Shown piece by piece: positions 1 through 64,000 of a stretch of DNA of 64,000 bases. Made by a program: the position numbers and the translations under genes. Each line of letters opens with the position of its first letter. The first letter of the stretch is position 1. This DNA comes from Acinetobacter sp. XS-4 (GTDB taxonomy: Bacteria; Pseudomonadota; Gammaproteobacteria; Pseudomonadales; Moraxellaceae). The DNA lies in assembly GCF_023920705.1 (NCBI RefSeq), contig NZ_CP094657.1, positions 434,001-498,000 of the forward strand. Reading direction: 5' to 3'. The notes under the pieces are model-generated. The model did not search any database, was not told the origin of the DNA, and was given only the letters and a program-made list of their open reading frames with translations.

Positions 1-75
1 TTTATTTTTAATGGGAACGATGTGACAAAAAATTGCTCGAATGAAAAGCAACCTCATGTCATATTGTAAATAGGT

Positions 76-1341
76 ATGCCAACTGAAAAAAATAATGCTG
101 ATATGAACTTAAATACACAAATTCTGATTGCCGCCATTTTAGGTTTAGCCTTTGGTTTCCTACTCACCATGTATCCAGATACAGCTTTTGTAAAACATAG
201 TTTGTATGGGCTTGGAATATTAAGTAGTGTTTTTATCGGGCTTCTTAAAATGCTTTTGGTGCCTTTAATTTTTAGTTCGATTGTTGTAGGTGTATCAAAC
301 CTACAAGCGGGTGGGCAGTTAGGGCCAGTCTGGAAAATCACATTTTTATGCTGTTTAACTACAACGACTTTAGCCTTAATTTTAGGCATCAGTTGTGCTC
401 ATTTATTTGAGGTTGGACGTGGCATAGATATTTCTATTTTCCAGACATCTATGCAAAATTATCAAGCACCAGATAGTTTAAACCCAGCAAGTTTTTTCAC
501 TAATTTTATTCAAAATACTTTAATCAATCCATTTAAAGCATTTAGTGATGGTAACGTTTTAGCCGTTGTGGTCTTTGCTTTATTTGTTGGTGTTGCTTTG
601 GTGCAGGGTGGGGAGCGTTTCAAAAGTATTCGTGCATTGAGTCACCAGTTTTTTGAAATGATGATGCTGCTGGTTGGCTGGGTCATGAAATTAGCGCCTT
701 TAGGTATTTTTGCTTTATTAGCAAAACTAATGGCAACGGAAGATATTTCAGTATTAAGTCGCTTGGCTGAGTTTGCAGTTGTTGTAACAGGCACAACCAT
801 TTTTCATGGTGCTGTTGTTTTACCCCTCTTACTTTGGATTTTTGGTCGCATGAGCCCTTGGACTTTTTTCAAAGGGACACGTACAGCATTAATTACAGCA
901 TTTGCAACCAGTTCTAGCTCTGCCACGATGCCGCTTAGTATGAAGTGTGCACAAGAAAACTTAGGCGTGCGCCCTCAAACAGCGGGATTTGTTATCCCAC
1001 TTGGCACTCAGTTAAACATGGATGGTACCGCTTTATATGAGGCGGCAGCTGCACTGTTTGTAGCAAATTTGGTGGGACTGGATTTAAACCTGACACAGCA
1101 AATTATTGTGTGTTTAACAGCAATGATTGCATCACTTGGCGCACCTGGAATACCTAGTGCGGGCATGGTGACTATGATTATGGTTTTACAGTCGGTGGGT
1201 TTACCAGCTGAGGCAATTGCTATTCTACTGCCAATTGACCGCTTACTAGATACGGTAAGAACGGTGGTAAATGTGCAAGGGGATATGATGATTAGTGTGG
1301 TCGTAGATCGTTATACGAAAGATAAAGATATCAGTGTTTAA
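76..1341 (+). CDS. Dicarboxylate/amino acid:cation symporter (DAACS family)
   Basis: Inner-membrane secondary transporter that moves C4-dicarboxylates or acidic amino acids with sodium or protons. The 421 residues are mostly hydrophobic segments. Two family signatures are visible: the serine-rich re-entrant loop TSSSSATMPLSM near residue 278 and NMDGTALYEAAAALF near residue 314, the cation/substrate site. Length fits the family. The ATG at 76 has a purine-poor upstream region and a second ATG lies at 103, so the start is uncertain by 9 codons. It stands alone and ends at a bidirectional terminator facing the next gene. Glutamate versus C4-dicarboxylate preference cannot be read from sequence. 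Confidence 0.9.
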   Translation: MPTEKNNADMNLNTQILIAAILGLAFGFLLTMYPDTAFVKHSLYGLGILSSVFIGLLKMLLVPLIFSSIVVGVSNLQAGGQLGPVWKITFLCCLTTTTLALILGISCAHLFEVGRGIDISIFQTSMQNYQAPDSLNPASFFTNFIQNTLINPFKAFSDGNVLAVVVFALFVGVALVQGGERFKSIRALSHQFFEMMMLLVGWVMKLAPLGIFALLAKLMATEDISVLSRLAEFAVVVTGTTIFHGAVVLPLLLWIFGRMSPWTFFKGTRTALITAFATSSSSATMPLSMKCAQENLGVRPQTAGFVIPLGTQLNMDGTALYEAAAALFVANLVGLDLNLTQQIIVCLTAMIASLGAPGIPSAGMVTMIMVLQSVGLPAEAIAILLPIDRLLDTVRTVVNVQGDMMISVVVDRYTKDKDISV

Positions 1342-1353
1342 TACCTCTAAATA

Positions 1354-1387
1354 AAAAAAGCAGGATTTTAAATCCTGCTTTTTTTAT
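1354..1387. terminator. Bidirectional rho-independent terminator
   Basis: Stem of GCAGGATT with AATCCTGC, flanked by A and T runs on both sides. It lies between two convergent genes and can serve both. Confidence 0.85.
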
Positions 1388-1388
1388 T

Positions 1389-2339
1389 TTAAGCGGCTTG
1401 AAGCTCTGCTCTTTTTGCTGCTGGAGATTGCGATAAATAGCTAACCGCATCTTCAGTGCTACCTTCTTTGACTGGATCATACCAAGGCATGAGGTAATCA
1501 ATTTGTTGGGCAATTAACCAGATTGGGTTTGGTAAAACCTGATTATCCTTTCGGCTAATTTTGTACCATTCTAAAGCAATCTTCACTGGGAAAAATCTAG
1601 ATTTAGCGGCATCTGAAAAACGTGGATCTTGTTTCATAATGTGTGCAGCACCATCTACCCATAAACCAAGTACCAGTACAATCACTGCAAGGCTTAAATA
1701 GTAGCGTGGAATGTAGCCACCACCAAGATGACGATATAAATCAAAGGCGACCGTACGGTGTTCAATTTCTTCTGAACCGTGCCATTTAACCAGATCGACC
1801 ATTTCAGGATCAGCGCCTAATTCTTCCCAACGTTTGTTATATAGTGCATATTTACCTAATACACAGGTCATATGTTCAACAGTGGCAACAACGCCTAAAC
1901 GGAATAAATCCCATTGGCCTTGTAAGAAATTTGGAACTTCTTTATCAAAAGGTTTATCTGCCAAAGCTGTCGTAAATAAATAGTTCATAATGTCCAGATT
2001 TCTCTGGATATCAATATTACGTACGCTTAAATATTCTTTGTTTGCAGAGGTATGTGCATTGGCATGCATAGCTTCCTGACGGATAAAGGCTTGTACATCC
2101 TGCTTGAGTTTTTCATCTGTGATTTGCGGTAAAACCTTGTTATACAACCGGCAAAACCAGAACTCACCAGCAGGCAAGATATTATTAATTTCATTAATAA
2201 AATAACTTGCGAAAGGCTGGTTAGGAATCCAGTCGACAGGGGTATCTTTCCAGTCAAATTTCACTTTACGTGGAAGAATTTTATAATCAATAGAAGAACC
2301 TAAAGCCTTGTTCTTCAAAAAAGATAACAATTTCATCAT
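1389..2339 (-). CDS. Predicted metal-dependent hydrolase (PF10118-like), di-iron-type motifs
   Basis: A 316-residue protein resembling the family annotated as predicted metal-dependent hydrolases. The sequence shows carboxylate/histidine motifs spaced as in ferritin-like di-iron helices: EAMH near residue 89, a glutamate in VEHMT near 153, and EEIEH near 188. One hydrophobic segment (about residues 213-232) suggests membrane association. Family members have no firm biochemical role, and the motif spacing could equally suit a desaturase- or hydroxylase-like di-iron enzyme. The ATG pair at the start is preceded by a short inverted repeat, ACTCG with CGAGT, at 2356-2377. Confidence 0.75.
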   Translation of the reverse strand: MMKLLSFLKNKALGSSIDYKILPRKVKFDWKDTPVDWIPNQPFASYFINEINNILPAGEFWFCRLYNKVLPQITDEKLKQDVQAFIRQEAMHANAHTSANKEYLSVRNIDIQRNLDIMNYLFTTALADKPFDKEVPNFLQGQWDLFRLGVVATVEHMTCVLGKYALYNKRWEELGADPEMVDLVKWHGSEEIEHRTVAFDLYRHLGGGYIPRYYLSLAVIVLVLGLWVDGAAHIMKQDPRFSDAAKSRFFPVKIALEWYKISRKDNQVLPNPIWLIAQQIDYLMPWYDPVKEGSTEDAVSYLSQSPAAKRAELQAA

Positions 2340-2380
2340 TTAGTCCTGATTTTTAACTCGATGAAGTTATAACGAGTATA

Positions 2381-2416
2381 AAAAAAGCCCCTACATTTGT
2401 GTTTAGCAATAGGGGA
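2381..2416 (-). terminator. Terminator of engB
   Basis: Read on the minus strand: stem CCCCTA with TAGGGG followed by a run of seven T. It lies 47 nt past the engB stop. Confidence 0.8.
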
Positions 2417-2462
2417 CAATTGAGTATAAATTTAATGAAAAAATTGTATCTATTATGACAAT

Positions 2463-3239
2463 TTAGCTCTCAGCATCTTCATCTGTCGCTTCAGGGATTG
2501 AATCGACATCAAATTCTGGCTGTTGATCTAGCGTAAAATGCAGACGTCCACCCATGACACTTGCAAGCTCTTCCAAACCTAATTTGTTAAGTGAAGAGAA
2601 AAGCTGAATGGAAAAATCAAGCTTCATTTTTTTAAGTTGTTGTTTAACTTCAAGTAATACTTTATTTGCAGGACCACGATTAAGTTTGTCTGCTTTTGTT
2701 AATAGAATATGAACAAATAGATGACGCGAATAAGCCCACTCTAGCATCATCATGTCAAAATGCTGTAGAGGATGGCGAATATCCATCAGTAAAACTAAGC
2801 CTTGTAAGCTTTGGCGGTGGATTAGGTAGTTTTCTAATTCTTTTTGCCACACCCTTTTCATATCTTCAGGTACAGCTGCATAACCGTAACCTGGAAGATC
2901 GACTAAACGCTGATCGGGGTTGCCTAGACTAAAGAAGTTAATCATCTGAGTACGGCCTGGTTTTTTAGAGGCACGTGCTAGTTGTTTTTGATTAGTTAAT
3001 GCATTAATGGCACTAGACTTACCAGCATTTGAGCGTCCTGCAAAAGCAATTTCGTAGCCACTATCTTCAACACAAAGTGCCAATTTAGGTGCACTCATTA
3101 GAAACTCAGCTTGGCGCAACCAGTTTAATGATTGCACAGCATAGGCTGTGATCGCTGGATCTGGTGCTTTTTCATAGCTGATCTTTTGCTTGGGTGCGAG
3201 TCTGGCTTTGGTGTCTTTCGATTTTTCACTACGACGCAT
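2463..3239 (-). CDS. engB: Ribosome biogenesis GTPase EngB (YihA/YsxC)
   Basis: Essential GTPase that assists late assembly of the 50S subunit. GTPase motifs are all present: G1 GRSNAGKS at residues 68-75, the G2-region threonine in KKPGRTQ, G3 DLPGYG near 114, and G4 TKAD near 182. At 258 residues it is longer than typical EngB (about 200-215) because of a basic N-terminal stretch of about 40 residues and an acidic C-terminal tail (DVDSIPEATDEDAES). It is monocistronic with its own terminator. The first in-frame ATG was kept as start; a shorter form beginning further inside is possible. Confidence 0.93.
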   Translation of the reverse strand: MRRSEKSKDTKARLAPKQKISYEKAPDPAITAYAVQSLNWLRQAEFLMSAPKLALCVEDSGYEIAFAGRSNAGKSSAINALTNQKQLARASKKPGRTQMINFFSLGNPDQRLVDLPGYGYAAVPEDMKRVWQKELENYLIHRQSLQGLVLLMDIRHPLQHFDMMMLEWAYSRHLFVHILLTKADKLNRGPANKVLLEVKQQLKKMKLDFSIQLFSSLNKLGLEELASVMGGRLHFTLDQQPEFDVDSIPEATDEDAES

Positions 3240-3339
3240 AAAAAATAACTTTTTAAATGAGAGGGCTCGCGCCTAGTATAAAGGAGCTTGGGTATTCTTG
3301 CTAATTTTCAATAAATCAACTTATGAAAATCAATAGAGG

Positions 3340-3777
3340 CTAGATTTGTAAAAAGGCAATAGGGGAGTTAGCAGGAGCAGATTTTGATTGCTGTAAAACT
3401 TCTCCGAGTGTGTATTGGTCTAGGCTTTGATAAAAGCTTTCTAAAGCTTGGTCAAGAATACCTTTTAGACCACAGTGAGCGCGCAGCACACAAGGTGGTG
3501 TATTGCATTCAACAATTTGATTGTCGCCCTGCAATATTCGAACAATTGAACCTAAATTTGAGTGAAGTGCATCTGGGTTTAAGCGAATTCCACCGCCTTT
3601 ACCGCGAATGGTAATAATCCATTCTTGTTTGCCCATAAAGTGAACAACTTTAACCAGATGGTTTTGTGAAACATGCAAATCTTTCGCGATTTCTGCAATC
3701 GTGTAGGGTGCATCACTTGGGCGTGCAACATACATTAATATTCGTAATGCATAATCGGTAAATTTATTAAGCTGCAT
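3340..3777 (-). CDS. nsrR: Rrf2-family nitric-oxide-sensing repressor NsrR
   Basis: Iron-sulphur transcriptional repressor that releases DNA when nitric oxide damages its cluster. Starting from the ATG at 3777 (protein begins MQLNKFTDYALRIL, typical of NsrR), the three cluster cysteines fall at residues 91, 96 and 102, the same numbers as in E. coli NsrR. The N-terminal half is a winged helix (TIAEIAKDLHVSQNHLVKVV). A 9-nt longer TTG start is possible but less likely. It lies just downstream of, and in the same direction as, the globin gene, whose promoter carries a perfect NsrR operator (4658-4680). A hairpin separates the two genes. Confidence 0.9.
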   Translation of the reverse strand: MQLNKFTDYALRILMYVARPSDAPYTIAEIAKDLHVSQNHLVKVVHFMGKQEWIITIRGKGGGIRLNPDALHSNLGSIVRILQGDNQIVECNTPPCVLRAHCGLKGILDQALESFYQSLDQYTLGEVLQQSKSAPANSPIAFLQI

Positions 3778-3819
3778 GATCACCAAAAATGGAAGAGAAT
3801 AAAAAGGATGATCATCTTA

Positions 3820-3851
3820 GCCTGAAAGTCTAAATAAGAAAACTTTCAGGC
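3820..3851 (-). terminator. Hairpin between globin gene and nsrR
   Basis: Perfect 9-bp stem GCCTGAAAG with CTTTCAGGC and a 14-nt loop in the 88-nt spacer. There is no long T run after it on the minus strand, so it may be a weak terminator or an mRNA-processing structure that lowers nsrR expression relative to the globin. Confidence 0.55.
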
Positions 3852-3865
3852 AAGAGGTTTTTATA

Positions 3866-4630
3866 TTAGAGCGTTAAAGGTGCTGAAACTTGAACTTGAT
3901 CGCCAACTCTATAATGTTCAAGCAAGATGTTCGAAACTGAGAATTCAGTATGGTTTTCTTCAGGCTGAACTTCAAAATGATATGAGTTGTTTTCTTGAGC
4001 TTCTGTAAATTTAAAAGCTTTCGGCTGTTCAAGCTGTTGCTCTGGAACTTGTACTTTAACTGAAATAAAAGCATTTGCTGGACCAGTTAGTACGTCCTCA
4101 TGATCAGTCGCTTTTAACGTGAAGCGTTTGCCAGATTCAAGAGGATCAATTTGTGTAATTTCAAATGAACGCCAGCCAGCCCATCCGCCTTTTAAGCTCT
4201 CAAGTTGTTCATATTTTTGTTTTTCAACGCCAATCAAGATATCTGCCAATTGTAGATAAGCCTGTTTCCATGCTTCGATAAGCTCTGACTCAAATGGAAC
4301 GTTGAGCACTTCACTAATTGAGTGAAGTAGGTTGTCACCAACAATTGCATATTGATCAGGCTGAATATCCAAGCTCACATGTTTAGTGGTGATACGTTCA
4401 ACAGCTTTGGCTAAAACCGTAGGGTTCTCAATGTTTTCTGCATATGCAAGAACGGCAGCTGCAAGCGCGCGCGGCTGACGTAAGCTGGTTTGGTCATCTA
4501 AGTTAAAAACATTTTTTAATTCAGGATTGTTATTGAGCATACGCTTATAAAAGTATGTAGTCAGCGTAACACCGTGTTCACGTAAAACAGGTACAGTAGA
4601 TTTAACGAGTTCAATTTGTTGTGGAGTCAT
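3866..4630 (-). CDS. Flavohaemoglobin-like protein lacking the NAD-binding domain
   Basis: The first about 140 residues are a bacterial haemoglobin domain close to Hmp, the nitric oxide dioxygenase. Key residues remain: Tyr28 (B10), Gln52 (E7), proximal His84 (F8) and Tyr94. A ferredoxin-reductase-like beta-barrel follows (GGWAGWRSF... to VGDQVQVSAP), but the FAD-binding RxYS motif is not recognisable (KAFKF at that place), and the protein stops at residue 254 where Hmp continues for about 140 residues of NAD-binding domain. No remnant of that domain lies in the 88 nt that follow. The perfect NsrR operator upstream makes a nitric oxide role likely. Electrons would have to come from another protein, or it may act as a sensor or NO sink. 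Confidence 0.85.
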   Translation of the reverse strand: MTPQQIELVKSTVPVLREHGVTLTTYFYKRMLNNNPELKNVFNLDDQTSLRQPRALAAAVLAYAENIENPTVLAKAVERITTKHVSLDIQPDQYAIVGDNLLHSISEVLNVPFESELIEAWKQAYLQLADILIGVEKQKYEQLESLKGGWAGWRSFEITQIDPLESGKRFTLKATDHEDVLTGPANAFISVKVQVPEQQLEQPKAFKFTEAQENNSYHFEVQPEENHTEFSVSNILLEHYRVGDQVQVSAPLTL

Positions 4631-4657
4631 GGCTAGACCTTATTTATCTGGCTATAT

Positions 4658-4680
4658 AAGATGTATTTAAAATACATCTT
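4658..4680 (-). promoter_or_regulatory. NsrR operator at the globin promoter
   Basis: Perfect 23-nt inverted repeat: half-site AAGATGTATTT, one central A, then its exact complement AAATACATCTT. This is the classic NsrR 11-1-11 pattern. On the minus strand it sits immediately upstream of a TTATAT -10-like element, 28 nt before the globin start codon, so bound repressor would block RNA polymerase. Confidence 0.9.
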
Positions 4681-4717
4681 TAAAAAAGTAATGGCAATAG
4701 CTTTTTAATAAAAACCA

Positions 4718-4752
4718 TAAAAAAATTAGGGAATATACAATTCCCTAATTTA
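4718..4752 (-). terminator. Terminator of the HerA-like ATPase gene
   Basis: Minus strand: 11-bp stem AAATTAGGGAA with TTCCCTAATTT, then TTTTT. Located 24 nt past the stop codon. Confidence 0.85.
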
Positions 4753-4775
4753 AAAGTGATATATCTCTAAGAAAA

Positions 4776-6323
4776 TTACTTGCCAAAAAGTGAGCCAAGC
4801 AGACCTCTCACTAATTTTTGGCCTGTACTTCCTCCTAAACTTCGTGCAGCACTTTTTGCAAAAGTACCAACAATATCTTGCGTAAGCTTCGCCCGTTCAC
4901 GAGCTGCTCGTTCTTCTTCTTTTAGTTGCTCGCGTACCAATCGTTCTTGTTCTTTTGCTTGTTGTTTGGCTAAAGTTTCTTGCTCTTTTTCCTGCTGTTT
5001 GGCAAGTTCAGCATTTTGTTGTTGCTGTTCTCGTTCAGCGACTTTATTTTGTAGCATTTCATAGGCGCTATCACGATCTACGACCTGTTCATAAATGCCA
5101 GCAATAATACTTTGGGAAATAACATTCTTTCGTTCTTCTGGAGTAATTGGTGTAAATGCAGAGTAAGGAGGCATGACCCAACCACGCTCTACAATTTGTG
5201 GAGTACCTTGCTCATCTAGGCAGCTAATGAGTGCCTCACCAACACCAAGTTCGGTTATGGCCTCATCAACTTTAAAGTCTGGATTGGCACGGAAAGTATC
5301 AGCTGCAGTTTTTACCGCTTTTTGGTCTTTAGGCGTAAATGCACGTAGCGCATGTTGAACACGATTACCAAGCTGACCAAGAACACTTTCTGGTAAATCG
5401 AGTGGGTTTTGAGTAATAAAATAGATGCCAATACCTTTAGAGCGAATTAAGCGTACAACTTGTTCAATCTTGTCTTGGAGTGCTTGGCTGGCATTGTCAA
5501 ACAGCAAGTGTGCTTCATCAAAGAAAAACACAAGTTTAGGTTTATCCATGTCACCGACTTCTGGAAGTTGTTCAAATAGTTCTGAAAGCATCCATAAAAG
5601 GAAAGTGGCATAGAGCTTAGGTGTATTCATGAGCTTATCAGCCGCAAGAATATTAATGTAGCCATGCCCATTTGCATCGGTTTGAATAAAATCTAGAATA
5701 TTTAAGGCGGGTTCACCAAAAAATTGCTCTCCACCTTGATCGGCAAGGGCTAGTAAATTGCGCTGAATAGCGCCTAAGCTTGCTGGAGATAAATTGCCAT
5801 ATTCTGCTTTAAACTCGGCTGCATGTTCACTTACAAAAGTGATCATGGCTTTTAAGTCTTTAAAGTCGACTAATAGCAAACCTTGGTCATCGGCAATCCG
5901 GAAAACTGCTGCCAAAACGCCTTCTTGTGTGTCGTTTAAGTTGAGCATACGAGCTAATAAAATTGGCCCAATTTCGGAAATGGTTGTGCGAATAGGGTGG
6001 CCTTGTTGACCAAACAAGTCCCAAAAAACGACAGGATTGGCTGCGAAAGGAACGCTATCAATCTGCAAAAGCTTTAGTCGTTCATCAAATTTGTCTGAAG
6101 CTTCTCCCGCTTTTGCGAGACTCGAAACATCGCCTTTAGCATCGGCAAGAAATACCGGTACACCAATTCGAGAGAAACTCTCTGCTAGAACTTTTAACGT
6201 AACTGTTTTACCTGTACCCGTGGCGCCTGCAATTAGTCCATGACGGTTAGCAAACTGGGAAAGTAAAACAATTTCTTTGGATGTGTCATTAATGTTTTTA
6301 GCAATAACAATCGGTGTACCCAT
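4776..6323 (-). CDS. HerA-like ATPase, DUF853/YjgR family
   Basis: A 515-residue P-loop ATPase of the HerA/FtsK superfamily, matching E. coli YjgR. Walker A GATGTGKT lies near residues 33-40 and Walker [13 protein letters not shown] near 263-274; [23 protein letters not shown] carries the sensor/arginine region. A long coiled-coil-like stretch rich in Glu, Gln, Lys and Ala (about 420-480) precedes a basic C-terminal tail. HerA relatives pump or remodel DNA in repair, but YjgR itself has no settled function. It is followed by its own terminator, so it is probably transcribed separately from the globin gene. Confidence 0.88.
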
Positions 6324-6365
6324 ATATTTTTATCCTTTGGTTCGAGTCACTATGATCTTGTCGTT

Positions 6366-7568
6366 TTACAGTTGTTTCAGAGCATTTTCGATATCTTGTA
6401 TTAAATCTTGCGGATCTTCTAGTCCTATGCAGAAGCGAACCAATAATCCTTGTTGTAAATGTGTATTTTCAAGTTTTCTCATCATTTTTAAATCATAAAG
6501 CATAATTAGGCTAACTGGTCCTCCCCAGCTAAAACCAAGCTTAAATAGCGCTAATGCATCGCAAAAGCGACGTACTGCTGTAATGTCATAGTCTGGTTTG
6601 AAAATAACACTGACTAAACCAGCACTTTGGCCATCTGTGCAGATTTCTTGCCAATATTGATGGCCAGGGGCAGTCTCATCGCTTGGATGTAGGACTTGCG
6701 CAAATTGAGGTTGATCTTTTAACCATTTGAGTAAAGTTTGAGCATTGACTGACTGTTGTTCATAACGTAAAGACATATGAGCAAGACTACGTTGAACTTG
6801 AGCTGCATCGTCTCCTGAAACTGCAATACCTAAAGTAGCATGTGTGCGGAACAGGCGATGATGGAGTTTATCATCACGGGTTACAATGCTGCCCATTAAG
6901 ATGTCACCGCCACCGCTTGGATATTTGGTGAGAGCATGAACGGTTAAATCGACTGATAGGTGTTCATCGGAAAAATTAAAAGCATTGAACGCAAGGCCAG
7001 CGCCCCAAGTGTTATCTAGGGCTGTTAATACACCATGTTCTTTAGCTTTTTTAACTAGATTTTTAAGATCAGGGAATTCCAATGTCACTGAACCTGCGGC
7101 CTCTAACCATAGCAGTTTGCTTCTCTCAGTTGGTTGAAAGCTTGAGGCGTCAATAGGGTTATATACTTTAACAATAATGCCATATTGATTTTGCAGATGA
7201 TTTAAGTGCTCTAGATTGGGTCCATAAATATTGTCTGGTACCCAAACTTCATCATTGGTGCTTAAAAATGCTGAGTTCACAACATTAATTGCTGATAAGC
7301 CACTTGGTGCAAGTAAACAATGCGATCCACCTTCAATTTGCGCAATATTGTCGCCTAAGGTGAAGGTAGTAGGGGTGCCATGTGTCCCATAACTATAGTC
7401 GTAATCATCCGTCCAATGGCGGTCAAAAAGGTGCGAAGTTGATTTAAAAATAATAGTGGATGCACGAAATAAGGGTGGTTGAACGGTTTCAATAAATTGT
7501 GGAGCCTTTCTTGGTGCATGAATGAGGCGAGTCTGGAAGTCGTTATGCTTTTTCATAGTGCGTTGCAT
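6366..7568 (-). CDS. metC: PLP-dependent trans-sulfuration enzyme, cystathionine beta-lyase type
   Basis: Cys/Met-metabolism PLP enzyme of 400 residues. The internal aldimine lysine is Lys215 in HALTKYPSGGGDILMG; Asp185 in LDNTWGAG contacts the pyridine nitrogen; APSGLSAI near residue 87 binds the phosphate. The pattern fits cystathionine beta-lyases (cystathionine to homocysteine, pyruvate and ammonia), but gamma-lyases and other family members share these motifs, so the symbol is provisional. Neither Met1 nor Met5 has a clear ribosome binding site. It lies 42 nt upstream of the HerA-like gene on the same strand and diverges from the amidotransferase gene. Confidence 0.82.
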   Translation of the reverse strand: MQRTMKKHNDFQTRLIHAPRKAPQFIETVQPPLFRASTIIFKSTSHLFDRHWTDDYDYSYGTHGTPTTFTLGDNIAQIEGGSHCLLAPSGLSAINVVNSAFLSTNDEVWVPDNIYGPNLEHLNHLQNQYGIIVKVYNPIDASSFQPTERSKLLWLEAAGSVTLEFPDLKNLVKKAKEHGVLTALDNTWGAGLAFNAFNFSDEHLSVDLTVHALTKYPSGGGDILMGSIVTRDDKLHHRLFRTHATLGIAVSGDDAAQVQRSLAHMSLRYEQQSVNAQTLLKWLKDQPQFAQVLHPSDETAPGHQYWQEICTDGQSAGLVSVIFKPDYDITAVRRFCDALALFKLGFSWGGPVSLIMLYDLKMMRKLENTHLQQGLLVRFCIGLEDPQDLIQDIENALKQL

Positions 7569-7724
7569 TTTAAATAATAAAGTTAGATTAAGAGAAATTT
7601 AGATTCTTCGCTAGATTTACGAAGTTTTATAAGACGTTTCGTTACAGTAGACCCATAAAATAAAAACTTGGCTTTATTTTTGCAAAGACCACTACAACAT
7701 TCTAACAACAATAGGTTTAAGCGC

Positions 7725-8453
7725 ATGAAGTCGCATTTACGAGTTCACTATTTTCAACACATTGCTGGTGAAGGGTTTGGGAGTTGTCATTCATTTTTAA
7801 AGGCTCACCACGCGACCATTAGCTCTACGGAGTTCTTTGCACTTCCGGTTGATCGGGCACTAGAAATAGAAGCTTTACCTCAAATTGAAGAGGTTGATTT
7901 GCTATTGGTCATGGGTGGAACCATGAGTGTAAATGATGAGGCGAATTTTCCATGGTTAAAAATAGAGAAAAGATGGTTGCGTCGTTATTTAGCAGCAGGA
8001 AAACCAGCTATTGGCCTTTGTTTGGGAGGGCAGCTAATTGCTAATGCGTTGGGTGCGGCGGTGAGCCGTAATCGCTATCAGGAACTTGGATGGTCAACAG
8101 TTCAGCGAGTGGCAAATTTACCTCAAGAAAGCTTTCCTTTACCAGAGAAGATGAGGGTGATGCAATGGCATAGCGAGACATTTGAAATACCTAAAGGCGC
8201 TATACATTTGGCTCAAAGTCAGGCTTGTCGCAATCAGATGTATCAGATTGGAAAAAATGTGCTGGGTTTTCAGTTCCATCCAGAGATGACACCGTCAACT
8301 TTAGCGCTTTTACTTGAAGACGAAGAAGAGTTGTCTATTTTTGATGGGGAATATGTTCAATCTACGCGTGAACTACACCATTTCGAAGCACAAAAGTTTG
8401 AACAAGGTAATCAACTTCTAAATAAGGCGATTGAATTTGTAATAAGTGCCTAG
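7725..8453 (+). CDS. Class I glutamine amidotransferase-like protein
   Basis: Stand-alone GATase1 domain of 242 residues. The nucleophile elbow GLCLGGQ carries Cys99, and the His/Glu of the catalytic triad are in FQFHPEMT near residue 183. Such free-standing proteins (GuaA-glutaminase-like, PuuD/YfeJ type) take ammonia from glutamine or gamma-glutamyl compounds; the substrate here is not evident. The ATG at 7725 was chosen over the TTG at 7668 because the 19 extra residues are not family-like. It diverges from metC and has no obvious terminator before the ribosomal protein promoter. Confidence 0.8.
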   Translation: MKSHLRVHYFQHIAGEGFGSCHSFLKAHHATISSTEFFALPVDRALEIEALPQIEEVDLLLVMGGTMSVNDEANFPWLKIEKRWLRRYLAAGKPAIGLCLGGQLIANALGAAVSRNRYQELGWSTVQRVANLPQESFPLPEKMRVMQWHSETFEIPKGAIHLAQSQACRNQMYQIGKNVLGFQFHPEMTPSTLALLLEDEEELSIFDGEYVQSTRELHHFEAQKFEQGNQLLNKAIEFVISA

Positions 8454-8509
8454 ATGAACTCACAATACTCAGTTAAAACAGGTTTTGTAGAGAAAATAGA
8501 AAAAGAGAA

Positions 8510-8538
8510 TTGCATAAGACTTAAACAATCGTTATAAT
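8510..8538 (+). promoter_or_regulatory. Promoter of the S10-spc-alpha ribosomal protein operon
   Basis: TTGCAT (8510-8515), 17-nt spacer, consensus TATAAT (8533-8538). Transcription should start near 8545, giving a leader of about 160 nt before rpsJ. Confidence 0.85.
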
Positions 8539-8633
8539 GAGCGACCCTCAAGAGGAGGGGCATTTGCTGCGAAGAAAGTGGTAAATGTGCATTACAGTCG
8601 TGGCATCGATCATGACCTTAGTGATTTTCACTG

Positions 8634-8670
8634 CCTTTGACACTTACCGATAGGTGAGATGCGTCAAGGG
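8634..8670 (+). promoter_or_regulatory. Structured rpsJ leader hairpin (possible L4-type autoregulation)
   Basis: Two nested stems: CCTTTGAC (8634-8641) with GTCAAGGG (8663-8670), and inside it CTTACC (8643-8648) with GGTGAG (8653-8658) capped by GATA. It ends 35 nt before rpsJ. S10 leaders of some gammaproteobacteria bind L4; whether this one does is inference. Confidence 0.55.
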
Positions 8671-8705
8671 TGATTCTTTATATGTTTGGCTTGGAGTTTA
8701 CTGGT

Positions 8706-9017
8706 ATGTCTAACCAGAGAATTCGTATCCGTTTGAAGTCTTTTGATCATCGTCTGATTGATCAATCTGCTCAAGAGATCGTAGAAACCGCTAAGCGTAC
8801 TGGCGCACAAGTTTGTGGTCCAATTCCGATGCCTACTCGCATCGAACGCTTCAACGTTCTTACTTCACCGCACGTTAACAAAGATGCGCGTGACCAGTAC
8901 GAAATCCGCACTTATAAACGTTTGATCGATATCGTTCAACCTACAGATAAAACTGTTGATGCATTGATGAAATTAGATCTTGCGGCTGGTGTTGATGTTC
9001 AGATCGCTTTGGGTTAA
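8706..9017 (+). CDS. rpsJ: 30S ribosomal protein S10
   Basis: Small-subunit head protein, also the NusE partner of NusB in antitermination. The 103-residue product starts [19 protein letters not shown] and contains the usual [27 protein letters not shown] region in shortened form GPIPMPTR...[11 protein letters not shown]. The ATG at 8706 gives the standard family length; the open frame extends upstream to 8670 but without family similarity. First gene of the long operon. Confidence 0.98.
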
Positions 9018-9075
9018 GGCTTTCGGTTGATTAACTTTTAAGTTAATTAGGCCGCTTTTTTAGAGGTTTATGCAC

Positions 9076-9714
9076 ATGGCTATTGGTTTAGTCGGTCGCA
9101 AATGTGGTATGACTCGCATCTTTACAGATGCAGGTGTTTCTGTACCTGTTACAGTCATCGAAGTCGATCCAAACCGCATTACGCAAATCAAAACACTTGA
9201 AACTGATGGTTATCAAGCTGTTCAAGTAACTACTGGTGAACGTCGCGAATCTCGCGTAACTAACGCTCAGAAAGGTCACTTTGCGAAAGCTGGTGTTGCT
9301 GCTGGTCGTTTGGTTAAAGAGTTCCGTGTTACTGAAGCTGAGCTTGAAGGTCGTGAAGTTGGCGGTACTATTGGTGTTGATTTGTTCACAGTTGGTCAAG
9401 TTGTTGACGTAACTGGTCAATCAAAAGGTAAAGGTTTCCAAGGTGGTGTTAAACGTTGGAACTTCCGTACCCAAGACGCTACTCACGGTAACTCAGTTTC
9501 TCACCGTGTATTAGGTTCTACAGGTCAAAACCAAACTCCTGGTCGCGTGTTCAAAGGCAAAAAAATGGCTGGTCACTTAGGTGATGAACGCGTAACAGTA
9601 CAAGGTCTTGAAATCGTATCTATTGACGCTGAACGTTCTGTTTTAGTTGTTAAAGGTGCAATTCCTGGTTCAACTGGCGGTGACGTGATTGTACGTCCTA
9701 CCATCAAGGCCTGA
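9076..9714 (+). CDS. rplC: 50S ribosomal protein L3
   Basis: Binds 23S rRNA near the 3' end and starts 50S assembly; a loop reaches toward the peptidyl transferase centre. The 212 residues begin [16 protein letters not shown] and include [11 protein letters not shown] and the loop [18 protein letters not shown]. The second ATG (9076) was chosen over 9070 because AGAGGT sits 8 nt before it, a normal ribosome-binding distance, and it matches the family start. Confidence 0.98.
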
Positions 9715-9725
9715 GGGGAAATACC

Positions 9726-10328
9726 GTGAATTTGAAAACTGTTTCCGGCTCTGCTGTTGAATTGTCTGAAGTTGCTTTCGGACGTGAATTTAACGAAGCC
9801 CTTGTACACCAAGTTGTTACTGCTTACTTAGCAGGTGGTCGTCAAGGTACTCGTGCTCAGAAGTCACGTGCAGACGTTTCTGGCGGTGGTAAAAAACCAT
9901 TCCGTCAAAAAGGTACTGGTCGTGCTCGTGCGGGTTCTACTCGTAGCCCAATCTGGGTTGGTGGTGGTAAAACTTTTGCTGCTCGTCCACAAGATTGGTC
10001 TCAAAAAGTAAACCGCAAAATGTACCGCGGTGCAATGCAATGTATCTTAGCTGAACTTGTTCGCCAAGATCGTCTTGTATTAGTTGAAGAGTTTGCTATT
10101 GCAGCTCCAAAAACTAAAGAATTGCTTGCTAAGCTTGGCGATTTAAATGCCGCTCGTGCATTGATCGTTACTGAAGCTGTAGATGAGAACTTATATCTTG
10201 CAGCACGCAACCTTCCGCATGTAGATGTGGTGGATGCAACTGCAATCGATCCTGTAAGCTTGATCGCGTTTGATAAAGTTGTGATGTCTGTAGCTGCTGC
10301 TAAGAAAATTGAGGTAGAACTCGGATGA
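9726..10328 (+). CDS. rplD: 50S ribosomal protein L4
   Basis: 200-residue L4, an exit-tunnel protein and in enterobacteria the autogenous repressor of the S10 operon. The family loop [18 protein letters not shown] near residue 58 is intact. Translation starts at GTG, with AGGGG nine nt upstream. It overlaps rplW by 4 nt (ATGA), indicating translational coupling. Confidence 0.98.
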
Positions 10329-10645
10329 ACAACGAACGTATCTATCAAGTCCTTAAAGGACCAGTCTTCTCAGAAAAGGCACAAGTTTTAGGTGATACTG
10401 TTGGCGTTCAAGTATTTAAAGTAGATATCAACGCTACTAAACTTGAAGTTAAAAAAGCAGTTGAAAAACTTTTTGGTGTAGAAGTTGTTAAAGTTAACAC
10501 TACTATTACTAAAGGTAAAACTAAGCGCTTTGGTAAAACATTAGGACGTCGTTCTGATGTTAAAAAAGCATACGTCACCCTGAAAGCTGGCCAAGATGTT
10601 GAAATGGCTGACTTGGGCGATACCGCTGAAAGCGCAGCGGAATAA
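10325..10645 (+). CDS. rplW: 50S ribosomal protein L23
   Basis: 106-residue L23, which sits at the exit tunnel rim and docks trigger factor and SRP. Family signatures [11 protein letters not shown] and [12 protein letters not shown] are present. Starts inside the stop codon of rplD. The C-terminus carries a short acidic tail ([11 protein letters not shown]). Confidence 0.97.
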
Positions 10646-10656
10646 GGACGAAAATT

Positions 10657-11481
10657 ATGCCGATTCAAAAATGTAAGCCAACGTCTCCGGGACGTCGCTT
10701 TGTAGAGAAAGTGGTTCATGATCACCTTCACAAAGGCGCGCCTTACTCACCGTTGGTTGAAGCAAAAAAACGTACTGGTGGTCGTAATAATAACGGTCAC
10801 ATTACAACTCGTCACGTTGGTGGTGGTCATAAGCAACACTATCGTATCGTTGACTTTAAACGTAATAAAGACAGCATCCCAGCTGTTGTAGAGCGCATTG
10901 AATACGATCCTAACCGTACAGCACATATTGCTTTGTTGAAATATGCTGATGGTGAGCGTCGTTATATCATTGCACCTAAAGGCTTACGTGCTGGTGATAA
11001 AGTACAATCTGGTAACGATGCTCCAATTCGTCCAGGTAACTGCTTGCCACTTCGTAACATGCCGATCGGTTCTACACTTCATAACGTTGAACTTAAAATT
11101 GGTAAGGGTGCGCAATTAGCGCGTTCTGCTGGTGCTTCTGTTCAGTTGTTGGGTCGTGATGGTTCTTACGCGATTGTTCGTCTTCGTTCAGGCGAAATGC
11201 GTAAAATTCATGTTGAATGCCGCGCTGTAATTGGTGAAGTTTCTAACCAAGAAAACAACCTTCGTTCATTGGGTAAAGCTGGTGCTGCGCGCTGGCGTGG
11301 TGTTCGTCCTACCGTACGTGGTATGGCGATGAACCCAGTTGATCACCCGCACGGTGGTGGTGAAGGGCGTAATAAAGGTATTCAACCTGTAAGCCCATGG
11401 GGTCAAAAAGCTAAAGGGTACAAGACACGTACCAATAAGCGTACGACTAAGATGATTATTCGCGACCGTCGCGTCAAGTAA
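10657..11481 (+). CDS. rplB: 50S ribosomal protein L2
   Basis: 274-residue L2, needed for subunit joining and peptidyl transfer. The region [16 protein letters not shown] near residue 225 holds the conserved histidine loop near the peptidyl transferase centre. It begins 11 nt after rplW with AAGGA upstream. Confidence 0.98.
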
Positions 11482-11494
11482 AGGAATCTGACTA

Positions 11495-11770
11495 ATGCCT
11501 CGTTCTCTGAAAAAAGGCCCATTCGTCGATGCGCACTTGTTCGCTAAGGTTGAAGCGGCTGTTGCTAGTAACTCTCGCAAGCCGATTAAAACTTGGTCTC
11601 GTCGTTCGATGATCCTTCCAGATTTTGTTGGTTTAACAATTTCTGTTCATAATGGTCGTAATCACGTTCCAGTAATTGTTACTGAGCATATGGTTGGTCA
11701 TAAACTCGGTGAATTCGCGCCAACTCGTACCTATCGTGGTCACGGTGTTGACAAGAAGTCTAAACGTTAA
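11495..11770 (+). CDS. rpsS: 30S ribosomal protein S19
   Basis: 91-residue S19 of the 30S head. Begins [15 protein letters not shown] and contains the family signature [15 protein letters not shown] near the C-terminus. Spaced 13 nt after rplB. Confidence 0.98.
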
Positions 11771-11778
11771 TAGGTGTC

Positions 11779-12111
11779 ATGATGGAAGTAACTGCTAAAT
11801 TACGCGGTGCCGCTATCTCGGCACAAAAGGCACGTTTGGTTGCAGATCTTATTCGCGGCAAATCTGTTGCGCATGCTTTAAATATCTTAAACTTCAGCAA
11901 TAAAAAAGCTGCTGTTTTAGTAAAAAAAGCATTGGAATCTGCGATTGCAAACGCTGAACACAATAACAGTTTAGATGTTGATGATCTTAAAGTTTCTACG
12001 ATTTACGTTGATGAAGGTGTTAGCCTTAAACGTATTATGCCACGTGCTAAAGGCCGTGCAGATCGTATTACGAAGCGTACTTGTCACATCACCGTTAAGG
12101 TAGGGGTTTGA
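11779..12111 (+). CDS. rplV: 50S ribosomal protein L22
   Basis: 110-residue L22. Its extended hairpin, here [19 protein letters not shown], lines the exit tunnel and is a known site of macrolide resistance changes in other bacteria; nothing abnormal is seen. Two adjacent ATG codons open the gene, so the start could be one codon later. Confidence 0.98.
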
Positions 12112-12112
12112 T

Positions 12113-12865
12113 ATGGGTCAGAAGGTTCATCCAATCGGTATCCGCCTAGGTGTTGTGAAACGTCATAACGCTAACTGGTATGCGAGTCCGAAACAATACG
12201 CTGAATACTTGCTTAAAGATCTTCAAGTTCGTGAGTTTTTAACTAAAAAACTTAAGAATGCAATGATCAGCAATATTCTTATCGAACGTCCATCAGGCGC
12301 TGCTAAAGTAACAATTAGCACAGCTCGTCCTGGTATCGTAATCGGTAAAAAAGGCGAAGATATTGAGAAATTACAGCGCGAACTTACCAGCATTATGGGT
12401 GTTCCTGCACAAGTAAGTATCAATGAAATTGATCGCCCAGACTTAGATGCGCGTTTAGTTGCTGAAGCAATCGCTTCTCAATTAGAAAAGCGTGTAATGT
12501 TCCGTCGTGCTATGAAGCGTGCGGTTCAAAACACTATGCGTGCTGGTGCTAAAGGTATCAAAGTTGAAGTGTCTGGCCGTTTAGGTGGTGCAGAGATTGC
12601 TCGTACAGAATGGTATCGTGAAGGTCGTGTACCTTTGCATACATTACGTGCAGACATTGACTATGCTACTGTGCGTGCAGAAACAACTTACGGTACGATT
12701 GGTGTTAAAGTTTGGATTTTCCGTGGTGAGATTTTAGGTGGCATGAAACAAGTCATGAACCCTGCTCCTGCTGAAGATCGTCCAGCTAAACGTGGTCGTG
12801 GTCGTGGTGAAGGTCAAGAGCGTCGTGGTCGTCGCGGTGACCGTGCTGCTGACAAGGGAGAATAA
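12113..12865 (+). CDS. rpsC: 30S ribosomal protein S3
   Basis: 250-residue S3 of the mRNA entry channel. An N-terminal KH domain with [16 protein letters not shown] near residue 64 is followed by the S3 C-domain ([23 protein letters not shown]). The last about 30 residues form an Arg/Gly-rich tail ([18 protein letters not shown]), longer than in E. coli S3. Separated from rplV by a single base. Confidence 0.98.
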
Positions 12866-12868
12866 TCC

Positions 12869-13282
12869 ATGTTGCAACCTAAACGTACCAAATTCCGTAA
12901 GGTGCACAAAGGCCGTAATACTGGTCTAGCGCATCGTGGTAGTACAGTATCATTTGGTTCGATTGCAATTAAAGCAACTGAACGTGGTCGTATGACTGCG
13001 CGTCAGATTGAAGCTGCACGTCGTACTATTAGCCGCCGTATTAAGCGTGGTGGTAAAATCTTTATTCGCGTATTCCCGGATAAGCCGATTACTCAAAAGC
13101 CTCTTGAAGTGCGTATGGGTAAAGGTAAGGGTAGCGTGGAATACTGGGTTTGCCAGATCCAACCAGGCAAGATCCTGTACGAAATTGAAGGTGTGAACGA
13201 AGAATTAGCGCGTGAAGCATTTGCTTTAGCTGCTGCTAAACTTCCGTTTAAAACCACTATCGTGACTCGGACGGTAATGTAA
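12869..13282 (+). CDS. rplP: 50S ribosomal protein L16
   Basis: 137-residue L16, which helps position A-site tRNA. Begins [17 protein letters not shown]; the [13 protein letters not shown] region near residue 78 is conserved, including the arginine that is hydroxylated in E. coli. Its stop codon shares one base with the rpmC start (TAATG). Confidence 0.98.
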
Positions 13283-13479
13283 TGAAAACTAAAGATTTAC
13301 GTGAAAAGTCGGTAGAAGAGTTGAAAGCTTTGCTTGATGAGCAACAGCTTAACCAATTCCGTCTTCGTATGGCGAAAGCAACTGGTCAGTTGGGTAAATC
13401 GCACGAAGTGCAAGTTGCTCGTAAGACAATTGCTCGTATTAAGACACTCCTTACCGAAAAACAGGGGAACGGACAATGA
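13282..13479 (+). CDS. rpmC: 50S ribosomal protein L29
   Basis: 65-residue helical L29 at the exit tunnel rim, next to L23. Begins [18 protein letters not shown]; the family block [15 protein letters not shown] is at the C-terminus. Overlaps rplP by one base and rpsQ by four. Confidence 0.97.
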
Positions 13480-13733
13480 GTGAAAAAACAGTCCGCACGT
13501 TAACCGGCAAAGTCGTAAGTGACAAAATGGATAAATCTATTGTTGTACTTATTGAACGCCGCGTTCAACACCCGTTGTATGGCAAGTCAATTCGCCGTTC
13601 AACTAAGTTACACGCTCATGATGAGAATAACGTTGCTAAAATTGGTGATGTTGTAACCATTAAAGAAAGCCGCCCAATTTCTAAAACTAAAGCTTGGACT
13701 TTAGTGGAAGTAGTTGAAGCAGCTGCTGAGTAA
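13476..13733 (+). CDS. rpsQ: 30S ribosomal protein S17
   Basis: 85-residue S17, an OB-fold primary 16S binder. [17 protein letters not shown] and [16 protein letters not shown] are family motifs. Last gene of the S10-like block, followed by a 92-nt spacer containing a long hairpin. Confidence 0.98.
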
Positions 13734-13748
13734 TTCGACGTTCTTGTT

Positions 13749-13806
13749 GCATCATCGGTCAATTTCGAGTACTCTTTGAGCCTTTCGAAATTGTGACCGG
13801 TGATGC
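13749..13806 (+). promoter_or_regulatory. Long hairpin in the rpsQ-rplN spacer
   Basis: GCATCATCGGTC plus AATTTCGA (13749-13768) pairs with TCGAAATT (13785-13792) plus GACCGGTGATGC (13795-13806). This gives about 20 bp with one G-U pair, a 2-nt bulge and a 16-nt loop. No T run follows, so it is not an ordinary terminator. It sits at the border of the S10 and spc blocks, 19 nt before rplN. Confidence 0.75.
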
Positions 13807-13825
13807 TCGGTTTTGGAGTAGGGCA

Positions 13826-14194
13826 ATGATTCAAACCGAAACTATGCTCGACGTAGCAGACAACAGTGGTGCTCGCCGCGTACAATGTATTAAAGTACTT
13901 GGTGGTTCACATCGTCGTTATGCTTCTGTTGGCGACATTATTAAAGTTACTGTAAAAGAAGCAATCCCACGCGCACGTGTTAAAAAAGGTGACGTGATGA
14001 ATGCGGTTGTAGTTCGTACTAAATTCGGCATTCGTCGTCCAGATGGTTCTGTGATCCGTTTTGATGATAATGCTGCAGTTATCTTGAACAACAACAAAGC
14101 TCCGATTGCTACTCGTATCTTCGGACCAGTGACTCGTGAACTTCGTACTGAACAGTTCATGAAAATCATTTCATTGGCTCCTGAAGTTCTATAA
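13826..14194 (+). CDS. rplN: 50S ribosomal protein L14
   Basis: 122-residue L14, which contacts 16S rRNA in an inter-subunit bridge. Begins [22 protein letters not shown] 13826 has GGAG upstream and gives the family length, whereas the frame extends to 13793 with unrelated residues that lie over the hairpin. First gene of the spc block. Confidence 0.98.
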
Positions 14195-14203
14195 GAGGCA
14201 ATC

Positions 14204-14521
14204 ATGGCTAAGATTAAAAAAGGCGATCAAGTTATCGTGATCGCAGGTAAAGAAAAAGGCAAACAGGGTACTGTATTGTCTGTTTCTGAAGACCGCGTTA
14301 AGGTTGAAGGCCTTAACTTAGTGAAGAAGCATCAAAAGCCGAATCGTGTAACTGGCGCTGAAGGCGGTATTGTTACTCAAGAAGCTTCGCTTCATATTTC
14401 AAACGTGGCAATTTTAAATGCTACAACCCAGAAGGCTGACCGTGTTGGTTACCAAGTGATTGATGGCGTGAAAACTCGCGTTTATAAATCAAATGGTGAA
14501 TCAGTGGCGGTAGCGAAGTAA
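14204..14521 (+). CDS. rplX: 50S ribosomal protein L24
   Basis: 105-residue L24, one of the assembly initiators. N-terminal KOW motif KGDQVIVIAGKEKGKQGTV is clear. Nine nt after rplN. Confidence 0.98.
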   Translation: MAKIKKGDQVIVIAGKEKGKQGTVLSVSEDRVKVEGLNLVKKHQKPNRVTGAEGGIVTQEASLHISNVAILNATTQKADRVGYQVIDGVKTRVYKSNGESVAVAK

Positions 14522-14536
14522 TAGGTTGAAAAGGCG

Positions 14537-15073
14537 ATGGCCAGACTTAAAGCACGTTACAATGATGAACTTAAAGCAAAGTTAAAAGAAGAACTTAGCG
14601 TTAAGAACGTGATGGAAATTCCACGCATCACAAAAATCACCCTAAACATGGGTGTGGGCGCAGCTGCAACTGATAAGAAATTATTAGATGGTGCTGTAGT
14701 CGACATGCAGTTAATTGCTGGTCAAAAACCAGTAATTACACTAGCTCGTAAATCTATCGCAGGTTTTAAAATCCGTGATGGATGGCCGATTGGTTGTAAA
14801 GTTACTTTACGTGGCGACCAAATGTACGAATTCTTGGATCGTTTGATCTCAATCGCAATCCCTCGTATCCGTGACTTCCGTGGTTTCTCTTCGAAATCAT
14901 TTGATGGTCGTGGTAACTACTCAATGGGTTTGAAAGAGCAAATCGTTTTCCCTGAAATCGATTTCGATAAGATTGATCGTATTCGTGGTATGGATATTAC
15001 TATTACTACGACTGCTCGCACCGATGACGAAGGCCGTGCGCTTATGCGTGCATTCGGCTTCCCGTTCAAATAA
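14537..15073 (+). CDS. rplE: 50S ribosomal protein L5
   Basis: 178-residue L5, which binds 5S rRNA in the central protuberance. Family motifs [16 protein letters not shown] and [19 protein letters not shown] are present. Confidence 0.98.
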
Positions 15074-15082
15074 GAGGTCGAT

Positions 15083-15388
15083 ATGGCTAAGAAAGGTATG
15101 ATTAATCGCGAATTGAAACGCGAAAAAACAGTTGCGAAATACGCTGCAAAACGTGCTGAATTAAAAGCTACTATTGCAAACGTAAACGCAAGTGAAGAAG
15201 AGCGTTTCGAAGCGACGTTAAAGTTACAGGCATTGCCACGTAATGCATCTCCGGTGCGTCTTCGTAACCGTTGTGGTTTAACTGGTCGTCCTCATGGTTA
15301 CTTCCGTAAGTTCGGTTTAAGCCGTAACAAATTACGTGAAACAGTAATGCAGGGTGATGTACCAGGCGTTGTTAAGGCAAGCTGGTAA
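15083..15388 (+). CDS. rpsN: 30S ribosomal protein S14 (zinc-independent form)
   Basis: 101-residue long form of S14. Only one cysteine remains in the [12 protein letters not shown] block and there is no CxxC pair, so this is the form that does not bind zinc. Ten nt after rplE. Confidence 0.97.
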
Positions 15389-15399
15389 GGAGCGACTAA

Positions 15400-15795
15400 A
15401 TGAGTATGCAAGATACCGTTGCCGACATGCTAACACGTGTTCGTAACGCACAAATGGCTAAGAAACAAACTGTTTCTATGCCTTCTTCTAAGTTGAAAGT
15501 TGCAATTGCAAACGTTCTTCAACAAGAAGGTTATATTTCAAATGTAGAAGTTGCTCAAGAAGAGACAAAATCTACTTTGACAATTACTTTAAAATATTTC
15601 GAAGGCAAACCAGTTATCGAAGTGGTTAAGCGCGTAAGCCGTCCAGGTCTTCGCCAATACCGCGGTAAAGATAAACTTCCAAGCGTTAAGCAAGGTTTAG
15701 GTATTGCAATTGTTTCTACAAGCAAAGGCATCATGACTGATCGCGCTGCACGTGCTGCGGGCGTTGGTGGTGAAGTTATTGCTTTTGTTTCTTAA
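15400..15795 (+). CDS. rpsH: 30S ribosomal protein S8
   Basis: 131-residue S8, a central 16S binder and in E. coli the translational repressor of the spc operon. Begins [17 protein letters not shown] and ends with the family block [11 protein letters not shown]. Confidence 0.98.
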
Positions 15796-15808
15796 TAGGT
15801 GATTCCTC

Positions 15809-16342
15809 ATGTCTCGTGTGGCTAAAGCCCCAGTAACTGTACCGAATGGTGTAACAGTTACTCAGAACGGCCGGCAGGTCGAAGTGAAAGGCAGCAAAGG
15901 TACGTTGTCTTTCAACCTGCATGCGCTGGTCGAGCTAAAACAGGAAGAAGGTAAACTTCAACTTGCTCCAGTTAAAGAATCGAAAGATGCTTGGATGCAA
16001 GCTGGTACTGCTCGCGCTGTATTGAATAACCTTGTAAAAGGGGTTAGCGAAGGCTTCGAACGTAAGTTGCAGCTAGTTGGTGTTGGTTATAAAGCTGCGG
16101 TTAAAGGTACTGTTGTAAACCTTAACCTTGGTTTTTCACACCCAATTGACTACGCTTTACCTGAAAGTGTAACAGCGGAAACTCCAACTGCAACTGAAAT
16201 CATTTTGAAATCAGCAAACAAGCAGTTGTTAGGTCAAGTAGCGGCAGAAATCCGTGCGTATCGTTCTCCTGAACCATATAAAGGTAAAGGTGTTCGTTAT
16301 TCGGATGAAGTCATTCTTCGTAAAGAAGCTAAGAAGAAATAA
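15809..16342 (+). CDS. rplF: 50S ribosomal protein L6
   Basis: 177-residue L6 near the factor-binding site. Two repeated alpha-beta domains; the signature [16 protein letters not shown] is near the C-terminus. Confidence 0.98.
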
Positions 16343-16356
16343 GGCGCGAGGTTCTT

Positions 16357-16707
16357 ATGAACGAAAAGAAACAAACCCGTTTGCGTCGTGCGAAAAGCAC
16401 ACGCTTGCACATCCGTGCATTGGGTGCGACTCGTTTGTGTGTAAACCGCACTCCGCGTCACATCTATGCTCAAGTTATTTCAGCAGATGGTGGCAAAGTT
16501 TTAGCACAAGCTTCAACTTTGGATGCATCTTTACGTAGCGGTACTACAGGTAATGTTGATGCTGCTACTAAAGTAGGCACTTTAATCGCAGAGCGCGCGA
16601 AAGCAGCTGGTGTAACTAAAGTTGCATTTGACCGTTCTGGTTTTAAATATCATGGTCGTATCAAAGCCTTGGCTGATGCTGCTCGTGAAAACGGCTTGGA
16701 GTTCTAA
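16357..16707 (+). CDS. rplR: 50S ribosomal protein L18
   Basis: 116-residue L18, which carries 5S rRNA into the 50S subunit. Basic N-terminus ([20 protein letters not shown]) and the C-terminal [20 protein letters not shown] block identify it. Confidence 0.98.
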
Positions 16708-16709
16708 TC

Positions 16710-17207
16710 ATGGCTAAAGTTGAACAAAACGAAGGTCTTGTTGAAAAGCTGGTTGCCGTTGATCGTGTAGCCAAAGTTGTTAAGGGCGGTCGTATCTTCT
16801 CTTTCACAGCATTAACTGTTGTGGGTGATGGTAATGGTCGTGTTGGTTTTGGTCGTGGTAAAGCACGTGAAGTTCCAGCTGCTATTTCTAAAGCACTTGA
16901 AGCTGCACGTCGCAACATGATTACTGTAGACCTTGCTGGTACTACTTTACAACACCCTGTGAATGCTCGTCATGGTGCAAGCCGTGTATACATGCAACCT
17001 GCTTCTGAAGGTACTGGCGTAATCGCTGGTGGCGCAATGCGTGCCGTTCTAGAAGCTGCAGGCGTGCATAACGTACTTGCTAAATGTTATGGTTCTACTA
17101 ATGCTGCAAACGTAGTAAACGCAACTTTCAAAGGTTTGCGTGATATGACTTCTCCTGAGAAAGTCGCTGCGAAACGTGGTAAATCAGTAGCAGAAATTCA
17201 AGGGTAA
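16710..17207 (+). CDS. rpsE: 30S ribosomal protein S5
   Basis: 165-residue S5 at the mRNA entrance, involved in accuracy. The S5 double-stranded-RNA-binding-like motif [19 protein letters not shown] is near residue 27. Two bases separate it from rplR. Confidence 0.98.
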
Positions 17208-17213
17208 TCAATC

Positions 17214-17390
17214 ATGAAAACGATTAAAGTTACCCAGACTAAATCTTCTTCACATCGCTTGAAAAATCACAAGCTTTGCTTACAAGGTTTAGGTCTGCGT
17301 CGTATTGGTCATACTGTAGAAGTGCAAGATACGCCTTCTAACCGTGGTATGGTCAACAAAGTCTACTATATGGTTAGTGTAGAGGAATAA
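17214..17390 (+). CDS. rpmD: 50S ribosomal protein L30
   Basis: A 58-codon gene found by reading between rpsE and rplO. The product starts [20 protein letters not shown], has the L30 core [13 protein letters not shown], and ends [13 protein letters not shown] lies 6 nt after the rpsE stop and the stop is 3 nt before rplO, as expected in the spc order. Confidence 0.97.
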
Positions 17391-17393
17391 GCC

Positions 17394-17834
17394 ATGACTC
17401 TGCGTTTAAATGAGCTTGCGCCTGCGGAAGGTGCAAAACGTGAAAACCGTCGTTTAGGCCGTGGTATCGGTTCTGGCGTTGGTAAGACCGGTGGCCGTGG
17501 TGTCAAAGGTCAAAAATCACGTAAAAGTGGTGGCGTTCGTCCAGGCTTTGAAGGCGGTCAAACAGCGATTTATCGTCGTTTACCTAAATTCGGTTTCACT
17601 AGCCAAATCGCTTTAAAAACTGCTGAAGTACGTTTATCTGAGTTAAGCAAAGTTGAAGGCGACATCGTTAGCCTAGAAACTTTGAAAGCTGCGAATGTTG
17701 TTCGTCGTGACCAAATTCGTGCTCGTATCGTGCTTTCTGGTGAAATCACTCGTGCATTCACTGTTCAAGGTGTTGCATTGACTAAAGGCGCTAAAGCTGC
17801 GATTGAAGCAGCTGGCGGCAAAGTCGAGGAGTAA
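17394..17834 (+). CDS. rplO: 50S ribosomal protein L15
   Basis: 146-residue L15, a late assembly protein. The Gly/Arg-rich N-terminal arm [19 protein letters not shown] and the [16 protein letters not shown] block identify it. Followed 6 nt later by secY. Confidence 0.98.
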
Positions 17835-17840
17835 TCTCGA

Positions 17841-19199
17841 GTGTCTATGTCTCCTAGTTCTTCAGGTCATGTCAACATGATGAAAGGTCAGCCATTTCAT
17901 GTGAAATATCGTGAAATTATTCGCCGGATGAGTTTTCTAATCGGTGCATTGCTGGTCTTTCGACTAGGAGCGCATATTCCAGTACCAGGCATTAATAATG
18001 CTGCGTTAGAAAATTTATTTCATGCGAACCAAGGAACTATTCTTGGGCTATTCAATATGTTTTCTGGCGGTGCTTTAGAGCGAATGTCTATTCTTGCTTT
18101 AGGAATCATGCCTTACATTTCTGCATCAATTATTGTGCAGTTAATGTCTACGGTAATTCCGTCACTAGAAGCCTTGAAAAAGGAAGGTGAGCAAGGTAAG
18201 CGTAAAATTAATCAATATACGCGTCAGGGTACATTATTGCTTGCAGTGGTTCAGGCAGTTGGTATGTGCGCAGGTTTGATTGGTCAGGGTATCACTCTGT
18301 CAGTTGGGCTTGAGTTTTATGTGCCAGCAGTTACATCACTTGTCGCTGGAACTATGTTCTTAATGTGGCTAGGTGAACAAATCACTGAAAGAGGTATTGG
18401 TAACGGTATCTCAATGATTATTTTTGCTGGTATTGTTTCTGGTTTGCCTAAATTAATTATGCAATCAGTTTCATCAGTAGATAATGGTCAGACAAGCTTA
18501 ATTGGTCTTGTGATTTTTGGTCTCTTGTCTTTAGGTGTATTGGCTGCGATTGTGTTTATTGAAAAAGCACAACGTCGTATTCCAGTAAACTATGCACAAA
18601 AGCAGCAAGGTCGTCGTATATTTACAGCACAGCAGACACATTTACCATTGAAAATTAATATGGCTGGTGTGATTCCTGCGATTTTTGCAAGTTCTTTACT
18701 ATTGTTCCCAGCAAGTCTTGGTCAATGGGTAGGAAGTGCAGATGCAAATGCTGGATTAATTAAGCGTAGCTTACAAGACTTAGCTTTAGTATTGTCGCCT
18801 GGACAGCCTTTGTATTTGGTGCTCTTTGGTGCGTTAATTATCTTTTTCTGTTACTTTTATACGGCTTTAGTATTTAGCCCTAAGGAAGTATCAGAAAATC
18901 TAAAACGCAGCGGAGCTTATGTGCCTGGTATTCGCCCAGGTGAGCAAACTGCTCGTTACTTAGATCATATTCTTAATCGTTTGACGTTTATTGGTGCGAT
19001 TTATATTACGGTCATTTGTTTAATGCCAATGATTCTACAAAGTTCTTTTGGAATCCCATTCTCTTTGGGCGGTACATCATTACTAATCGTAGTTGTCGTT
19101 GTTATGGACTTTATGGCTCAGCTACAAGCGCACTTAACATCTCATCAATATGATAATCAAACATTAATGAGAAAAACGACTGCTCATCCTAAGGGATAA
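17841..19199 (+). CDS. secY: Sec translocon channel subunit SecY
   Basis: Inner-membrane channel through which SecA or the ribosome pushes unfolded proteins. 452 residues with ten hydrophobic segments; the family motifs [13 protein letters not shown] near 41 and [12 protein letters not shown] near 90 are intact, as is [13 protein letters not shown] in the last helix region. Opens with GTG at 17841; an ATG two codons later is an alternative start. Confidence 0.98.
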
Positions 19200-19219
19200 G
19201 CGCACTTAGAGGTTTCATC

Positions 19220-19336
19220 ATGAAAGTACAAGCTTCTGTAAAGAAAATTTGTGGTAGCTGTAAAGTTATCCGTCGTAATGGGGTTATTCGCGTAATTTGT
19301 AGCGCAGAACCTCGTCATAAGCAGCGTCAAGGTTAA
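19220..19336 (+). CDS. rpmJ: 50S ribosomal protein L36 (zinc-binding form)
   Basis: 38-residue protein [20 protein letters not shown]... with Cys11, Cys14, Cys27 and His33, the zinc-ribbon ligand set of the C+ form. ATG at 19220 lies 21 nt after secY, with GAGG upstream. It closes the spc block. Confidence 0.97.
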
Positions 19337-19358
19337 TCTAATCAAGACCTGTTGATTT

Positions 19359-19423
19359 CAGTAGGCGAATTGGGTTAATATCCGCCCCTCAAGATTTTGT
19401 GGGGCGGTTGATTATCTCTACTG
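19359..19423 (+). promoter_or_regulatory. Structured leader before rpsM (possible S4-type control)
   Basis: Inner hairpin CCGCCCC (19382-19388) with GGGGCGG (19401-19407), enclosed by CAGTAG (19359-19364) with CTACTG (19418-19423). The outer stem ends just before the rpsM ribosome binding site GGAGAA. No T run follows. In E. coli the alpha operon leader at this place is an S4-binding pseudoknot; similarity of function is inference. Confidence 0.55.
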
Positions 19424-19441
19424 CCTTTTTGGAGAAAGTGA

Positions 19442-19798
19442 ATGGCTCGTATTGCCGGTGTAAACATTCCGGATAACAAGCATGCTGTTATCTCCCTCAC
19501 TTACATCTTTGGTGTCGGTCGCCATACTGCTAAGAATATCTTAACTGCAGTTGGTATTACTGAAACTACTAAGATCCGTGAGTTGGACGATGCTCAGCTC
19601 GATGCGATTCGTGCAGAAGTTGCTAAGGTTCCTACCGAAGGTGACTTACGTCGCGAAATTTCCATGAACATTAAACGTTTAATGGATTTGGGTTGCTATC
19701 GCGGCCTTCGCCATCGTCGCAGCTTGCCTGTCCGTGGTCAACGCACCAAAACTAACGCACGTACCCGTAAAGGTCCGCGCAAACCGATTAAAAAGTAA
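19442..19798 (+). CDS. rpsM: 30S ribosomal protein S13
   Basis: 118-residue S13 of the 30S head, touching P-site t[17 protein letters not shown] start and the basic end [18 protein letters not shown] are typical. First gene of the alpha block. Confidence 0.98.
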
Positions 19799-19817
19799 GA
19801 TTTCTGGAAGCTAAAAG

Positions 19818-20204
19818 ATGGCTAAAGATACTCGCACACGCAAGAAGGTCACTCGTACCGTCTCTGAAGGTGTTGCACACATTCACGCGTCTTTTAATAA
19901 CACCATTGTTACGATTACTGATCGTCAAGGTAATGCATTGGCTTGGGCCACCTCTGGTGGACAAGGCTTCCGTGGTTCACGTAAATCAACTCCGTTTGCT
20001 GCTCAGGTAGCTGCTGAAGTTGCTGGTAAAGCAGCTTTAGATTACGGTTTGAAAAATCTGGATGTCCTTGTAAAAGGTCCTGGTCCAGGTCGTGAGTCTG
20101 CGGTTCGTGCATTAGGCGCAGTGGGTTATAAAATTAACAGCATTACCGATGTGACGCCAATTCCTCACAACGGTTGCCGTCCACCTAAAAAACGTCGCGT
20201 GTAA
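19818..20204 (+). CDS. rpsK: 30S ribosomal protein S11
   Basis: 128-residue S11 of the platform near the E site. The C-terminal signature [18 protein letters not shown] is complete. Confidence 0.98.
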
Positions 20205-20216
20205 GGAGAAACATTC

Positions 20217-20843
20217 ATGGCTCGTTATATTGGTCCAAAATGCAAACTCTCTCGCCGCGAAGGGACAGACCTGCAACTTAAATCTGGCGTTAAACCTTTT
20301 GACGTCAAAACTAAAAAAGCTAACAAAGCACCTGGTCAACATGGTCAGGCACGCGGTGGTAAGCAATCTGAGTATTCACTACAATTACGTGAAAAACAAA
20401 AAGTCCGTCGTATTTACGGTGTGTTAGAACGTCAATTTAGTAACTACTATAAAGAAGCAGCTCGTGTTAAAGGCGCAACAGGTGAGAACTTGTTGAAATT
20501 GCTTGAAAGCCGTCTTGATAACGTTGTTTATCGCATGGGTTTTGGTTCTACACGTGCAGAAGCTCGTCAGTTAGTAAGTCACCGTAGCATTACTTTGAAT
20601 GGTCGTCGTGTAAACATCGCATCTATTCAAGTTAAAGCTGGTGATGTAATTGCGGTTCACGAAGGTGCTAAACAACAATTGCGTATTAAAAACGCGATTG
20701 AGTTAGCTGCACAACGTGGTATTCCAGCTTGGATCGATGTTGATCATTCTAAGCTTGAAGGTACGTTTAAAGCTGCACCAGATCGTGCTGATTTACCTGC
20801 TGAAATCAATGAAAGCTTGATTGTAGAATTGTATTCTAAATAA
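20217..20843 (+). CDS. rpsD: 30S ribosomal protein S4
   Basis: 208-residue S4, an assembly initiator and in E. coli the repressor of this operon. The S4 RNA-binding domain ([20 protein letters not shown]) lies near residue 99. The N-terminal region has only one cysteine, so there is no zinc site. Confidence 0.98.
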
Positions 20844-20860
20844 TCCTTGAGGTAGCAATA

Positions 20861-21868
20861 ATGACGCGTACTGCAAACGAGTTTCTAACTCCGCAAGCGA
20901 TCAAGGTCGAAGCGGTTAGCGGGACCTCGGCAAAAGTGATTCTAGAACCTTTAGAGCGTGGTTTTGGCCATACTCTAGGTAATGCTTTACGTCGCATTCT
21001 ATTGTCTTCTTTACCTGGCGCTGCTGTGGTTGAAGTAGAGATAGAAGGTGTCGAGCACGAGTACAGTACTTTAGAAGGCTTGCAGCAGGACATCGTCGAG
21101 CTCTTGCTGAACCTAAAAGGATTGTCTATTAAGCTGTTCGATCAAAATGAAGCATATTTAACATTAGAGAAACAAGGTCCAGGCGAAATTACTGCTGCTG
21201 ATCTTCGTTTACCTCATAATGTTGAAGTGGTTAACCCAGAGCATCTAATTGGTACTTTGAGTGCTTCAGGCTCATTAAAAATGCGCTTGAAGGTTTCTCA
21301 AGGTCGTGGTTATGAAACATCTGATTCTCGTTTCCCTGAAGGTGAAACACGTCCTGTTGGTCGTTTGCAATTAGATGCTTCTTATAGCCCGATTAAGCGT
21401 GTTTCTTACACCGTTGAAAATGCGCGTGTAGAACAACGTACTGATTTAGATAAACTGGTAATCGACCTCGAGACAAATGGAACGGTTGATCCTGAAGAAG
21501 CAATCCGCAAAGCGGCAACTATCTTGCAACAACAAATTGCAATTTTTGTTGATCTTCAGAAAGACCAAACTCCAGTTGCTCAAGAGCCTCGTGAAGAAGT
21601 TGACCCAATCTTGCTTCGCCCAGTAGATGATCTAGAGCTTACTGTTCGTTCTGCTAACTGTTTGAAAGCAGAAAATATTTACTACATTGGTGATCTTGTT
21701 CAACGTACTGAAGTTGAGTTGTTAAAAACTCCTAACCTTGGTAAAAAATCGTTAACAGAGATCAAAGATGTTTTGGCATCGAAAGGCTTACAACTCGGTA
21801 TGCGTCTTGAAAACTGGCCACCAGCTAGTCTTCGTATGGACGACCGTTTTGCCTATCGTAGCCGTTAA
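20861..21868 (+). CDS. rpoA: RNA polymerase alpha subunit
   Basis: 335 residues. The N-terminal assembly domain shows [18 protein letters not shown] near residue 34, which pairs alpha subunits and docks beta and beta-prime. The C-terminal domain (about 250-325; [20 protein letters not shown]) binds UP elements and activators. Normal length and position between rpsD and rplQ. Confidence 0.98.
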
Positions 21869-21886
21869 TTAAGTAGGACTATCACC

Positions 21887-22264
21887 ATGCGTCATCGTAA
21901 TAGTGGTGTGAAATTAGGCCGTACAAGCAGCCATCGTAAAGCGATGTTCCAAAACTTGGCTAATTCTTTATTTGAACACGAGTTGATCAAAACAACTGTG
22001 CCTAAAGCTAAAGAATTACGTCGTGTTGCTGAGCCTTTAATCACTCTAGCAAAAAACGATACTGTAGCAAATCGTCGTTTAGCATTTGCTCGTACTCGTA
22101 ATGCTGCAACTGTAGGTAAATTATTTACAGTACTTGGCCCTCGTTACAAAGAACGTAACGGCGGTTATCTACGTGTTCTTAAAGCGGGCTTCCGTGCTGG
22201 TGATGCAGCACCGATGGCTTACGTTGAGCTTGTAGATCGTGAAGTGAATACTTCAGCTGAATAA
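21887..22264 (+). CDS. rplQ: 50S ribosomal protein L17
   Basis: 125-residue L17. [20 protein letters not shown] and [16 protein letters not shown] are family motifs. Last gene of the operon. Confidence 0.98.
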
Positions 22265-22275
22265 TTGATTTTATT

Positions 22276-22307
22276 CAAAAAAGACCGGTTTTATACCGGT
22301 CTTTTTT
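22276..22307 (+). terminator. Terminator of the ribosomal protein operon
   Basis: AAAAGACCGGT and ACCGGTCTTTT stem with a 5-nt loop and a T run, 12 nt after rplQ. Confidence 0.93.
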
Positions 22308-22377
22308 ATTTCTGTTAATTGATAAAATTATAAAAATGTCCCCAAGTGACATAAAAAAACGGATAAACGGTCAAACT

Positions 22378-22395
22378 TGACATTGCGTATTGTCA
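22378..22395. promoter_or_regulatory. Inverted repeat upstream of almA
   Basis: TGACA (22378-22382) and TGTCA (22391-22395) separated by 8 nt, inside the likely promoter region of almA. The left arm overlaps a TTGACA hexamer (22377-22382). A regulator binding here is inference. Confidence 0.4.
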
Positions 22396-22445
22396 AAATT
22401 GTGCTTTAATAAACTTATATTCTCAACAATGGGTATAAAAATAAA

Positions 22446-23936
22446 ATGGAAAAGCAAGTTGATATTTTAATTATTGGTGCAGGTATTTCAGGAATTGGAA
22501 TTGCTGCCCATTTGTCAAAAAACTCTCCACAACGCCAATTTGAAATTTTAGAGCGTCGTGAATCTTTTGGCGGAACATGGGATCTTTTCCGTTATCCAGG
22601 TATTCGTTCAGACTCAGATATGTCGACATTTGGTTTTAATTTTAAGCCATGGTGTAAAGCGAATGTATTAGCTGATGGTGCTTCTATTAAAGGGTATTTA
22701 GGTGAAGTAATTGATGAGTATAAGTTAAAAGAAAAAATTCACTTTGGTCATCGTGTGCTTTCTGCTAATTACGATTCTGAATCAAAGAAATGGCAGGTTG
22801 TAATTGAAGATGGTAAGAAAAAACAACAGACTTGGATTGCTAATTTTGTTGTAGGGTGTACTGGTTATTATAATTATGATCAAGGATATGCGCCTTCTTT
22901 CCCAAATCAAGAAGCATTTAAAGGGCAACTTATTCACCCACAGCATTGGCCTGAGAATTTAGATTATACGGGTAAAAAAGTCGTTATTATTGGTAGTGGC
23001 GCAACTGCAATTACTTTAGTACCAGCAATGGCGAAGGGCGGAGCAGGTCATGTAACCATGTTGCAGCGTTCACCTACATATATTGCTAGCGTACCGTCTA
23101 TCGACTTCATCTATGAAAAAACGCGTAGATTTATGTCTGAAGAAGCCGCTTATAAATTTACTCGCGCACGTAATATTGGTATGCAGCGTGCAATTTATGC
23201 ATTATCACAGAAACATCCAAAAACTGTACGTCGTTTACTCTTAAAAGCAATTGAAGTGCAGTTAAAGGGTAAAGTTGATATGAAGCATTTTACGCCTTCA
23301 TATAATCCTTGGGATCAGCGCCTATGCGTGGTACCTGATGGTGACTTATTTAAGATTTTGCGTGAAGGTAAAGCGAGTGTAGAAACAGATCAAGTTGAGA
23401 AATTTACGGAAAAAGGTATTTTACTTAAATCTGGTAAACATCTTGATGCAGATATCGTGATTTCTGCAACTGGTTTGCAAGTTCAGATTATGGGTGGTGT
23501 TCAGGCTACTATTGATGGTAAAGCTGTTAACTCATCTGAACATATGCTTTATAACGGTGTAATGTTGAGTGATGTACCAAACATGGCCATGATTATTGGT
23601 TATGTAAATGCATCATGGACCCTTAAGGTTGATATCGCTGCGGAATATATTTGTCGCTTGTTAAACTATATGGACAAAAATAGTTATGATGAAGTAGTTC
23701 CGTCTGGTGATAAAACTGAAATGGAAGAAGATACTGTAATGGGTAAACTGTCTTCAGGTTATATTAGCCGTGCGGCACATGAACTTCCAAAACAAGGTAA
23801 GCATGCTCCATGGCAAGTGACTAATAACTATTTAGAAGATAGAAAGTCACTAAAAAATTCAAAATTTGAAGATGGTGTTTTACATTTTCATAAACGTTCA
23901 GAAACGAATGAGCGTAAACCAAAACTGGTATCTTAA
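22446..23936 (+). CDS. almA: Flavin-binding monooxygenase, AlmA-type (long-chain alkane oxidation)
   Basis: 496-residue class B flavoprotein monooxygenase using NADPH and O2. FAD Rossmann motif GAGISGIGIAAHL is at residues 11-23; the second nucleotide-binding motif GSGATAITLVPAMA lies near 185. The sequence closely resembles what I recall of AlmA, implicated in oxidation of alkanes beyond about C32 in Acinetobacter. Baeyer-Villiger type ketone oxidation is the alternative, since the families share folds. It is followed by a convergent acyl-CoA dehydrogenase, in keeping with a lipid or hydrocarbon setting. Start ATG 22446 leads directly into the FAD motif. Confidence 0.85.
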   Translation: MEKQVDILIIGAGISGIGIAAHLSKNSPQRQFEILERRESFGGTWDLFRYPGIRSDSDMSTFGFNFKPWCKANVLADGASIKGYLGEVIDEYKLKEKIHFGHRVLSANYDSESKKWQVVIEDGKKKQQTWIANFVVGCTGYYNYDQGYAPSFPNQEAFKGQLIHPQHWPENLDYTGKKVVIIGSGATAITLVPAMAKGGAGHVTMLQRSPTYIASVPSIDFIYEKTRRFMSEEAAYKFTRARNIGMQRAIYALSQKHPKTVRRLLLKAIEVQLKGKVDMKHFTPSYNPWDQRLCVVPDGDLFKILREGKASVETDQVEKFTEKGILLKSGKHLDADIVISATGLQVQIMGGVQATIDGKAVNSSEHMLYNGVMLSDVPNMAMIIGYVNASWTLKVDIAAEYICRLLNYMDKNSYDEVVPSGDKTEMEEDTVMGKLSSGYISRAAHELPKQGKHAPWQVTNNYLEDRKSLKNSKFEDGVLHFHKRSETNERKPKLVS

Positions 23937-23951
23937 TAGATATTAGATAAA

Positions 23952-23977
23952 TAAAAGGGGCGTAATGCCCCTTTTAT
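23952..23977. terminator. Bidirectional terminator between almA and the acyl-CoA dehydrogenase
   Basis: AAAAGGGGC and GCCCCTTTT stem with a GTAAT-type loop, between convergent genes. Confidence 0.88.
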
Positions 23978-23987
23978 AATGGAGTTA

Positions 23988-25160
23988 TTAAAGTGTTCTA
24001 GAGATTAATTCTTTCATAATTTCATTGGTACCTGCATAAATTCGATTTGCTCGGTGATCTATGTAGGCACGTGCAATTGGATATTCAAGCATGTAACCAT
24101 AACCACCATGTAATTGAAGACAATCATCTACAACTTTTGAGAACATGTCTGAAATTTTATATTTAGCAGCTGCGGCCGCTTCTACACTTAATTTTTCTTC
24201 AAGTTGTAATTCCATACAACGATCTAAATAAGTACGGCAGAAATCTATTTCTGTTCTCAGTTCAGCAAGTTTAAAACGCGTATTTTGAAATGCACTAACA
24301 GGTTTGCCAAATGCTTTACGGTCTTTTGTGTATTGGACAGTATGTGCAAATGCTGCCTCAGCGCCTGCCTGACAAATAATAGCGACCAGCATTCGTTCCC
24401 AAGCCAACTCTTTCATGAGCATGATAAAGCCCATACCTTCCATACCTAAGAGATTTTCTTTAGGAACACGAACGTTATCAAAAAATAATTCGCACGTATC
24501 TTGGCCTTTCATTCCAATCTTATTAAGAGGCTTACCTTTGCTAAAACCAGCTCTGTCTGCTTCAACAATAATAAGTGATAAATTCGCTGAACCTTTCTCG
24601 TTATTACCCGTTTTACAAACGACTACGACCATGTCACATAAGTAGCCATTCGTAATGAAAATCTTTGAACCATTAATGACGTAATCATCACCGTCAAGTA
24701 CGGCTGTGGTTCTTACTGCTTGTAAATCAGAACCGGTACCAGGCTCAGTCATGGCAATAGCGGTGACCACTTCTCCTGTTGCCATTTTCGGTAACCACTT
24801 TTGTTTCTGTTCTTCATTACCAAAGTTATTTACATAATTGGCAACAATATCTGAGTGCAAGGAAAAACCCGTACTAGAGTCCATAGCATAAGCTTGCTCT
24901 TCAATTAAGATCATGCTGTACAAACGGTCTACTCCAGACCCACCATATTGCTCTGGCATTGTGGTACACAAGAGGCCCAATTCTCCGGCCTTATTCCAAA
25001 GGTCTCGGTCAACATGTTGCAGTTTTTCATATTTTTCAATATTGGGAACAACTTCTTTTTCATAGAATTTACGTACTGTCTCGCGAAAAGCCTCATGCTC
25101 TTCATTGAATAATTGTCTCGGTAACATATTTGGAATAGGACGGATGGCACCAGATTGCAT
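23988..25160 (-). CDS. Acyl-CoA dehydrogenase
   Basis: 390-residue flavoprotein that introduces the alpha-beta double bond in acyl-CoA, passing electrons to ETF. Family blocks AIAMTEPGTGSDL near 133, ITNGYLCDMVVVV, and QLHGGYGYMLEYPIARAYID near the C-terminus are clear. The end reads IYAGTNEIMKEL: the glutamate found before GT in medium-chain enzymes is alanine, as in long-chain and isovaleryl types where the catalytic base lies on another helix. A glutamate in QAGAEAAFAHT near 260 is a candidate. A long-chain substrate fits the almA neighbour but is inference. Confidence 0.9.
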   Translation of the reverse strand: MQSGAIRPIPNMLPRQLFNEEHEAFRETVRKFYEKEVVPNIEKYEKLQHVDRDLWNKAGELGLLCTTMPEQYGGSGVDRLYSMILIEEQAYAMDSSTGFSLHSDIVANYVNNFGNEEQKQKWLPKMATGEVVTAIAMTEPGTGSDLQAVRTTAVLDGDDYVINGSKIFITNGYLCDMVVVVCKTGNNEKGSANLSLIIVEADRAGFSKGKPLNKIGMKGQDTCELFFDNVRVPKENLLGMEGMGFIMLMKELAWERMLVAIICQAGAEAAFAHTVQYTKDRKAFGKPVSAFQNTRFKLAELRTEIDFCRTYLDRCMELQLEEKLSVEAAAAAKYKISDMFSKVVDDCLQLHGGYGYMLEYPIARAYIDHRANRIYAGTNEIMKELISRTL

Positions 25161-25349
25161 TTGTATTTCTTCCTTGGTTCAGGTGTGATGTTATTTCCTT
25201 AAACATACGGAAGCATTTCAGGGCTAACAATGTGATGAATGCTCAATTATGAGGACAAGATGATAAATTTGGTCAATTTGATATTTTTAGCGATCTTTGG
25301 AATGTGATCAGGTAAACTAAGCCCACTATCAACGCAGATGGGGAAATAA

Positions 25350-25607
25350 ATGTCTGACGAAATGACCTTGGAAGAACGTAAAGTAGTTTATCGAGCACGC
25401 CGCGGCTTGAAAGAAATTGACGTCTATTTTGACCCTTATGTAAAAAACTATTATCTACAAGCGGATCCGGCAGAGAAGGCTTTATTTGCAGAATTAGTGG
25501 AACAAGAAGATCCAGATTTACTAGATTGGTTCATGGAAGTTTCTGAACCTCCACGCACAGAGTTACGTGAATTTATTTATAAATTAAAACAGTATGTGCA
25601 TGGCTAA
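25350..25607 (+). CDS. sdhE: FAD assembly factor SdhE
   Basis: 85-residue helical protein that promotes covalent flavin attachment to succinate dehydrogenase. The RGxxE motif needed for this is at residues 18-22 (RGLKE). GGGG-like ribosome binding sequence precedes ATG 25350. The YgfX-like membrane protein follows 6 nt later, the same pairing as in enterobacteria. Confidence 0.93.
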   Translation: MSDEMTLEERKVVYRARRGLKEIDVYFDPYVKNYYLQADPAEKALFAELVEQEDPDLLDWFMEVSEPPRTELREFIYKLKQYVHG

Positions 25608-25613
25608 ACTGTT

Positions 25614-26003
25614 TTGATAAAAGAATTGAATTTTGAGCTGAAATATAGTCGCTTCTCGATAATATTTCAGCTTTTTATTGGCTTGAGTTTAGCAATCCTA
25701 CTTTATCAATTGTTATCGCCAATCTGGTGGTTGGTAGCGCTCATCCTTTTCTCTATTAGTTTTCTAATATTTTTAAAACAATCACGAATTTCTCAAATTG
25801 CATATTTAGATCAAAATTTTTGGTCAGTAGCTTACTCTTCGCAAAAGATTATTTCTCGTTTAGAAATTACTAAAATAATTGATTATCAGATATTTATGGT
25901 TATTTATTTTGAGGGAGCACCCATGAAAGTAGCCATAATTTGGTTTGATCAACTTTCTTTGCAGCATTGGAAAAAGTTAAAAATCTTACAGAAACTTCAT
26001 TAA
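25614..26003 (+). CDS. YgfX/CptA-like membrane protein
   Basis: 129-residue protein with two hydrophobic helices (about residues 17-33 and 37-55) followed by a soluble C-terminal part. This layout, the small size and the place right after sdhE match the YgfX (CptA) family, described in E. coli as inhibiting cell division through MreB/FtsZ and as partner of the SdhE gene. Similarity is by context and topology rather than by conserved residues I can name. The start is doubtful: no ATG is available and the reading frame opens with TTG at 25614 or 25626, neither with a strong ribosome binding site. Confidence 0.62.
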   Translation: MIKELNFELKYSRFSIIFQLFIGLSLAILLYQLLSPIWWLVALILFSISFLIFLKQSRISQIAYLDQNFWSVAYSSQKIISRLEITKIIDYQIFMVIYFEGAPMKVAIIWFDQLSLQHWKKLKILQKLH

Positions 26004-26006
26004 TTG

Positions 26007-26097
26007 TTAGACAATTCTACATTTGTATATTTATTAAAAATAAATAAGAAACAATAATTTAGTCTTTATTTTTTTGCTCGAGTTCAAGATTGTCTAA
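26007..26097. repeat. Inverted 9-mers TTAGACAAT / ATTGTCTAA
   Basis: TTAGACAAT at 26007-26015 and its complement ATTGTCTAA at 26089-26097, 73 nt apart. A related palindrome follows at 26129-26141. Together they suggest a multi-site operator upstream of the small membrane protein genes. Confidence 0.45.
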
Positions 26098-26128
26098 TTA
26101 AAATATAGAAAAAAGCTAAGGAAATACA

Positions 26129-26141
26129 ATTGTCTGACAAT
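26129..26141. promoter_or_regulatory. Palindrome ATTGTC-T-GACAAT
   Basis: Perfect 6-bp arms with one central base, 71 nt before the first small membrane protein gene. Its half-site ATTGTC is shared with the 9-mers at 26007 and 26089. Confidence 0.5.
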
Positions 26142-26211
26142 TTCACCTATGGGTATCAATTTGATCGGTTAAAGTACAAACACCAACGTAAAGTGTGTCG
26201 GAGGTCTCAAA

Positions 26212-26367
26212 ATGGAGATGCCAACATGGTCGTTCTTGGTCATTGCCGTAATTTTGGCAGTGGTGATAGGAAGAGCAGGAACTTTACTCAGGGAACATCT
26301 TAACAGAGTTAATTTTAACAAAGTTAAGAGACAGAGGATGCAAGGTCGTCGATCAGTCAATTATTAA
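26212..26367 (+). CDS. Small membrane protein A (51 residues), tandem paralogue
   Basis: Short gene not recognised as any named family. GGAGG at 26201-26205 lies 6 nt before ATG 26212. The product starts MEMPTWSFLVIAVILAVV and contains one transmembrane helix (about residues 7-19), then IGRAGTLLREHL and a strongly basic tail (KVKRQRMQGRRSVNY). The helix and GRAGTLL are repeated in the gene 71 nt downstream, which shares the GGAGGTCTC ribosome-binding stretch. The paralogy and strong ribosome binding site argue for a real gene. A single-pass inner-membrane protein with the basic tail in the cytoplasm is inferred. Confidence 0.75.
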   Translation: MEMPTWSFLVIAVILAVVIGRAGTLLREHLNRVNFNKVKRQRMQGRRSVNY

Positions 26368-26438
26368 ATTGTTTAGTCGATTAATTCCATCAAGTGTCTA
26401 GTTTATGACTGGGTGCGATTGTAGTAAGGAGGTCTCTC

Positions 26439-26540
26439 ATGGAGATTTCAATGTGGATGTTTCTGTTAATTGCAGTGGTTATGGCTGTGGTAGTAGGAAG
26501 AGCAGGAACTTTACTTAAGGATTATATAGAACAAAAATAA
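26439..26540 (+). CDS. Small membrane protein B (33 residues), tandem paralogue
   Basis: 33-residue product starting MEISMWMFLLIAVVMAVV, followed by VGRAGTLLKDYIEQK. GGAGG at 26428-26432 precedes ATG 26439 by 6 nt. It is a shorter paralogue of the gene at 26212: 20 bases over GRAGTLL are identical, whereas other codons differ at third positions, which points to selection on protein sequence. It lacks the basic tail of its neighbour. A good terminator follows at 26572. No known family could be assigned. Confidence 0.75.
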   Translation: MEISMWMFLLIAVVMAVVVGRAGTLLKDYIEQK

Positions 26541-26571
26541 TATAAGCCGTTAAAAGCTTATCTCAGTTAAT

Positions 26572-26611
26572 AAGTAGCATGTGCTGAACCGTCGCAATGC
26601 TACTTTTTTTT
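26572..26611 (+). terminator. Terminator after the small membrane protein genes
   Basis: Stem AAGTAGCAT with ATGCTACTT, 16-nt loop, followed by eight T. It ends the small-protein unit 32 nt after its second stop codon. Confidence 0.88.
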
Positions 26612-26688
26612 GCCTAAAATTTCTGTTTCCCTGAAAAACTGTCAATTTTATCTGTTGTGAAGTGTGTCAAAGTATAAGCGCTACAATT

Positions 26689-26702
26689 AGAGTAATTACT
26701 CT
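26689..26702. promoter_or_regulatory. 14-bp perfect palindrome upstream of the TatT-like gene
   Basis: AGAGTAATTACTCT is its own complement. It sits 71 nt before the lipoprotein start, in the likely promoter region, and may be an operator for a dimeric repressor. Confidence 0.45.
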
Positions 26703-26772
26703 TTTATTCAAGATATGCATCTGCTAATGTACATCTGAAAAGGAAAAAACAAATTACATAGAGGACAGGAAG

Positions 26773-27861
26773 ATGTCTAAAGTCCAAAAAATAAGCCAAG
26801 GTTTGGCGATGAGTTTTCTTGCAGCTTCAGTTTTATCAGGTTGTTCATACGTCGTGAAAACCGGAGCAAATGTTGCTTTAGGTTTTACGGAAAAGCACGT
26901 CGTTCCGCCTATTCTGGCAATGCAAGATGCTGAAATGGTTTGTAATACTGGTAGTGCTTTAACACCAGCAATCATGTCTACTAAAGGTATGGGTGCAGAT
27001 CCAACGCGTGTTGCGGTATTAATGTATGCAGCGTCAGGCGTATGTGCGGAAAACCAAGCTTTAGAACAGGAATTACGTTATTTGCGCGCATCAAAAGCAG
27101 GACAGGTAACTGAAGCTCAAGATGCACGTATTGCTCAAAAGCGTTGGGCAGCAATTGCTGCTGAGCGTCAATATACAGGCTATAAATTGTTCGCTGATCG
27201 TTGGGAATCTAAATATAAATACCATTTAGGTGATTCTTGTCCAACGATGCGTAGTGATACTGATCAAACAGTTTATTTACTTGGAATGATTAGTGGTCTT
27301 CAGGCTGTGACCAATGATATTAACTCTGGTGGCGCAGTCAATGTTCCAAAAGATATCGCTGCTATTGTAGAGCGTGGCATGGTCTGTCTAGATAATGAAA
27401 AATTCTGGGGTGCACCTAACGCAACGCGTGCTGTTATCTGGACTTTATTGCCAGGGGCAGATGAAGGAAAACCTGATCCATACCAAACTTTAAAACAGTC
27501 AGTGCAAATTGGTGAGCAAAAAGGTGTTCGTTTATCTCATGCATTATATGCGGTAGCTGCTCAAGCAAGTGGTGATGATGCAAAAATCCGTGATGCATTA
27601 AGATCCTATGCGACATCTCAAGCTGATGATAAGCCAGTTAACCCAAACTTTAAGTTAATCGATAGTATGGCTGGTCTGATTGTACGCGGCATTTCTGACC
27701 GTTACTGGACTGAGCATACAGGTGTGCGTACCGGAGATGATGGTATGTCACATTTCTGGGATGATAAGAATGAAGGTGCAGCAGAGCTAGATGAGTTATT
27801 TGATGGCGGAGCCGCATCTGAAGCTCCTGCGGATTCATCTGCTCCACCAGCAGCACAGTAA
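26773..27861 (+). CDS. TatT-like lipoprotein (TRAP-associated)
   Basis: 362 residues with a lipoprotein signal: basic N-terminus, hydrophobic stretch and lipobox LSGC with the acylated cysteine at residue 24. The rest is helical, with several Ala-rich repeats as expected of the TPR-like TatT family, lipoproteins that associate with TRAP transporters (first seen in Treponema). It precedes a rhombosortase gene and a fused TRAP permease. Cysteines at about 58, 77, 156 and 202 could form periplasmic disulphides. The C-terminus is a low-complexity Ala/Pro/Ser tail. The TatT assignment depends on fold impression and context. Confidence 0.72.
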   Translation: MSKVQKISQGLAMSFLAASVLSGCSYVVKTGANVALGFTEKHVVPPILAMQDAEMVCNTGSALTPAIMSTKGMGADPTRVAVLMYAASGVCAENQALEQELRYLRASKAGQVTEAQDARIAQKRWAAIAAERQYTGYKLFADRWESKYKYHLGDSCPTMRSDTDQTVYLLGMISGLQAVTNDINSGGAVNVPKDIAAIVERGMVCLDNEKFWGAPNATRAVIWTLLPGADEGKPDPYQTLKQSVQIGEQKGVRLSHALYAVAAQASGDDAKIRDALRSYATSQADDKPVNPNFKLIDSMAGLIVRGISDRYWTEHTGVRTGDDGMSHFWDDKNEGAAELDELFDGGAASEAPADSSAPPAAQ

Positions 27862-27877
27862 ACATATTTGAAAGGTT

Positions 27878-27925
27878 AACTTCTTGCGAGACTGTTGTTA
27901 AGTTTTACAATGGTAGCAAGAAGTT
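27878..27925 (+). promoter_or_regulatory. Hairpin between the TatT-like gene and the rhombosortase gene
   Basis: Perfect 10-bp stem AACTTCTTGC (27878-27887) with GCAAGAAGTT (27916-27925); the loop has its own TTGT/ACAA pairing. No T run follows. It may process or attenuate the transcript. Confidence 0.55.
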
Positions 27926-27944
27926 TAATTTCAAGGAGTGTGCC

Positions 27945-28520
27945 ATGAAGGATCATGTACTGAATCATAAAGTGCTTTTGGTCGCAGTGTGCATTTCTGT
28001 TTCTGCTTGTCTACAGGTGTTTCCTGATACTTTTATTTATTGGCGCGAAAGCTTACTCGGTGAATTCTGGCGTTTATGGACCGCACATTGGGTGCACGTT
28101 GGATGGATTCATTTCCTTTTAAACATGATGGCATTCGCCTGTTTACCGTTTATCTTTCCGCATACAAAAGCATGGCATCTTTTAAGTCTGCTTTTTCTTT
28201 TGCCACCGTTCATTAGTTTGGTCTTCTATTTTTATCTACCTTATATCGAGGCATATGCTGGTTTGTCAGGTGTTTTACATGGGCTATATACAGCAGTTGC
28301 TTTAGTTTATTTGCAATATCGTAAAGAACGGAATTTTGCTTTTCTAGTTTTAGGACTAATTATTGCAAAATTGATATGGGAAAATACTTTTGGGCAAACA
28401 GGAACGGCTCAGTTAATAGGAAGTCCAGTTTTAACTGAAGCTCACTTATATGGAGCAATTGGCGGCGCAATCTTTGGAGGATGCTATTGGCTTGCTCAAA
28501 GATTAAAAAAGAAAAATTGA
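27945..28520 (+). CDS. rrtA: Rhombosortase (rhomboid-family intramembrane protease)
   Basis: 191-residue inner-membrane serine protease with about six helices. The catalytic serine is Ser108 in GLSGVLHG and the histidine is His167 in EAHLYGAIGG, the shortened rhomboid form called rhombosortase. These enzymes cut proteins carrying a C-terminal GlyGly-CTERM anchor, often type II secretion substrates. No protein in this window ends with such an anchor, so its substrates lie elsewhere. AAGGAG lies upstream of ATG 27945. Inserted between a TatT-like gene and a TRAP permease, which is not an obvious functional partner. Confidence 0.85.
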   Translation: MKDHVLNHKVLLVAVCISVSACLQVFPDTFIYWRESLLGEFWRLWTAHWVHVGWIHFLLNMMAFACLPFIFPHTKAWHLLSLLFLLPPFISLVFYFYLPYIEAYAGLSGVLHGLYTAVALVYLQYRKERNFAFLVLGLIIAKLIWENTFGQTGTAQLIGSPVLTEAHLYGAIGGAIFGGCYWLAQRLKKKN

Positions 28521-28698
28521 CAATACAAACTGTTAAAAAAGTGATTTTAGTCATTCTTTATTAATAAAGTTTGATGCAAATTTGATCGTTGAATAAAGGG
28601 ATTGGTAGAAGGGGCATGGAATTAACCCCTGACCAAGAAAATTGCATGACTCAAGCTCCTGTTTTTCAGGTTTTTGAGAGAACAAAATTGGAATATTT

Positions 28699-30894
28699 AT
28701 GCAAGAACATCAAGAAAAAAGATCTGGATTAGGTCTGCTGGGTTATATATGGAACGAATGGATCTCAACATTCGTCATCCTCATTCTACTATTAATGACT
28801 CTAATCATTGGTACTGGAGAAATGATCCACGGGCAATTATTACGTATCGGGGAACGTCTTTATGGTGATCCTGCGATAGGCATGCAATATTCATTTTTGC
28901 GTGCTGAACCTGAAAAGCCGACTTGTGATCGACATCCAAATATCGATGCTCAAGTAAAAGAACAAATGAAAGCGAATGCATCTGATGATTTTTCGAGTTT
29001 CTTTGGTGCAGCATCGGAAAGTGATGTCCGTGCATCACTACTCGCTGCACAGCAACAATGTGACGAGAAATATCAGGCATATGACAAGACAATTAAATAT
29101 ATTGAAGCTAACCCTGGAGTGCGTACTTACCGTGCCATTGAGACAGGTTTCTTTGGTATTTTTAAATTTGGTACAGAAAATCGCGCAATTTTACTGATTT
29201 TTATGGTTCTAATTTCTGCGATTACAGCATCGTTAAAATTTCACCATATTGGTTTACGTAATCCAGCAACAAAAATAGATTACAAAGTCTATTCCATCTT
29301 TATGGTGGTTGCTAATGCTCTACTCAGTTTCTCTGTCATTAGCCAGTATCGGTCAGTTATTAATTCTGGGGTGACACCTACCTATGAAACAGTAACTATT
29401 TACTGGATATGGATGATTCTATTTGTTGTTCTGACTTTAATTAGTCTTTATCAACTCTTTGTTTCACCACCAGCAAAACGTGAAGGCGGAAATATTGGCT
29501 TAGCACTACTATGCGTGCCTTTATATGCTTATATGGGTTTGATTACAGGCATAGTATTTACATTCTTTATGGATTATCCAATGGGGCAAGGGATTTACCT
29601 TGGTTTATTGGTTGAGTTCTCAGGTATTTTCTTAAACCTTGCCTTGTTTATTTGGGCAGGTATGCTTTTAACTCAAACACGCGTTATGGACTTGTTCCTT
29701 AATGTGCTTCGTCCATGGAATTTGGCACCAGAAACCTTAACATGGTTAATTCTAATTGCAGCTGCGGTACCAACGGCTTATACAGGCGCGTCAGGTATTT
29801 TCGTTATTGCAGCAGGTGCAATTATCTATAAAGAAGTCTGGAATGCGGGTGCTCGCCGTCAATATGCATTGGCTGTATCAGCAATGTCAGGTTCTTTAGG
29901 GGTAGTAGTACGTCCATGTCTACTGGTTGTTTTAATTGCGATGCTTGATAGCCGTCATGTAACGTCCGATGAGCTGTTTGGGCATGGTGTTTATGTATTT
30001 TGGTTAACAGCATTTATTTTCTTGGGTGTTTCATTGCTTTTGGCTGAAGAGAAATTCCGTGTGAATTCTCCAAAAGTAGCGATTCCGGGCATGATGCGCG
30101 CCTTTATACCGGTAATTCCATACATTTTAATTACAGTTGTTGTTCTTGCGATCTATAAATATGCGCTAGATACAGGAATGAATGAATTTACTGCACCAGT
30201 AATTTTGCCATTAGTCCTGATTGCAATGATCTTGTATGACAAAATGGTGGCGCCAAAAGAAGCTCCTGCAATCAATATTCATGAGGCGATTGTTCGTGAG
30301 CACGAACAGAAATCACCATTCCTTCGAGCGCATGATCCACATAGTTCTCAATTCCGTCTAGGTTTTGGTGGGGCACTTCGTTTTGCAACCTCAGAAACTG
30401 TAGGTCATATTGGTGCACTAATTATCTTGATGGCATTGTCTGCAAGCGTTGGTGGTTTAATTGAACGTTCTGAAGTGGTTGAATTATTGCCGACTCATTT
30501 AGGCAGTATCTATATATCACTGGCATGTATTGCACTGCTACTAGCTATTATTGGTATGTGTACAGATCCATTTGGTGCTGTAATTTTAGTTGCTGCAACT
30601 ATTGCACCTGTGGCATACGAAAATGGTATTCATCCAATTCACTTCTGGATGATTGTGTTGGTTGCATTCGAGTTTGGTTATGTAACACCGCCAGTTGCGT
30701 TGAACCATCTACTCACGCGGTTGTCCGTCGGAGATGATGAAGTGAATGCTGCCGATGCGGAAGCAAAAGAGAAATATACAAGTTTCTACTTCCGTTATGA
30801 GCGCTGGTTGCTACCAATTATTGTCTTGTTCTCGTCATTGGTATTGGTTACTTATGTGCCATATGTGTTTAAGTTATTTGGTTGGTATCACTAA
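28699..30894 (+). CDS. TRAP transporter permease, DctQ-DctM-type fusion
   Basis: 731-residue membrane protein. The last about 450 residues match the large DctM-type permease, with repeated glycine-rich segments such as GASGIFVIAAGAIIYKEVW and GMCTDPFGAVILVAATIAPVAYENG. The first about 230 residues hold the small-permease part but contain an extracytoplasmic stretch of about 100 residues between helices 1 and 2 (residues about 45-150) with cysteines in PTCDRHP and QQCDEKY. TRAP systems use an ion gradient and normally a periplasmic binding protein, which is not encoded nearby. GGAA precedes ATG 28699. Substrate unknown. Confidence 0.85.
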   Translation: MQEHQEKRSGLGLLGYIWNEWISTFVILILLLMTLIIGTGEMIHGQLLRIGERLYGDPAIGMQYSFLRAEPEKPTCDRHPNIDAQVKEQMKANASDDFSSFFGAASESDVRASLLAAQQQCDEKYQAYDKTIKYIEANPGVRTYRAIETGFFGIFKFGTENRAILLIFMVLISAITASLKFHHIGLRNPATKIDYKVYSIFMVVANALLSFSVISQYRSVINSGVTPTYETVTIYWIWMILFVVLTLISLYQLFVSPPAKREGGNIGLALLCVPLYAYMGLITGIVFTFFMDYPMGQGIYLGLLVEFSGIFLNLALFIWAGMLLTQTRVMDLFLNVLRPWNLAPETLTWLILIAAAVPTAYTGASGIFVIAAGAIIYKEVWNAGARRQYALAVSAMSGSLGVVVRPCLLVVLIAMLDSRHVTSDELFGHGVYVFWLTAFIFLGVSLLLAEEKFRVNSPKVAIPGMMRAFIPVIPYILITVVVLAIYKYALDTGMNEFTAPVILPLVLIAMILYDKMVAPKEAPAINIHEAIVREHEQKSPFLRAHDPHSSQFRLGFGGALRFATSETVGHIGALIILMALSASVGGLIERSEVVELLPTHLGSIYISLACIALLLAIIGMCTDPFGAVILVAATIAPVAYENGIHPIHFWMIVLVAFEFGYVTPPVALNHLLTRLSVGDDEVNAADAEAKEKYTSFYFRYERWLLPIIVLFSSLVLVTYVPYVFKLFGWYH

Positions 30895-30918
30895 CTTAAA
30901 TTAAAGTATCAGTTATAC

Positions 30919-30949
30919 AAAAAAGCCTTCCTAAATGGAGGGCTTTTTC
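30919..30949 (+). terminator. Terminator after the TRAP permease gene
   Basis: AAAAAGCC and GGCTTTTT arms with an inner TCC/GGA pairing, 25 nt past the stop. Confidence 0.85.
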
Positions 30950-31009
30950 AGTCAGTGAGTTTAGTAAATTTAAGAAAAAGGATGACTGGAGTTATTTTAG
31001 TTAAAATAA

Positions 31010-31041
31010 AAAAAGCTAAAGATAGATAACTTTAGCTTTTT
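31010..31041 (-). terminator. Terminator of the minus-strand coiled-coil gene
   Basis: 12-bp stem AAAAAGCTAAAG with CTTTAGCTTTTT, ending 18 nt beyond the stop of the gene at 31059. Confidence 0.88.
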
Positions 31042-31058
31042 AAGTTCCCATTGAAAAA

Positions 31059-31484
31059 CTATTGCTGTTTGAGCTGAGCTTCAAGCAATTTAACTTGTTC
31101 TTCTTTGAGTTTTGTTAATTGATCTGCATCTGCATGCTGAGCTTTTAACGTTGCTTCCTGATCTTTTAGCTGGCGATGGATGTCATCAAGTTTAGACACT
31201 TCTTCTTTTGCTAAAGACTCTTGAGTAGGTACAGGCTGCTTGAGTACATCTTCATTCACAAGTTGTTGTGAACTGGCAGCCTCTGCTACTGGTTCAGAAC
31301 TTGATGATGGATCAGTAGTTTTAGCAGGAGCGGGTGTTGAAACAGGTTGAGGATCAACCATTGGTGAGGATGGCTCGGTTTTCTTGAAAAACCATTGTGC
31401 AGCTAGAAAAAGCACTACAAGAATGCTTAAGCCCCCAATTAAAATCCACAATAGTTTTGAGTTTTGTTTTCTTTGTAGTGGCAT
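31059..31484 (-). CDS. Hypothetical single-pass membrane protein with coiled coil
   Basis: 141 residues: short basic N-terminus, one transmembrane helix (about 11-33, LLWILIGGLSILVVLFLAAQWFF), a Pro/Ser/Thr/Ala-rich linker (about 37-75), then a charged coiled-coil region (about 88-141, with many Lys, Glu, Gln and Leu). No family recognised. It lies 11 nt after yheV on the same strand, so it is probably co-transcribed with prlC and yheV. An envelope role is suggested only by topology. Confidence 0.75.
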   Translation of the reverse strand: MPLQRKQNSKLLWILIGGLSILVVLFLAAQWFFKKTEPSSPMVDPQPVSTPAPAKTTDPSSSSEPVAEAASSQQLVNEDVLKQPVPTQESLAKEEVSKLDDIHRQLKDQEATLKAQHADADQLTKLKEEQVKLLEAQLKQQ

Positions 31485-31495
31485 CTCTAAGACCT

Positions 31496-31705
31496 TTAGT
31501 CAGGACGACGAGGCTTGAACTGTATTACTCCAACTTCATCAGGTACAGCGGGTGCTTCAGGCTCATCAATATGAGTCGGACGATTTTCGCTATAACCGCA
31601 TTCGATACATTCAATCCATTCATCTTCAGCGGTGGTTAGCATGACAATCCGATCTGTTGCTTCACATTTTGGACATTTAGCCCCAGCAATGAAACGTTTT
31701 TTCAT
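31496..31705 (-). CDS. yheV: YheV family zinc-ribbon protein (DUF2387)
   Basis: 69-residue protein starting MKKRFIAGAKCPKCEATD. Two cysteine pairs, CPKC and CIEC, form a likely zinc ribbon; the tail is acidic and Pro-rich. ATG 31705 was chosen because the six residues upstream are not family-like and AGGGTGATAAAG lies before it. In gammaproteobacteria this family is often beside prlC, as here (41 nt). Function unknown. Confidence 0.85.
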   Translation of the reverse strand: MKKRFIAGAKCPKCEATDRIVMLTTAEDEWIECIECGYSENRPTHIDEPEAPAVPDEVGVIQFKPRRPD

Positions 31706-31745
31706 CTTTATCACCCTAACCACACGATCAATTTAGGCCCATAGT

Positions 31746-33800
31746 TTAAGCGGTTTTGCTGTCATTCGTCCAACCTTGATGACGTAACAATGCGTCAATT
31801 TTAGGTTCACGGCCACGGAAACTCACAAATGCTTCAAGAGCTGTGTCTTTACCACCCACAGCTAAAATTGCCTGACGGAATTCTTTACCCGTTTGAGTGT
31901 TGAAAATACCTTCATGTTCAAAACGATCAAATGCATCACTCGCTAAAACTTCTGCCCATTTGTAAGAGTAATACCCAGCCGCATAACCACCAGCAAAAAT
32001 ATGACTGAAGCTATGTTGAAAGCGATTGTATTCAACAGCTGGAACAACGGCGTACTGCTCACGAATGTCATTTAAGGTCTGCTGAATTTGCTCACTGTTC
32101 AGTGCAGGTGTTTTAGTGTGAATAGTCAGGTCAAACAATGCAAATTCAAGCTGACGTAAAGTTTGCATACCAGACTGGAAGAAACGAGCATTTAACAAAG
32201 CATCAAGTAATTCTTGCGGTAAAGTTTGTTTGCTCTCGGTGTGCTCACTTAAAACATCTAAACTTTCTTTATCCCAAGACCAGAATTCCATGAACTGGCT
32301 TGGTAGCTCAACCGCATCCCAAGCAACACCATGAGTTCCTGCAACCGAGATCTTATCTACTTCAGTTAACATGTGATGTAAGCCATGTCCAAACTCATGG
32401 AATAAAGTAATTACTTCATCATGGGTGAGTAAGGCAGGCTGATCACCTACTGGAGGAGTGAAGTTACATACCATGTAGCAAATTGGTTTTTGTAAACCAT
32501 GAACAGTTTGCATACGTGAACGGAAACCATTCATCCACGCACCACCACGTTTACCTGTACGTGCATAAATGTCAAAGAAGAATCCACCAATCACTTGGCC
32601 TTGGTCTTCTAATTCAAAATAACGTGCATCTGGATGCCAGACTGGTGCTTGTCTTTCGATGATGTTAATACCATATAGACGTTGCACGATCTGAAATAAG
32701 CCCTGAATAACTTTAGGCGCAGGGAAATAAGGTTTTAGTGCTTCTTGCGATAAGTTGAATTGTTGCTGTTTAAGCTTTTCAGAGTAGTAAGTGCTATCCC
32801 AAGGTTTAAGTTCATCAACACCATCTTGTTTGGCAATCTCTTGAAGTTCAGCAATCTCTTGAAGAGCAGGAGCACGCGCATGCTCAGCGAGATCAACCAA
32901 AAACTCATGTACTGTTTTTACATCTGGTGCCATCTTGCTTGCAAGAGAATATTCAGCATAGTTGTTGAAACCGAGTAGTTTCGCCATTTCCTGACGAAGG
33001 CTTAAAATTTCTTCCATAATTTTGCTGTTATCAAACTCAGTTTGTTCCGACTGATCAGATGCACGGGTCACATAGGCTCTATAAAGCTCCTCACGCAAAG
33101 CGCGGTCATCTGCATAGGTCATGATTGCAAAATAAGCTGGGAAATCTAGAGTTGCTACAGCTTGATCAAGTTCACGTTGTTTACCGTATTGTTTTAATAA
33201 CTCAACATTACTTTCTGGAAGACCTTTTAGCTCAGCTTCTGTAAGCGGTTTAAAGTAAGCTTGTGTGGCATCAAGTACATGGTTAGAAAAATCAGAAGAA
33301 AGCTGTGAAAGACGAGCAGAAATATCTGCATAGCGTTTTTTCTCTTCGCCCTCTAAAGCCACACCAGAAAGTTTAAAATCACGTAAAGCGAGGCGAATAG
33401 CACTTTGTTGGGCTGGGCTAAGAGACGTATAACCCTGACCATCATGGATATGCTGATAAGTTTGATAGAGCGCCGTGTGTTGACCAAGTTGAGTGTAATA
33501 TTCACTTAAAGCGGGTAATAACGATTGATAGACTTCTCTGGTTTCAGCATTGTTCATCACCGCATTTAAATGTGATAAAACACCCCATAATTCACTGAGG
33601 TTGTTTTCAAGAGTATCGACTTGTTCAAGTACTGCAAGTTGTTGAGCGGTATCGCTAGGTACAACTGTAAGTGTATTTAAAAATTCTTGGCCTGCTTGAA
33701 TCGCTTGCTGAATATCTTGTTTTAAATTTTCTAATTCAATTTGATCAAAACGCGGAGTTGGTAGTGTCGCTTGTTGGAAAGTCATTGCTGTGAGCCACAT
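31746..33800 (-). CDS. prlC: Oligopeptidase A (M3 zinc metallopeptidase)
   Basis: 684-residue cytosolic thimet-type peptidase that degrades short peptides, including cleaved signal peptides. The zinc motif HEFGH with the catalytic glutamate lies near residue 471 (LFHEFGHGLHHML). C-terminal blocks SFSHIFAGGYAAGYYSYKWA are typical of the family. Met1 and Met6 (33785) are both possible starts; Met6 matches the usual family beginning but has a poor ribosome binding site. Confidence 0.95.
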   Translation of the reverse strand: MWLTAMTFQQATLPTPRFDQIELENLKQDIQQAIQAGQEFLNTLTVVPSDTAQQLAVLEQVDTLENNLSELWGVLSHLNAVMNNAETREVYQSLLPALSEYYTQLGQHTALYQTYQHIHDGQGYTSLSPAQQSAIRLALRDFKLSGVALEGEEKKRYADISARLSQLSSDFSNHVLDATQAYFKPLTEAELKGLPESNVELLKQYGKQRELDQAVATLDFPAYFAIMTYADDRALREELYRAYVTRASDQSEQTEFDNSKIMEEILSLRQEMAKLLGFNNYAEYSLASKMAPDVKTVHEFLVDLAEHARAPALQEIAELQEIAKQDGVDELKPWDSTYYSEKLKQQQFNLSQEALKPYFPAPKVIQGLFQIVQRLYGINIIERQAPVWHPDARYFELEDQGQVIGGFFFDIYARTGKRGGAWMNGFRSRMQTVHGLQKPICYMVCNFTPPVGDQPALLTHDEVITLFHEFGHGLHHMLTEVDKISVAGTHGVAWDAVELPSQFMEFWSWDKESLDVLSEHTESKQTLPQELLDALLNARFFQSGMQTLRQLEFALFDLTIHTKTPALNSEQIQQTLNDIREQYAVVPAVEYNRFQHSFSHIFAGGYAAGYYSYKWAEVLASDAFDRFEHEGIFNTQTGKEFRQAILAVGGKDTALEAFVSFRGREPKIDALLRHQGWTNDSKTA

Positions 33801-33881
33801 TATTTTTTAAACATGTTATTAGATGTAGGTCCTCTCAGACCAGAAATCAAGTTTAATGTGCAAAATAAGCTTTCTAAAAAG

Positions 33882-33910
33882 AAATAAGTCCCAAATTGGG
33901 ACTTATTTTT
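33882..33910 (-). terminator. Terminator of rnr
   Basis: Stem AAATAAGTCCC with GGGACTTATTT, read on the minus strand 25 nt past the rnr stop. Confidence 0.88.
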
Positions 33911-33934
33911 AAGTTGGCAACATCTAGTCTTTAA

Positions 33935-36349
33935 TTATTCAGCCTTTGATTTTGCATTGGCTTTTTTCTTTTTAGGCTTAGACTTTTTCTTTACTTTTTC
34001 TGGTTTACTTTCTGCTTTTGCAGAAGTTTTTTTACCAGGTTTTTTAGTATAAGAACTAGACTTACCCTTTTCTTTCTTTTTTTGAACAGGTCTTTCGCCA
34101 TCACTACTTGTTGGTTTGCTGAAAACTTCTTCAGTTGCCTGTGGAGATGTTTTCGTTGTGCGTGGAGCTCGGCTACGAACGACTCGTCCTGCATGCGTGA
34201 CTTGTTGAAGAAGTTGGAAGTCAATTTTACGTTCTTCAAGATTTACGCCAGCCACCTGAATTTTAACTTCATCACCTAAACCAAAAACTTGACCTCTATT
34301 TTGACCTACAAGATTTTGGCTCGCTTGGTCATAAATAAAGAAGTCATCACCGAGTTGGCTAATATGAATCATGCCATCGACATATAAGTCTTTAAGTGTC
34401 ACGAATAAACCAAATTCGGTCACTGCACTTACGATACCAATAAACTCTTCACCCAAATGCTGTTGCATGTAGTGACATTTCAACCAAGTCGTGACGCTAC
34501 GAGAAGCTTCATCTGCACGGCGTTCAGTTTTAGAAAAATGTTCACCAGCATCATCTAGTGCGGCACCAGAGAGAGGAGAAGGTTTTTGTTTCAAATGTGC
34601 CTTGATAGCACGATGTAACAATAAATCTGGGTAACGACGGATTGGCGAAGTGAAATGAGTATAAGCCTCATACGCTAAACCATAGTGTCCCGCATTTTTT
34701 GCGCCATAATAAGCTTGCATCATTGAGCGCAATAAAACGGCATGAATGCTTGGCGCATCAATACGATCTTTGGTTGCTTCAATAACTCTTTGGTAGTCTG
34801 CTTGAGTTGGCTGGTCAGGGAAGGGTAGACCAAGTAATTTCACAAAGTCTTTTACTTTCTGAATACGTGAAAACTCAGGAGCTTCATGCACGCGATATAA
34901 CATTGGAATATCATGTTCTAATGCATATTCAGCAGCAGCTACGTTAGCAAGCAACATACATTCTTCAATGAGCTTATGTGCTTCATTACGTGTACGCGGC
35001 AAAATTTCTTTAATTCCGCCTAGCTCATCAAAAGTCATGTACGTTTCAATGGTTTCAAATTCCATTGCATGACGGTCAGCACGCAAGTTTTTCAAAATTT
35101 GATAAAGCTGGAAAAGCGTATTTAAAGATTTATGAACATCACGATCTTTTGGAATAGCATCTGTTGCACCTTCAAAATATTGTGCTACCTGTGTATAGGT
35201 CAAACGCGCTTTTGAGTGCATAACTGATGGATAAAACTCGAAACCAGTTACACGGCCTGTACGGGAGAGTTTAAGGTCACAAACCATACATAGGCGGTCT
35301 ACGTGAGGATTCAGAGAACACAAGCCGTTTGACAAAGCCTCTGGTAGCATCGGTAATACAAAGTGTGGGAAATATACCGAAGTGCCTCGTTCCTCAGCTT
35401 CTTCATTGAGGGCTGAGTTTAAACGAACATAATGGCTTACATCGGCAATTGCAACCACAACACGGTAACCACCACCTGGACGTTTTTCTGCATAAACTGC
35501 ATCGTCAAAATCTCGAGCATCTTCACCATCAATCGTAACTAATGCTAAATCTCTTAAATCAATGCGGCCTTCACGGTCTTGAGCAGATGGCTCTTTAAAA
35601 CTTTCTGCTTCTTTTAATACTTGATCTGGAAACTCATATGGCAAACCAAATTCAAGAATGGTTTGTGGAATAATAATTTCTGTATCAGCTTTGTCCGCCA
35701 TAGACTGAATAATATGCGCCGTTGAAAATTCTTCTCGGGTCGGATAAGTATCAATTGCAACACGCAGCATATCGCCAACACTCGCTTCAGCATGTTTTAC
35801 GAGTTCTTTTTCCAACGGAATAGGTTGGTGCTGATTAGGATTGTTGGGTTGAATAAAATATTCGCCATCGTGAACGGACAATTTACCGATCAATTGTTTG
35901 ACGCGATGTTGCAAAACTTCTGTAATAAAACCCCAAGGTTTACCTTTACGGTCTACCGAAGTCTGGCGCACTTTAACTCGGTCGCCATTAAAGACTAAAC
36001 GTAATTCACGTTCAGGAAGTAAAAGGTCAGTTTGACCATCAATATGTGCTGTACCTAAACCTTTACTATTAATATAAACAGTTGCTTCATATGTTGGTTG
36101 ATCTGCCACCAACTGAAATTTAAAACCGTCTTTCATGATTTGACCATCACGAACCATAGCACTTAAACGATGACTTAACGCTTCGATACTTTTTTGGTCA
36201 TGAATATTAAAATGATCGACAAGCTCTGCATGAGATTGTGGTGTTTGAACCTGCTCCAATGTATCTAAAATAAGAGTACGGCTTGGAATAGGATTGTCAT
36301 AACGTTCAGCTTCAGCTTTCGCTTCAGGGTCAGCCCAGTTTTTTGTCAT
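33935..36349 (-). CDS. rnr: Ribonuclease R
   Basis: 3'-5' exoribonuclease able to degrade structured RNA, part of rRNA quality control. Domains in order: N-terminal winged helix, cold-shock domains, RNB catalytic domain with DGEDARDFDDAVYAE near residue 273 (metal-binding aspartates), S1 domain (IGIVSAVTEFGLFVTL near 630) and a lysine-rich tail of about 75 residues (KKKSKPKKKKANAKSKAE). ATG 36349 gives 804 residues; a GTG five codons upstream (36364) is the alternative. Monocistronic with its own terminator. Confidence 0.95.
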   Translation of the reverse strand: MTKNWADPEAKAEAERYDNPIPSRTLILDTLEQVQTPQSHAELVDHFNIHDQKSIEALSHRLSAMVRDGQIMKDGFKFQLVADQPTYEATVYINSKGLGTAHIDGQTDLLLPERELRLVFNGDRVKVRQTSVDRKGKPWGFITEVLQHRVKQLIGKLSVHDGEYFIQPNNPNQHQPIPLEKELVKHAEASVGDMLRVAIDTYPTREEFSTAHIIQSMADKADTEIIIPQTILEFGLPYEFPDQVLKEAESFKEPSAQDREGRIDLRDLALVTIDGEDARDFDDAVYAEKRPGGGYRVVVAIADVSHYVRLNSALNEEAEERGTSVYFPHFVLPMLPEALSNGLCSLNPHVDRLCMVCDLKLSRTGRVTGFEFYPSVMHSKARLTYTQVAQYFEGATDAIPKDRDVHKSLNTLFQLYQILKNLRADRHAMEFETIETYMTFDELGGIKEILPRTRNEAHKLIEECMLLANVAAAEYALEHDIPMLYRVHEAPEFSRIQKVKDFVKLLGLPFPDQPTQADYQRVIEATKDRIDAPSIHAVLLRSMMQAYYGAKNAGHYGLAYEAYTHFTSPIRRYPDLLLHRAIKAHLKQKPSPLSGAALDDAGEHFSKTERRADEASRSVTTWLKCHYMQQHLGEEFIGIVSAVTEFGLFVTLKDLYVDGMIHISQLGDDFFIYDQASQNLVGQNRGQVFGLGDEVKIQVAGVNLEERKIDFQLLQQVTHAGRVVRSRAPRTTKTSPQATEEVFSKPTSSDGERPVQKKKEKGKSSSYTKKPGKKTSAKAESKPEKVKKKSKPKKKKANAKSKAE

Positions 36350-36568
36350 GTCGTTTGGTTTCACGCTTGGCAGATAAGTTTAGCATAAGCCATGCAGACC
36401 CGAACTGCACGTTTAGGTTTGCAATAATGTGTTATGCACTACAGTATTTTGATGAAGAAATAATATCTATCTTAACAAGCGTTTGATCGAAAAAGACGAA
36501 AATAATGAGTAAATTGCTTAAAAAGTAATTCATTGAACTAAAAAACAAGAAAATTTCAGTATGATGAC

Positions 36569-36597
36569 TTGATCAATGTAGTTTTAGTTTGTATTAT
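36569..36597 (+). promoter_or_regulatory. Promoter of the tRNA-Ser/tRNA-Arg unit
   Basis: TTGATC (36569-36574), 17-nt spacer, TATTAT (36592-36597), followed by a GC-rich GGCGGC start region typical of stringently controlled stable RNA promoters. Confidence 0.75.
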
Positions 36598-36610
36598 GGC
36601 GGCTCGTTCC

Positions 36611-36701
36611 GGTGAGGTGGATGAGTGGCTGAAATCACTTCCCTGCTAAGGAAGCATACCTATTACTGGTATCGAGGGTTCGAATCCCTCTCTCACCGCC
36701 A
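36611..36701 (+). tRNA. serX: tRNA-Ser(GCT)
   Basis: 91-nt tRNA with a long variable arm. Acceptor GGTGAGG pairs with TCTCACC, anticodon loop CCCTGCTAAG gives GCT (reads AGC/AGU), T loop GTTCGAATCC, encoded CCA end. The symbol name is only a convention. Confidence 0.95.
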
Positions 36702-36710
36702 TTACTTAAT

Positions 36711-36787
36711 GCGCTCATAGCTCAGCTGGATAGAGCACTTGGCTACGAACTAAGGGGTCGGGAGTTCGAATCTCTCTGAGCGCACCA
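36711..36787 (+). tRNA. tRNA-Arg(ACG), copy 1
   Basis: 77-nt tRNA, acceptor GCGCTCA with TGAGCGC, anticodon ACG at 36745-36747, encoded CCA. It lies 9 nt after tRNA-Ser and is probably on the same transcript. Confidence 0.97.
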
Positions 36788-36826
36788 AGTAAAATAGAAC
36801 GAATCGCTGAAAGGCACACAAGTTAC

Positions 36827-36903
36827 GCGCTCATAGCTCAGCTGGATAGAGCACTTGGCTACGAACTAAGGGGTCGGGAGTTCGAATCTCTCTGAGCGCA
36901 CCA
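36827..36903 (+). tRNA. tRNA-Arg(ACG), copy 2
   Basis: Identical over all 77 nt to the copies at 36711 and 40471. Anticodon ACG at 36861-36863. Its 3' flank including the terminator recurs after copy 3. Confidence 0.97.
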
Positions 36904-36915
36904 ACTTGAAGAATT

Positions 36916-36939
36916 AACCGCTTTTATAGCGGTTTTTTT
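36916..36939 (+). terminator. Terminator of the tRNA unit
   Basis: ACCGC and GCGGT stem with TTTTTTT. Nearly the same element follows tRNA-Arg copy 3. Confidence 0.85.
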
Positions 36940-37010
36940 GTGCTTGTTTTTTAGTAATTTAAAAAAAATCTAACTTTATAACTTTTTAATTATATTAGAG
37001 ATAATCATAA

Positions 37011-37604
37011 ATGAATCTAGCTTTATTTGACTTTGATGGCACCATCACTCACAACGACACGTTCAGCTTATTTCTTAAATTTTCTTTAGATAGAAAAACA
37101 CAACTCGTTGGTGGTATTCGACTTGCATCGTATATAGCTGGCTATAAACTTGGTTGGGTAACGGATAAAACCATTCGAACTAAGCTTTGCCAAGTAGGAT
37201 ATGTCGGCTATGACGCGAATTCCCTAAAAGATATGGGGCAAGAGTTTGCTAAAAAGGTGCTTCCTACATGTGTTCGTGAAAATGCCTTGGAGCGTATTCT
37301 CTGGCATAAACAACAAGGTGATCAGATTGTTGTTGTATCTGCATCATTAGGCGTTTATTTAGAAAGTTGGTGTCATTCTTTAGGTTTAGATGTTATATGC
37401 AATCAACTTGAAATACATAATGGTATTTTAACAGGTCATTTTATTGGTGGTGATTGTGGTTATTTAGAAAAAGTAAATAGAATAAAAAATAAATATGATT
37501 TAACCCAATATCCTACAATTTATGCTTATGGTGATACTCCTAATGATTATGCAATGTTGGAATTAGCACATAAAAAATATTATAGATGGCAAGAGATTGA
37601 TTAG
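37011..37604 (+). CDS. HAD-family phosphatase (SerB-like subfamily IB)
   Basis: 197-residue hydrolase. Motif I DFDGT has nucleophile Asp7 and acid/base Asp9; motif II is VVVSAS near residue 107; motif III/IV is the lysine in LEKVNRIK with YGDTPND near 177. The helical cap between motifs I and II is of the C1 type seen in phosphoserine phosphatase relatives. The substrate is unknown. It lies between two tRNA-Arg copies and is more AT-rich than the core genes nearby. Confidence 0.82.
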   Translation: MNLALFDFDGTITHNDTFSLFLKFSLDRKTQLVGGIRLASYIAGYKLGWVTDKTIRTKLCQVGYVGYDANSLKDMGQEFAKKVLPTCVRENALERILWHKQQGDQIVVVSASLGVYLESWCHSLGLDVICNQLEIHNGILTGHFIGGDCGYLEKVNRIKNKYDLTQYPTIYAYGDTPNDYAMLELAHKKYYRWQEID

Positions 37605-37632
37605 TACTAATTAATATTAGGAACTATATTAA

Positions 37633-37666
37633 ATAAGGAAGCTACTTTTATAAGTAGCTTCCTTTT
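37633..37666. terminator. Bidirectional terminator between the HAD gene and the repeat-protein gene
   Basis: Perfect 13-bp stem AAGGAAGCTACTT with AAGTAGCTTCCTT and a TTAT loop, T run at the 3' side on the plus strand. Confidence 0.85.
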
Positions 37667-37673
37667 AATGATA

Positions 37674-39890
37674 TTAAACCGTATGGAAAGAATTATCTAA
37701 GAAGTTATCAGTAAGTAATGACTGAGGTACGATAGTGTGCGTTGTATTCGTTACGCTAGATACTGTTGAAGTCACTCCACCGAGTAAGCTACCACCAGTT
37801 AATCCACCAAGTAAATTAGAAATGACATCTAAGCCACCTTGACCAGTCACGCTGCCAGTTAAGCTACCAACGATATCCGTTACGATGCCGATAGGGTTTT
37901 CGGTGCCGCCTGTTACACCCCCAGTTAGGCTACCTAGAAGGTCAGTCACTACACCGAGAGGGCTATCGCCACCTACACTTCCAGTTAAACCACCTAGAAG
38001 ATCAGTGACTACACCAAGAGGACTATCACCACCAGTAACTCCACCAATAGTTCCTGTTACACCGCCAAGGATTTCTGTTAATAAACCAGTTGCAGTAGAG
38101 CCATTAGTAATAAGTGTACCGATAATACCAGTCGCTGATTCAGTTGCACCTTGAATATCACCACCGACTAAGTCAGATACAACTTCAAGAGCACCATTTA
38201 CTGTGTCGCGAGAAGTTTCGAAAGTTAGTGTGCCGAGGTCAGCAATTTCAGAAACAGGATGTTCTACTTGTGGAAGAATACCGATAATTGTATCCGCTAC
38301 GGTATCAATACCAGTGTTGATAATTTCAGTTTTTAGGCTTTCAACGCCTTGAAGAATATCGATACCACCTTGAACTACGTCGATCACTGGAGAGATTGGA
38401 GATGTTCCACCACCAATACCACCTGTTACACCGCCAATGATGTCGGTCACGACTTCAAGGGGGTTGCCGCCAACGCCACCCGTTACACCACCGATAATGT
38501 CAGTTACAACTTCAAGAGGGTTACCGCCAACACCACCAGTTACACCACCAATAATGTCAGTTACGACTTCAAGAGGATTGCCGCCAACACCGCCCGTTAC
38601 GCCACCCACTACATCGGTAACGCTTCCTACAACACCAGTGATAATACCAGCAGCAGTTGTACCATTATTGATAAGTGTACCCAGAATACCAGTTGCTGAT
38701 TCAGTTGCACCTTGGATATCTCCACCAACTAAATCAGAAACAACTTCAAGTGCGCCGTTTACAGTGTCGCGAGAAGTTTCAAAAGTTAATGTGCCGAGGT
38801 CAGCAATTTCAGAAACAGGATGCTCAGTTTGTGGAAGAATGCCAATGATTGTGTCGGCAACAGTGTCGATACCTGTATTAATAATTTCAGTTTTTAGGCT
38901 TTCAACACCTTGAAGAATATCGATACCACCTTGAACTACGTCGATCACTGGAGAAATTGGAGATGTACCGCCACCGATACCACCCGTTACGCCGCCGATG
39001 ATGTCGGTTACGACTTCAAGAGGATTGCCGCCAACACCACCAGTTACACCACCGATAATGTCAGTTACGACTTCAAGAGGATTGCCGCCAACACCACCAG
39101 TTACACCACCGATAATGTCAGTTACAACTTCAAGAGGATTGCCACCAACACCGCCCGTTACGCCACCCACTACATCTGTAATGCTTCCAACTACACCAGT
39201 AACAATACCTGTAGCAGTTGTACCATTGTTGATAAGTGTTTCAACAATTCCTGTTGCTGATGCAGTTGCGCCTGAGATATCTCCAGCTACTAAATCAGAA
39301 ACAACTTCAAGAGCACCATTTACAGTGTCGCGAGAAGTTTCAAAAGTTAATGTACCAAGGTCTGCAATTTCAGAAACAGGATGTTCAGTTTGTGGGAGTA
39401 CTCCAATGATAGTTCCAGCAACAGTTTCAATGCCAGTGTTGATAATTTCAGTTTTTAGGCTTTCGACACCTTGAAGAATATCGATACCGCCTTGAACGAC
39501 ATCAATGACTGGGGCAATTGGAGATGTTCCACCAGACACACCACCTGTTACGCTGCCGATAATACCAGTGACTACTTCAAGAGGATTGCCACCAGACACG
39601 CCTCCAATCAAACCACCAGTTACACCACCCACTACATTGGTTACTGTTTCTAATGGGTTTGTAGAGCCGACAGTGCCAGTTACAGTGCCAATCACATCAG
39701 AAACTAAGCCTGTTGCTGTATGCGTAACCGTATTAGTTACTGTAGAAATAACATTTGAAAGTAGGCCTGATGTTGAAACGTGTGCATCAACAGAAGAACC
39801 CGTGTTTACAGTGGTATTTACCGATACAACATTACCCAAGTCTTGAGTAACTTTTGAGATCGAAGATACGAGATTTTTTAGTAAAAACAT
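37674..39890 (-). CDS. Large Gly/Val/Thr-rich repeat protein (738 residues), possible surface or secreted adhesin
   Basis: Low-complexity protein built from nested repeats. Three large units of 187 residues carry GGIDILQGVESLKTEIINTG, PQTEHPVSEIADLGTLTFE and DTVNGALEVVSDLV. Between them are runs of a 19-residue unit, NPLEVVTDIIGGVTGGVGG, three in a row in two places. The N-terminus (MFLLKNLVSSISKVTQDLG) is amphipathic and not a signal peptide; the C-terminus ends TDNFLDNSFHTV. Cysteine is absent. The protein has only few aromatic residues. Such proteins may be exported by type I secretion, but no transporter is adjacent. Function unknown. Confidence 0.8.
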   Translation of the reverse strand: MFLLKNLVSSISKVTQDLGNVVSVNTTVNTGSSVDAHVSTSGLLSNVISTVTNTVTHTATGLVSDVIGTVTGTVGSTNPLETVTNVVGGVTGGLIGGVSGGNPLEVVTGIIGSVTGGVSGGTSPIAPVIDVVQGGIDILQGVESLKTEIINTGIETVAGTIIGVLPQTEHPVSEIADLGTLTFETSRDTVNGALEVVSDLVAGDISGATASATGIVETLINNGTTATGIVTGVVGSITDVVGGVTGGVGGNPLEVVTDIIGGVTGGVGGNPLEVVTDIIGGVTGGVGGNPLEVVTDIIGGVTGGIGGGTSPISPVIDVVQGGIDILQGVESLKTEIINTGIDTVADTIIGILPQTEHPVSEIADLGTLTFETSRDTVNGALEVVSDLVGGDIQGATESATGILGTLINNGTTAAGIITGVVGSVTDVVGGVTGGVGGNPLEVVTDIIGGVTGGVGGNPLEVVTDIIGGVTGGVGGNPLEVVTDIIGGVTGGIGGGTSPISPVIDVVQGGIDILQGVESLKTEIINTGIDTVADTIIGILPQVEHPVSEIADLGTLTFETSRDTVNGALEVVSDLVGGDIQGATESATGIIGTLITNGSTATGLLTEILGGVTGTIGGVTGGDSPLGVVTDLLGGLTGSVGGDSPLGVVTDLLGSLTGGVTGGTENPIGIVTDIVGSLTGSVTGQGGLDVISNLLGGLTGGSLLGGVTSTVSSVTNTTHTIVPQSLLTDNFLDNSFHTV
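38060..39530 (-). repeat. 561-bp coding repeats with internal 57-bp repeats
   Basis: The marker CTTTCAACGCCTTGAAG recurs at 38338, 38899 and 39460 with one or two changes, exactly 561 bp apart (187 codons). Inside, a 57-bp unit is repeated in tandem at about 38437-38610 and 38998-39171. All periods are multiples of three, so gain or loss of units keeps the reading frame. Confidence 0.92.
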
Positions 39891-40470
39891 GTTGGTCTAT
39901 TTCCTATATAATTATGTATTTTTAAGTAAGTATTATTTATTGCGCTACATAATTAATGAGATGTATATCTCAATAATTGGAATTTAGTATTGGTTAGATA
40001 TCAAAAGCTGTCAATGTGTATTTCTAGTCACATTTTTTGATATTAAATAATATTTAAAGAAATAATATTTCATCTAATTTAGACATAAAAATAATAATGG
40101 TTTTCATATAATATTTTTTTAATTAATTATAATTTTTCTTATATTTCCACTTATTTGAAGCATTATATAAGATGAATTTTACTTAACCTTATAATGTTAA
40201 GGTGCAACTAGAAATATTTTATTTCTATAATGTTGACTAAAATAGTCGCCTTTATTTTTTAGGTATATGGCCAAATACGTCAAAAAGCCTGTAAAACTTA
40301 TTTGAAAAAAAATATTTCAAATACATCTTAGGTGAGAAAAATATCAATAGTTTTAGTCATTTTTTTATGTAAAAGAGGAGTGTGGCTAAGAACTAGGCGG
40401 TTGATGACAGAAAGATGAAAAAAGGCTTCCTAAGCTTTGAAAAATGCGTATAATGCGCAACATCAAGTAC
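39891..40470. other. 580-bp AT-rich non-coding stretch
   Basis: No gene seen. It should hold the minus-strand promoter of the repeat-protein gene (TATATAG-like element near 39905) and, at its right end, the promoter of tRNA-Arg copy 3 with TATAAT at 40449-40454. Short inverted repeats TGAGAT/ATCTCA (39957-39972) and CTTAAC/GTTAAG near 40180-40200 are visible; no function is assigned. Confidence 0.6.
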
Positions 40471-40547
40471 GCGCTCATAGCTCAGCTGGATAGAGCACTT
40501 GGCTACGAACTAAGGGGTCGGGAGTTCGAATCTCTCTGAGCGCACCA
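40471..40547 (+). tRNA. tRNA-Arg(ACG), copy 3
   Basis: Identical to the copies at 36711 and 36827, anticodon ACG at 40505-40507. A TATAAT at 40449-40454 gives it its own promoter. Its downstream flank resembles that of copy 2. Confidence 0.97.
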
Positions 40548-40558
40548 CTTGAAGAATT

Positions 40559-40583
40559 AACCGCTATGTATAGCGGTTTTTTT
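40559..40583 (+). terminator. Terminator of tRNA-Arg copy 3
   Basis: ACCGCTA with TAGCGGT, TGTA loop and seven T. Confidence 0.87.
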
Positions 40584-40652
40584 GTGCCTGTTTTTTATCA
40601 TTCCTCTTAAAAGCCAGTGCTCATAGCAACCAGCTTTAAAAAGAATTAAAAA

Positions 40653-41345
40653 TTAGCCAAATGTTTTAAAGCGGCTTTCATCTTCAATAAAAGCTTTTTC
40701 TCCGGCTTCGCCTTCGATTGAACCAAATACTAATTGAGCTCTTAATTTCCAGTGAGCGGGAACATTAAACGCAGCATTAATTTTCTCATCAATGATTGGA
40801 TTATAGTGTTGCAGCGAGGCACCAATACCTTGTTCCGCAAGTACGTTCCATACTGCAAATTGTGCAATTGCTGTTGAGTGCTCAGACCAGATTGGAAAAT
40901 TATCTGCATACGCTTCGAATTGTTCTTGTAGATCTTTGATCACATGTTGGTCTTCAAAAAATAATACTGTACCTACACCTGCTGCAAAACTTTGAATTTT
41001 CTGTTCAGTTCCAGTTAGGGCTTCTGCAGGAATAATTGTTTTTAATACATCTAAAACAATATTCCAGAAATTCTGGTGAGATTGATCAAATAAAATCACA
41101 ACGCGAGAAGACTGGGAGTTAAAAGCAGATGGGCTATGTTTTACAGCTTCTTGAATTAATTTTTCAATTTCATTCGGTGAGTGTTTTAGGTTCTTTCCTA
41201 TTGAATAAATAGAACGACGTTTTTTAATTAATTCTAAAAAGCTTGGTTCATGTGAAAGATTCATCTCTTGAGTGGTTTGCGTAACCACATCTTTTGAGAC
41301 TGTTGCTTTTTGATTTAAGCCAAATAATTTTGCAAAAAAAGACAT
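40653..41345 (-). CDS. Nitroreductase-family protein
   Basis: 230 residues with the FMN-dependent nitroreductase fold: KKRRSIYSIGKN near residue 41 and the HSPSAFNSQSSRVVILF block near 70 bind FMN, and NVLAEQGIGASLQHYNP near 167 is the family's C-terminal block. This resembles the HBN1/oxidoreductase-like subgroup reported in lipid or stress metabolism; the actual electron acceptor is unknown. The first about 30 residues are an extra polar extension. ATG 41345 is the only clear start. Confidence 0.82.
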   Translation of the reverse strand: MSFFAKLFGLNQKATVSKDVVTQTTQEMNLSHEPSFLELIKKRRSIYSIGKNLKHSPNEIEKLIQEAVKHSPSAFNSQSSRVVILFDQSHQNFWNIVLDVLKTIIPAEALTGTEQKIQSFAAGVGTVLFFEDQHVIKDLQEQFEAYADNFPIWSEHSTAIAQFAVWNVLAEQGIGASLQHYNPIIDEKINAAFNVPAHWKLRAQLVFGSIEGEAGEKAFIEDESRFKTFG

Positions 41346-41565
41346 GAGACATTCTACTAAGAAGGTGATGCTCTTATTGTAGAAATTTTAAAAAGTGAAA
41401 TAAGCTCAAAAAATATGAATCTACGTTCCATATATGCAACGAAAAATATTTATCAATCGAACCGTTGTTTCTTTTGAACAAAACAAAAAATAGCCTTTGA
41501 TTCATTTTAAAGCTGAAATGAATATGCTCTAATAGTTTCGATTTATTGAGTATTGATGCATTGCA

Positions 41566-42063
41566 ATGACTGAGCAAAAAACAGCTTTATCTTTACGTTA
41601 CTATTTGAATTTAGAAGAATCACAAGATGGATTTTCTTTAGTAACATTTGGGAAAAAACAATTTACCCGTTTTCTAACACCTGCAATTAGTATCGCAATT
41701 ATTATTTGGGGACTTTATTTAGGTTTCTCTGGGGTTGGCCGATATTATGTTGGTTTAGGTCTGTTTTTTCTGGTGATGCAAGGGTTGATGCGTTACTGGC
41801 TTTTACCGATGTTATTTAAACGTCAATTTGTTCGTTATCAGTTTGGGAAGAGCGAGCAGGGAATCGACCTATATCAAGATTATTTTGAGCTTTATTCCAG
41901 TGATCGTAAGCAAGTGGTGCAATATGCGGATGTGCAAACCTTTGCTAAAGGTAAGCTGACGTACATGCTTGAGTTAAAAAATAAAACTGTAATTATTGTG
42001 CCAAAGCGCGCATTTGCACAGGTTTCAGATCAAACGATATTTGAAAATACATTTAAGAAATAA
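41566..42063 (+). CDS. YcxB-like membrane protein
   Basis: 165 residues with two adjacent transmembrane helices (about 37-53 and 57-75) and a C-terminal domain (SEQGIDLYQDYFELYSSDRKQVVQYADV) that looks like the YcxB-like family, where a short beta-rich domain ends in a patch such as IIVPKRAF near residue 142. That patch is present. Function unknown. It lies 39 nt upstream of the FAH-family gene and is probably co-transcribed with it. Confidence 0.75.
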   Translation: MTEQKTALSLRYYLNLEESQDGFSLVTFGKKQFTRFLTPAISIAIIIWGLYLGFSGVGRYYVGLGLFFLVMQGLMRYWLLPMLFKRQFVRYQFGKSEQGIDLYQDYFELYSSDRKQVVQYADVQTFAKGKLTYMLELKNKTVIIVPKRAFAQVSDQTIFENTFKK

Positions 42064-42102
42064 ATTATTGGAATTATTAGCCGCAACAACAAAGGAAGCC
42101 CC

Positions 42103-42744
42103 ATGAGTACACGTCCTTCAAAAATCGTTTGCGTAGGCAGAAGCTATGCCGATCATGTTAAAGAATTAAATAATGCTATGCCTGACAGACCTATATTATT
42201 TATTAAACCACCTAGTAGTTTGATTGGTTTAAATGACGGTATTTCTTGGAATCCAGCTTGGGGCAGTTGTCATTTTGAGTGTGAGTTAGTTTTACGCATT
42301 GACCAACCTTTAAAAGGTGAAACAGATCCTGCAAAAGCATTGAAAGCGATTGGTGCGGTGACATTAGGTCTTGATTTAACGATGCGTGATTTACAGAATG
42401 ATCTGAAAAGTAAAGGTCACCCATGGGAACGTGCAAAAGCTTTTGATGGTGCTTGTGTATTGGCTGATTGGGTAGATACAAAAGAAATTACCGACTGGCA
42501 AGAGACCAAATTCACTTTCCATATTAATGATGAGCTACGTCAAGACGGTAATACTGAACTATTAATGTTTACGATTGGCGATCTATTAACTGATATTAAT
42601 CAGGTCTTTTCATTAGAGCCGGGTGATGTGATTATGACAGGTTCACCTGCTGGTGTTGGGCCATTACACTCGGGTGATCAGTTGAAAATGACATTAAAAG
42701 GTGCAACACAAGATTTTGCATGGGAAACTTTTGTAAAGGCATAA
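42103..42744 (+). CDS. Fumarylacetoacetate hydrolase family protein
   Basis: 213-residue single FAH domain. Family markers: CVGRSYADHVKELNN near the N-terminus, metal-binding acidic residues in HFECELVLRI near 61-65, LDLTMRDLQND near 91 and TGSPAGVGPL near 179. Proteins of this size (YcgM type) act as acylpyruvate hydrolases, oxaloacetate decarboxylases or isomerases in aromatic degradation; no catabolic cluster is nearby, so the metabolic repair type is more likely. AAGGAAG precedes ATG 42103. Confidence 0.88.
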   Translation: MSTRPSKIVCVGRSYADHVKELNNAMPDRPILFIKPPSSLIGLNDGISWNPAWGSCHFECELVLRIDQPLKGETDPAKALKAIGAVTLGLDLTMRDLQNDLKSKGHPWERAKAFDGACVLADWVDTKEITDWQETKFTFHINDELRQDGNTELLMFTIGDLLTDINQVFSLEPGDVIMTGSPAGVGPLHSGDQLKMTLKGATQDFAWETFVKA

Positions 42745-42764
42745 TCCTTTTCTAAATTTTCCAA

Positions 42765-42803
42765 TAAAAAACCCTATTATTTTTCAATAATGGGGGTTTT
42801 TTA
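42765..42803. terminator. Terminator between the FAH gene and yihY
   Basis: AAAAACCC-TATTAT and ATAATG-GGGTTTTTT arms between convergent genes. Confidence 0.85.
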
Positions 42804-42850
42804 TTGTCTAGAAGTGGAAGACATTTATAGTAATAAATCGTCCTATTTTT

Positions 42851-44098
42851 CTATTTCTCTTCAAAAACTGTTGAAAGAGGGATAGAAAGTTTTGCAGCCA
42901 AATAATCATTAGACTCAATGAGTGCTGGTCCAATTTTTTCCATCCATTCATCGTCATCATGCACATTTTGGACATCTTGACGTAAAGGTAATGGGTACGG
43001 AAGAGCTGTGAAAAAACTCCAGAAATCAACTTGGGATAAATTACGTGCTAGAACATATTCATCTTTATCAGTGCGTTTAACTAAATTTTGTTCTTCAAGT
43101 AAAAGTACATAAGCCGGCCAGCGGCCAATTTCTCCACGGCCTAAAATTTCTAAGGCTTCTTTATCACTTACACTTTCACCCAGCTTTTGCTTTTTATAAA
43201 ACAACTCAAGAATATCTAATAGCATTAGAACAGGATGTCGTTTTTGCTCTTTACCTGAGTGAAAAGCAGTTAAAGCAAAACTGACTTCTACACCTAGTAA
43301 AATAATATTCCATGAAAGGAATATCCATAATAGGAAAATAGGTACCGCTGCAAATGCACCGTATATCAGTTCATAGCTGGTGAAATTTGACATTACGAAG
43401 CTGAATAAGTTTTTGAGTATTTCAAAAAGTACAGCACTTAAGCAGGCTGCTATACCAGCTGCATAAACGGGAACTGTTCGATTCGGAATAGTCCAATACA
43501 AAATAAAAAAGCCAACAATAGTCAATAAGAAAGAAATCAGCCAGAGTATGAATGATCCATCAAGTTGATATCCTGCAAAATTATTGCTGAGAATATTCAT
43601 GGAAGCGACAGTCGAAGAAATGACAAATGCGCTTCCTAAGATAATCGGACCTAAAGAGATGATGGTCCAGTAACGCATAAAACCCATAATGCCACTACGA
43701 GTTTCTTTTACGCGCCAAATACGATTAAAGACGGTTTCAATTGAGGTCAGCATTAAAACGGTAGTAACGAATAAAAACAGCACACCAATAACGGTTAAGT
43801 TGCTTGATTTCTCTGTGAAAGCATTTAAAGCTTTATCAAACGCAATAGTGCTCTTAGGTAAAAAATTACTATAAATTAAGTGTTGGAGCTGTTGTCTTGC
43901 AGGTTCTAGAGCTTTAATTGAAGAGATAATAACTAAAAAAACCGTTAACATAGGTACAACTGCGAATAGTGTTGTATAGGTGAGGGAACCAGCTTGTTCA
44001 CGGCACCGATCAGCTTCAAAACGTTTAAATACATATAAAACGAACTGAAACCAGGTTTTATTATAAAAAGGAAGCTTACTTAAAAAACGTTGTAACAT
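42851..44098 (-). CDS. yihY: YihY/UPF0761 (BrkB-like) inner-membrane protein
   Basis: 415 residues. About six transmembrane helices in the first 285 residues, with the family motif EQAGSLTYTTLFAVVPMLTV near residue 35 and YGAFAAVPIFLLWIFLSW near 243. A cytoplasmic C-terminal part of about 120 residues resembles a winged helix (GESVSDKEALEILGRGEIG) and is longer than in E. coli YihY. The family was once called RNase BN, which proved wrong; the role is unknown. Confidence 0.88.
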   Translation of the reverse strand: MLQRFLSKLPFYNKTWFQFVLYVFKRFEADRCREQAGSLTYTTLFAVVPMLTVFLVIISSIKALEPARQQLQHLIYSNFLPKSTIAFDKALNAFTEKSSNLTVIGVLFLFVTTVLMLTSIETVFNRIWRVKETRSGIMGFMRYWTIISLGPIILGSAFVISSTVASMNILSNNFAGYQLDGSFILWLISFLLTIVGFFILYWTIPNRTVPVYAAGIAACLSAVLFEILKNLFSFVMSNFTSYELIYGAFAAVPIFLLWIFLSWNIILLGVEVSFALTAFHSGKEQKRHPVLMLLDILELFYKKQKLGESVSDKEALEILGRGEIGRWPAYVLLLEEQNLVKRTDKDEYVLARNLSQVDFWSFFTALPYPLPLRQDVQNVHDDDEWMEKIGPALIESNDYLAAKLSIPLSTVFEEK

Positions 44099-45067
<969 letters not shown>

Positions 45068-45074
45068 GCAGTTA

Positions 45075-45104
45075 AAAAAAAGAGCGGATATCCGCTCTTT
45101 TTTA
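45075..45104. terminator. Bidirectional terminator between wrbA and xpt
   Basis: AAAAAGAGCGG and CCGCTCTTTTT arms closing on ATAT, with A and T runs on both sides. Confidence 0.9.
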
Positions 45105-45114
45105 TTTGCACAAT

Positions 45115-46475
<1,361 letters not shown>

Positions 46476-46633
46476 AAGTAAATATCCTTGTACAGACTGA
46501 AAAGTCAGTGCTGATGCATCTATAACTTGAACATATTATGCCTGCTGATCATGGAGAAAAAATCAGGATTTATGCTAAATGTGTAATCTATTTGTGTTTT
46601 TTGGCAGTTAATTCATTTTTATTCATAACAGTG

Positions 46634-47305
46634 CTATACATCTTTTTGCTGGATTGGTGTGATTTCAGAATCTTCTAATTCATCTTCAAAATCATCGTCC
46701 TGATCACGGTAAAGTAGCGCTGCTAAATTCACATTTCCAAATACGACTAACTCAGCCTCACGAACTCGTGCGTAATTTACATGCACTTTACCTAATGTCT
46801 CGATAATACTGGCCTTTTTACCAAACCAGCGATTGAGGTCAAGAAATATAAGTTCATCACGTTCTTCTGCTACATTAAAACGTTCAAGAATCATTCCTAA
46901 AGGATCTTTTTTCAAAATTTTATGGTAGTAAAAAACAGCGGCTTTTACGGCAATCTTCTGCCAAAAGTTTTTATATTTCGCTTCAATAATTTGTGTATTA
47001 CTAATTTGTTCAAAAACTAAAAGCTGTTGTTCTTTATTAAATTCCATCTGAATCAGTTTTAAATCAACAGATAATGTCGTCTCTAGACCTTTTACATGCA
47101 TAGTTGCATATAACCTTAACCAGTCATGATAAAGATCAGCATGGAGATCATCTAAAAACTCAACATTATTGGTGACATAACGTTGTAAAGTCGCATTCAG
47201 AAAGGTTTGTGATAACGTAAAATCTCTTTCTTCTTCAATGAATGCTTCTGCTTTTTGGTAGACTTTTTGAAGGCGTCTGACTAATGATGAAAATAGCGTT
47301 TGCAT
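46634..47305 (-). CDS. Hypothetical protein, 223 residues
   Basis: Predicted soluble, mixed charged and helical, with an acidic C-terminus (DQDDDFEDELEDSE). No signal peptide or transmembrane segment and no motif I recognise. ATG 47305 was chosen because GGAAG lies 7 nt upstream; the frame continues to 47347 without support. It diverges from tonB. The helical N-terminal part (LVRRLQKVYQKAEAFIEEER) may mediate interactions. Confidence 0.7.
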   Translation of the reverse strand: MQTLFSSLVRRLQKVYQKAEAFIEEERDFTLSQTFLNATLQRYVTNNVEFLDDLHADLYHDWLRLYATMHVKGLETTLSVDLKLIQMEFNKEQQLLVFEQISNTQIIEAKYKNFWQKIAVKAAVFYYHKILKKDPLGMILERFNVAEERDELIFLDLNRWFGKKASIIETLGKVHVNYARVREAELVVFGNVNLAALLYRDQDDDFEDELEDSEITPIQQKDV

Positions 47306-47423
47306 AAAAGAACTTCCAGAAGATAATTTACTTAAGAACCAACACAATCTTTATTATGATAAAAAACGAGTTTTGATATTGCAGTGTAACAAATTTAATT
47401 GATACATTTTGACAAAATGAAAA

Positions 47424-47465
47424 TGGATAAAACTCTATATTTGAAGTGAATCACACTTTTATCCA
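47424..47465. promoter_or_regulatory. Inverted repeat upstream of the TonB-like gene
   Basis: TGGATAAAA (47424-47432) with TTTTATCCA (47457-47465), and inside it AAGTG (47444-47448) with CACTT (47454-47458). It lies in the divergent promoter region; not a recognisable Fur box. Confidence 0.4.
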
Positions 47466-47504
47466 GATTTGAATATCAGTTTATATTTTATTCGGTGTTA
47501 AACC

Positions 47505-48422
47505 GTGGGGAAAAGGCATTTATATGCTTTTAAGATTATGTTGAATAAAAGAAATCTATCCATAAAGCCTTTTTACCATTGGTGGCAAGACAGAGTCTTT
47601 ATTGCTGCAACAATATTGGCAATCTTCCTGCATATTTTTGTGTTGCTCATCCACTTTGCTATGCCAGACCCGTCTGAGCAATCTACTAAAGAAATTGCAA
47701 TTTCAATTCGATCAAGCAATGAGCCAGTTCAGCAGGCAGACTTTTTGGCACAAGCGGACCAACAAGGTTCGGGTGCATTTCGTGAAGCACACCGTACTTC
47801 TAGCGATACTCCAAATCCGATGCCTAATAATGCATCAACTGGAAATGCACAGTTAGAAAGTTTGCAAAAGGTTCAGCAACAAAGAGAGCTTAAATTTGAA
47901 GAAAAAGTCTTAATGACGGTTTTGAGTTGGCAAAAACAAGCTGATGCGAGTCAAAGGAAAAAAGAATTAGAACAATTACAAAGTCAATTTCAGGCAAAAG
48001 CGGCGATGGTTGCGAGCCTTGAAGCACAATATTTACAACGTAGACAAGATTTCAGTCGGCAACAAAAAATCAAAACAGTAGATGGAGTTCAAGCGAAGAA
48101 AGATGCCTCAGCTGCTTATTTAGATAAGTTCCGTGAAAAAGTGGAGTTGTATGGTAATCGCTATTATCCAGAAGAAGCCAAACAACAACAGCTAAGAGGT
48201 GAAGTTCGCTTAATGGTGATTTTGAATGCTCAAGGCGGGATTCGTGCAATCCGATTGCTTGAAAGCTCAGGCCATTCAATACTAGATGAAGCAGCTAAGT
48301 CTTCAGTACGTCGCGGCGCGCCATTTGGGCATTTCGATGCTAATATGAAAGATATTTCTGAATTACGGATTGTACGTACGTGGCGTTTCGATCCGGCTCA
48401 AGCAGAATTTGAAGTACATTAA
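47505..48422 (+). CDS. tonB: TonB-like energy transducer
   Basis: Couples the proton gradient (through ExbB-ExbD) to outer-membrane receptors. 305 residues: one N-terminal transmembrane helix (about 31-50, VFIAATILAIFLHIFVLLI), a polar Gln/Ser/Asn-rich and then coiled periplasmic spacer (about 60-205), and a TonB C-terminal domain beginning YYPEEAKQQQLRGEVRLMV with the hallmark ESSGHSILDEAAKSSVRRGAPF. The usual Pro/Lys-rich spacer is replaced by a Gln/Lys/Arg coil. GTG 47505 or ATG 47538 may be the start; both lack a strong ribosome binding site. No exbB-exbD nearby. Confidence 0.85.
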   Translation: MGKRHLYAFKIMLNKRNLSIKPFYHWWQDRVFIAATILAIFLHIFVLLIHFAMPDPSEQSTKEIAISIRSSNEPVQQADFLAQADQQGSGAFREAHRTSSDTPNPMPNNASTGNAQLESLQKVQQQRELKFEEKVLMTVLSWQKQADASQRKKELEQLQSQFQAKAAMVASLEAQYLQRRQDFSRQQKIKTVDGVQAKKDASAAYLDKFREKVELYGNRYYPEEAKQQQLRGEVRLMVILNAQGGIRAIRLLESSGHSILDEAAKSSVRRGAPFGHFDANMKDISELRIVRTWRFDPAQAEFEVH

Positions 48423-48430
48423 TAAAAAAT

Positions 48431-48454
48431 GTGGATAAGTTTTAGCTTATCCAC
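48431..48454. terminator. Bidirectional hairpin terminator between tonB and ybeY
   Basis: Perfect 9-bp stem GTGGATAAG with CTTATCCAC. On the minus strand it is followed by ATTTTTTATT, a good terminator for ybeY. Confidence 0.82.
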
Positions 48455-48522
48455 ATTGATTTTAGTTAATTAGAAAAAATCCCATTTGAAGACAGACTAG
48501 GTTTTTATCTAATTAAGAATGA

Positions 48523-49005
48523 TTAGCTCTGTTCTTGGTAAGGATTGTCTATATTCAGCTTTGCTAGAATTTCAACTTCAAGCCCTTCCATTTCTTCAGC
48601 ATCTTCATCACTAGTTTCATGGTCATAACCGAGCAAATGTAAAACACCATGTACTAATAAATGTGCAAAGTGGTCTTGAGCTGTTTTCTTTTGTTCAACC
48701 GCTTCTTGCAATACCACTGGAATACAAATGACTAAGTCACCCAGAGGGAAGGCATCGAGCATTGGTAAAACTTCTTCGGGAATATCACTCGGAAAAGATA
48801 AAACATTGGTTGGTTTATCTTTCTCTCGATATTGCAGATTAAGTTGTTGGCTTTCTGCTAAATCGACACAAGCAACGCCAATTTCGCAATCTTCTTTATA
48901 ACCAACGTGGCGTAAAGTTGTCTCAATAATTTTTTTGAGTAGAGCTCGTTTGAGCTCTAACCCAGGTAATTGAAGGTCTTGCTGTAAACTTAAACTGATT
49001 TTCAA
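48523..49005 (-). CDS. ybeY: Endoribonuclease YbeY
   Basis: Metal-dependent RNase for 16S 3'-end maturation and ribosome quality control. The zinc motif [11 protein letters not shown] (H3xH5xH pattern) lies near residue 118; [13 protein letters not shown] near 61 is the other family block. 160 residues, normal length. It follows phoH by 9 nt on the same strand, the conserved miaB-phoH-ybeY order. Confidence 0.96.
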
Positions 49006-49014
49006 AATGAATCC

Positions 49015-50103
49015 TTAAGCATCCTGATGTTGCAAGTCTGCTGCTGTATCGTTCTCAGCGACTAATGCTTCCTGACGGGCTTTACGTTCAGCACGTGCTT
49101 CAGCATTAAGACGCTGTTGTTCACCATCCCATCCTTCATACGCTTCAACGATTTTTTGAACAAGTTGATGACGTACAACGTCGCGGGAATGGAAACGGGT
49201 AATATGAATTTCTGTAATATTCTCGAGTACACGCAGTGCGTGTGCCAAACCAGATTGTTGACCTTTAGGTAAATCTACTTGAGTAATGTCACCTGTAATC
49301 ACTGCACGAGAGCCAAAACCTAAACGGGTCAAGAACATTTTCATTTGTTCAGGTGTTGTGTTTTGAGCTTCATCCAAAATGACAAATGAATGGTTAAGTG
49401 TGCGACCACGCATATATGCAAGAGGCGCAACCTCAATGACTTGGCGCTCGATTAACTTGGCAACTTTTTCAAAGCCAAGCATTTCGTAAAGGGCATCGTA
49501 AAGAGGACGTAAATAGGGGTCAATTTTCTGGGTTAAATCACCAGGTAAGAAACCTAGCTTTTCTCCAGCTTCTACAGCAGGACGTACAAGTAAAATCCGC
49601 TGGATTTCGTTACGTTCTAGCATGTCTACTGCAGCAGCAACTGCTAAATAAGTTTTACCTGTACCAGCAGGGCCTACACCAAAAGAAATATCGCTTTGTA
49701 AGATACGTTGTACATAACGTTTTTGATTGGCACCACGTGGATTAATGCGGCCTTTTCGGGTCTGGAAATAAACATCTAGCGGCGCATCGTGTTCATCCAT
49801 TTCGTCACCAACCAACTCGAAATTACGTTCAGTTTGTGACGATTGAATGAGGAGGTGTAATAGATCAGCACTGATTTGCTGGGATACCTCAGACTCTTCG
49901 TAGAGTCGTTGCAATAATGCTTCGGCTCTCCCAACAGCATCTATTTCACCATCTATGTGAAAAACATCTCCACGATGAGTAATTTTGACATCTAAACGCT
50001 GTTCAATTTGCTTCAGGTGCCCATTATAGGCACCTAGAATGCTCTTTAAACGTTCCATTGAAATTTCAGGAAATGTTACGGTACGTCGAATCGCTGCAGT
50101 CAA
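49015..50103 (-). CDS. ybeZ: PhoH-like ATPase (YbeZ)
   Basis: 362-residue P-loop NTPase that works with YbeY in RNA metabolism. Walker A GPAGTGKTYLA is near residue 147 and Walker B VILDEAQN near 245. The N-terminal third (about 1-100) is a KH-like region (FHIDGEIDAVGRAEALLQRL). Located between miaB (37 nt upstream) and ybeY. Confidence 0.95.
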   Translation of the reverse strand: MTAAIRRTVTFPEISMERLKSILGAYNGHLKQIEQRLDVKITHRGDVFHIDGEIDAVGRAEALLQRLYEESEVSQQISADLLHLLIQSSQTERNFELVGDEMDEHDAPLDVYFQTRKGRINPRGANQKRYVQRILQSDISFGVGPAGTGKTYLAVAAAVDMLERNEIQRILLVRPAVEAGEKLGFLPGDLTQKIDPYLRPLYDALYEMLGFEKVAKLIERQVIEVAPLAYMRGRTLNHSFVILDEAQNTTPEQMKMFLTRLGFGSRAVITGDITQVDLPKGQQSGLAHALRVLENITEIHITRFHSRDVVRHQLVQKIVEAYEGWDGEQQRLNAEARAERKARQEALVAENDTAADLQHQDA

Positions 50104-50140
50104 GAGAAAACCTTTCAGTAGACTTTAGAATACCCCTACA

Positions 50141-51592
50141 TTACGCCACGTCAGGTTCAAGATTCAAGAGCTCACCGTAAACAAAATTTAAAGTTTTAAT
50201 TTCAGTAATCTCGATCTCTGCAAAACGACCAACCCAAGTCGCATCACCAACGAAAGTGACTAGGCGTGTATTGTCAGCAGTACCAATTAAAACATTAGGA
50301 TCTTGATCAGATACTTTTTCAATAAGTACGCGTTCAATTTTACCTAACATGGCATCTGTTTTTTCAATACTAGACTGCTTAATGACTTTTTGAACTTGAG
50401 CTAAACGTTCTTTTTTAACTTGCTCAGGTGTGGTGTCTGGTAAGTCGGATGCTGGTGTACCAGGGCGTTTTGAGTAGACAAAACTATACGAATGGTCGAA
50501 GTCTAAATCTTTGATAAATTGCAATGTTTCTGCAAAGTTTTCATCGGTTTCACCAGGGAAGCCAATAATAAAGTCACTTGATAAATGCATATCTGGACGA
50601 ATTTTGCGTAGCTTCGCAATTTTATCGATATAAACATCAATCGTGTGATTTCGCTTCATTGCCTGTAAAACATCATTAGATCCACTTTGTACAGGCAAGT
50701 GTAAATGTGACACCATTTGAGGTAAATCTTCATAGCACTGAATTAGCTCATCAGAGAACTCAAGTGGGTGCGATGTTGTATAACGTAAGCGTCCAATACC
50801 CGGAATTTCTGCAACGAGTCGTAACAATTCAGGGAAGGTACAGATGCCACCTTCGAAGGTTTCACCACGGTAACCATTTACATTTTGACCAAGAAGTGAA
50901 ATTTCACGGACACCTTTTTCAGCAAGGCCTGCAATTTCTGCAAGTACATCATCTAAAGGTCGAGAAACTTCTTCACCACGTGTATATGGAACTACACAGA
51001 AAGAGCAGTATTTAGAACAGCCTTCCATAATAGAAACAAATGCTTTAAAGCCTTCTACGCGTGGTTCTGGTAAAAAGTCGAACTTTTCAATATCTGGGAA
51101 AGAAATATCAACGAGTTTGATTTTGTCTTTTTTAGGTTTTTCTACTTGAGCATTATGTTGATCAAGCATTTGTGGTAAACGGTGTAATGTTTGTGGGCCA
51201 AAAATCATGTCTACATAAGGCGCACGTTTTTGAATATTGTCGCCTTCTTGAGAGGCGACACATCCACCGACACCAATCACAAGATCTGGATTTTTGTCTT
51301 TTAGTTTGCGCCAGCGCCCTAATTCACTAAATACTTTTTCTTGTGCTTTTTCGCGAATTGAACACGTATTCATGAGCAGGATGTCTGCTTCATTAGGGTT
51401 GCTCGTTAAAATGTAACCGTGAGAGTCCCCTAAAAGGTCTGCCATACGGTGACTGTCATACTCATTCATCTGACACCCTTGAGTTTCAATATAAAGTTTT
51501 TTTATTGAAACATCAGTGGTGTGCGTTGGCTGGGTAACAGTGTTTTCTGAGGCAGCTTTGGCACCATTGGGAATGAAGGTTTGAACCGTCAT
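50141..51592 (-). CDS. miaB: tRNA-2-methylthio-N6-dimethylallyladenosine synthase MiaB
   Basis: Radical-SAM enzyme that methylthiolates i6A37 in tRNAs reading UNN codons. The radical-SAM cluster motif CSKYCSFC lies near residue 193; the auxiliary cluster cysteines include [12 protein letters not shown] near 40, [10 protein letters not shown] near 76 and GVGGCVASQ near 110. A TRAM domain closes the protein. 483 residues, with about 30 residues of polar N-terminal extension. Confidence 0.97.
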
Positions 51593-51879
51593 GCAGGCTC
51601 CTAACAGATCGATCTAAAAAAGAATAAATTTGCCCAAAATGGGTCAAACCATTCATTATAGCAGCATTTGGACCGAACCGATAACAGTAAACCTTTAGAA
51701 CATGACACGGTTTTTTTGAAGTAAATTATGTGAATTTTAATGATGTTGAATCATAGAGTTACATAACACAACAAAAGAAAGCACGAAGACTAATTAAACT
51801 ATGCTTTGAAGGTGAATAGTCAGGGTTTAACACATTTATGAGACCAAGTAGAAAGAGCTCATCAATCCATAGTCGTGTA

Positions 51880-53823
51880 ATGAAAAATAAATATATGCAT
51901 CGTAGCTGGTTAGGAGCTATGTGTTTACTTGGTTGTTCATTTACCTATGCTGCCGAAGAGCAGTTCAATGATGCATTGAATGCTGCAAATAGTGGCAATA
52001 CTGCGTTATTAGACCAATATCAGCTTGCTATGCAAAATGATGTATTGGGGTACTATCCAGAATATTGGAAAATTAATAGCAATCTTGGCTTTCAACCTTC
52101 AGCTTCGATTGTAAGTTTTGCTCAGCGTTATCCTCAATCAGCAATGGCTGAGAAATTAGCTGCCGACTATGTTGAAGAAAAAGTTAAACAAGCTGACTTC
52201 GTATCTGCACAGCCTTTACTATCTTATGTAACTAACCCAGATCAGGCCGAAAACTGCGCATTGGCGCAGGTGAGAGCGAGAACCGGTGATTCATTAGTTT
52301 TTGCTGAATATAAAGATGTATGGTTAGCCACCGAATCACAACCTGAATCTTGTGTGGGTTTAGGACGCTTGATGTTATCTAGCCCATTAATGAGTCAACA
52401 AGATAAACAACAGCGTCTTTGGGTGCAGTTACGTTCTGGTTTAACAGGGCAGGCACTTGCTACCGCACAGACTTTAGGTATGAATTTGTCTTTGGCTCAG
52501 CTTAATCAAATTCAGGCGAATCCTCTTAATTATTTGTGGAGTGCGCCTAAAACAAATGATACAGACTATTCTTATTTGATTTTTGCATTAGGTCGTTTGG
52601 CTAATAATGACTTACCTAACGCTTTTTCGAACGTCCAACGTGTCGCTCAAGGTACACCAGAGAATATACAAAAGTATTTATATAGAACGGTGGCTTATAT
52701 TGGTGGCACCACGGTCATGAAAAATAATTTCAATCGTGAAGTTCTTCAATATTTTGATGCAAGTTACGGTTATCCTTTAAGTCCTGAAGAAGCTGAAATT
52801 TATGCACGTCAGGCAATTCGATTTGGTTCGTGGGAAAGTTTAATTCGTGCTATTGATAGTATGAGCGTGACACAAAAACAAGAAGATCGCTGGCAATATT
52901 GGCTTGCTCGTGCAACAGAGCAGCGCAATGACAGTAATTCAAAAAATACTGCGCAACGTATTTATAAGAAGTTAGCTGAAAGCGGCGATGACTATCACAA
53001 CCTTTTAGCTAAAGATCGTTTGGGCGAACGTTATAATCATCAACCTTATGATGATCAGCCAACTGCAAGTGATTTAAGACGTTTAGACCAGAATGTTCAC
53101 TTTAATCGCGCTTTTACTTTAAGACGTATTAATGCAAATCCGACTTATACCAACCGAGAATGGAATTGGGCAGTTCGACAAGCTTATCTTCAACACGATG
53201 ATGGTGTGTTGTTAGCTGCTGCAAAACGTGCTCATGACATGGGATGGTATGACCGTGCAATTTACGCAGCGGATCGTACAACAAATAAACATAATGATAC
53301 GTATCGCTATGTGACACCGCATAAGACTAATGTCGTAAGTCATAGTTACAATGCAGGAATTGATCCGGCGTGGGCTTATGGTTTAATGCGACAAGAAAGC
53401 CGATTTGTTACTTCTGCACGCTCACATGTTGGAGCGGGTGGTCTTATGCAAATTATGCCCGATACGGCGAAGTTGATTGCACGTCAAATGGGCGAAACCT
53501 ATAATCCTGCGGCATTAAATGAAATGAATACCAATATTCGATATGGTACATTTTATCTGTCGATGATTCAGGGGCAGTTAAGCAACAATCCAGTTTTGGC
53601 AACGGCAGGTTATAATGCTGGGCCTAATCGGGCAAGACGTTGGCAACCGGACTTTCAATCAATTTCGGCTGACCAATATACAGAGACAATTCCATTGTTA
53701 GAAACCAGAGACTATGTCAAGCATGTTATGACGAATGCGACACATTATGGTGTGATATTGGGGCAAGGGGCTCAATCATTATCACAACGTATGAAGGTCA
53801 TTCCAATGCGTACATCGCCTTAA
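51880..53823 (+). CDS. slt: Soluble lytic murein transglycosylase Slt70-like
   Basis: Periplasmic enzyme that cleaves peptidoglycan with formation of 1,6-anhydromuramic acid. A signal peptide (LGAMCLLGCSFTYAAEE) is followed by an alpha-superhelical region of about 440 residues and a C-terminal lytic domain. Catalytic Glu lies in GLMRQESRF; GAGGLMQIMPDTAK and ATAGYNAGPNRARRW complete the fold. Start ATG 51880 (647 residues) puts the signal peptide at the N-terminus; 51838 and 51895 are alternatives with equally weak ribosome binding sites. Confidence 0.92.
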   Translation: MKNKYMHRSWLGAMCLLGCSFTYAAEEQFNDALNAANSGNTALLDQYQLAMQNDVLGYYPEYWKINSNLGFQPSASIVSFAQRYPQSAMAEKLAADYVEEKVKQADFVSAQPLLSYVTNPDQAENCALAQVRARTGDSLVFAEYKDVWLATESQPESCVGLGRLMLSSPLMSQQDKQQRLWVQLRSGLTGQALATAQTLGMNLSLAQLNQIQANPLNYLWSAPKTNDTDYSYLIFALGRLANNDLPNAFSNVQRVAQGTPENIQKYLYRTVAYIGGTTVMKNNFNREVLQYFDASYGYPLSPEEAEIYARQAIRFGSWESLIRAIDSMSVTQKQEDRWQYWLARATEQRNDSNSKNTAQRIYKKLAESGDDYHNLLAKDRLGERYNHQPYDDQPTASDLRRLDQNVHFNRAFTLRRINANPTYTNREWNWAVRQAYLQHDDGVLLAAAKRAHDMGWYDRAIYAADRTTNKHNDTYRYVTPHKTNVVSHSYNAGIDPAWAYGLMRQESRFVTSARSHVGAGGLMQIMPDTAKLIARQMGETYNPAALNEMNTNIRYGTFYLSMIQGQLSNNPVLATAGYNAGPNRARRWQPDFQSISADQYTETIPLLETRDYVKHVMTNATHYGVILGQGAQSLSQRMKVIPMRTSP

Positions 53824-53879
53824 GTTTAGGTGGTTGATGATGGATCTTCTTTTAATTGGCATATTCAAGTTTTAATTAA

Positions 53880-54542
53880 ATGAAATATAGATATTTGGAA
53901 CTTCGTTCAATTTTGCAACTTGCATGGTGGCTTATCTGTGCAGGGGTAGGATTGATGAGTTCCGTTTTGCATGCCGAACCTGTTAATTTACAGGGGTATG
54001 TTATGCACGTACAAATGACACCTGCCGCATGTGCGTTAGATCCCTCTAAACAGAAACAACGTAAATGTCTTGAAGGATATTCATTGACAATTACGGGCCT
54101 TATGCCAGAAACAAATCAAACCGATTGTTCAACAGAAAGTTCGGCCGCTCTTTCTCCATTGCAAGCCAAAGTCGTAGCTCGGGTCATGCCTGATAATAAT
54201 GCGCGTGTACAGCTTTGGAAAAGTGTCGGGGGATGCGTTCCTATGAATGCAAGTCAATATTTCCGGACAGTCATTAACTTTGCTGAACGTTTAAAAATTC
54301 CAGCTAGCCTTACCAGTTCGACAAATGTTGAAATTCAACAGTCGGCCTTAAAACAGCAATTTACTCGTCTTAATCCGAGCTTGCCACAAAATGGTATTCG
54401 TTTGACTTGTCAGTTATCACGTTCAGATGTTGTTTTAACGGAAGTGAAGGTGTGTTACACGGTAAAAGGCCAATATAAACAATGTGCAAATCATGTGGTG
54501 TCGAATTGCCCTGGTGAGATCACGATTAAAGGTAGTTACTAA
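53880..54542 (+). CDS. Exported RNase T2-like protein without catalytic histidines
   Basis: 220 residues with a signal peptide (cleavage near HAEP, residue 32). Two stretches align with RNase T2 active-site segments but lack the catalytic residues: YSLTITGLMPE matches the FTIHGLWP segment with Thr72 instead of His, and VQLWKSVGGC matches HEWxKHGTC with Gln111, Leu112, Ser115 and Val116 replacing H, E, K and H. Cysteines at 51, 63, 83, 119, 177, 192, 202 and 210 keep the family disulphide spacing. It is therefore probably a non-enzymatic periplasmic relative that may bind RNA or another ligand. It follows slt by 56 nt on the same strand. Confidence 0.75.
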   Translation: MKYRYLELRSILQLAWWLICAGVGLMSSVLHAEPVNLQGYVMHVQMTPAACALDPSKQKQRKCLEGYSLTITGLMPETNQTDCSTESSAALSPLQAKVVARVMPDNNARVQLWKSVGGCVPMNASQYFRTVINFAERLKIPASLTSSTNVEIQQSALKQQFTRLNPSLPQNGIRLTCQLSRSDVVLTEVKVCYTVKGQYKQCANHVVSNCPGEITIKGSY

Positions 54543-54753
54543 AGGTAACTATCATTTCGTAAAAAAATGCTGACCATACATTGAATCTATTTGTAAAGAT
54601 TAATTTGTATTTTCTATCAGACTTTTGGTGAAAATGAGTCGCTTTTACATGCATCTGCCACATCTTTAGAGTACAATCTTTGCCGTTTATGATGATTTAG
54701 TTAGATGGAATTCCTATTTAGCTAGATTAAGGACATTCATTGGAGACAATTAC

Positions 54754-55740
54754 ATGAAGCAACCCGTTCGTGTTGCCGTGACTGGCGCTGCAGGTCAAAT
54801 TGGTTACAGCTTATTATTCCGTATTGCAAGCGGTGAAATGTTAGGTAAAGATCAACCTGTTATTTTACAATTGCTTGAAGTTCCAGTTGAAAAAGCTCAA
54901 CAAGCGCTTAAAGGCGTAATGATGGAACTTGATGACTGTGCTTTCCCTTTATTGGCTGGCATGATCGGGACTGATGATCCGAAAGTTGCATTTAAAGATG
55001 CTGACTACGCTTTATTGGTAGGTTCTCGTCCACGTGGTCCTGGTATGGAACGTGCTGACTTGTTAAAAGTTAACGGTGAAATTTTCATCGGTCAAGGTCA
55101 AGCATTAAACGAAGTTGCTAGTCGTGACGTTAAAGTATTAGTTGTAGGTAACCCTGCAAACACTAATGCTTACATCGCTATGAACTCTGCTCCAGACCTT
55201 CCAGCTAAAAACTTTACTGCTATGTTGCGTCTTGACCACAACCGTGCGTTGACTCAAGTTGCTCAAAAAGCTGGTGTTGCAGTTGCTGATATCGAGCACT
55301 TAACAGTTTGGGGTAACCACTCTCCAACAATGTATGCTGATTACCGTTTTGCAACTGTAAATGGCGAAAGCATAAAAGACAAAATCAACGATGCGGCATG
55401 GAACAAAGATGTGTTCCTTCCAACTGTTGGTAAACGTGGTGCTGCGATTATCGAAGCACGTGGTTTGTCTTCTGCTGCTTCTGCTGCTAACGCTGCAATT
55501 GACCATATGCGCGACTGGGCACTTGGTACAAACGGCAAATGGGTAACTATGGGTATTCCATCTGATGGTTCTTATGGTATTCCAGAAGGCGTTATGTTCG
55601 GTTTCCCTGTAACAACTGAGAATGGTGAATATAAAATCGTTCAAGGTTTAGAAATTGATGAATTCAGCCGTGAACGTATTAACTTTACGTTAAATGAGCT
55701 TGAAGAAGAACGTGCAGCAATTGCTGACATGTTGAAATAA
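54754..55740 (+). CDS. mdh: Malate dehydrogenase
   Basis: TCA-cycle enzyme interconverting malate and oxaloacetate with NAD. 328 residues of the cytosolic-like (type 2) group. NAD motif [15 protein letters not shown] near residue 10; substrate loop [14 protein letters not shown] near 91; [10 protein letters not shown] near 130; LDHNRA; catalytic His in [12 protein letters not shown] near 188. Strong codon bias as in highly expressed genes. Single gene ended by a terminator. Confidence 0.97.
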
Positions 55741-55759
55741 TTTATCTTTTTGATAAGTT

Positions 55760-55790
55760 AAAAAAAGCACTCTTTTTAGAGTGCTTTTTT
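55760..55790 (+). terminator. Terminator of mdh
   Basis: 13-bp stem AAAAAAGCACTCT with AGAGTGCTTTTTT, 19 nt past the stop. Confidence 0.93.
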
Positions 55791-55916
55791 ATATTCAATC
55801 ATTTGAAACAAAACACAAAAAACAACAAGAAAATATAAACATTATCATGCATATAAGAAGGTTTTATTGTTAGATTAGTTAATAGATGATTTAAAACAAG
55901 TTATAGGAGAATAACA

Positions 55917-56162
55917 ATGTTTGAGCAGCAACCTACTTTAGAGCTTTTATTTGATCAGCTGGGTTTAGATTCAGATGAAGCAAGCATCGAAAGCTTTATC
56001 AAAACACATCAATTGCCTGCTGAACAGAAATTACATGAAGCTTCTTTTTGGTCAAAAGGTCAAAGTGATTTTTTAAAAAGCCATTGGGAAAAAGATGATG
56101 AATGGATTGTGGTGATTGATGAGCTTAATGAACAGCTACATGAAGACAGTCTGAATAAATAA
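55917..56162 (+). CDS. DUF2789-domain protein
   Basis: 81-residue acidic protein, helical (LELLFDQLGLDSDEASIESFIKTH then a second helix pair). It matches the length and layout of DUF2789, common in Acinetobacter and Pseudomonas, function unknown. TAGGAG precedes ATG 55917. It stands alone between a terminator and a convergent hairpin. Confidence 0.85.
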   Translation: MFEQQPTLELLFDQLGLDSDEASIESFIKTHQLPAEQKLHEASFWSKGQSDFLKSHWEKDDEWIVVIDELNEQLHEDSLNK

Positions 56163-56167
56163 AACGA

Positions 56168-56200
56168 AGGCCTGTTTTACATTCAATATAAAACAGGCCT
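56168..56200. terminator. Hairpin between the DUF2789 gene and the convergent gene
   Basis: 12-bp perfect stem AGGCCTGTTTTA with TAAAACAGGCCT. The T tract is short on both strands, so termination efficiency is uncertain. Confidence 0.7.
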
Positions 56201-56215
56201 AATTACATTAAGTGT

Positions 56216-56743
56216 TTAATGCGTCTTTATTTTTAATTGATCTTTATACCAAGGCTCATGACGTATAAGGTCAAATGCAGGTTGGCCATGAAGCAATTCA
56301 AGGTCACACGTACTTGTTGATAAATATTTAGTTAACCAATGGCGTGTCAATGCCGACTCTTGTCGAGCAGCTGAAGCATAAGCCAAGAAGAAATATATAT
56401 CTGCATGTTCATGGTGCGCTAAGGGTTTCAAAATTTGTTGAGTAATGAGAGCAAAACGTTTTTCTTTATTTAATTCAAAATAAAGCATATACGCTTTGGC
56501 TAAATGTAAAGACAAATTAAGGTATAGGCTCAATGGCATTTCTTCATATTCCATACGAGCTTGTTCAAGTAAAACAATCGCTTCTTGTAAAAAATGAAGT
56601 TGCTCTTGGCGAACACGACTTAATACGACAAGTTGCATGCGTAATTCAGCACGCTCCAAAGCAAGCTCAGGCGTATTTTCAGTCAAATAAAGTTGGTCTG
56701 TTTCACCAATTCGGTTCACAATTGTTTTACTTTCAATAGACAT
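56216..56743 (-). CDS. Hypothetical helical-repeat protein
   Basis: 175 residues, soluble and almost all helical, resembling TPR-like repeats (SLYLNLSLHLAKAYMLYFELNKEKR and YFFLAYASAARQESALTRHWLTKYL). No catalytic motif. ATG 56743 is followed by MSIESKTIVNR; no clear partner. It follows the oxygenase gene on the same strand with a 67-nt gap, so the two may be co-transcribed. Confidence 0.7.
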   Translation of the reverse strand: MSIESKTIVNRIGETDQLYLTENTPELALERAELRMQLVVLSRVRQEQLHFLQEAIVLLEQARMEYEEMPLSLYLNLSLHLAKAYMLYFELNKEKRFALITQQILKPLAHHEHADIYFFLAYASAARQESALTRHWLTKYLSTSTCDLELLHGQPAFDLIRHEPWYKDQLKIKTH

Positions 56744-56810
56744 ACGCCATTACCTTCTTTAATCAATAGCTTTTATATCGGGTTCATTTACCAAATTTAA
56801 AGAGTAACCA

Positions 56811-57416
56811 TTAAACCCAAATCGAATTTCCACTACGAAGCCAAGCTGTAATGGAGAGCCTTTGTTGTTTAGAGGGTAATACTTCATGTAATAAATTGCT
56901 TTGAAATATTACAAGTCGATTTGGCTCGGGATTAACAATATGCCACTTCTCATTTTTATCTTGCAGTCGTAATTGACCACCCCAATCTTCTTGCCATTCT
57001 GAATGTAAATAATAAACGGTTGAGATAATACGATCATTTTTTTGCTGAGGATTGTCTCGGTGTAAAGCATAAAACTCACCCAAACCATAACGGGCGAAAT
57101 GAGCTTCAACTTCTTTAATTCCTAAATAGAATGCTTGATTTAGATTTTGTGAGAAAGAAGTTAAGGTCTCAATATGCTGTTGAGCAATAGGAAGTTGATC
57201 ATTAATCCAGAGAATATGATCGCTACGAATATTACTCACCACGCCGTTTTGAATACCAGCTTCTCTAAATTCATCAATATGATGGCTACACTCGTTAGCG
57301 ACTTGAGCGCGATATTGATCCGAATAGGCGTGATTAATAATCGCAAAGCCATGCGTATTTAAATCATCTAGAATTTGATCCAGATCCCATGAGTCTGGAA
57401 GCGGGTGAGAGAGCAT
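56811..57416 (-). CDS. 2-oxoglutarate/Fe(II)-dependent oxygenase
   Basis: 201-residue double-stranded beta-helix enzyme of the prolyl-4-hydroxylase-like group. The iron ligands are His-x-Asp in YALHRDNPQ near residue 125 and the distal His in NLLHEVLPS near 177, followed by the 2-oxoglutarate-binding arginine region (SKQQRLSITAWLR). DRIISTVYYLHSEWQEDWGGQL is a typical family block. ATG 57416 with GAGG upstream gives the family start; the frame extends to 57446. Substrate unknown; similar proteins hydroxylate proteins in bacteria. Confidence 0.85.
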   Translation of the reverse strand: MLSHPLPDSWDLDQILDDLNTHGFAIINHAYSDQYRAQVANECSHHIDEFREAGIQNGVVSNIRSDHILWINDQLPIAQQHIETLTSFSQNLNQAFYLGIKEVEAHFARYGLGEFYALHRDNPQQKNDRIISTVYYLHSEWQEDWGGQLRLQDKNEKWHIVNPEPNRLVIFQSNLLHEVLPSKQQRLSITAWLRSGNSIWV

Positions 57417-57533
57417 ATAACCTCGAGTAGATCGTAAAAATATCAAGCTGCTCTATTTTAGATGATCACAACCTTACGAAAGAATATTTTTTTCATGTTA
57501 AACTATTTGTTGAATTGAGGAATTAAAGTCAAC

Positions 57534-58391
57534 ATGAATTACCGTCACCATTTCCATGCGGGCAACTTTGCAGATGTTATGAAGCATGTGCTTTTGCTAC
57601 AGCTTCTCAACCGTTTAAATGCTAAAGATAAACCTTATCGTTATATCGATACGCATGGAGGTGCAGGAAAATATGATTTATCCCTGGCGCCTGCACAAAA
57701 GTCTGGAGAGTTTCTTACAGGCATTCACCGTCTAGTTCAAATATCTGATATGGAAAAGCGTCAGGCACCTGAAGCAATCCAGCAATATTTGAAGTTGGTG
57801 GAACAGCTACGCTCTGAAGAAGGCAAAGGCAGTTATCCAGGTTCACCATGGTTCGCTTTGCAAGGCATGCGTGAAATTGATAAGGCAACAATTTTTGAAA
57901 TGCAACGCGATGTCTTTCAACAATTGCGCCACAATATTTATGATAAACGTGCAGGTTTACATGAGCGTGATGCCTACGAAGGCTTGCTCGGTGTAATTCC
58001 GCCAAAAGAAAAACGTGGTTTGGTCATGATTGACCCACCTTACGAATTAGAGCGTAAGGATTTTCCGCAATTGGTTGAGCTGTTACAACAAGCTCATAAG
58101 AAATGGCCAACAGGCGTTTTTGCAGTTTGGTACCCAATTAAAGACAGACCGATGATTGAGCGTTTTGAAAAGAAAATGTTTAAAACGGGAATTCGTCGTC
58201 AGTTAATCTGTGAAATTTGTGTATGGCCAGATGACACACCTGTAGGTTTGAATGGTTGTGGTCTATTGGTGATTAACCCACCTTGGCAGTTCTCAGAGCA
58301 AGCAGACCAAGCACTACAGTGGTTATTCCCGCATCTACGCATGCAAGAAACGGGTGGTCACGCTGCGGTTCGCTGGTTAGTAGGTGAGTAA
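57534..58391 (+). CDS. rlmJ: 23S rRNA (adenine(2030)-N6)-methyltransferase RlmJ
   Basis: 285 residues beginning with the family signature MNYRHHFHAGNFADVMKH. SAM-binding IDTHGGAGKYDLS near residue 38 and the catalytic DPPYE (MIDPPYELERKDF) near 164 are intact. Modifies A2030 in the 50S subunit. Start ATG 57534 is exact with the family. Upstream region is divergent from the oxygenase gene. Confidence 0.96.
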   Translation: MNYRHHFHAGNFADVMKHVLLLQLLNRLNAKDKPYRYIDTHGGAGKYDLSLAPAQKSGEFLTGIHRLVQISDMEKRQAPEAIQQYLKLVEQLRSEEGKGSYPGSPWFALQGMREIDKATIFEMQRDVFQQLRHNIYDKRAGLHERDAYEGLLGVIPPKEKRGLVMIDPPYELERKDFPQLVELLQQAHKKWPTGVFAVWYPIKDRPMIERFEKKMFKTGIRRQLICEICVWPDDTPVGLNGCGLLVINPPWQFSEQADQALQWLFPHLRMQETGGHAAVRWLVGE

Positions 58392-58432
58392 CAGTTAACT
58401 TAAATCAATGCACATGTTTGGAATAGAAAATA

Positions 58433-59266
58433 ATGACAAATGCGCCTAAACCAGAGCAAGATTTAACTCATAATGAACATTCATTTGATGGGATTACATT
58501 CGAAGTGGTTGAAGAAGAGGATAATCCGGAAGGACAAAAAGTGAAGCGCCGAGGTATTTATCTTTGGCCTAACTTAATTACGACAGCCGCTTTGTTGTCT
58601 GGTTTCTATTCCATCATTGCAAGTATGAATGGGGATTTTACCCAAGCTATTTATGCCATTTTTATAGCAGCACTACTAGATGGTCTAGATGGGCGAGTTG
58701 CTCGAGCGATCGGTGCTCAAAGTGCTTTTGGTGAGCAGTATGATTCTCTCTCTGACTTGTTAGCTTTTGGTGTAGCTCCGGCAATGCTGATGTATAGCTG
58801 GAGTTTGCATGATTTAGGTCGTATTGGCTTAGCATGTTGTTTTGTTTATACAGCATGTGCTGCTTTCCGTTTAGCGCGTTTTAATGTGCAAATTGGTGTT
58901 GTTGATAAGCGCTATTTTATCGGAATTGCGAGTCCACTCGCTGCCATTATCATTATTTCACTTGTGTGGGTTGCTCGCGATTATCCTTTCATTTTTGATT
59001 TACGTGATATTGCGATTAAAAGCATTAATGCCGTGATTATGGTTGTTGTGGGATTGCTCATGATTTCCAATATTAAATATTACTCTTTCAAACAAATGGA
59101 CCGTAAGCGCGTTCCCTTTGTAGTTATGTTGCCAGTAGTACTGATTTTTGCAGCAATCACTTATAATATTCCAATGGGCATTTTGACTGTTTCAATTATC
59201 TATGCTCTCTCTGGTTTTGTTACGACACTATTTGCACGCAAAAGTAATGAAACAATAAAAACATAA
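58433..59266 (+). CDS. pssA: CDP-diacylglycerol-serine O-phosphatidyltransferase
   Basis: Makes phosphatidylserine from CDP-diacylglycerol and serine, the precursor of phosphatidylethanolamine. 277 residues with several transmembrane helices; the CDP-alcohol phosphatidyltransferase motif D-G-x2-A-R-x8-G-x3-D-x3-D is present as DGLDGRVARAIGAQSAF followed by GEQYDSLSD near residues 83-106. An acidic N-terminal extension of about 45 residues precedes the first helix. It is the PssA type of Gram-positives and many proteobacteria rather than the E. coli type. Confidence 0.95.
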   Translation: MTNAPKPEQDLTHNEHSFDGITFEVVEEEDNPEGQKVKRRGIYLWPNLITTAALLSGFYSIIASMNGDFTQAIYAIFIAALLDGLDGRVARAIGAQSAFGEQYDSLSDLLAFGVAPAMLMYSWSLHDLGRIGLACCFVYTACAAFRLARFNVQIGVVDKRYFIGIASPLAAIIIISLVWVARDYPFIFDLRDIAIKSINAVIMVVVGLLMISNIKYYSFKQMDRKRVPFVVMLPVVLIFAAITYNIPMGILTVSIIYALSGFVTTLFARKSNETIKT

Positions 59267-59283
59267 AATAGAAGAGGTTCAGT

Positions 59284-60351
59284 ATGCCTAAGTTGATAAG
59301 TCAAATTAATCAATTACAGCAGCTGGGCCTTAATGCTAAAGAGAGGGTTGTATATCAACCTTCTCGTGGTTTTTTTAAAATCGTTTATCAAGGCTTAATC
59401 CTTCCAAATCTTCCCGCTCCACTGCGTTATTTTAATTACATTAGTCTGGTTGGACAGCCACGTATTCCTCTTTGCTATAACGCACACACAATTACAACTT
59501 CGGCAATCGATACGGCAACTGTGCTTGTCAGTAATAGCCAACATAGTGTGGGACATTTAAAAACTTATTCTATTCGGCGGCAGTGCCAGTTTGACTCAGA
59601 ACAATATCAGTTTGATAAAACAGATTTGATTGAGTGGAAAATCCCAAAGATCCATCTTCAGCGCTTAGACCTAGAAATGGGTTGCAATCTTACAATTCAT
59701 ATTTCAGACAATATCTCTAATACGTCTGCATTGCAGTGGGGTGTTTCAGACTATTGGTCGACACTATGCTTGTGTGAAGGTGAAGTGTTTTATAAAGGAC
59801 AAAAGTATCAAGTCGAAGGATTAGGAAGGTTTAAGCACGCAAGAGCTCTACATTTACCGTTTTTATCTTTATGTTTTTATACATGCCAAATTATTAATTT
59901 AAATGAAGCGACTCAGCTTACATTTTCACAAATCAGAAATCAGTGGAATATCATCTTATGTTCAAGATTAGATATTCAAGAATTTGGGAAGCCTGTTGAA
60001 AGCTTTACTGAAGATGTAGAGTTACTCGTTCATCGCGTTTATCCAAAAGTTAGAACACCAAACGGTAAAGAGATGTATTTGCCCAGAGAATTTTCTTGGC
60101 AGTGTAAAAAAAATGGAAAAATTATTTTTGAACTTTATGCACAAAGTCGTGGTGACTACAAATTTGGATTGGCTGCTGGATATGTAGGAAGCTTCCAATA
60201 CCAATTAAGCTGGAATGAACAATGTCTACAAGGTGAAGGTGGATATTGTGAATATATTGATTGTCGCCCACTTAGATGGCAAGAAAAGAATCAAGATGAG
60301 AAAATTTTAGATAAATTGATGCTTTTACAGCCATGTTTATATAAAAAATGA
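59284..60351 (+). CDS. Uncharacterised protein, lipocalin/AttH-like in appearance
   Basis: 355 residues, beta-rich, without signal peptide or transmembrane segment. A recurring GxxGYxEYxD-type block near the C-terminus (GEGGYCEYIDCRPL) and alternating hydrophobic strands recall AttH/CrtC-like or DUF6670-type families. The match is an impression only. It lies 17 nt after pssA and is probably co-transcribed, so a role related to lipids is possible. Nine cysteines are spread through it. Confidence 0.6.
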   Translation: MPKLISQINQLQQLGLNAKERVVYQPSRGFFKIVYQGLILPNLPAPLRYFNYISLVGQPRIPLCYNAHTITTSAIDTATVLVSNSQHSVGHLKTYSIRRQCQFDSEQYQFDKTDLIEWKIPKIHLQRLDLEMGCNLTIHISDNISNTSALQWGVSDYWSTLCLCEGEVFYKGQKYQVEGLGRFKHARALHLPFLSLCFYTCQIINLNEATQLTFSQIRNQWNIILCSRLDIQEFGKPVESFTEDVELLVHRVYPKVRTPNGKEMYLPREFSWQCKKNGKIIFELYAQSRGDYKFGLAAGYVGSFQYQLSWNEQCLQGEGGYCEYIDCRPLRWQEKNQDEKILDKLMLLQPCLYKK

Positions 60352-60411
60352 CTATTTTTAGCATTTTTGATTAAAAAGCGAACTGTTGTTGCAGTAATAT
60401 TAAAAAAGGGG

Positions 60412-60439
60412 TTGCCAATGAGATTTAATGGTCTATAAT
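60412..60439 (+). promoter_or_regulatory. rRNA operon promoter
   Basis: TTGCCA (60412-60417), 16-nt spacer, TATAAT (60434-60439). AT-rich sequence upstream could act as an UP element for the alpha subunit. Confidence 0.82.
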
Positions 60440-60655
60440 GCACATCCATCGGCGGTGATGCAGATAAGAACTTGTTGAAAAACAGTTACTTGGAATTAAG
60501 TTGATTACTTTAGGTAGTGAATTTGATGAGAAGTTGGTTTTGAGAATAAGTTTTGAAAATATCGAAATTACCTGTTGACTTTTAAGAGATTAAGAGTAAT
60601 ATAGCCGACCTAGCTTGCTGGTGACGAACCAGGAAGAAGATCATTAAGAAATTAT

Positions 60656-60681
60656 GAAGAACAACTTGTGTGGATTTTTAC
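60656..60681 (+). promoter_or_regulatory. Left arm of the 16S processing stem
   Basis: GAAGAACAACTTG plus TGTGGATTTTTAC complements 62371-62397 with one 2-nt bulge (revcomp of the right arm is nearly identical). Together they enclose the 16S gene as an RNase III substrate. Confidence 0.85.
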
Positions 60682-60813
60682 TGATTGATTGATCGAAATA
60701 TTATCATTGATTGATTGGTTTAAATTACTCGAAGTTTATTTGAGCGAAATTTAAGTCAGAAAATTGATGAGCCAGAATTGGCACCTTGTCTTTAATAAGG
60801 TGCAAAATGATTT

Positions 60814-62352
<1,539 letters not shown>

Positions 62353-62370
62353 ACGAAAGATTGACGATTG

Positions 62371-62397
62371 GTAAGAATCCACAACAAGTTGTTCTTC
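62371..62397 (+). promoter_or_regulatory. Right arm of the 16S processing stem
   Basis: GTAAGAATCCACAACAAG and TTGTTCTTC complement the leader arm at 60656-60681. It begins 19 nt past the mature 16S end. Confidence 0.85.
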
Positions 62398-62411
62398 ATA
62401 GATGTATCTGA

Positions 62412-62488
<77 letters not shown>

Positions 62489-62544
62489 TGACTTTGACTG
62501 GTTGAAGTTATAGAAAAGAAGATACAGAACTGATGATGTAAGCT

Positions 62545-62620
62545 GGGGACTTAGCTTAGTTGGTAGAGCGCCTGCTTTGCACGCAGGAGGTCAGGAGTTC
62601 GACTCTCCTAGTCTCCACCA
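62545..62620 (+). tRNA. tRNA-Ala(TGC)
   Basis: 76-nt tRNA in the spacer, anticodon TGC at 62578-62580, acceptor GGGGACT with AGTCTCC (one G-T pair), encoded CCA. Confidence 0.97.
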
Positions 62621-62963
62621 GAACTTAAGAGAAGTTCGGATTACAGAAATTAGTAAATAGAGATTTAGATCTTAGTTTATTAACTTCTGTGATTTAAGTA
62701 TCACGGTATTAAGCATGACCTGACGAAGGCGTGTTTATTCATTAACAGATTGGCAAAATTGAGTCTGAAATAAATTGTTCACTCAAGAGTTTAGATTAAG
62801 CAATTGATCTAAATGAATTGAGAACTAGCAAATTAACTGAATCAAGCGTTTTGGTATATGAATTAGATTGAAGCTGTACAGTGTTTAAGTACACAGGCAA
62901 CAGATAGTAGCGATGAAGAATCGCACGGACAACACTCACTTGTAGGTGTTGACGACTGTTTGG
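62621..62963 (+). other. Internal spacer after tRNA-Ala, before 23S
   Basis: 343 nt with no gene. It should contain the left arm of the 23S processing stem (the right arm lies outside the window). Confidence 0.7.

Positions 62964-64000
<1,037 letters not shown>

What the first reader, a model, noticed from the sequence alone, without database searches (positions are those of the whole stretch)
26212..26540. Two tandem paralogous small membrane proteins of an unrecognised family
Genes of 51 and 33 codons share the start ME-x-x-x-W, a single transmembrane helix and the motif GRAGTLL, plus an identical GGAGGTCTC before the start. Third-position codon differences with conserved residues indicate selection on the protein. 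Strong ribosome binding sites and an excellent terminator mark a real transcription unit. Both are short enough to be missed by gene finders. Known small membrane proteins I can recall (CydX, PspB, PspD, KdpF) do not match. The basic tail of the longer one suggests binding of a partner, possibly with the shorter one as co-subunit.
Basis: partly seen in the sequence, partly recalled or inferred. Interest (0 to 1): 0.72.

Follow-up and report, generated by a model that had tools for sequence, protein, structure and literature searches.

The report
Acyl-CoA-controlled tiny membrane proteins of Acinetobacter
Two tiny one-helix membrane proteins belong to an unnamed Acinetobacter family whose genes sit behind DNA switches of the type read by proteins that sense long-chain fatty acids, which ties the family to membrane-lipid or hydrocarbon metabolism.

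Summary
ORF A (26212-26367, 51 aa) and ORF B (26439-26540, 33 aa) are related single-helix protein genes. The family was found in 117 of 149 Acinetobacter genomes searched. No convincing member was found outside the genus, and no named family matches.

The new result is the wiring. All 64 locus-1 copies from the named-genome scan have a palindrome 73-88 bp upstream of the start. Here it is ATTGTCTGACAAT, which on the other strand is exactly the footprinted site of Pseudomonas aeruginosa AlkR, a GntR repressor released by C16/C18-acyl-CoA (PMC12042122, passages). The same operator precedes the Acinetobacter AlkR homologue. A second array of paralogues in other species carries DesT-type sites, shared with the desaturase/DesT genes. 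Two acyl-CoA sensors thus appear to control this family.

The terminator hairpin after ORF B is nearly invariant in 60 of 64 loci, hinting at a 3'-UTR RNA role.

Best explanation: lipid-induced single-span accessory proteins of membrane lipid or hydrocarbon metabolism. Regulation is well supported by sequence; partner and molecular action are inferred.

The parts
26002..26016 (.). Distal AlkR-type operator (AATTGTTAGACAATT, one mismatch), 126 bp above the proximal one
   Evidence: the same 126-bp spacing in all 32 tandem-type loci.
26090..26100 (.). Degenerate middle site (half-site TTGTCT), 40 bp above the proximal operator
   Evidence: a recognisable palindrome lies at the same 40-bp offset in several single-copy species such as L193, L194, L212, L213. 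Weak in this window.
26128..26142 (.). Proximal AlkR-type operator, perfect palindrome AATTGTCTGACAATT
   Evidence: a TTGTnnnACAA site 73-88 bp upstream of the first start in 64 of 64 locus-1 loci; its 13-bp core read on the other strand equals the footprinted AlkR site of PMC12042122.
26200..26208 (+). Ribosome binding site region of ORF A (GGAGGTCTC)
26212..26367 (+). ORF A, 51-aa single-span membrane protein with a variable basic tail
26428..26436 (+). Ribosome binding site region of ORF B (GGAGGTCTC)
26439..26540 (+). ORF B, 33-aa single-span membrane protein, paralogue of A
   Evidence: annotated as an uncharacterised protein in one contig.
26572..26611 (+). Near-invariant terminator hairpin (AAGTAGCAT..loop..ATGCTACTT then T run); candidate 3'-UTR RNA element
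   Evidence: Present in 60 of 64 locus-1 loci; columns; fold z -3.2; one of 14 pairs with compensatory change; one copy in the own genome.

Best explanation
A and B are members of an Acinetobacter family of single-span inner-membrane microproteins, core FLVIAxxLAIVVGRxGTxL. Their synthesis is switched by a GntR/VanR regulator homologous to P. aeruginosa AlkR, binding one strong and one or two weaker palindromes above the promoter. When long-chain acyl-CoA rises (fatty acid or alkane use, lipid turnover), the regulator changes its binding and the mRNA is made. The peptides insert in the inner membrane, probably N-out/C-in, and the helix with its invariant Arg and glycines packs against a membrane enzyme of acyl-chain metabolism (most likely a diiron desaturase or alkane hydroxylase, or its electron-transfer partner) or against one another, to stabilise or tune it. 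In other species a paralogous array does the same under DesT. Shown by sequence: the family, the operators, the regulator homologues, the conserved hairpin. Inferred: that these regulators bind these sites, the sign of regulation, the topology, the partner and the action.
For: Operator in 64 of 64 locus-1 loci at 73-88 bp, kept with the ORF in L203, L206 and L219 where the upstream genes are rearranged. Only 4 places in the own genome within one mismatch of the 15-mer: two here, one before the AlkR homologue, one before an apolipoprotein-like gene; reversed control 0. In 19 Acinetobacter genomes 38 exact 13-mer sites against 1 for the reversed control: 12 above the microprotein genes (11 genomes), 14 above the AlkR homologue at 88-111 bp (14 genomes), 3 above apolipoprotein-like genes, 9 elsewhere. 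One of those 9 is 235 bp above a rubredoxin gene (PF00301, E 6e-25). Regulator against the AlkR structure 9ISW: E 1e-38. AlkR site and release by C16/C18-CoA: PMC12042122, passages. All 117 genomes with the family at E 0.1 have the regulator at E 1e-60; the 10 of 149 without it at that threshold lack the family (naive P 6e-8, species not independent). Second locus: two DesT-type palindromes at -101/-103 and -66/-68 in 7 of 7 loci examined, shuffle expectation 0.00-0.01; the same motif lies between a DesT homologue (3LSJ, E 3e-29) and an oxidoreductase followed by a fatty acid desaturase (PF00487, E 4e-31) in the own genome.
Against: No binding, expression or phenotype data. AlkR and DesT specificity in Acinetobacter is inferred from homology plus the motif. 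In the P. aeruginosa paper the AlkR site covers the -10 regions; here it seems to lie upstream of the core promoter, so activation or looping is possible. 22 of 139 genomes with the regulator lack the family. Of the 9 other exact AlkR-type sites, one lies inside a gene (L134), one at the end of a gene (L131), and others precede genes without an evident lipid link, such as a sulfate-permease-family transporter and a predicted metal-dependent hydrolase after tuf. Outside Acinetobacter the exact motif was found 3 times in 10 genomes against 1 for the control, so it is not free of chance. Topology is weakly supported: residues after the helix carry +8 in A, +1 in B and -1 in a short second-locus member. 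No partner gene is adjacent.
Confidence: 0.45

Rival explanations
1. Membrane-conditioning peptides: the microproteins have no dedicated enzyme partner; induced when acyl-CoA or saturated chains accumulate, they change bilayer packing or protect the membrane.
For: Very short, mostly helix, several near-identical copies in tandem at locus 2 (L067: three short copies plus one long), which suits a dose effect; control by lipid sensors fits.
Against: Five invariant residues in 40 members, including an Arg close to the end of the hydrophobic stretch, and a GRxGT motif suggest specific packing rather than a bulk effect.
Confidence: 0.25
2. Type I toxin-like peptides: small hydrophobic proteins kept silent by an antisense RNA and released under stress.
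For: Size, single helix, tandem duplication; tandem type I examples such as Ldr or Ibs are recalled, not looked up.
Against: No Rfam match in 25200-27000 at E 1; two different conserved metabolic operators, strong Shine-Dalgarno sequences, chromosomal synteny across the genus; matches in the plasmid and phage collections are six records, of which the one with a gene table shows chromosomal order, and no viral contig was confirmed. Start-region folds only modestly beyond shuffles (mean z -1.6, -1.3 and -0.6 for A, B and single-copy). The padloc library was not searched.
Confidence: 0.08
3. The RNA is the main product: the transcript mainly delivers a 3'-UTR small RNA through the invariant hairpin, and the ORFs are secondary.
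For: Hairpin nearly invariant in 60 of 64 loci across the genus, including columns outside the 10-nt core used to select the rows, with one compensatory pair.
Against: The ORFs persist with start and helix and pN/pS below 0.5; in L195, L203, L206 and L219 ORF and operator remain without the hairpin; the second locus L226 has the proteins without it. No recurrent 10-nt complementary target in 6 genomes.
Confidence: 0.12
4. One reading: A and B form an obligate two-subunit complex, A's basic tail binding a partner.
For: Tandem genes with the same ribosome binding site.
Against: 32 of 64 locus-1 loci have one gene; tail unconstrained, apparently frameshifted variants and A/B hybrids exist.
Confidence: 0.05

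Closest known systems
AlkR-AlkB2 regulator-enzyme couple of Pseudomonas aeruginosa (PMC12042122)
   Same: Homologous GntR/VanR regulator and the same palindrome ATTGTCnGACAAT.
   Different: The target here is a microprotein operon with two or three spaced sites, not alkB2; the paper (section 10) says Acinetobacter alkB is predominantly coupled to an AraC-type regulator. The regulator gene here lies beside an SMC-type gene; whether that holds in P. aeruginosa is recalled, not checked.
DesT-desCB regulon (P. aeruginosa)
   Same: Second-locus arrays carry the palindrome found between the Acinetobacter DesT homologue and the oxidoreductase-desaturase genes; PMC10634369 (passages) describes DesT control by saturated and unsaturated acyl-CoA.
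   Different: No microprotein in the passages seen; the second locus was not found in this genome.
Bacterial single-span accessory microproteins (CydX, AcrZ, KdpF, MgtS; recalled)
   Same: Size, one helix, probable partner in the membrane.
   Different: No such model is among the 12 Pfam families that any of 40 members matched at E 0.5.
PF11446 DUF2897 and PF14147 Spore_YhaL
   Same: Weak matches of 4 of 40 members each, best E 0.011 and 0.0082.
   Different: Not significant for short hydrophobic sequences; not tested further.

Membership tests
AlkR (GntR/VanR) regulon | ATTGTC-type palindrome at the promoter | tested here: met
   TTGTnnnACAA at 73-88 bp in 64 of 64 locus-1 loci; exact core in the window.
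AlkR (GntR/VanR) regulon | An AlkR homologue in the genome | tested here: met
   G000, and 139 of 149 Acinetobacter genomes at E 1e-60; 9ISW match E 1e-38.
AlkR (GntR/VanR) regulon | Binding and release by long-chain acyl-CoA | not testable with these tools
   Needs EMSA.
DesT regulon (second locus only) | DesT-type palindromes at the promoter, shared with the desaturase/DesT genes | tested here: met
   7 of 7 second-locus arrays examined; shared sites (6 of the neighbour loci opened); desaturase confirmed in the own genome. The array is not in this window or genome.
Known small membrane protein families (Pfam, NCBIfam) | Match above the curated cut-off | tested here: not met
   A and B: no family at E 1; 40 members: best E 0.0082, Pfam.
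Type I toxin-antitoxin | Antisense RNA gene overlapping the toxin mRNA | tested here: inconclusive
   No Rfam match; promoter-like sites on both strands at chance level, 6 found against 6.3 expected; no RNA-seq available.
Type I toxin-antitoxin | Growth arrest when expressed without antitoxin | not testable with these tools
   Needs an expression test in a laboratory strain.
3'-UTR-derived small RNA | Conserved terminator hairpin with conserved loop and a separate short transcript with targets | tested here: inconclusive
   Hairpin conserved in 60 of 64; no target found; no transcript data.

The most novel reading that the evidence does not exclude
One genus has evolved a family of microproteins that form a lipid-responsive membrane module: two separate acyl-CoA sensors (AlkR-type and DesT-type) each drive their own paralogous set, the peptides act as exchangeable subunits of membrane diiron desaturases or hydroxylases, and the AlkR-controlled mRNA also releases a deeply conserved 3' small RNA, so one transcript acts through both peptide and RNA.
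Probability: 0.15. Interest if true: 0.8.

Novelty: new variant of a known kind. Interest (0 to 1): 0.62.

Why it matters
Most small membrane proteins have no assigned pathway. Here the regulatory DNA alone ties an unnamed family to long-chain acyl-CoA sensing, through two unrelated repressor types, and gives direct tests. It also suggests that in Acinetobacter the most conserved target of the AlkR homologue, besides itself, is not an alkane hydroxylase but a microprotein operon, which bears on lipid adaptation and hydrocarbon use in this genus, including A. baumannii.

Tried and rejected
Pfam, NCBIfam and PHROGs scans gave only weak, scattered hits. The PDB profile search gave none. An AlphaFold2 model of A from the family alignment is one long helix, residues 5-47, mean pLDDT 77, pTM 0.37; no fold search was made, since a lone helix would match anything. 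The named-genome scan used one peptide pattern: 112 stretches matched, 65 were confirmed, so its absences mean little. Order-level search: 11 of 244 genomes at E 0.01, one of them the own genome; of the other ten best hits nine lie inside open frames of 303 aa or more and one is a 17-position match, so I read them as noise. Viral contigs: 9 stretches matched the pattern, none confirmed. The plasmid and phage collections gave only Acinetobacter records: four 'plasmid' records of 0.5-4.1 Mb and two 240-kb contigs filed as phage; one of each was opened, the plasmid one without listed genes, the phage one with the ordinary chromosomal gene order. RNA targets: a 10-nt complement of the hairpin loop was sought in 6 genomes; in the own genome the only match is the hairpin itself, totals do not exceed the reversed control, and no gene recurs among the other matches. 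Start-codon hairpins are not clearly better than shuffles. A resemblance to the TatA helix was considered from memory and not tested beyond the absence of a TatA model. Literature: the listings of searches showed nothing on this family; passages of PMC11472050 and PMC12802169 (A. baumannii RNA interactomes) did not mention it for the terms tried; supplements were not opened and the library is partial. The hairpin rows were chosen for a 10-nt core (60 of 64), so those ten columns are invariant by selection.

Full report
CHECK OF THE OBSERVATION. ORF A (26212-26367, 51 aa, MEMPTWSFLVIAVILAVVIGRAGTLLREHLNRVNFNKVKRQRMQGRRSVNY) and ORF B (26439-26540, 33 aa, MEISMWMFLLIAVVMAVVVGRAGTLLKDYIEQK) are present as described, each behind GGAGGTCTC. 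Over 32 aligned codons 18 residues agree and 7 of those 18 differ synonymously. Upstream lie sdhE (PF03937, E 1e-19) and a ygfX-like gene (PF07254, E 0.0065, below its cut-off); downstream a 362-aa protein without a convincing family, a rhombosortase (TIGR03902, E 2e-45) and a DctM-type TRAP permease.

A FAMILY, NOT A CHANCE PAIR. The 51-aa protein has 27 relatives in the large protein set, of 33-79 aa, without Pfam domains; the few that a source names are called hypothetical protein, four of them from A. baumannii. A single-sequence search finds a match in 124 of 149 Acinetobacter genomes at E 1; the 40-member alignment finds one in 117 of 149 at E 0.1. In the named-genome scan 65 loci were confirmed of 112 pattern matches: 64 titled Acinetobacter and one a Moraxellaceae MAG. 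The order-level search of 244 genomes, with at least nine of other genera of the same family, gave no convincing outside member. Alignment A1 has invariant A12, A16, G20, R21 and T24, with F8 and G23 in at least 90%.

SELECTION. Pooled pN/pS: A core 0.11 and B 0.09 in 9 sequences of the A. calcoaceticus-baumannii complex; B 0.04 and A core 0.43 in 10 haemolyticus-type sequences; 0.49 in 12 single-copy members; A tail about 2.0 in 7 sequences (few changes). The helix is what is selected, more strictly in B than in A.

SYNTENY AND COPY NUMBER. Of the 64 locus-1 loci, 32 hold the A-B pair and 32 one gene. In one search, 60 of the 64 have the acyl-CoA dehydrogenase, sdhE and ygfX genes upstream in the window's order (L166 starts at a contig end; L203, L206 and L219 are rearranged), 63 have the 362-aa gene and all 64 the rhombosortase downstream. 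In L203, L206 and L219 operator and ORF stay together although the upstream genes are inverted. The unit therefore looks self-contained.

THE OPERATORS. Upstream of A is a perfect palindrome AATTGTCTGACAATT (26128-26142), a one-mismatch copy 126 bp above and a degenerate copy between. In the own genome the 15-mer occurs within one mismatch at four places only, against none for the reversed control: the two here, one before an apolipoprotein-like protein (PF01442 E 5e-9, below its cut-off) beside a carbamoyl-phosphate synthase small-chain gene, and one before a GntR-FCD regulator beside an SMC-type gene. In 64 of 64 locus-1 loci a TTGTnnnACAA palindrome lies 73-88 bp above the first start, and in all 32 tandem loci a second lies exactly 126 bp higher. 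Exact 13-mer sites: 38 in 19 Acinetobacter genomes against 1 for the reversed control; in 10 other genomes of the order 3 against 1. I placed all 38: 12 above the microprotein genes (11 genomes), 14 above the GntR gene at 88-111 bp (14 genomes), 3 above apolipoprotein-like genes, 9 elsewhere. The 9 include an AraC-type regulator, a sulfate-permease-family transporter, a rubredoxin gene 235 bp downstream of its site, a metal-dependent hydrolase after tuf in two species, a beta-lactamase-fold hydrolase neighbourhood in two species, one site inside a gene (L134) and one at a gene's end (L131). So the motif is strongly concentrated on the microproteins and the regulator, with a looser rest.

WHICH REGULATOR. 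The GntR protein matches PDB 9ISW at E 1e-38, the N-terminal DNA-binding part especially. 9ISW is AlkR of P. aeruginosa; its footprint is ATTGTCAGACAAT, which is the reverse complement of the window's ATTGTCTGACAAT, and C16- and C18-CoA release it (PMC12042122: abstract, passages and one section seen). The paper gives the motif as ATTGTCXXACAAT and says that Acinetobacter alkB is predominantly coupled to an AraC regulator. Neither 'small protein' nor 'hypothetical protein' occurs in its main text. In 149 genomes the regulator is found in 139 at E 1e-60; the 10 without it at that threshold also lack the microprotein family, while 22 with it lack the family. The naive probability is 6e-8, but species are not independent and both counts depend on thresholds.

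THE SECOND LOCUS. In haemolyticus-type species a separate array of two to four paralogues (for example MSVLLFPVVAFGLAVVVGRIGTVMFQEQDKQS plus a longer member) lies elsewhere in the genome. It lacks the AlkR-type operator in the six loci looked at but has two other palindromes, at -101/-103 and -66/-68, in 7 of 7 loci examined, with up to two mismatches (shuffle expectation 0.00-0.01); the motif was defined on these arrays, so the sharing below is the independent part. The motif recurs at two other places in each of 6 such genomes and at one in the own genome, against one control match in all 7. I opened six of those neighbour loci. In the own genome the site lies between a TetR gene whose product matches P. 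aeruginosa DesT (3LSJ, E 3e-29) and an oxidoreductase gene followed by a fatty acid desaturase (PF00487, E 4e-31); L158 and L159 look the same by eye, and L152, L154 and L155 show a gene without a Pfam match in the one tested. PMC11448061 (passages) says A. baumannii has desB genes in an operon with a desT homologue and an oxidoreductase; PMC10634369 (passages) says DesT responds to saturated and unsaturated acyl-CoA. Both control inputs of the family therefore appear to be acyl-CoA sensors. This convergence is the main reason for assigning the family to acyl-chain metabolism.

THE 3' HAIRPIN. The terminator after B (26572-26611) is nearly invariant in 60 of 64 loci; four lack it (L195, L203, L206, L219). 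It folds with z -3.2, has one pair with compensatory change among 14 (13 distinct sequences), and its loop core occurs at one place in the own genome, the reversed control also at one. No Rfam family matches. Such conservation of a terminator loop suggests a 3'-UTR small RNA, but no target was found.

HOW IT PROBABLY WORKS. Shown from sequence: family, selection on the helix, operators, homologous regulators, hairpin. Inferred: acyl-CoA relieves or alters AlkR binding; the proteins sit N-out/C-in (residues after the helix carry +8 in A and +1 in B, but -1 in a short second-locus member, so this is weak); the invariant Arg and glycines pack against a membrane enzyme. AlkB and the fatty acid desaturases belong to one superfamily (statement in PMC12042122), so a shared type of partner for both paralogue sets is an economical guess, no more. 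The sign of AlkR control is open: the proximal site seems to lie above the core promoter (my reading of the conserved blocks), whereas the P. aeruginosa site covers the -10 regions.

VERDICT. A real, unnamed family with unusually informative regulatory DNA; regulation is well supported by sequence, mechanism is a testable guess.

Noticed in passing
Elsewhere in the same genome, G000:C1:864740 (locus L103): AlkR-type operator (one mismatch) about 75 bp upstream of a 195-aa apolipoprotein/LEA-like amphipathic protein beside a carbamoyl-phosphate synthase small-chain gene; homologues with operators in L126, L139 and L141. Possibly a lipid-associated protein.
   Followed up: partly
26572-26611: The terminator hairpin is nearly invariant across the genus, with a near-invariant loop; candidate 3'-UTR small RNA without an Rfam match.
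   Followed up: partly
27945-28520: Rhombosortase gene (TIGR03902), found downstream in all 64 named locus-1 loci; its substrates were not sought.
   Followed up: no
25614-26003: ygfX-like gene after sdhE starts with TTG and matches the Cpta_toxin model only weakly (E 0.0065); its identity falls below 40% in many species while sdhE stays at 67% or more.
   Followed up: no
L128, L142: Exact AlkR-type site in two species between a beta-lactamase-fold hydrolase gene (PF00144 in L128) and a gene read by eye as RecD-like; which gene it controls is unclear.
   Followed up: no
CAKLQH020000003.1 and CAKLQF020000004.1 (phage collection): Two 240-kb contigs filed as Acinetobacter phage match the family; the one opened carries ordinary chromosomal genes there, so the label looks wrong.
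   Followed up: partly
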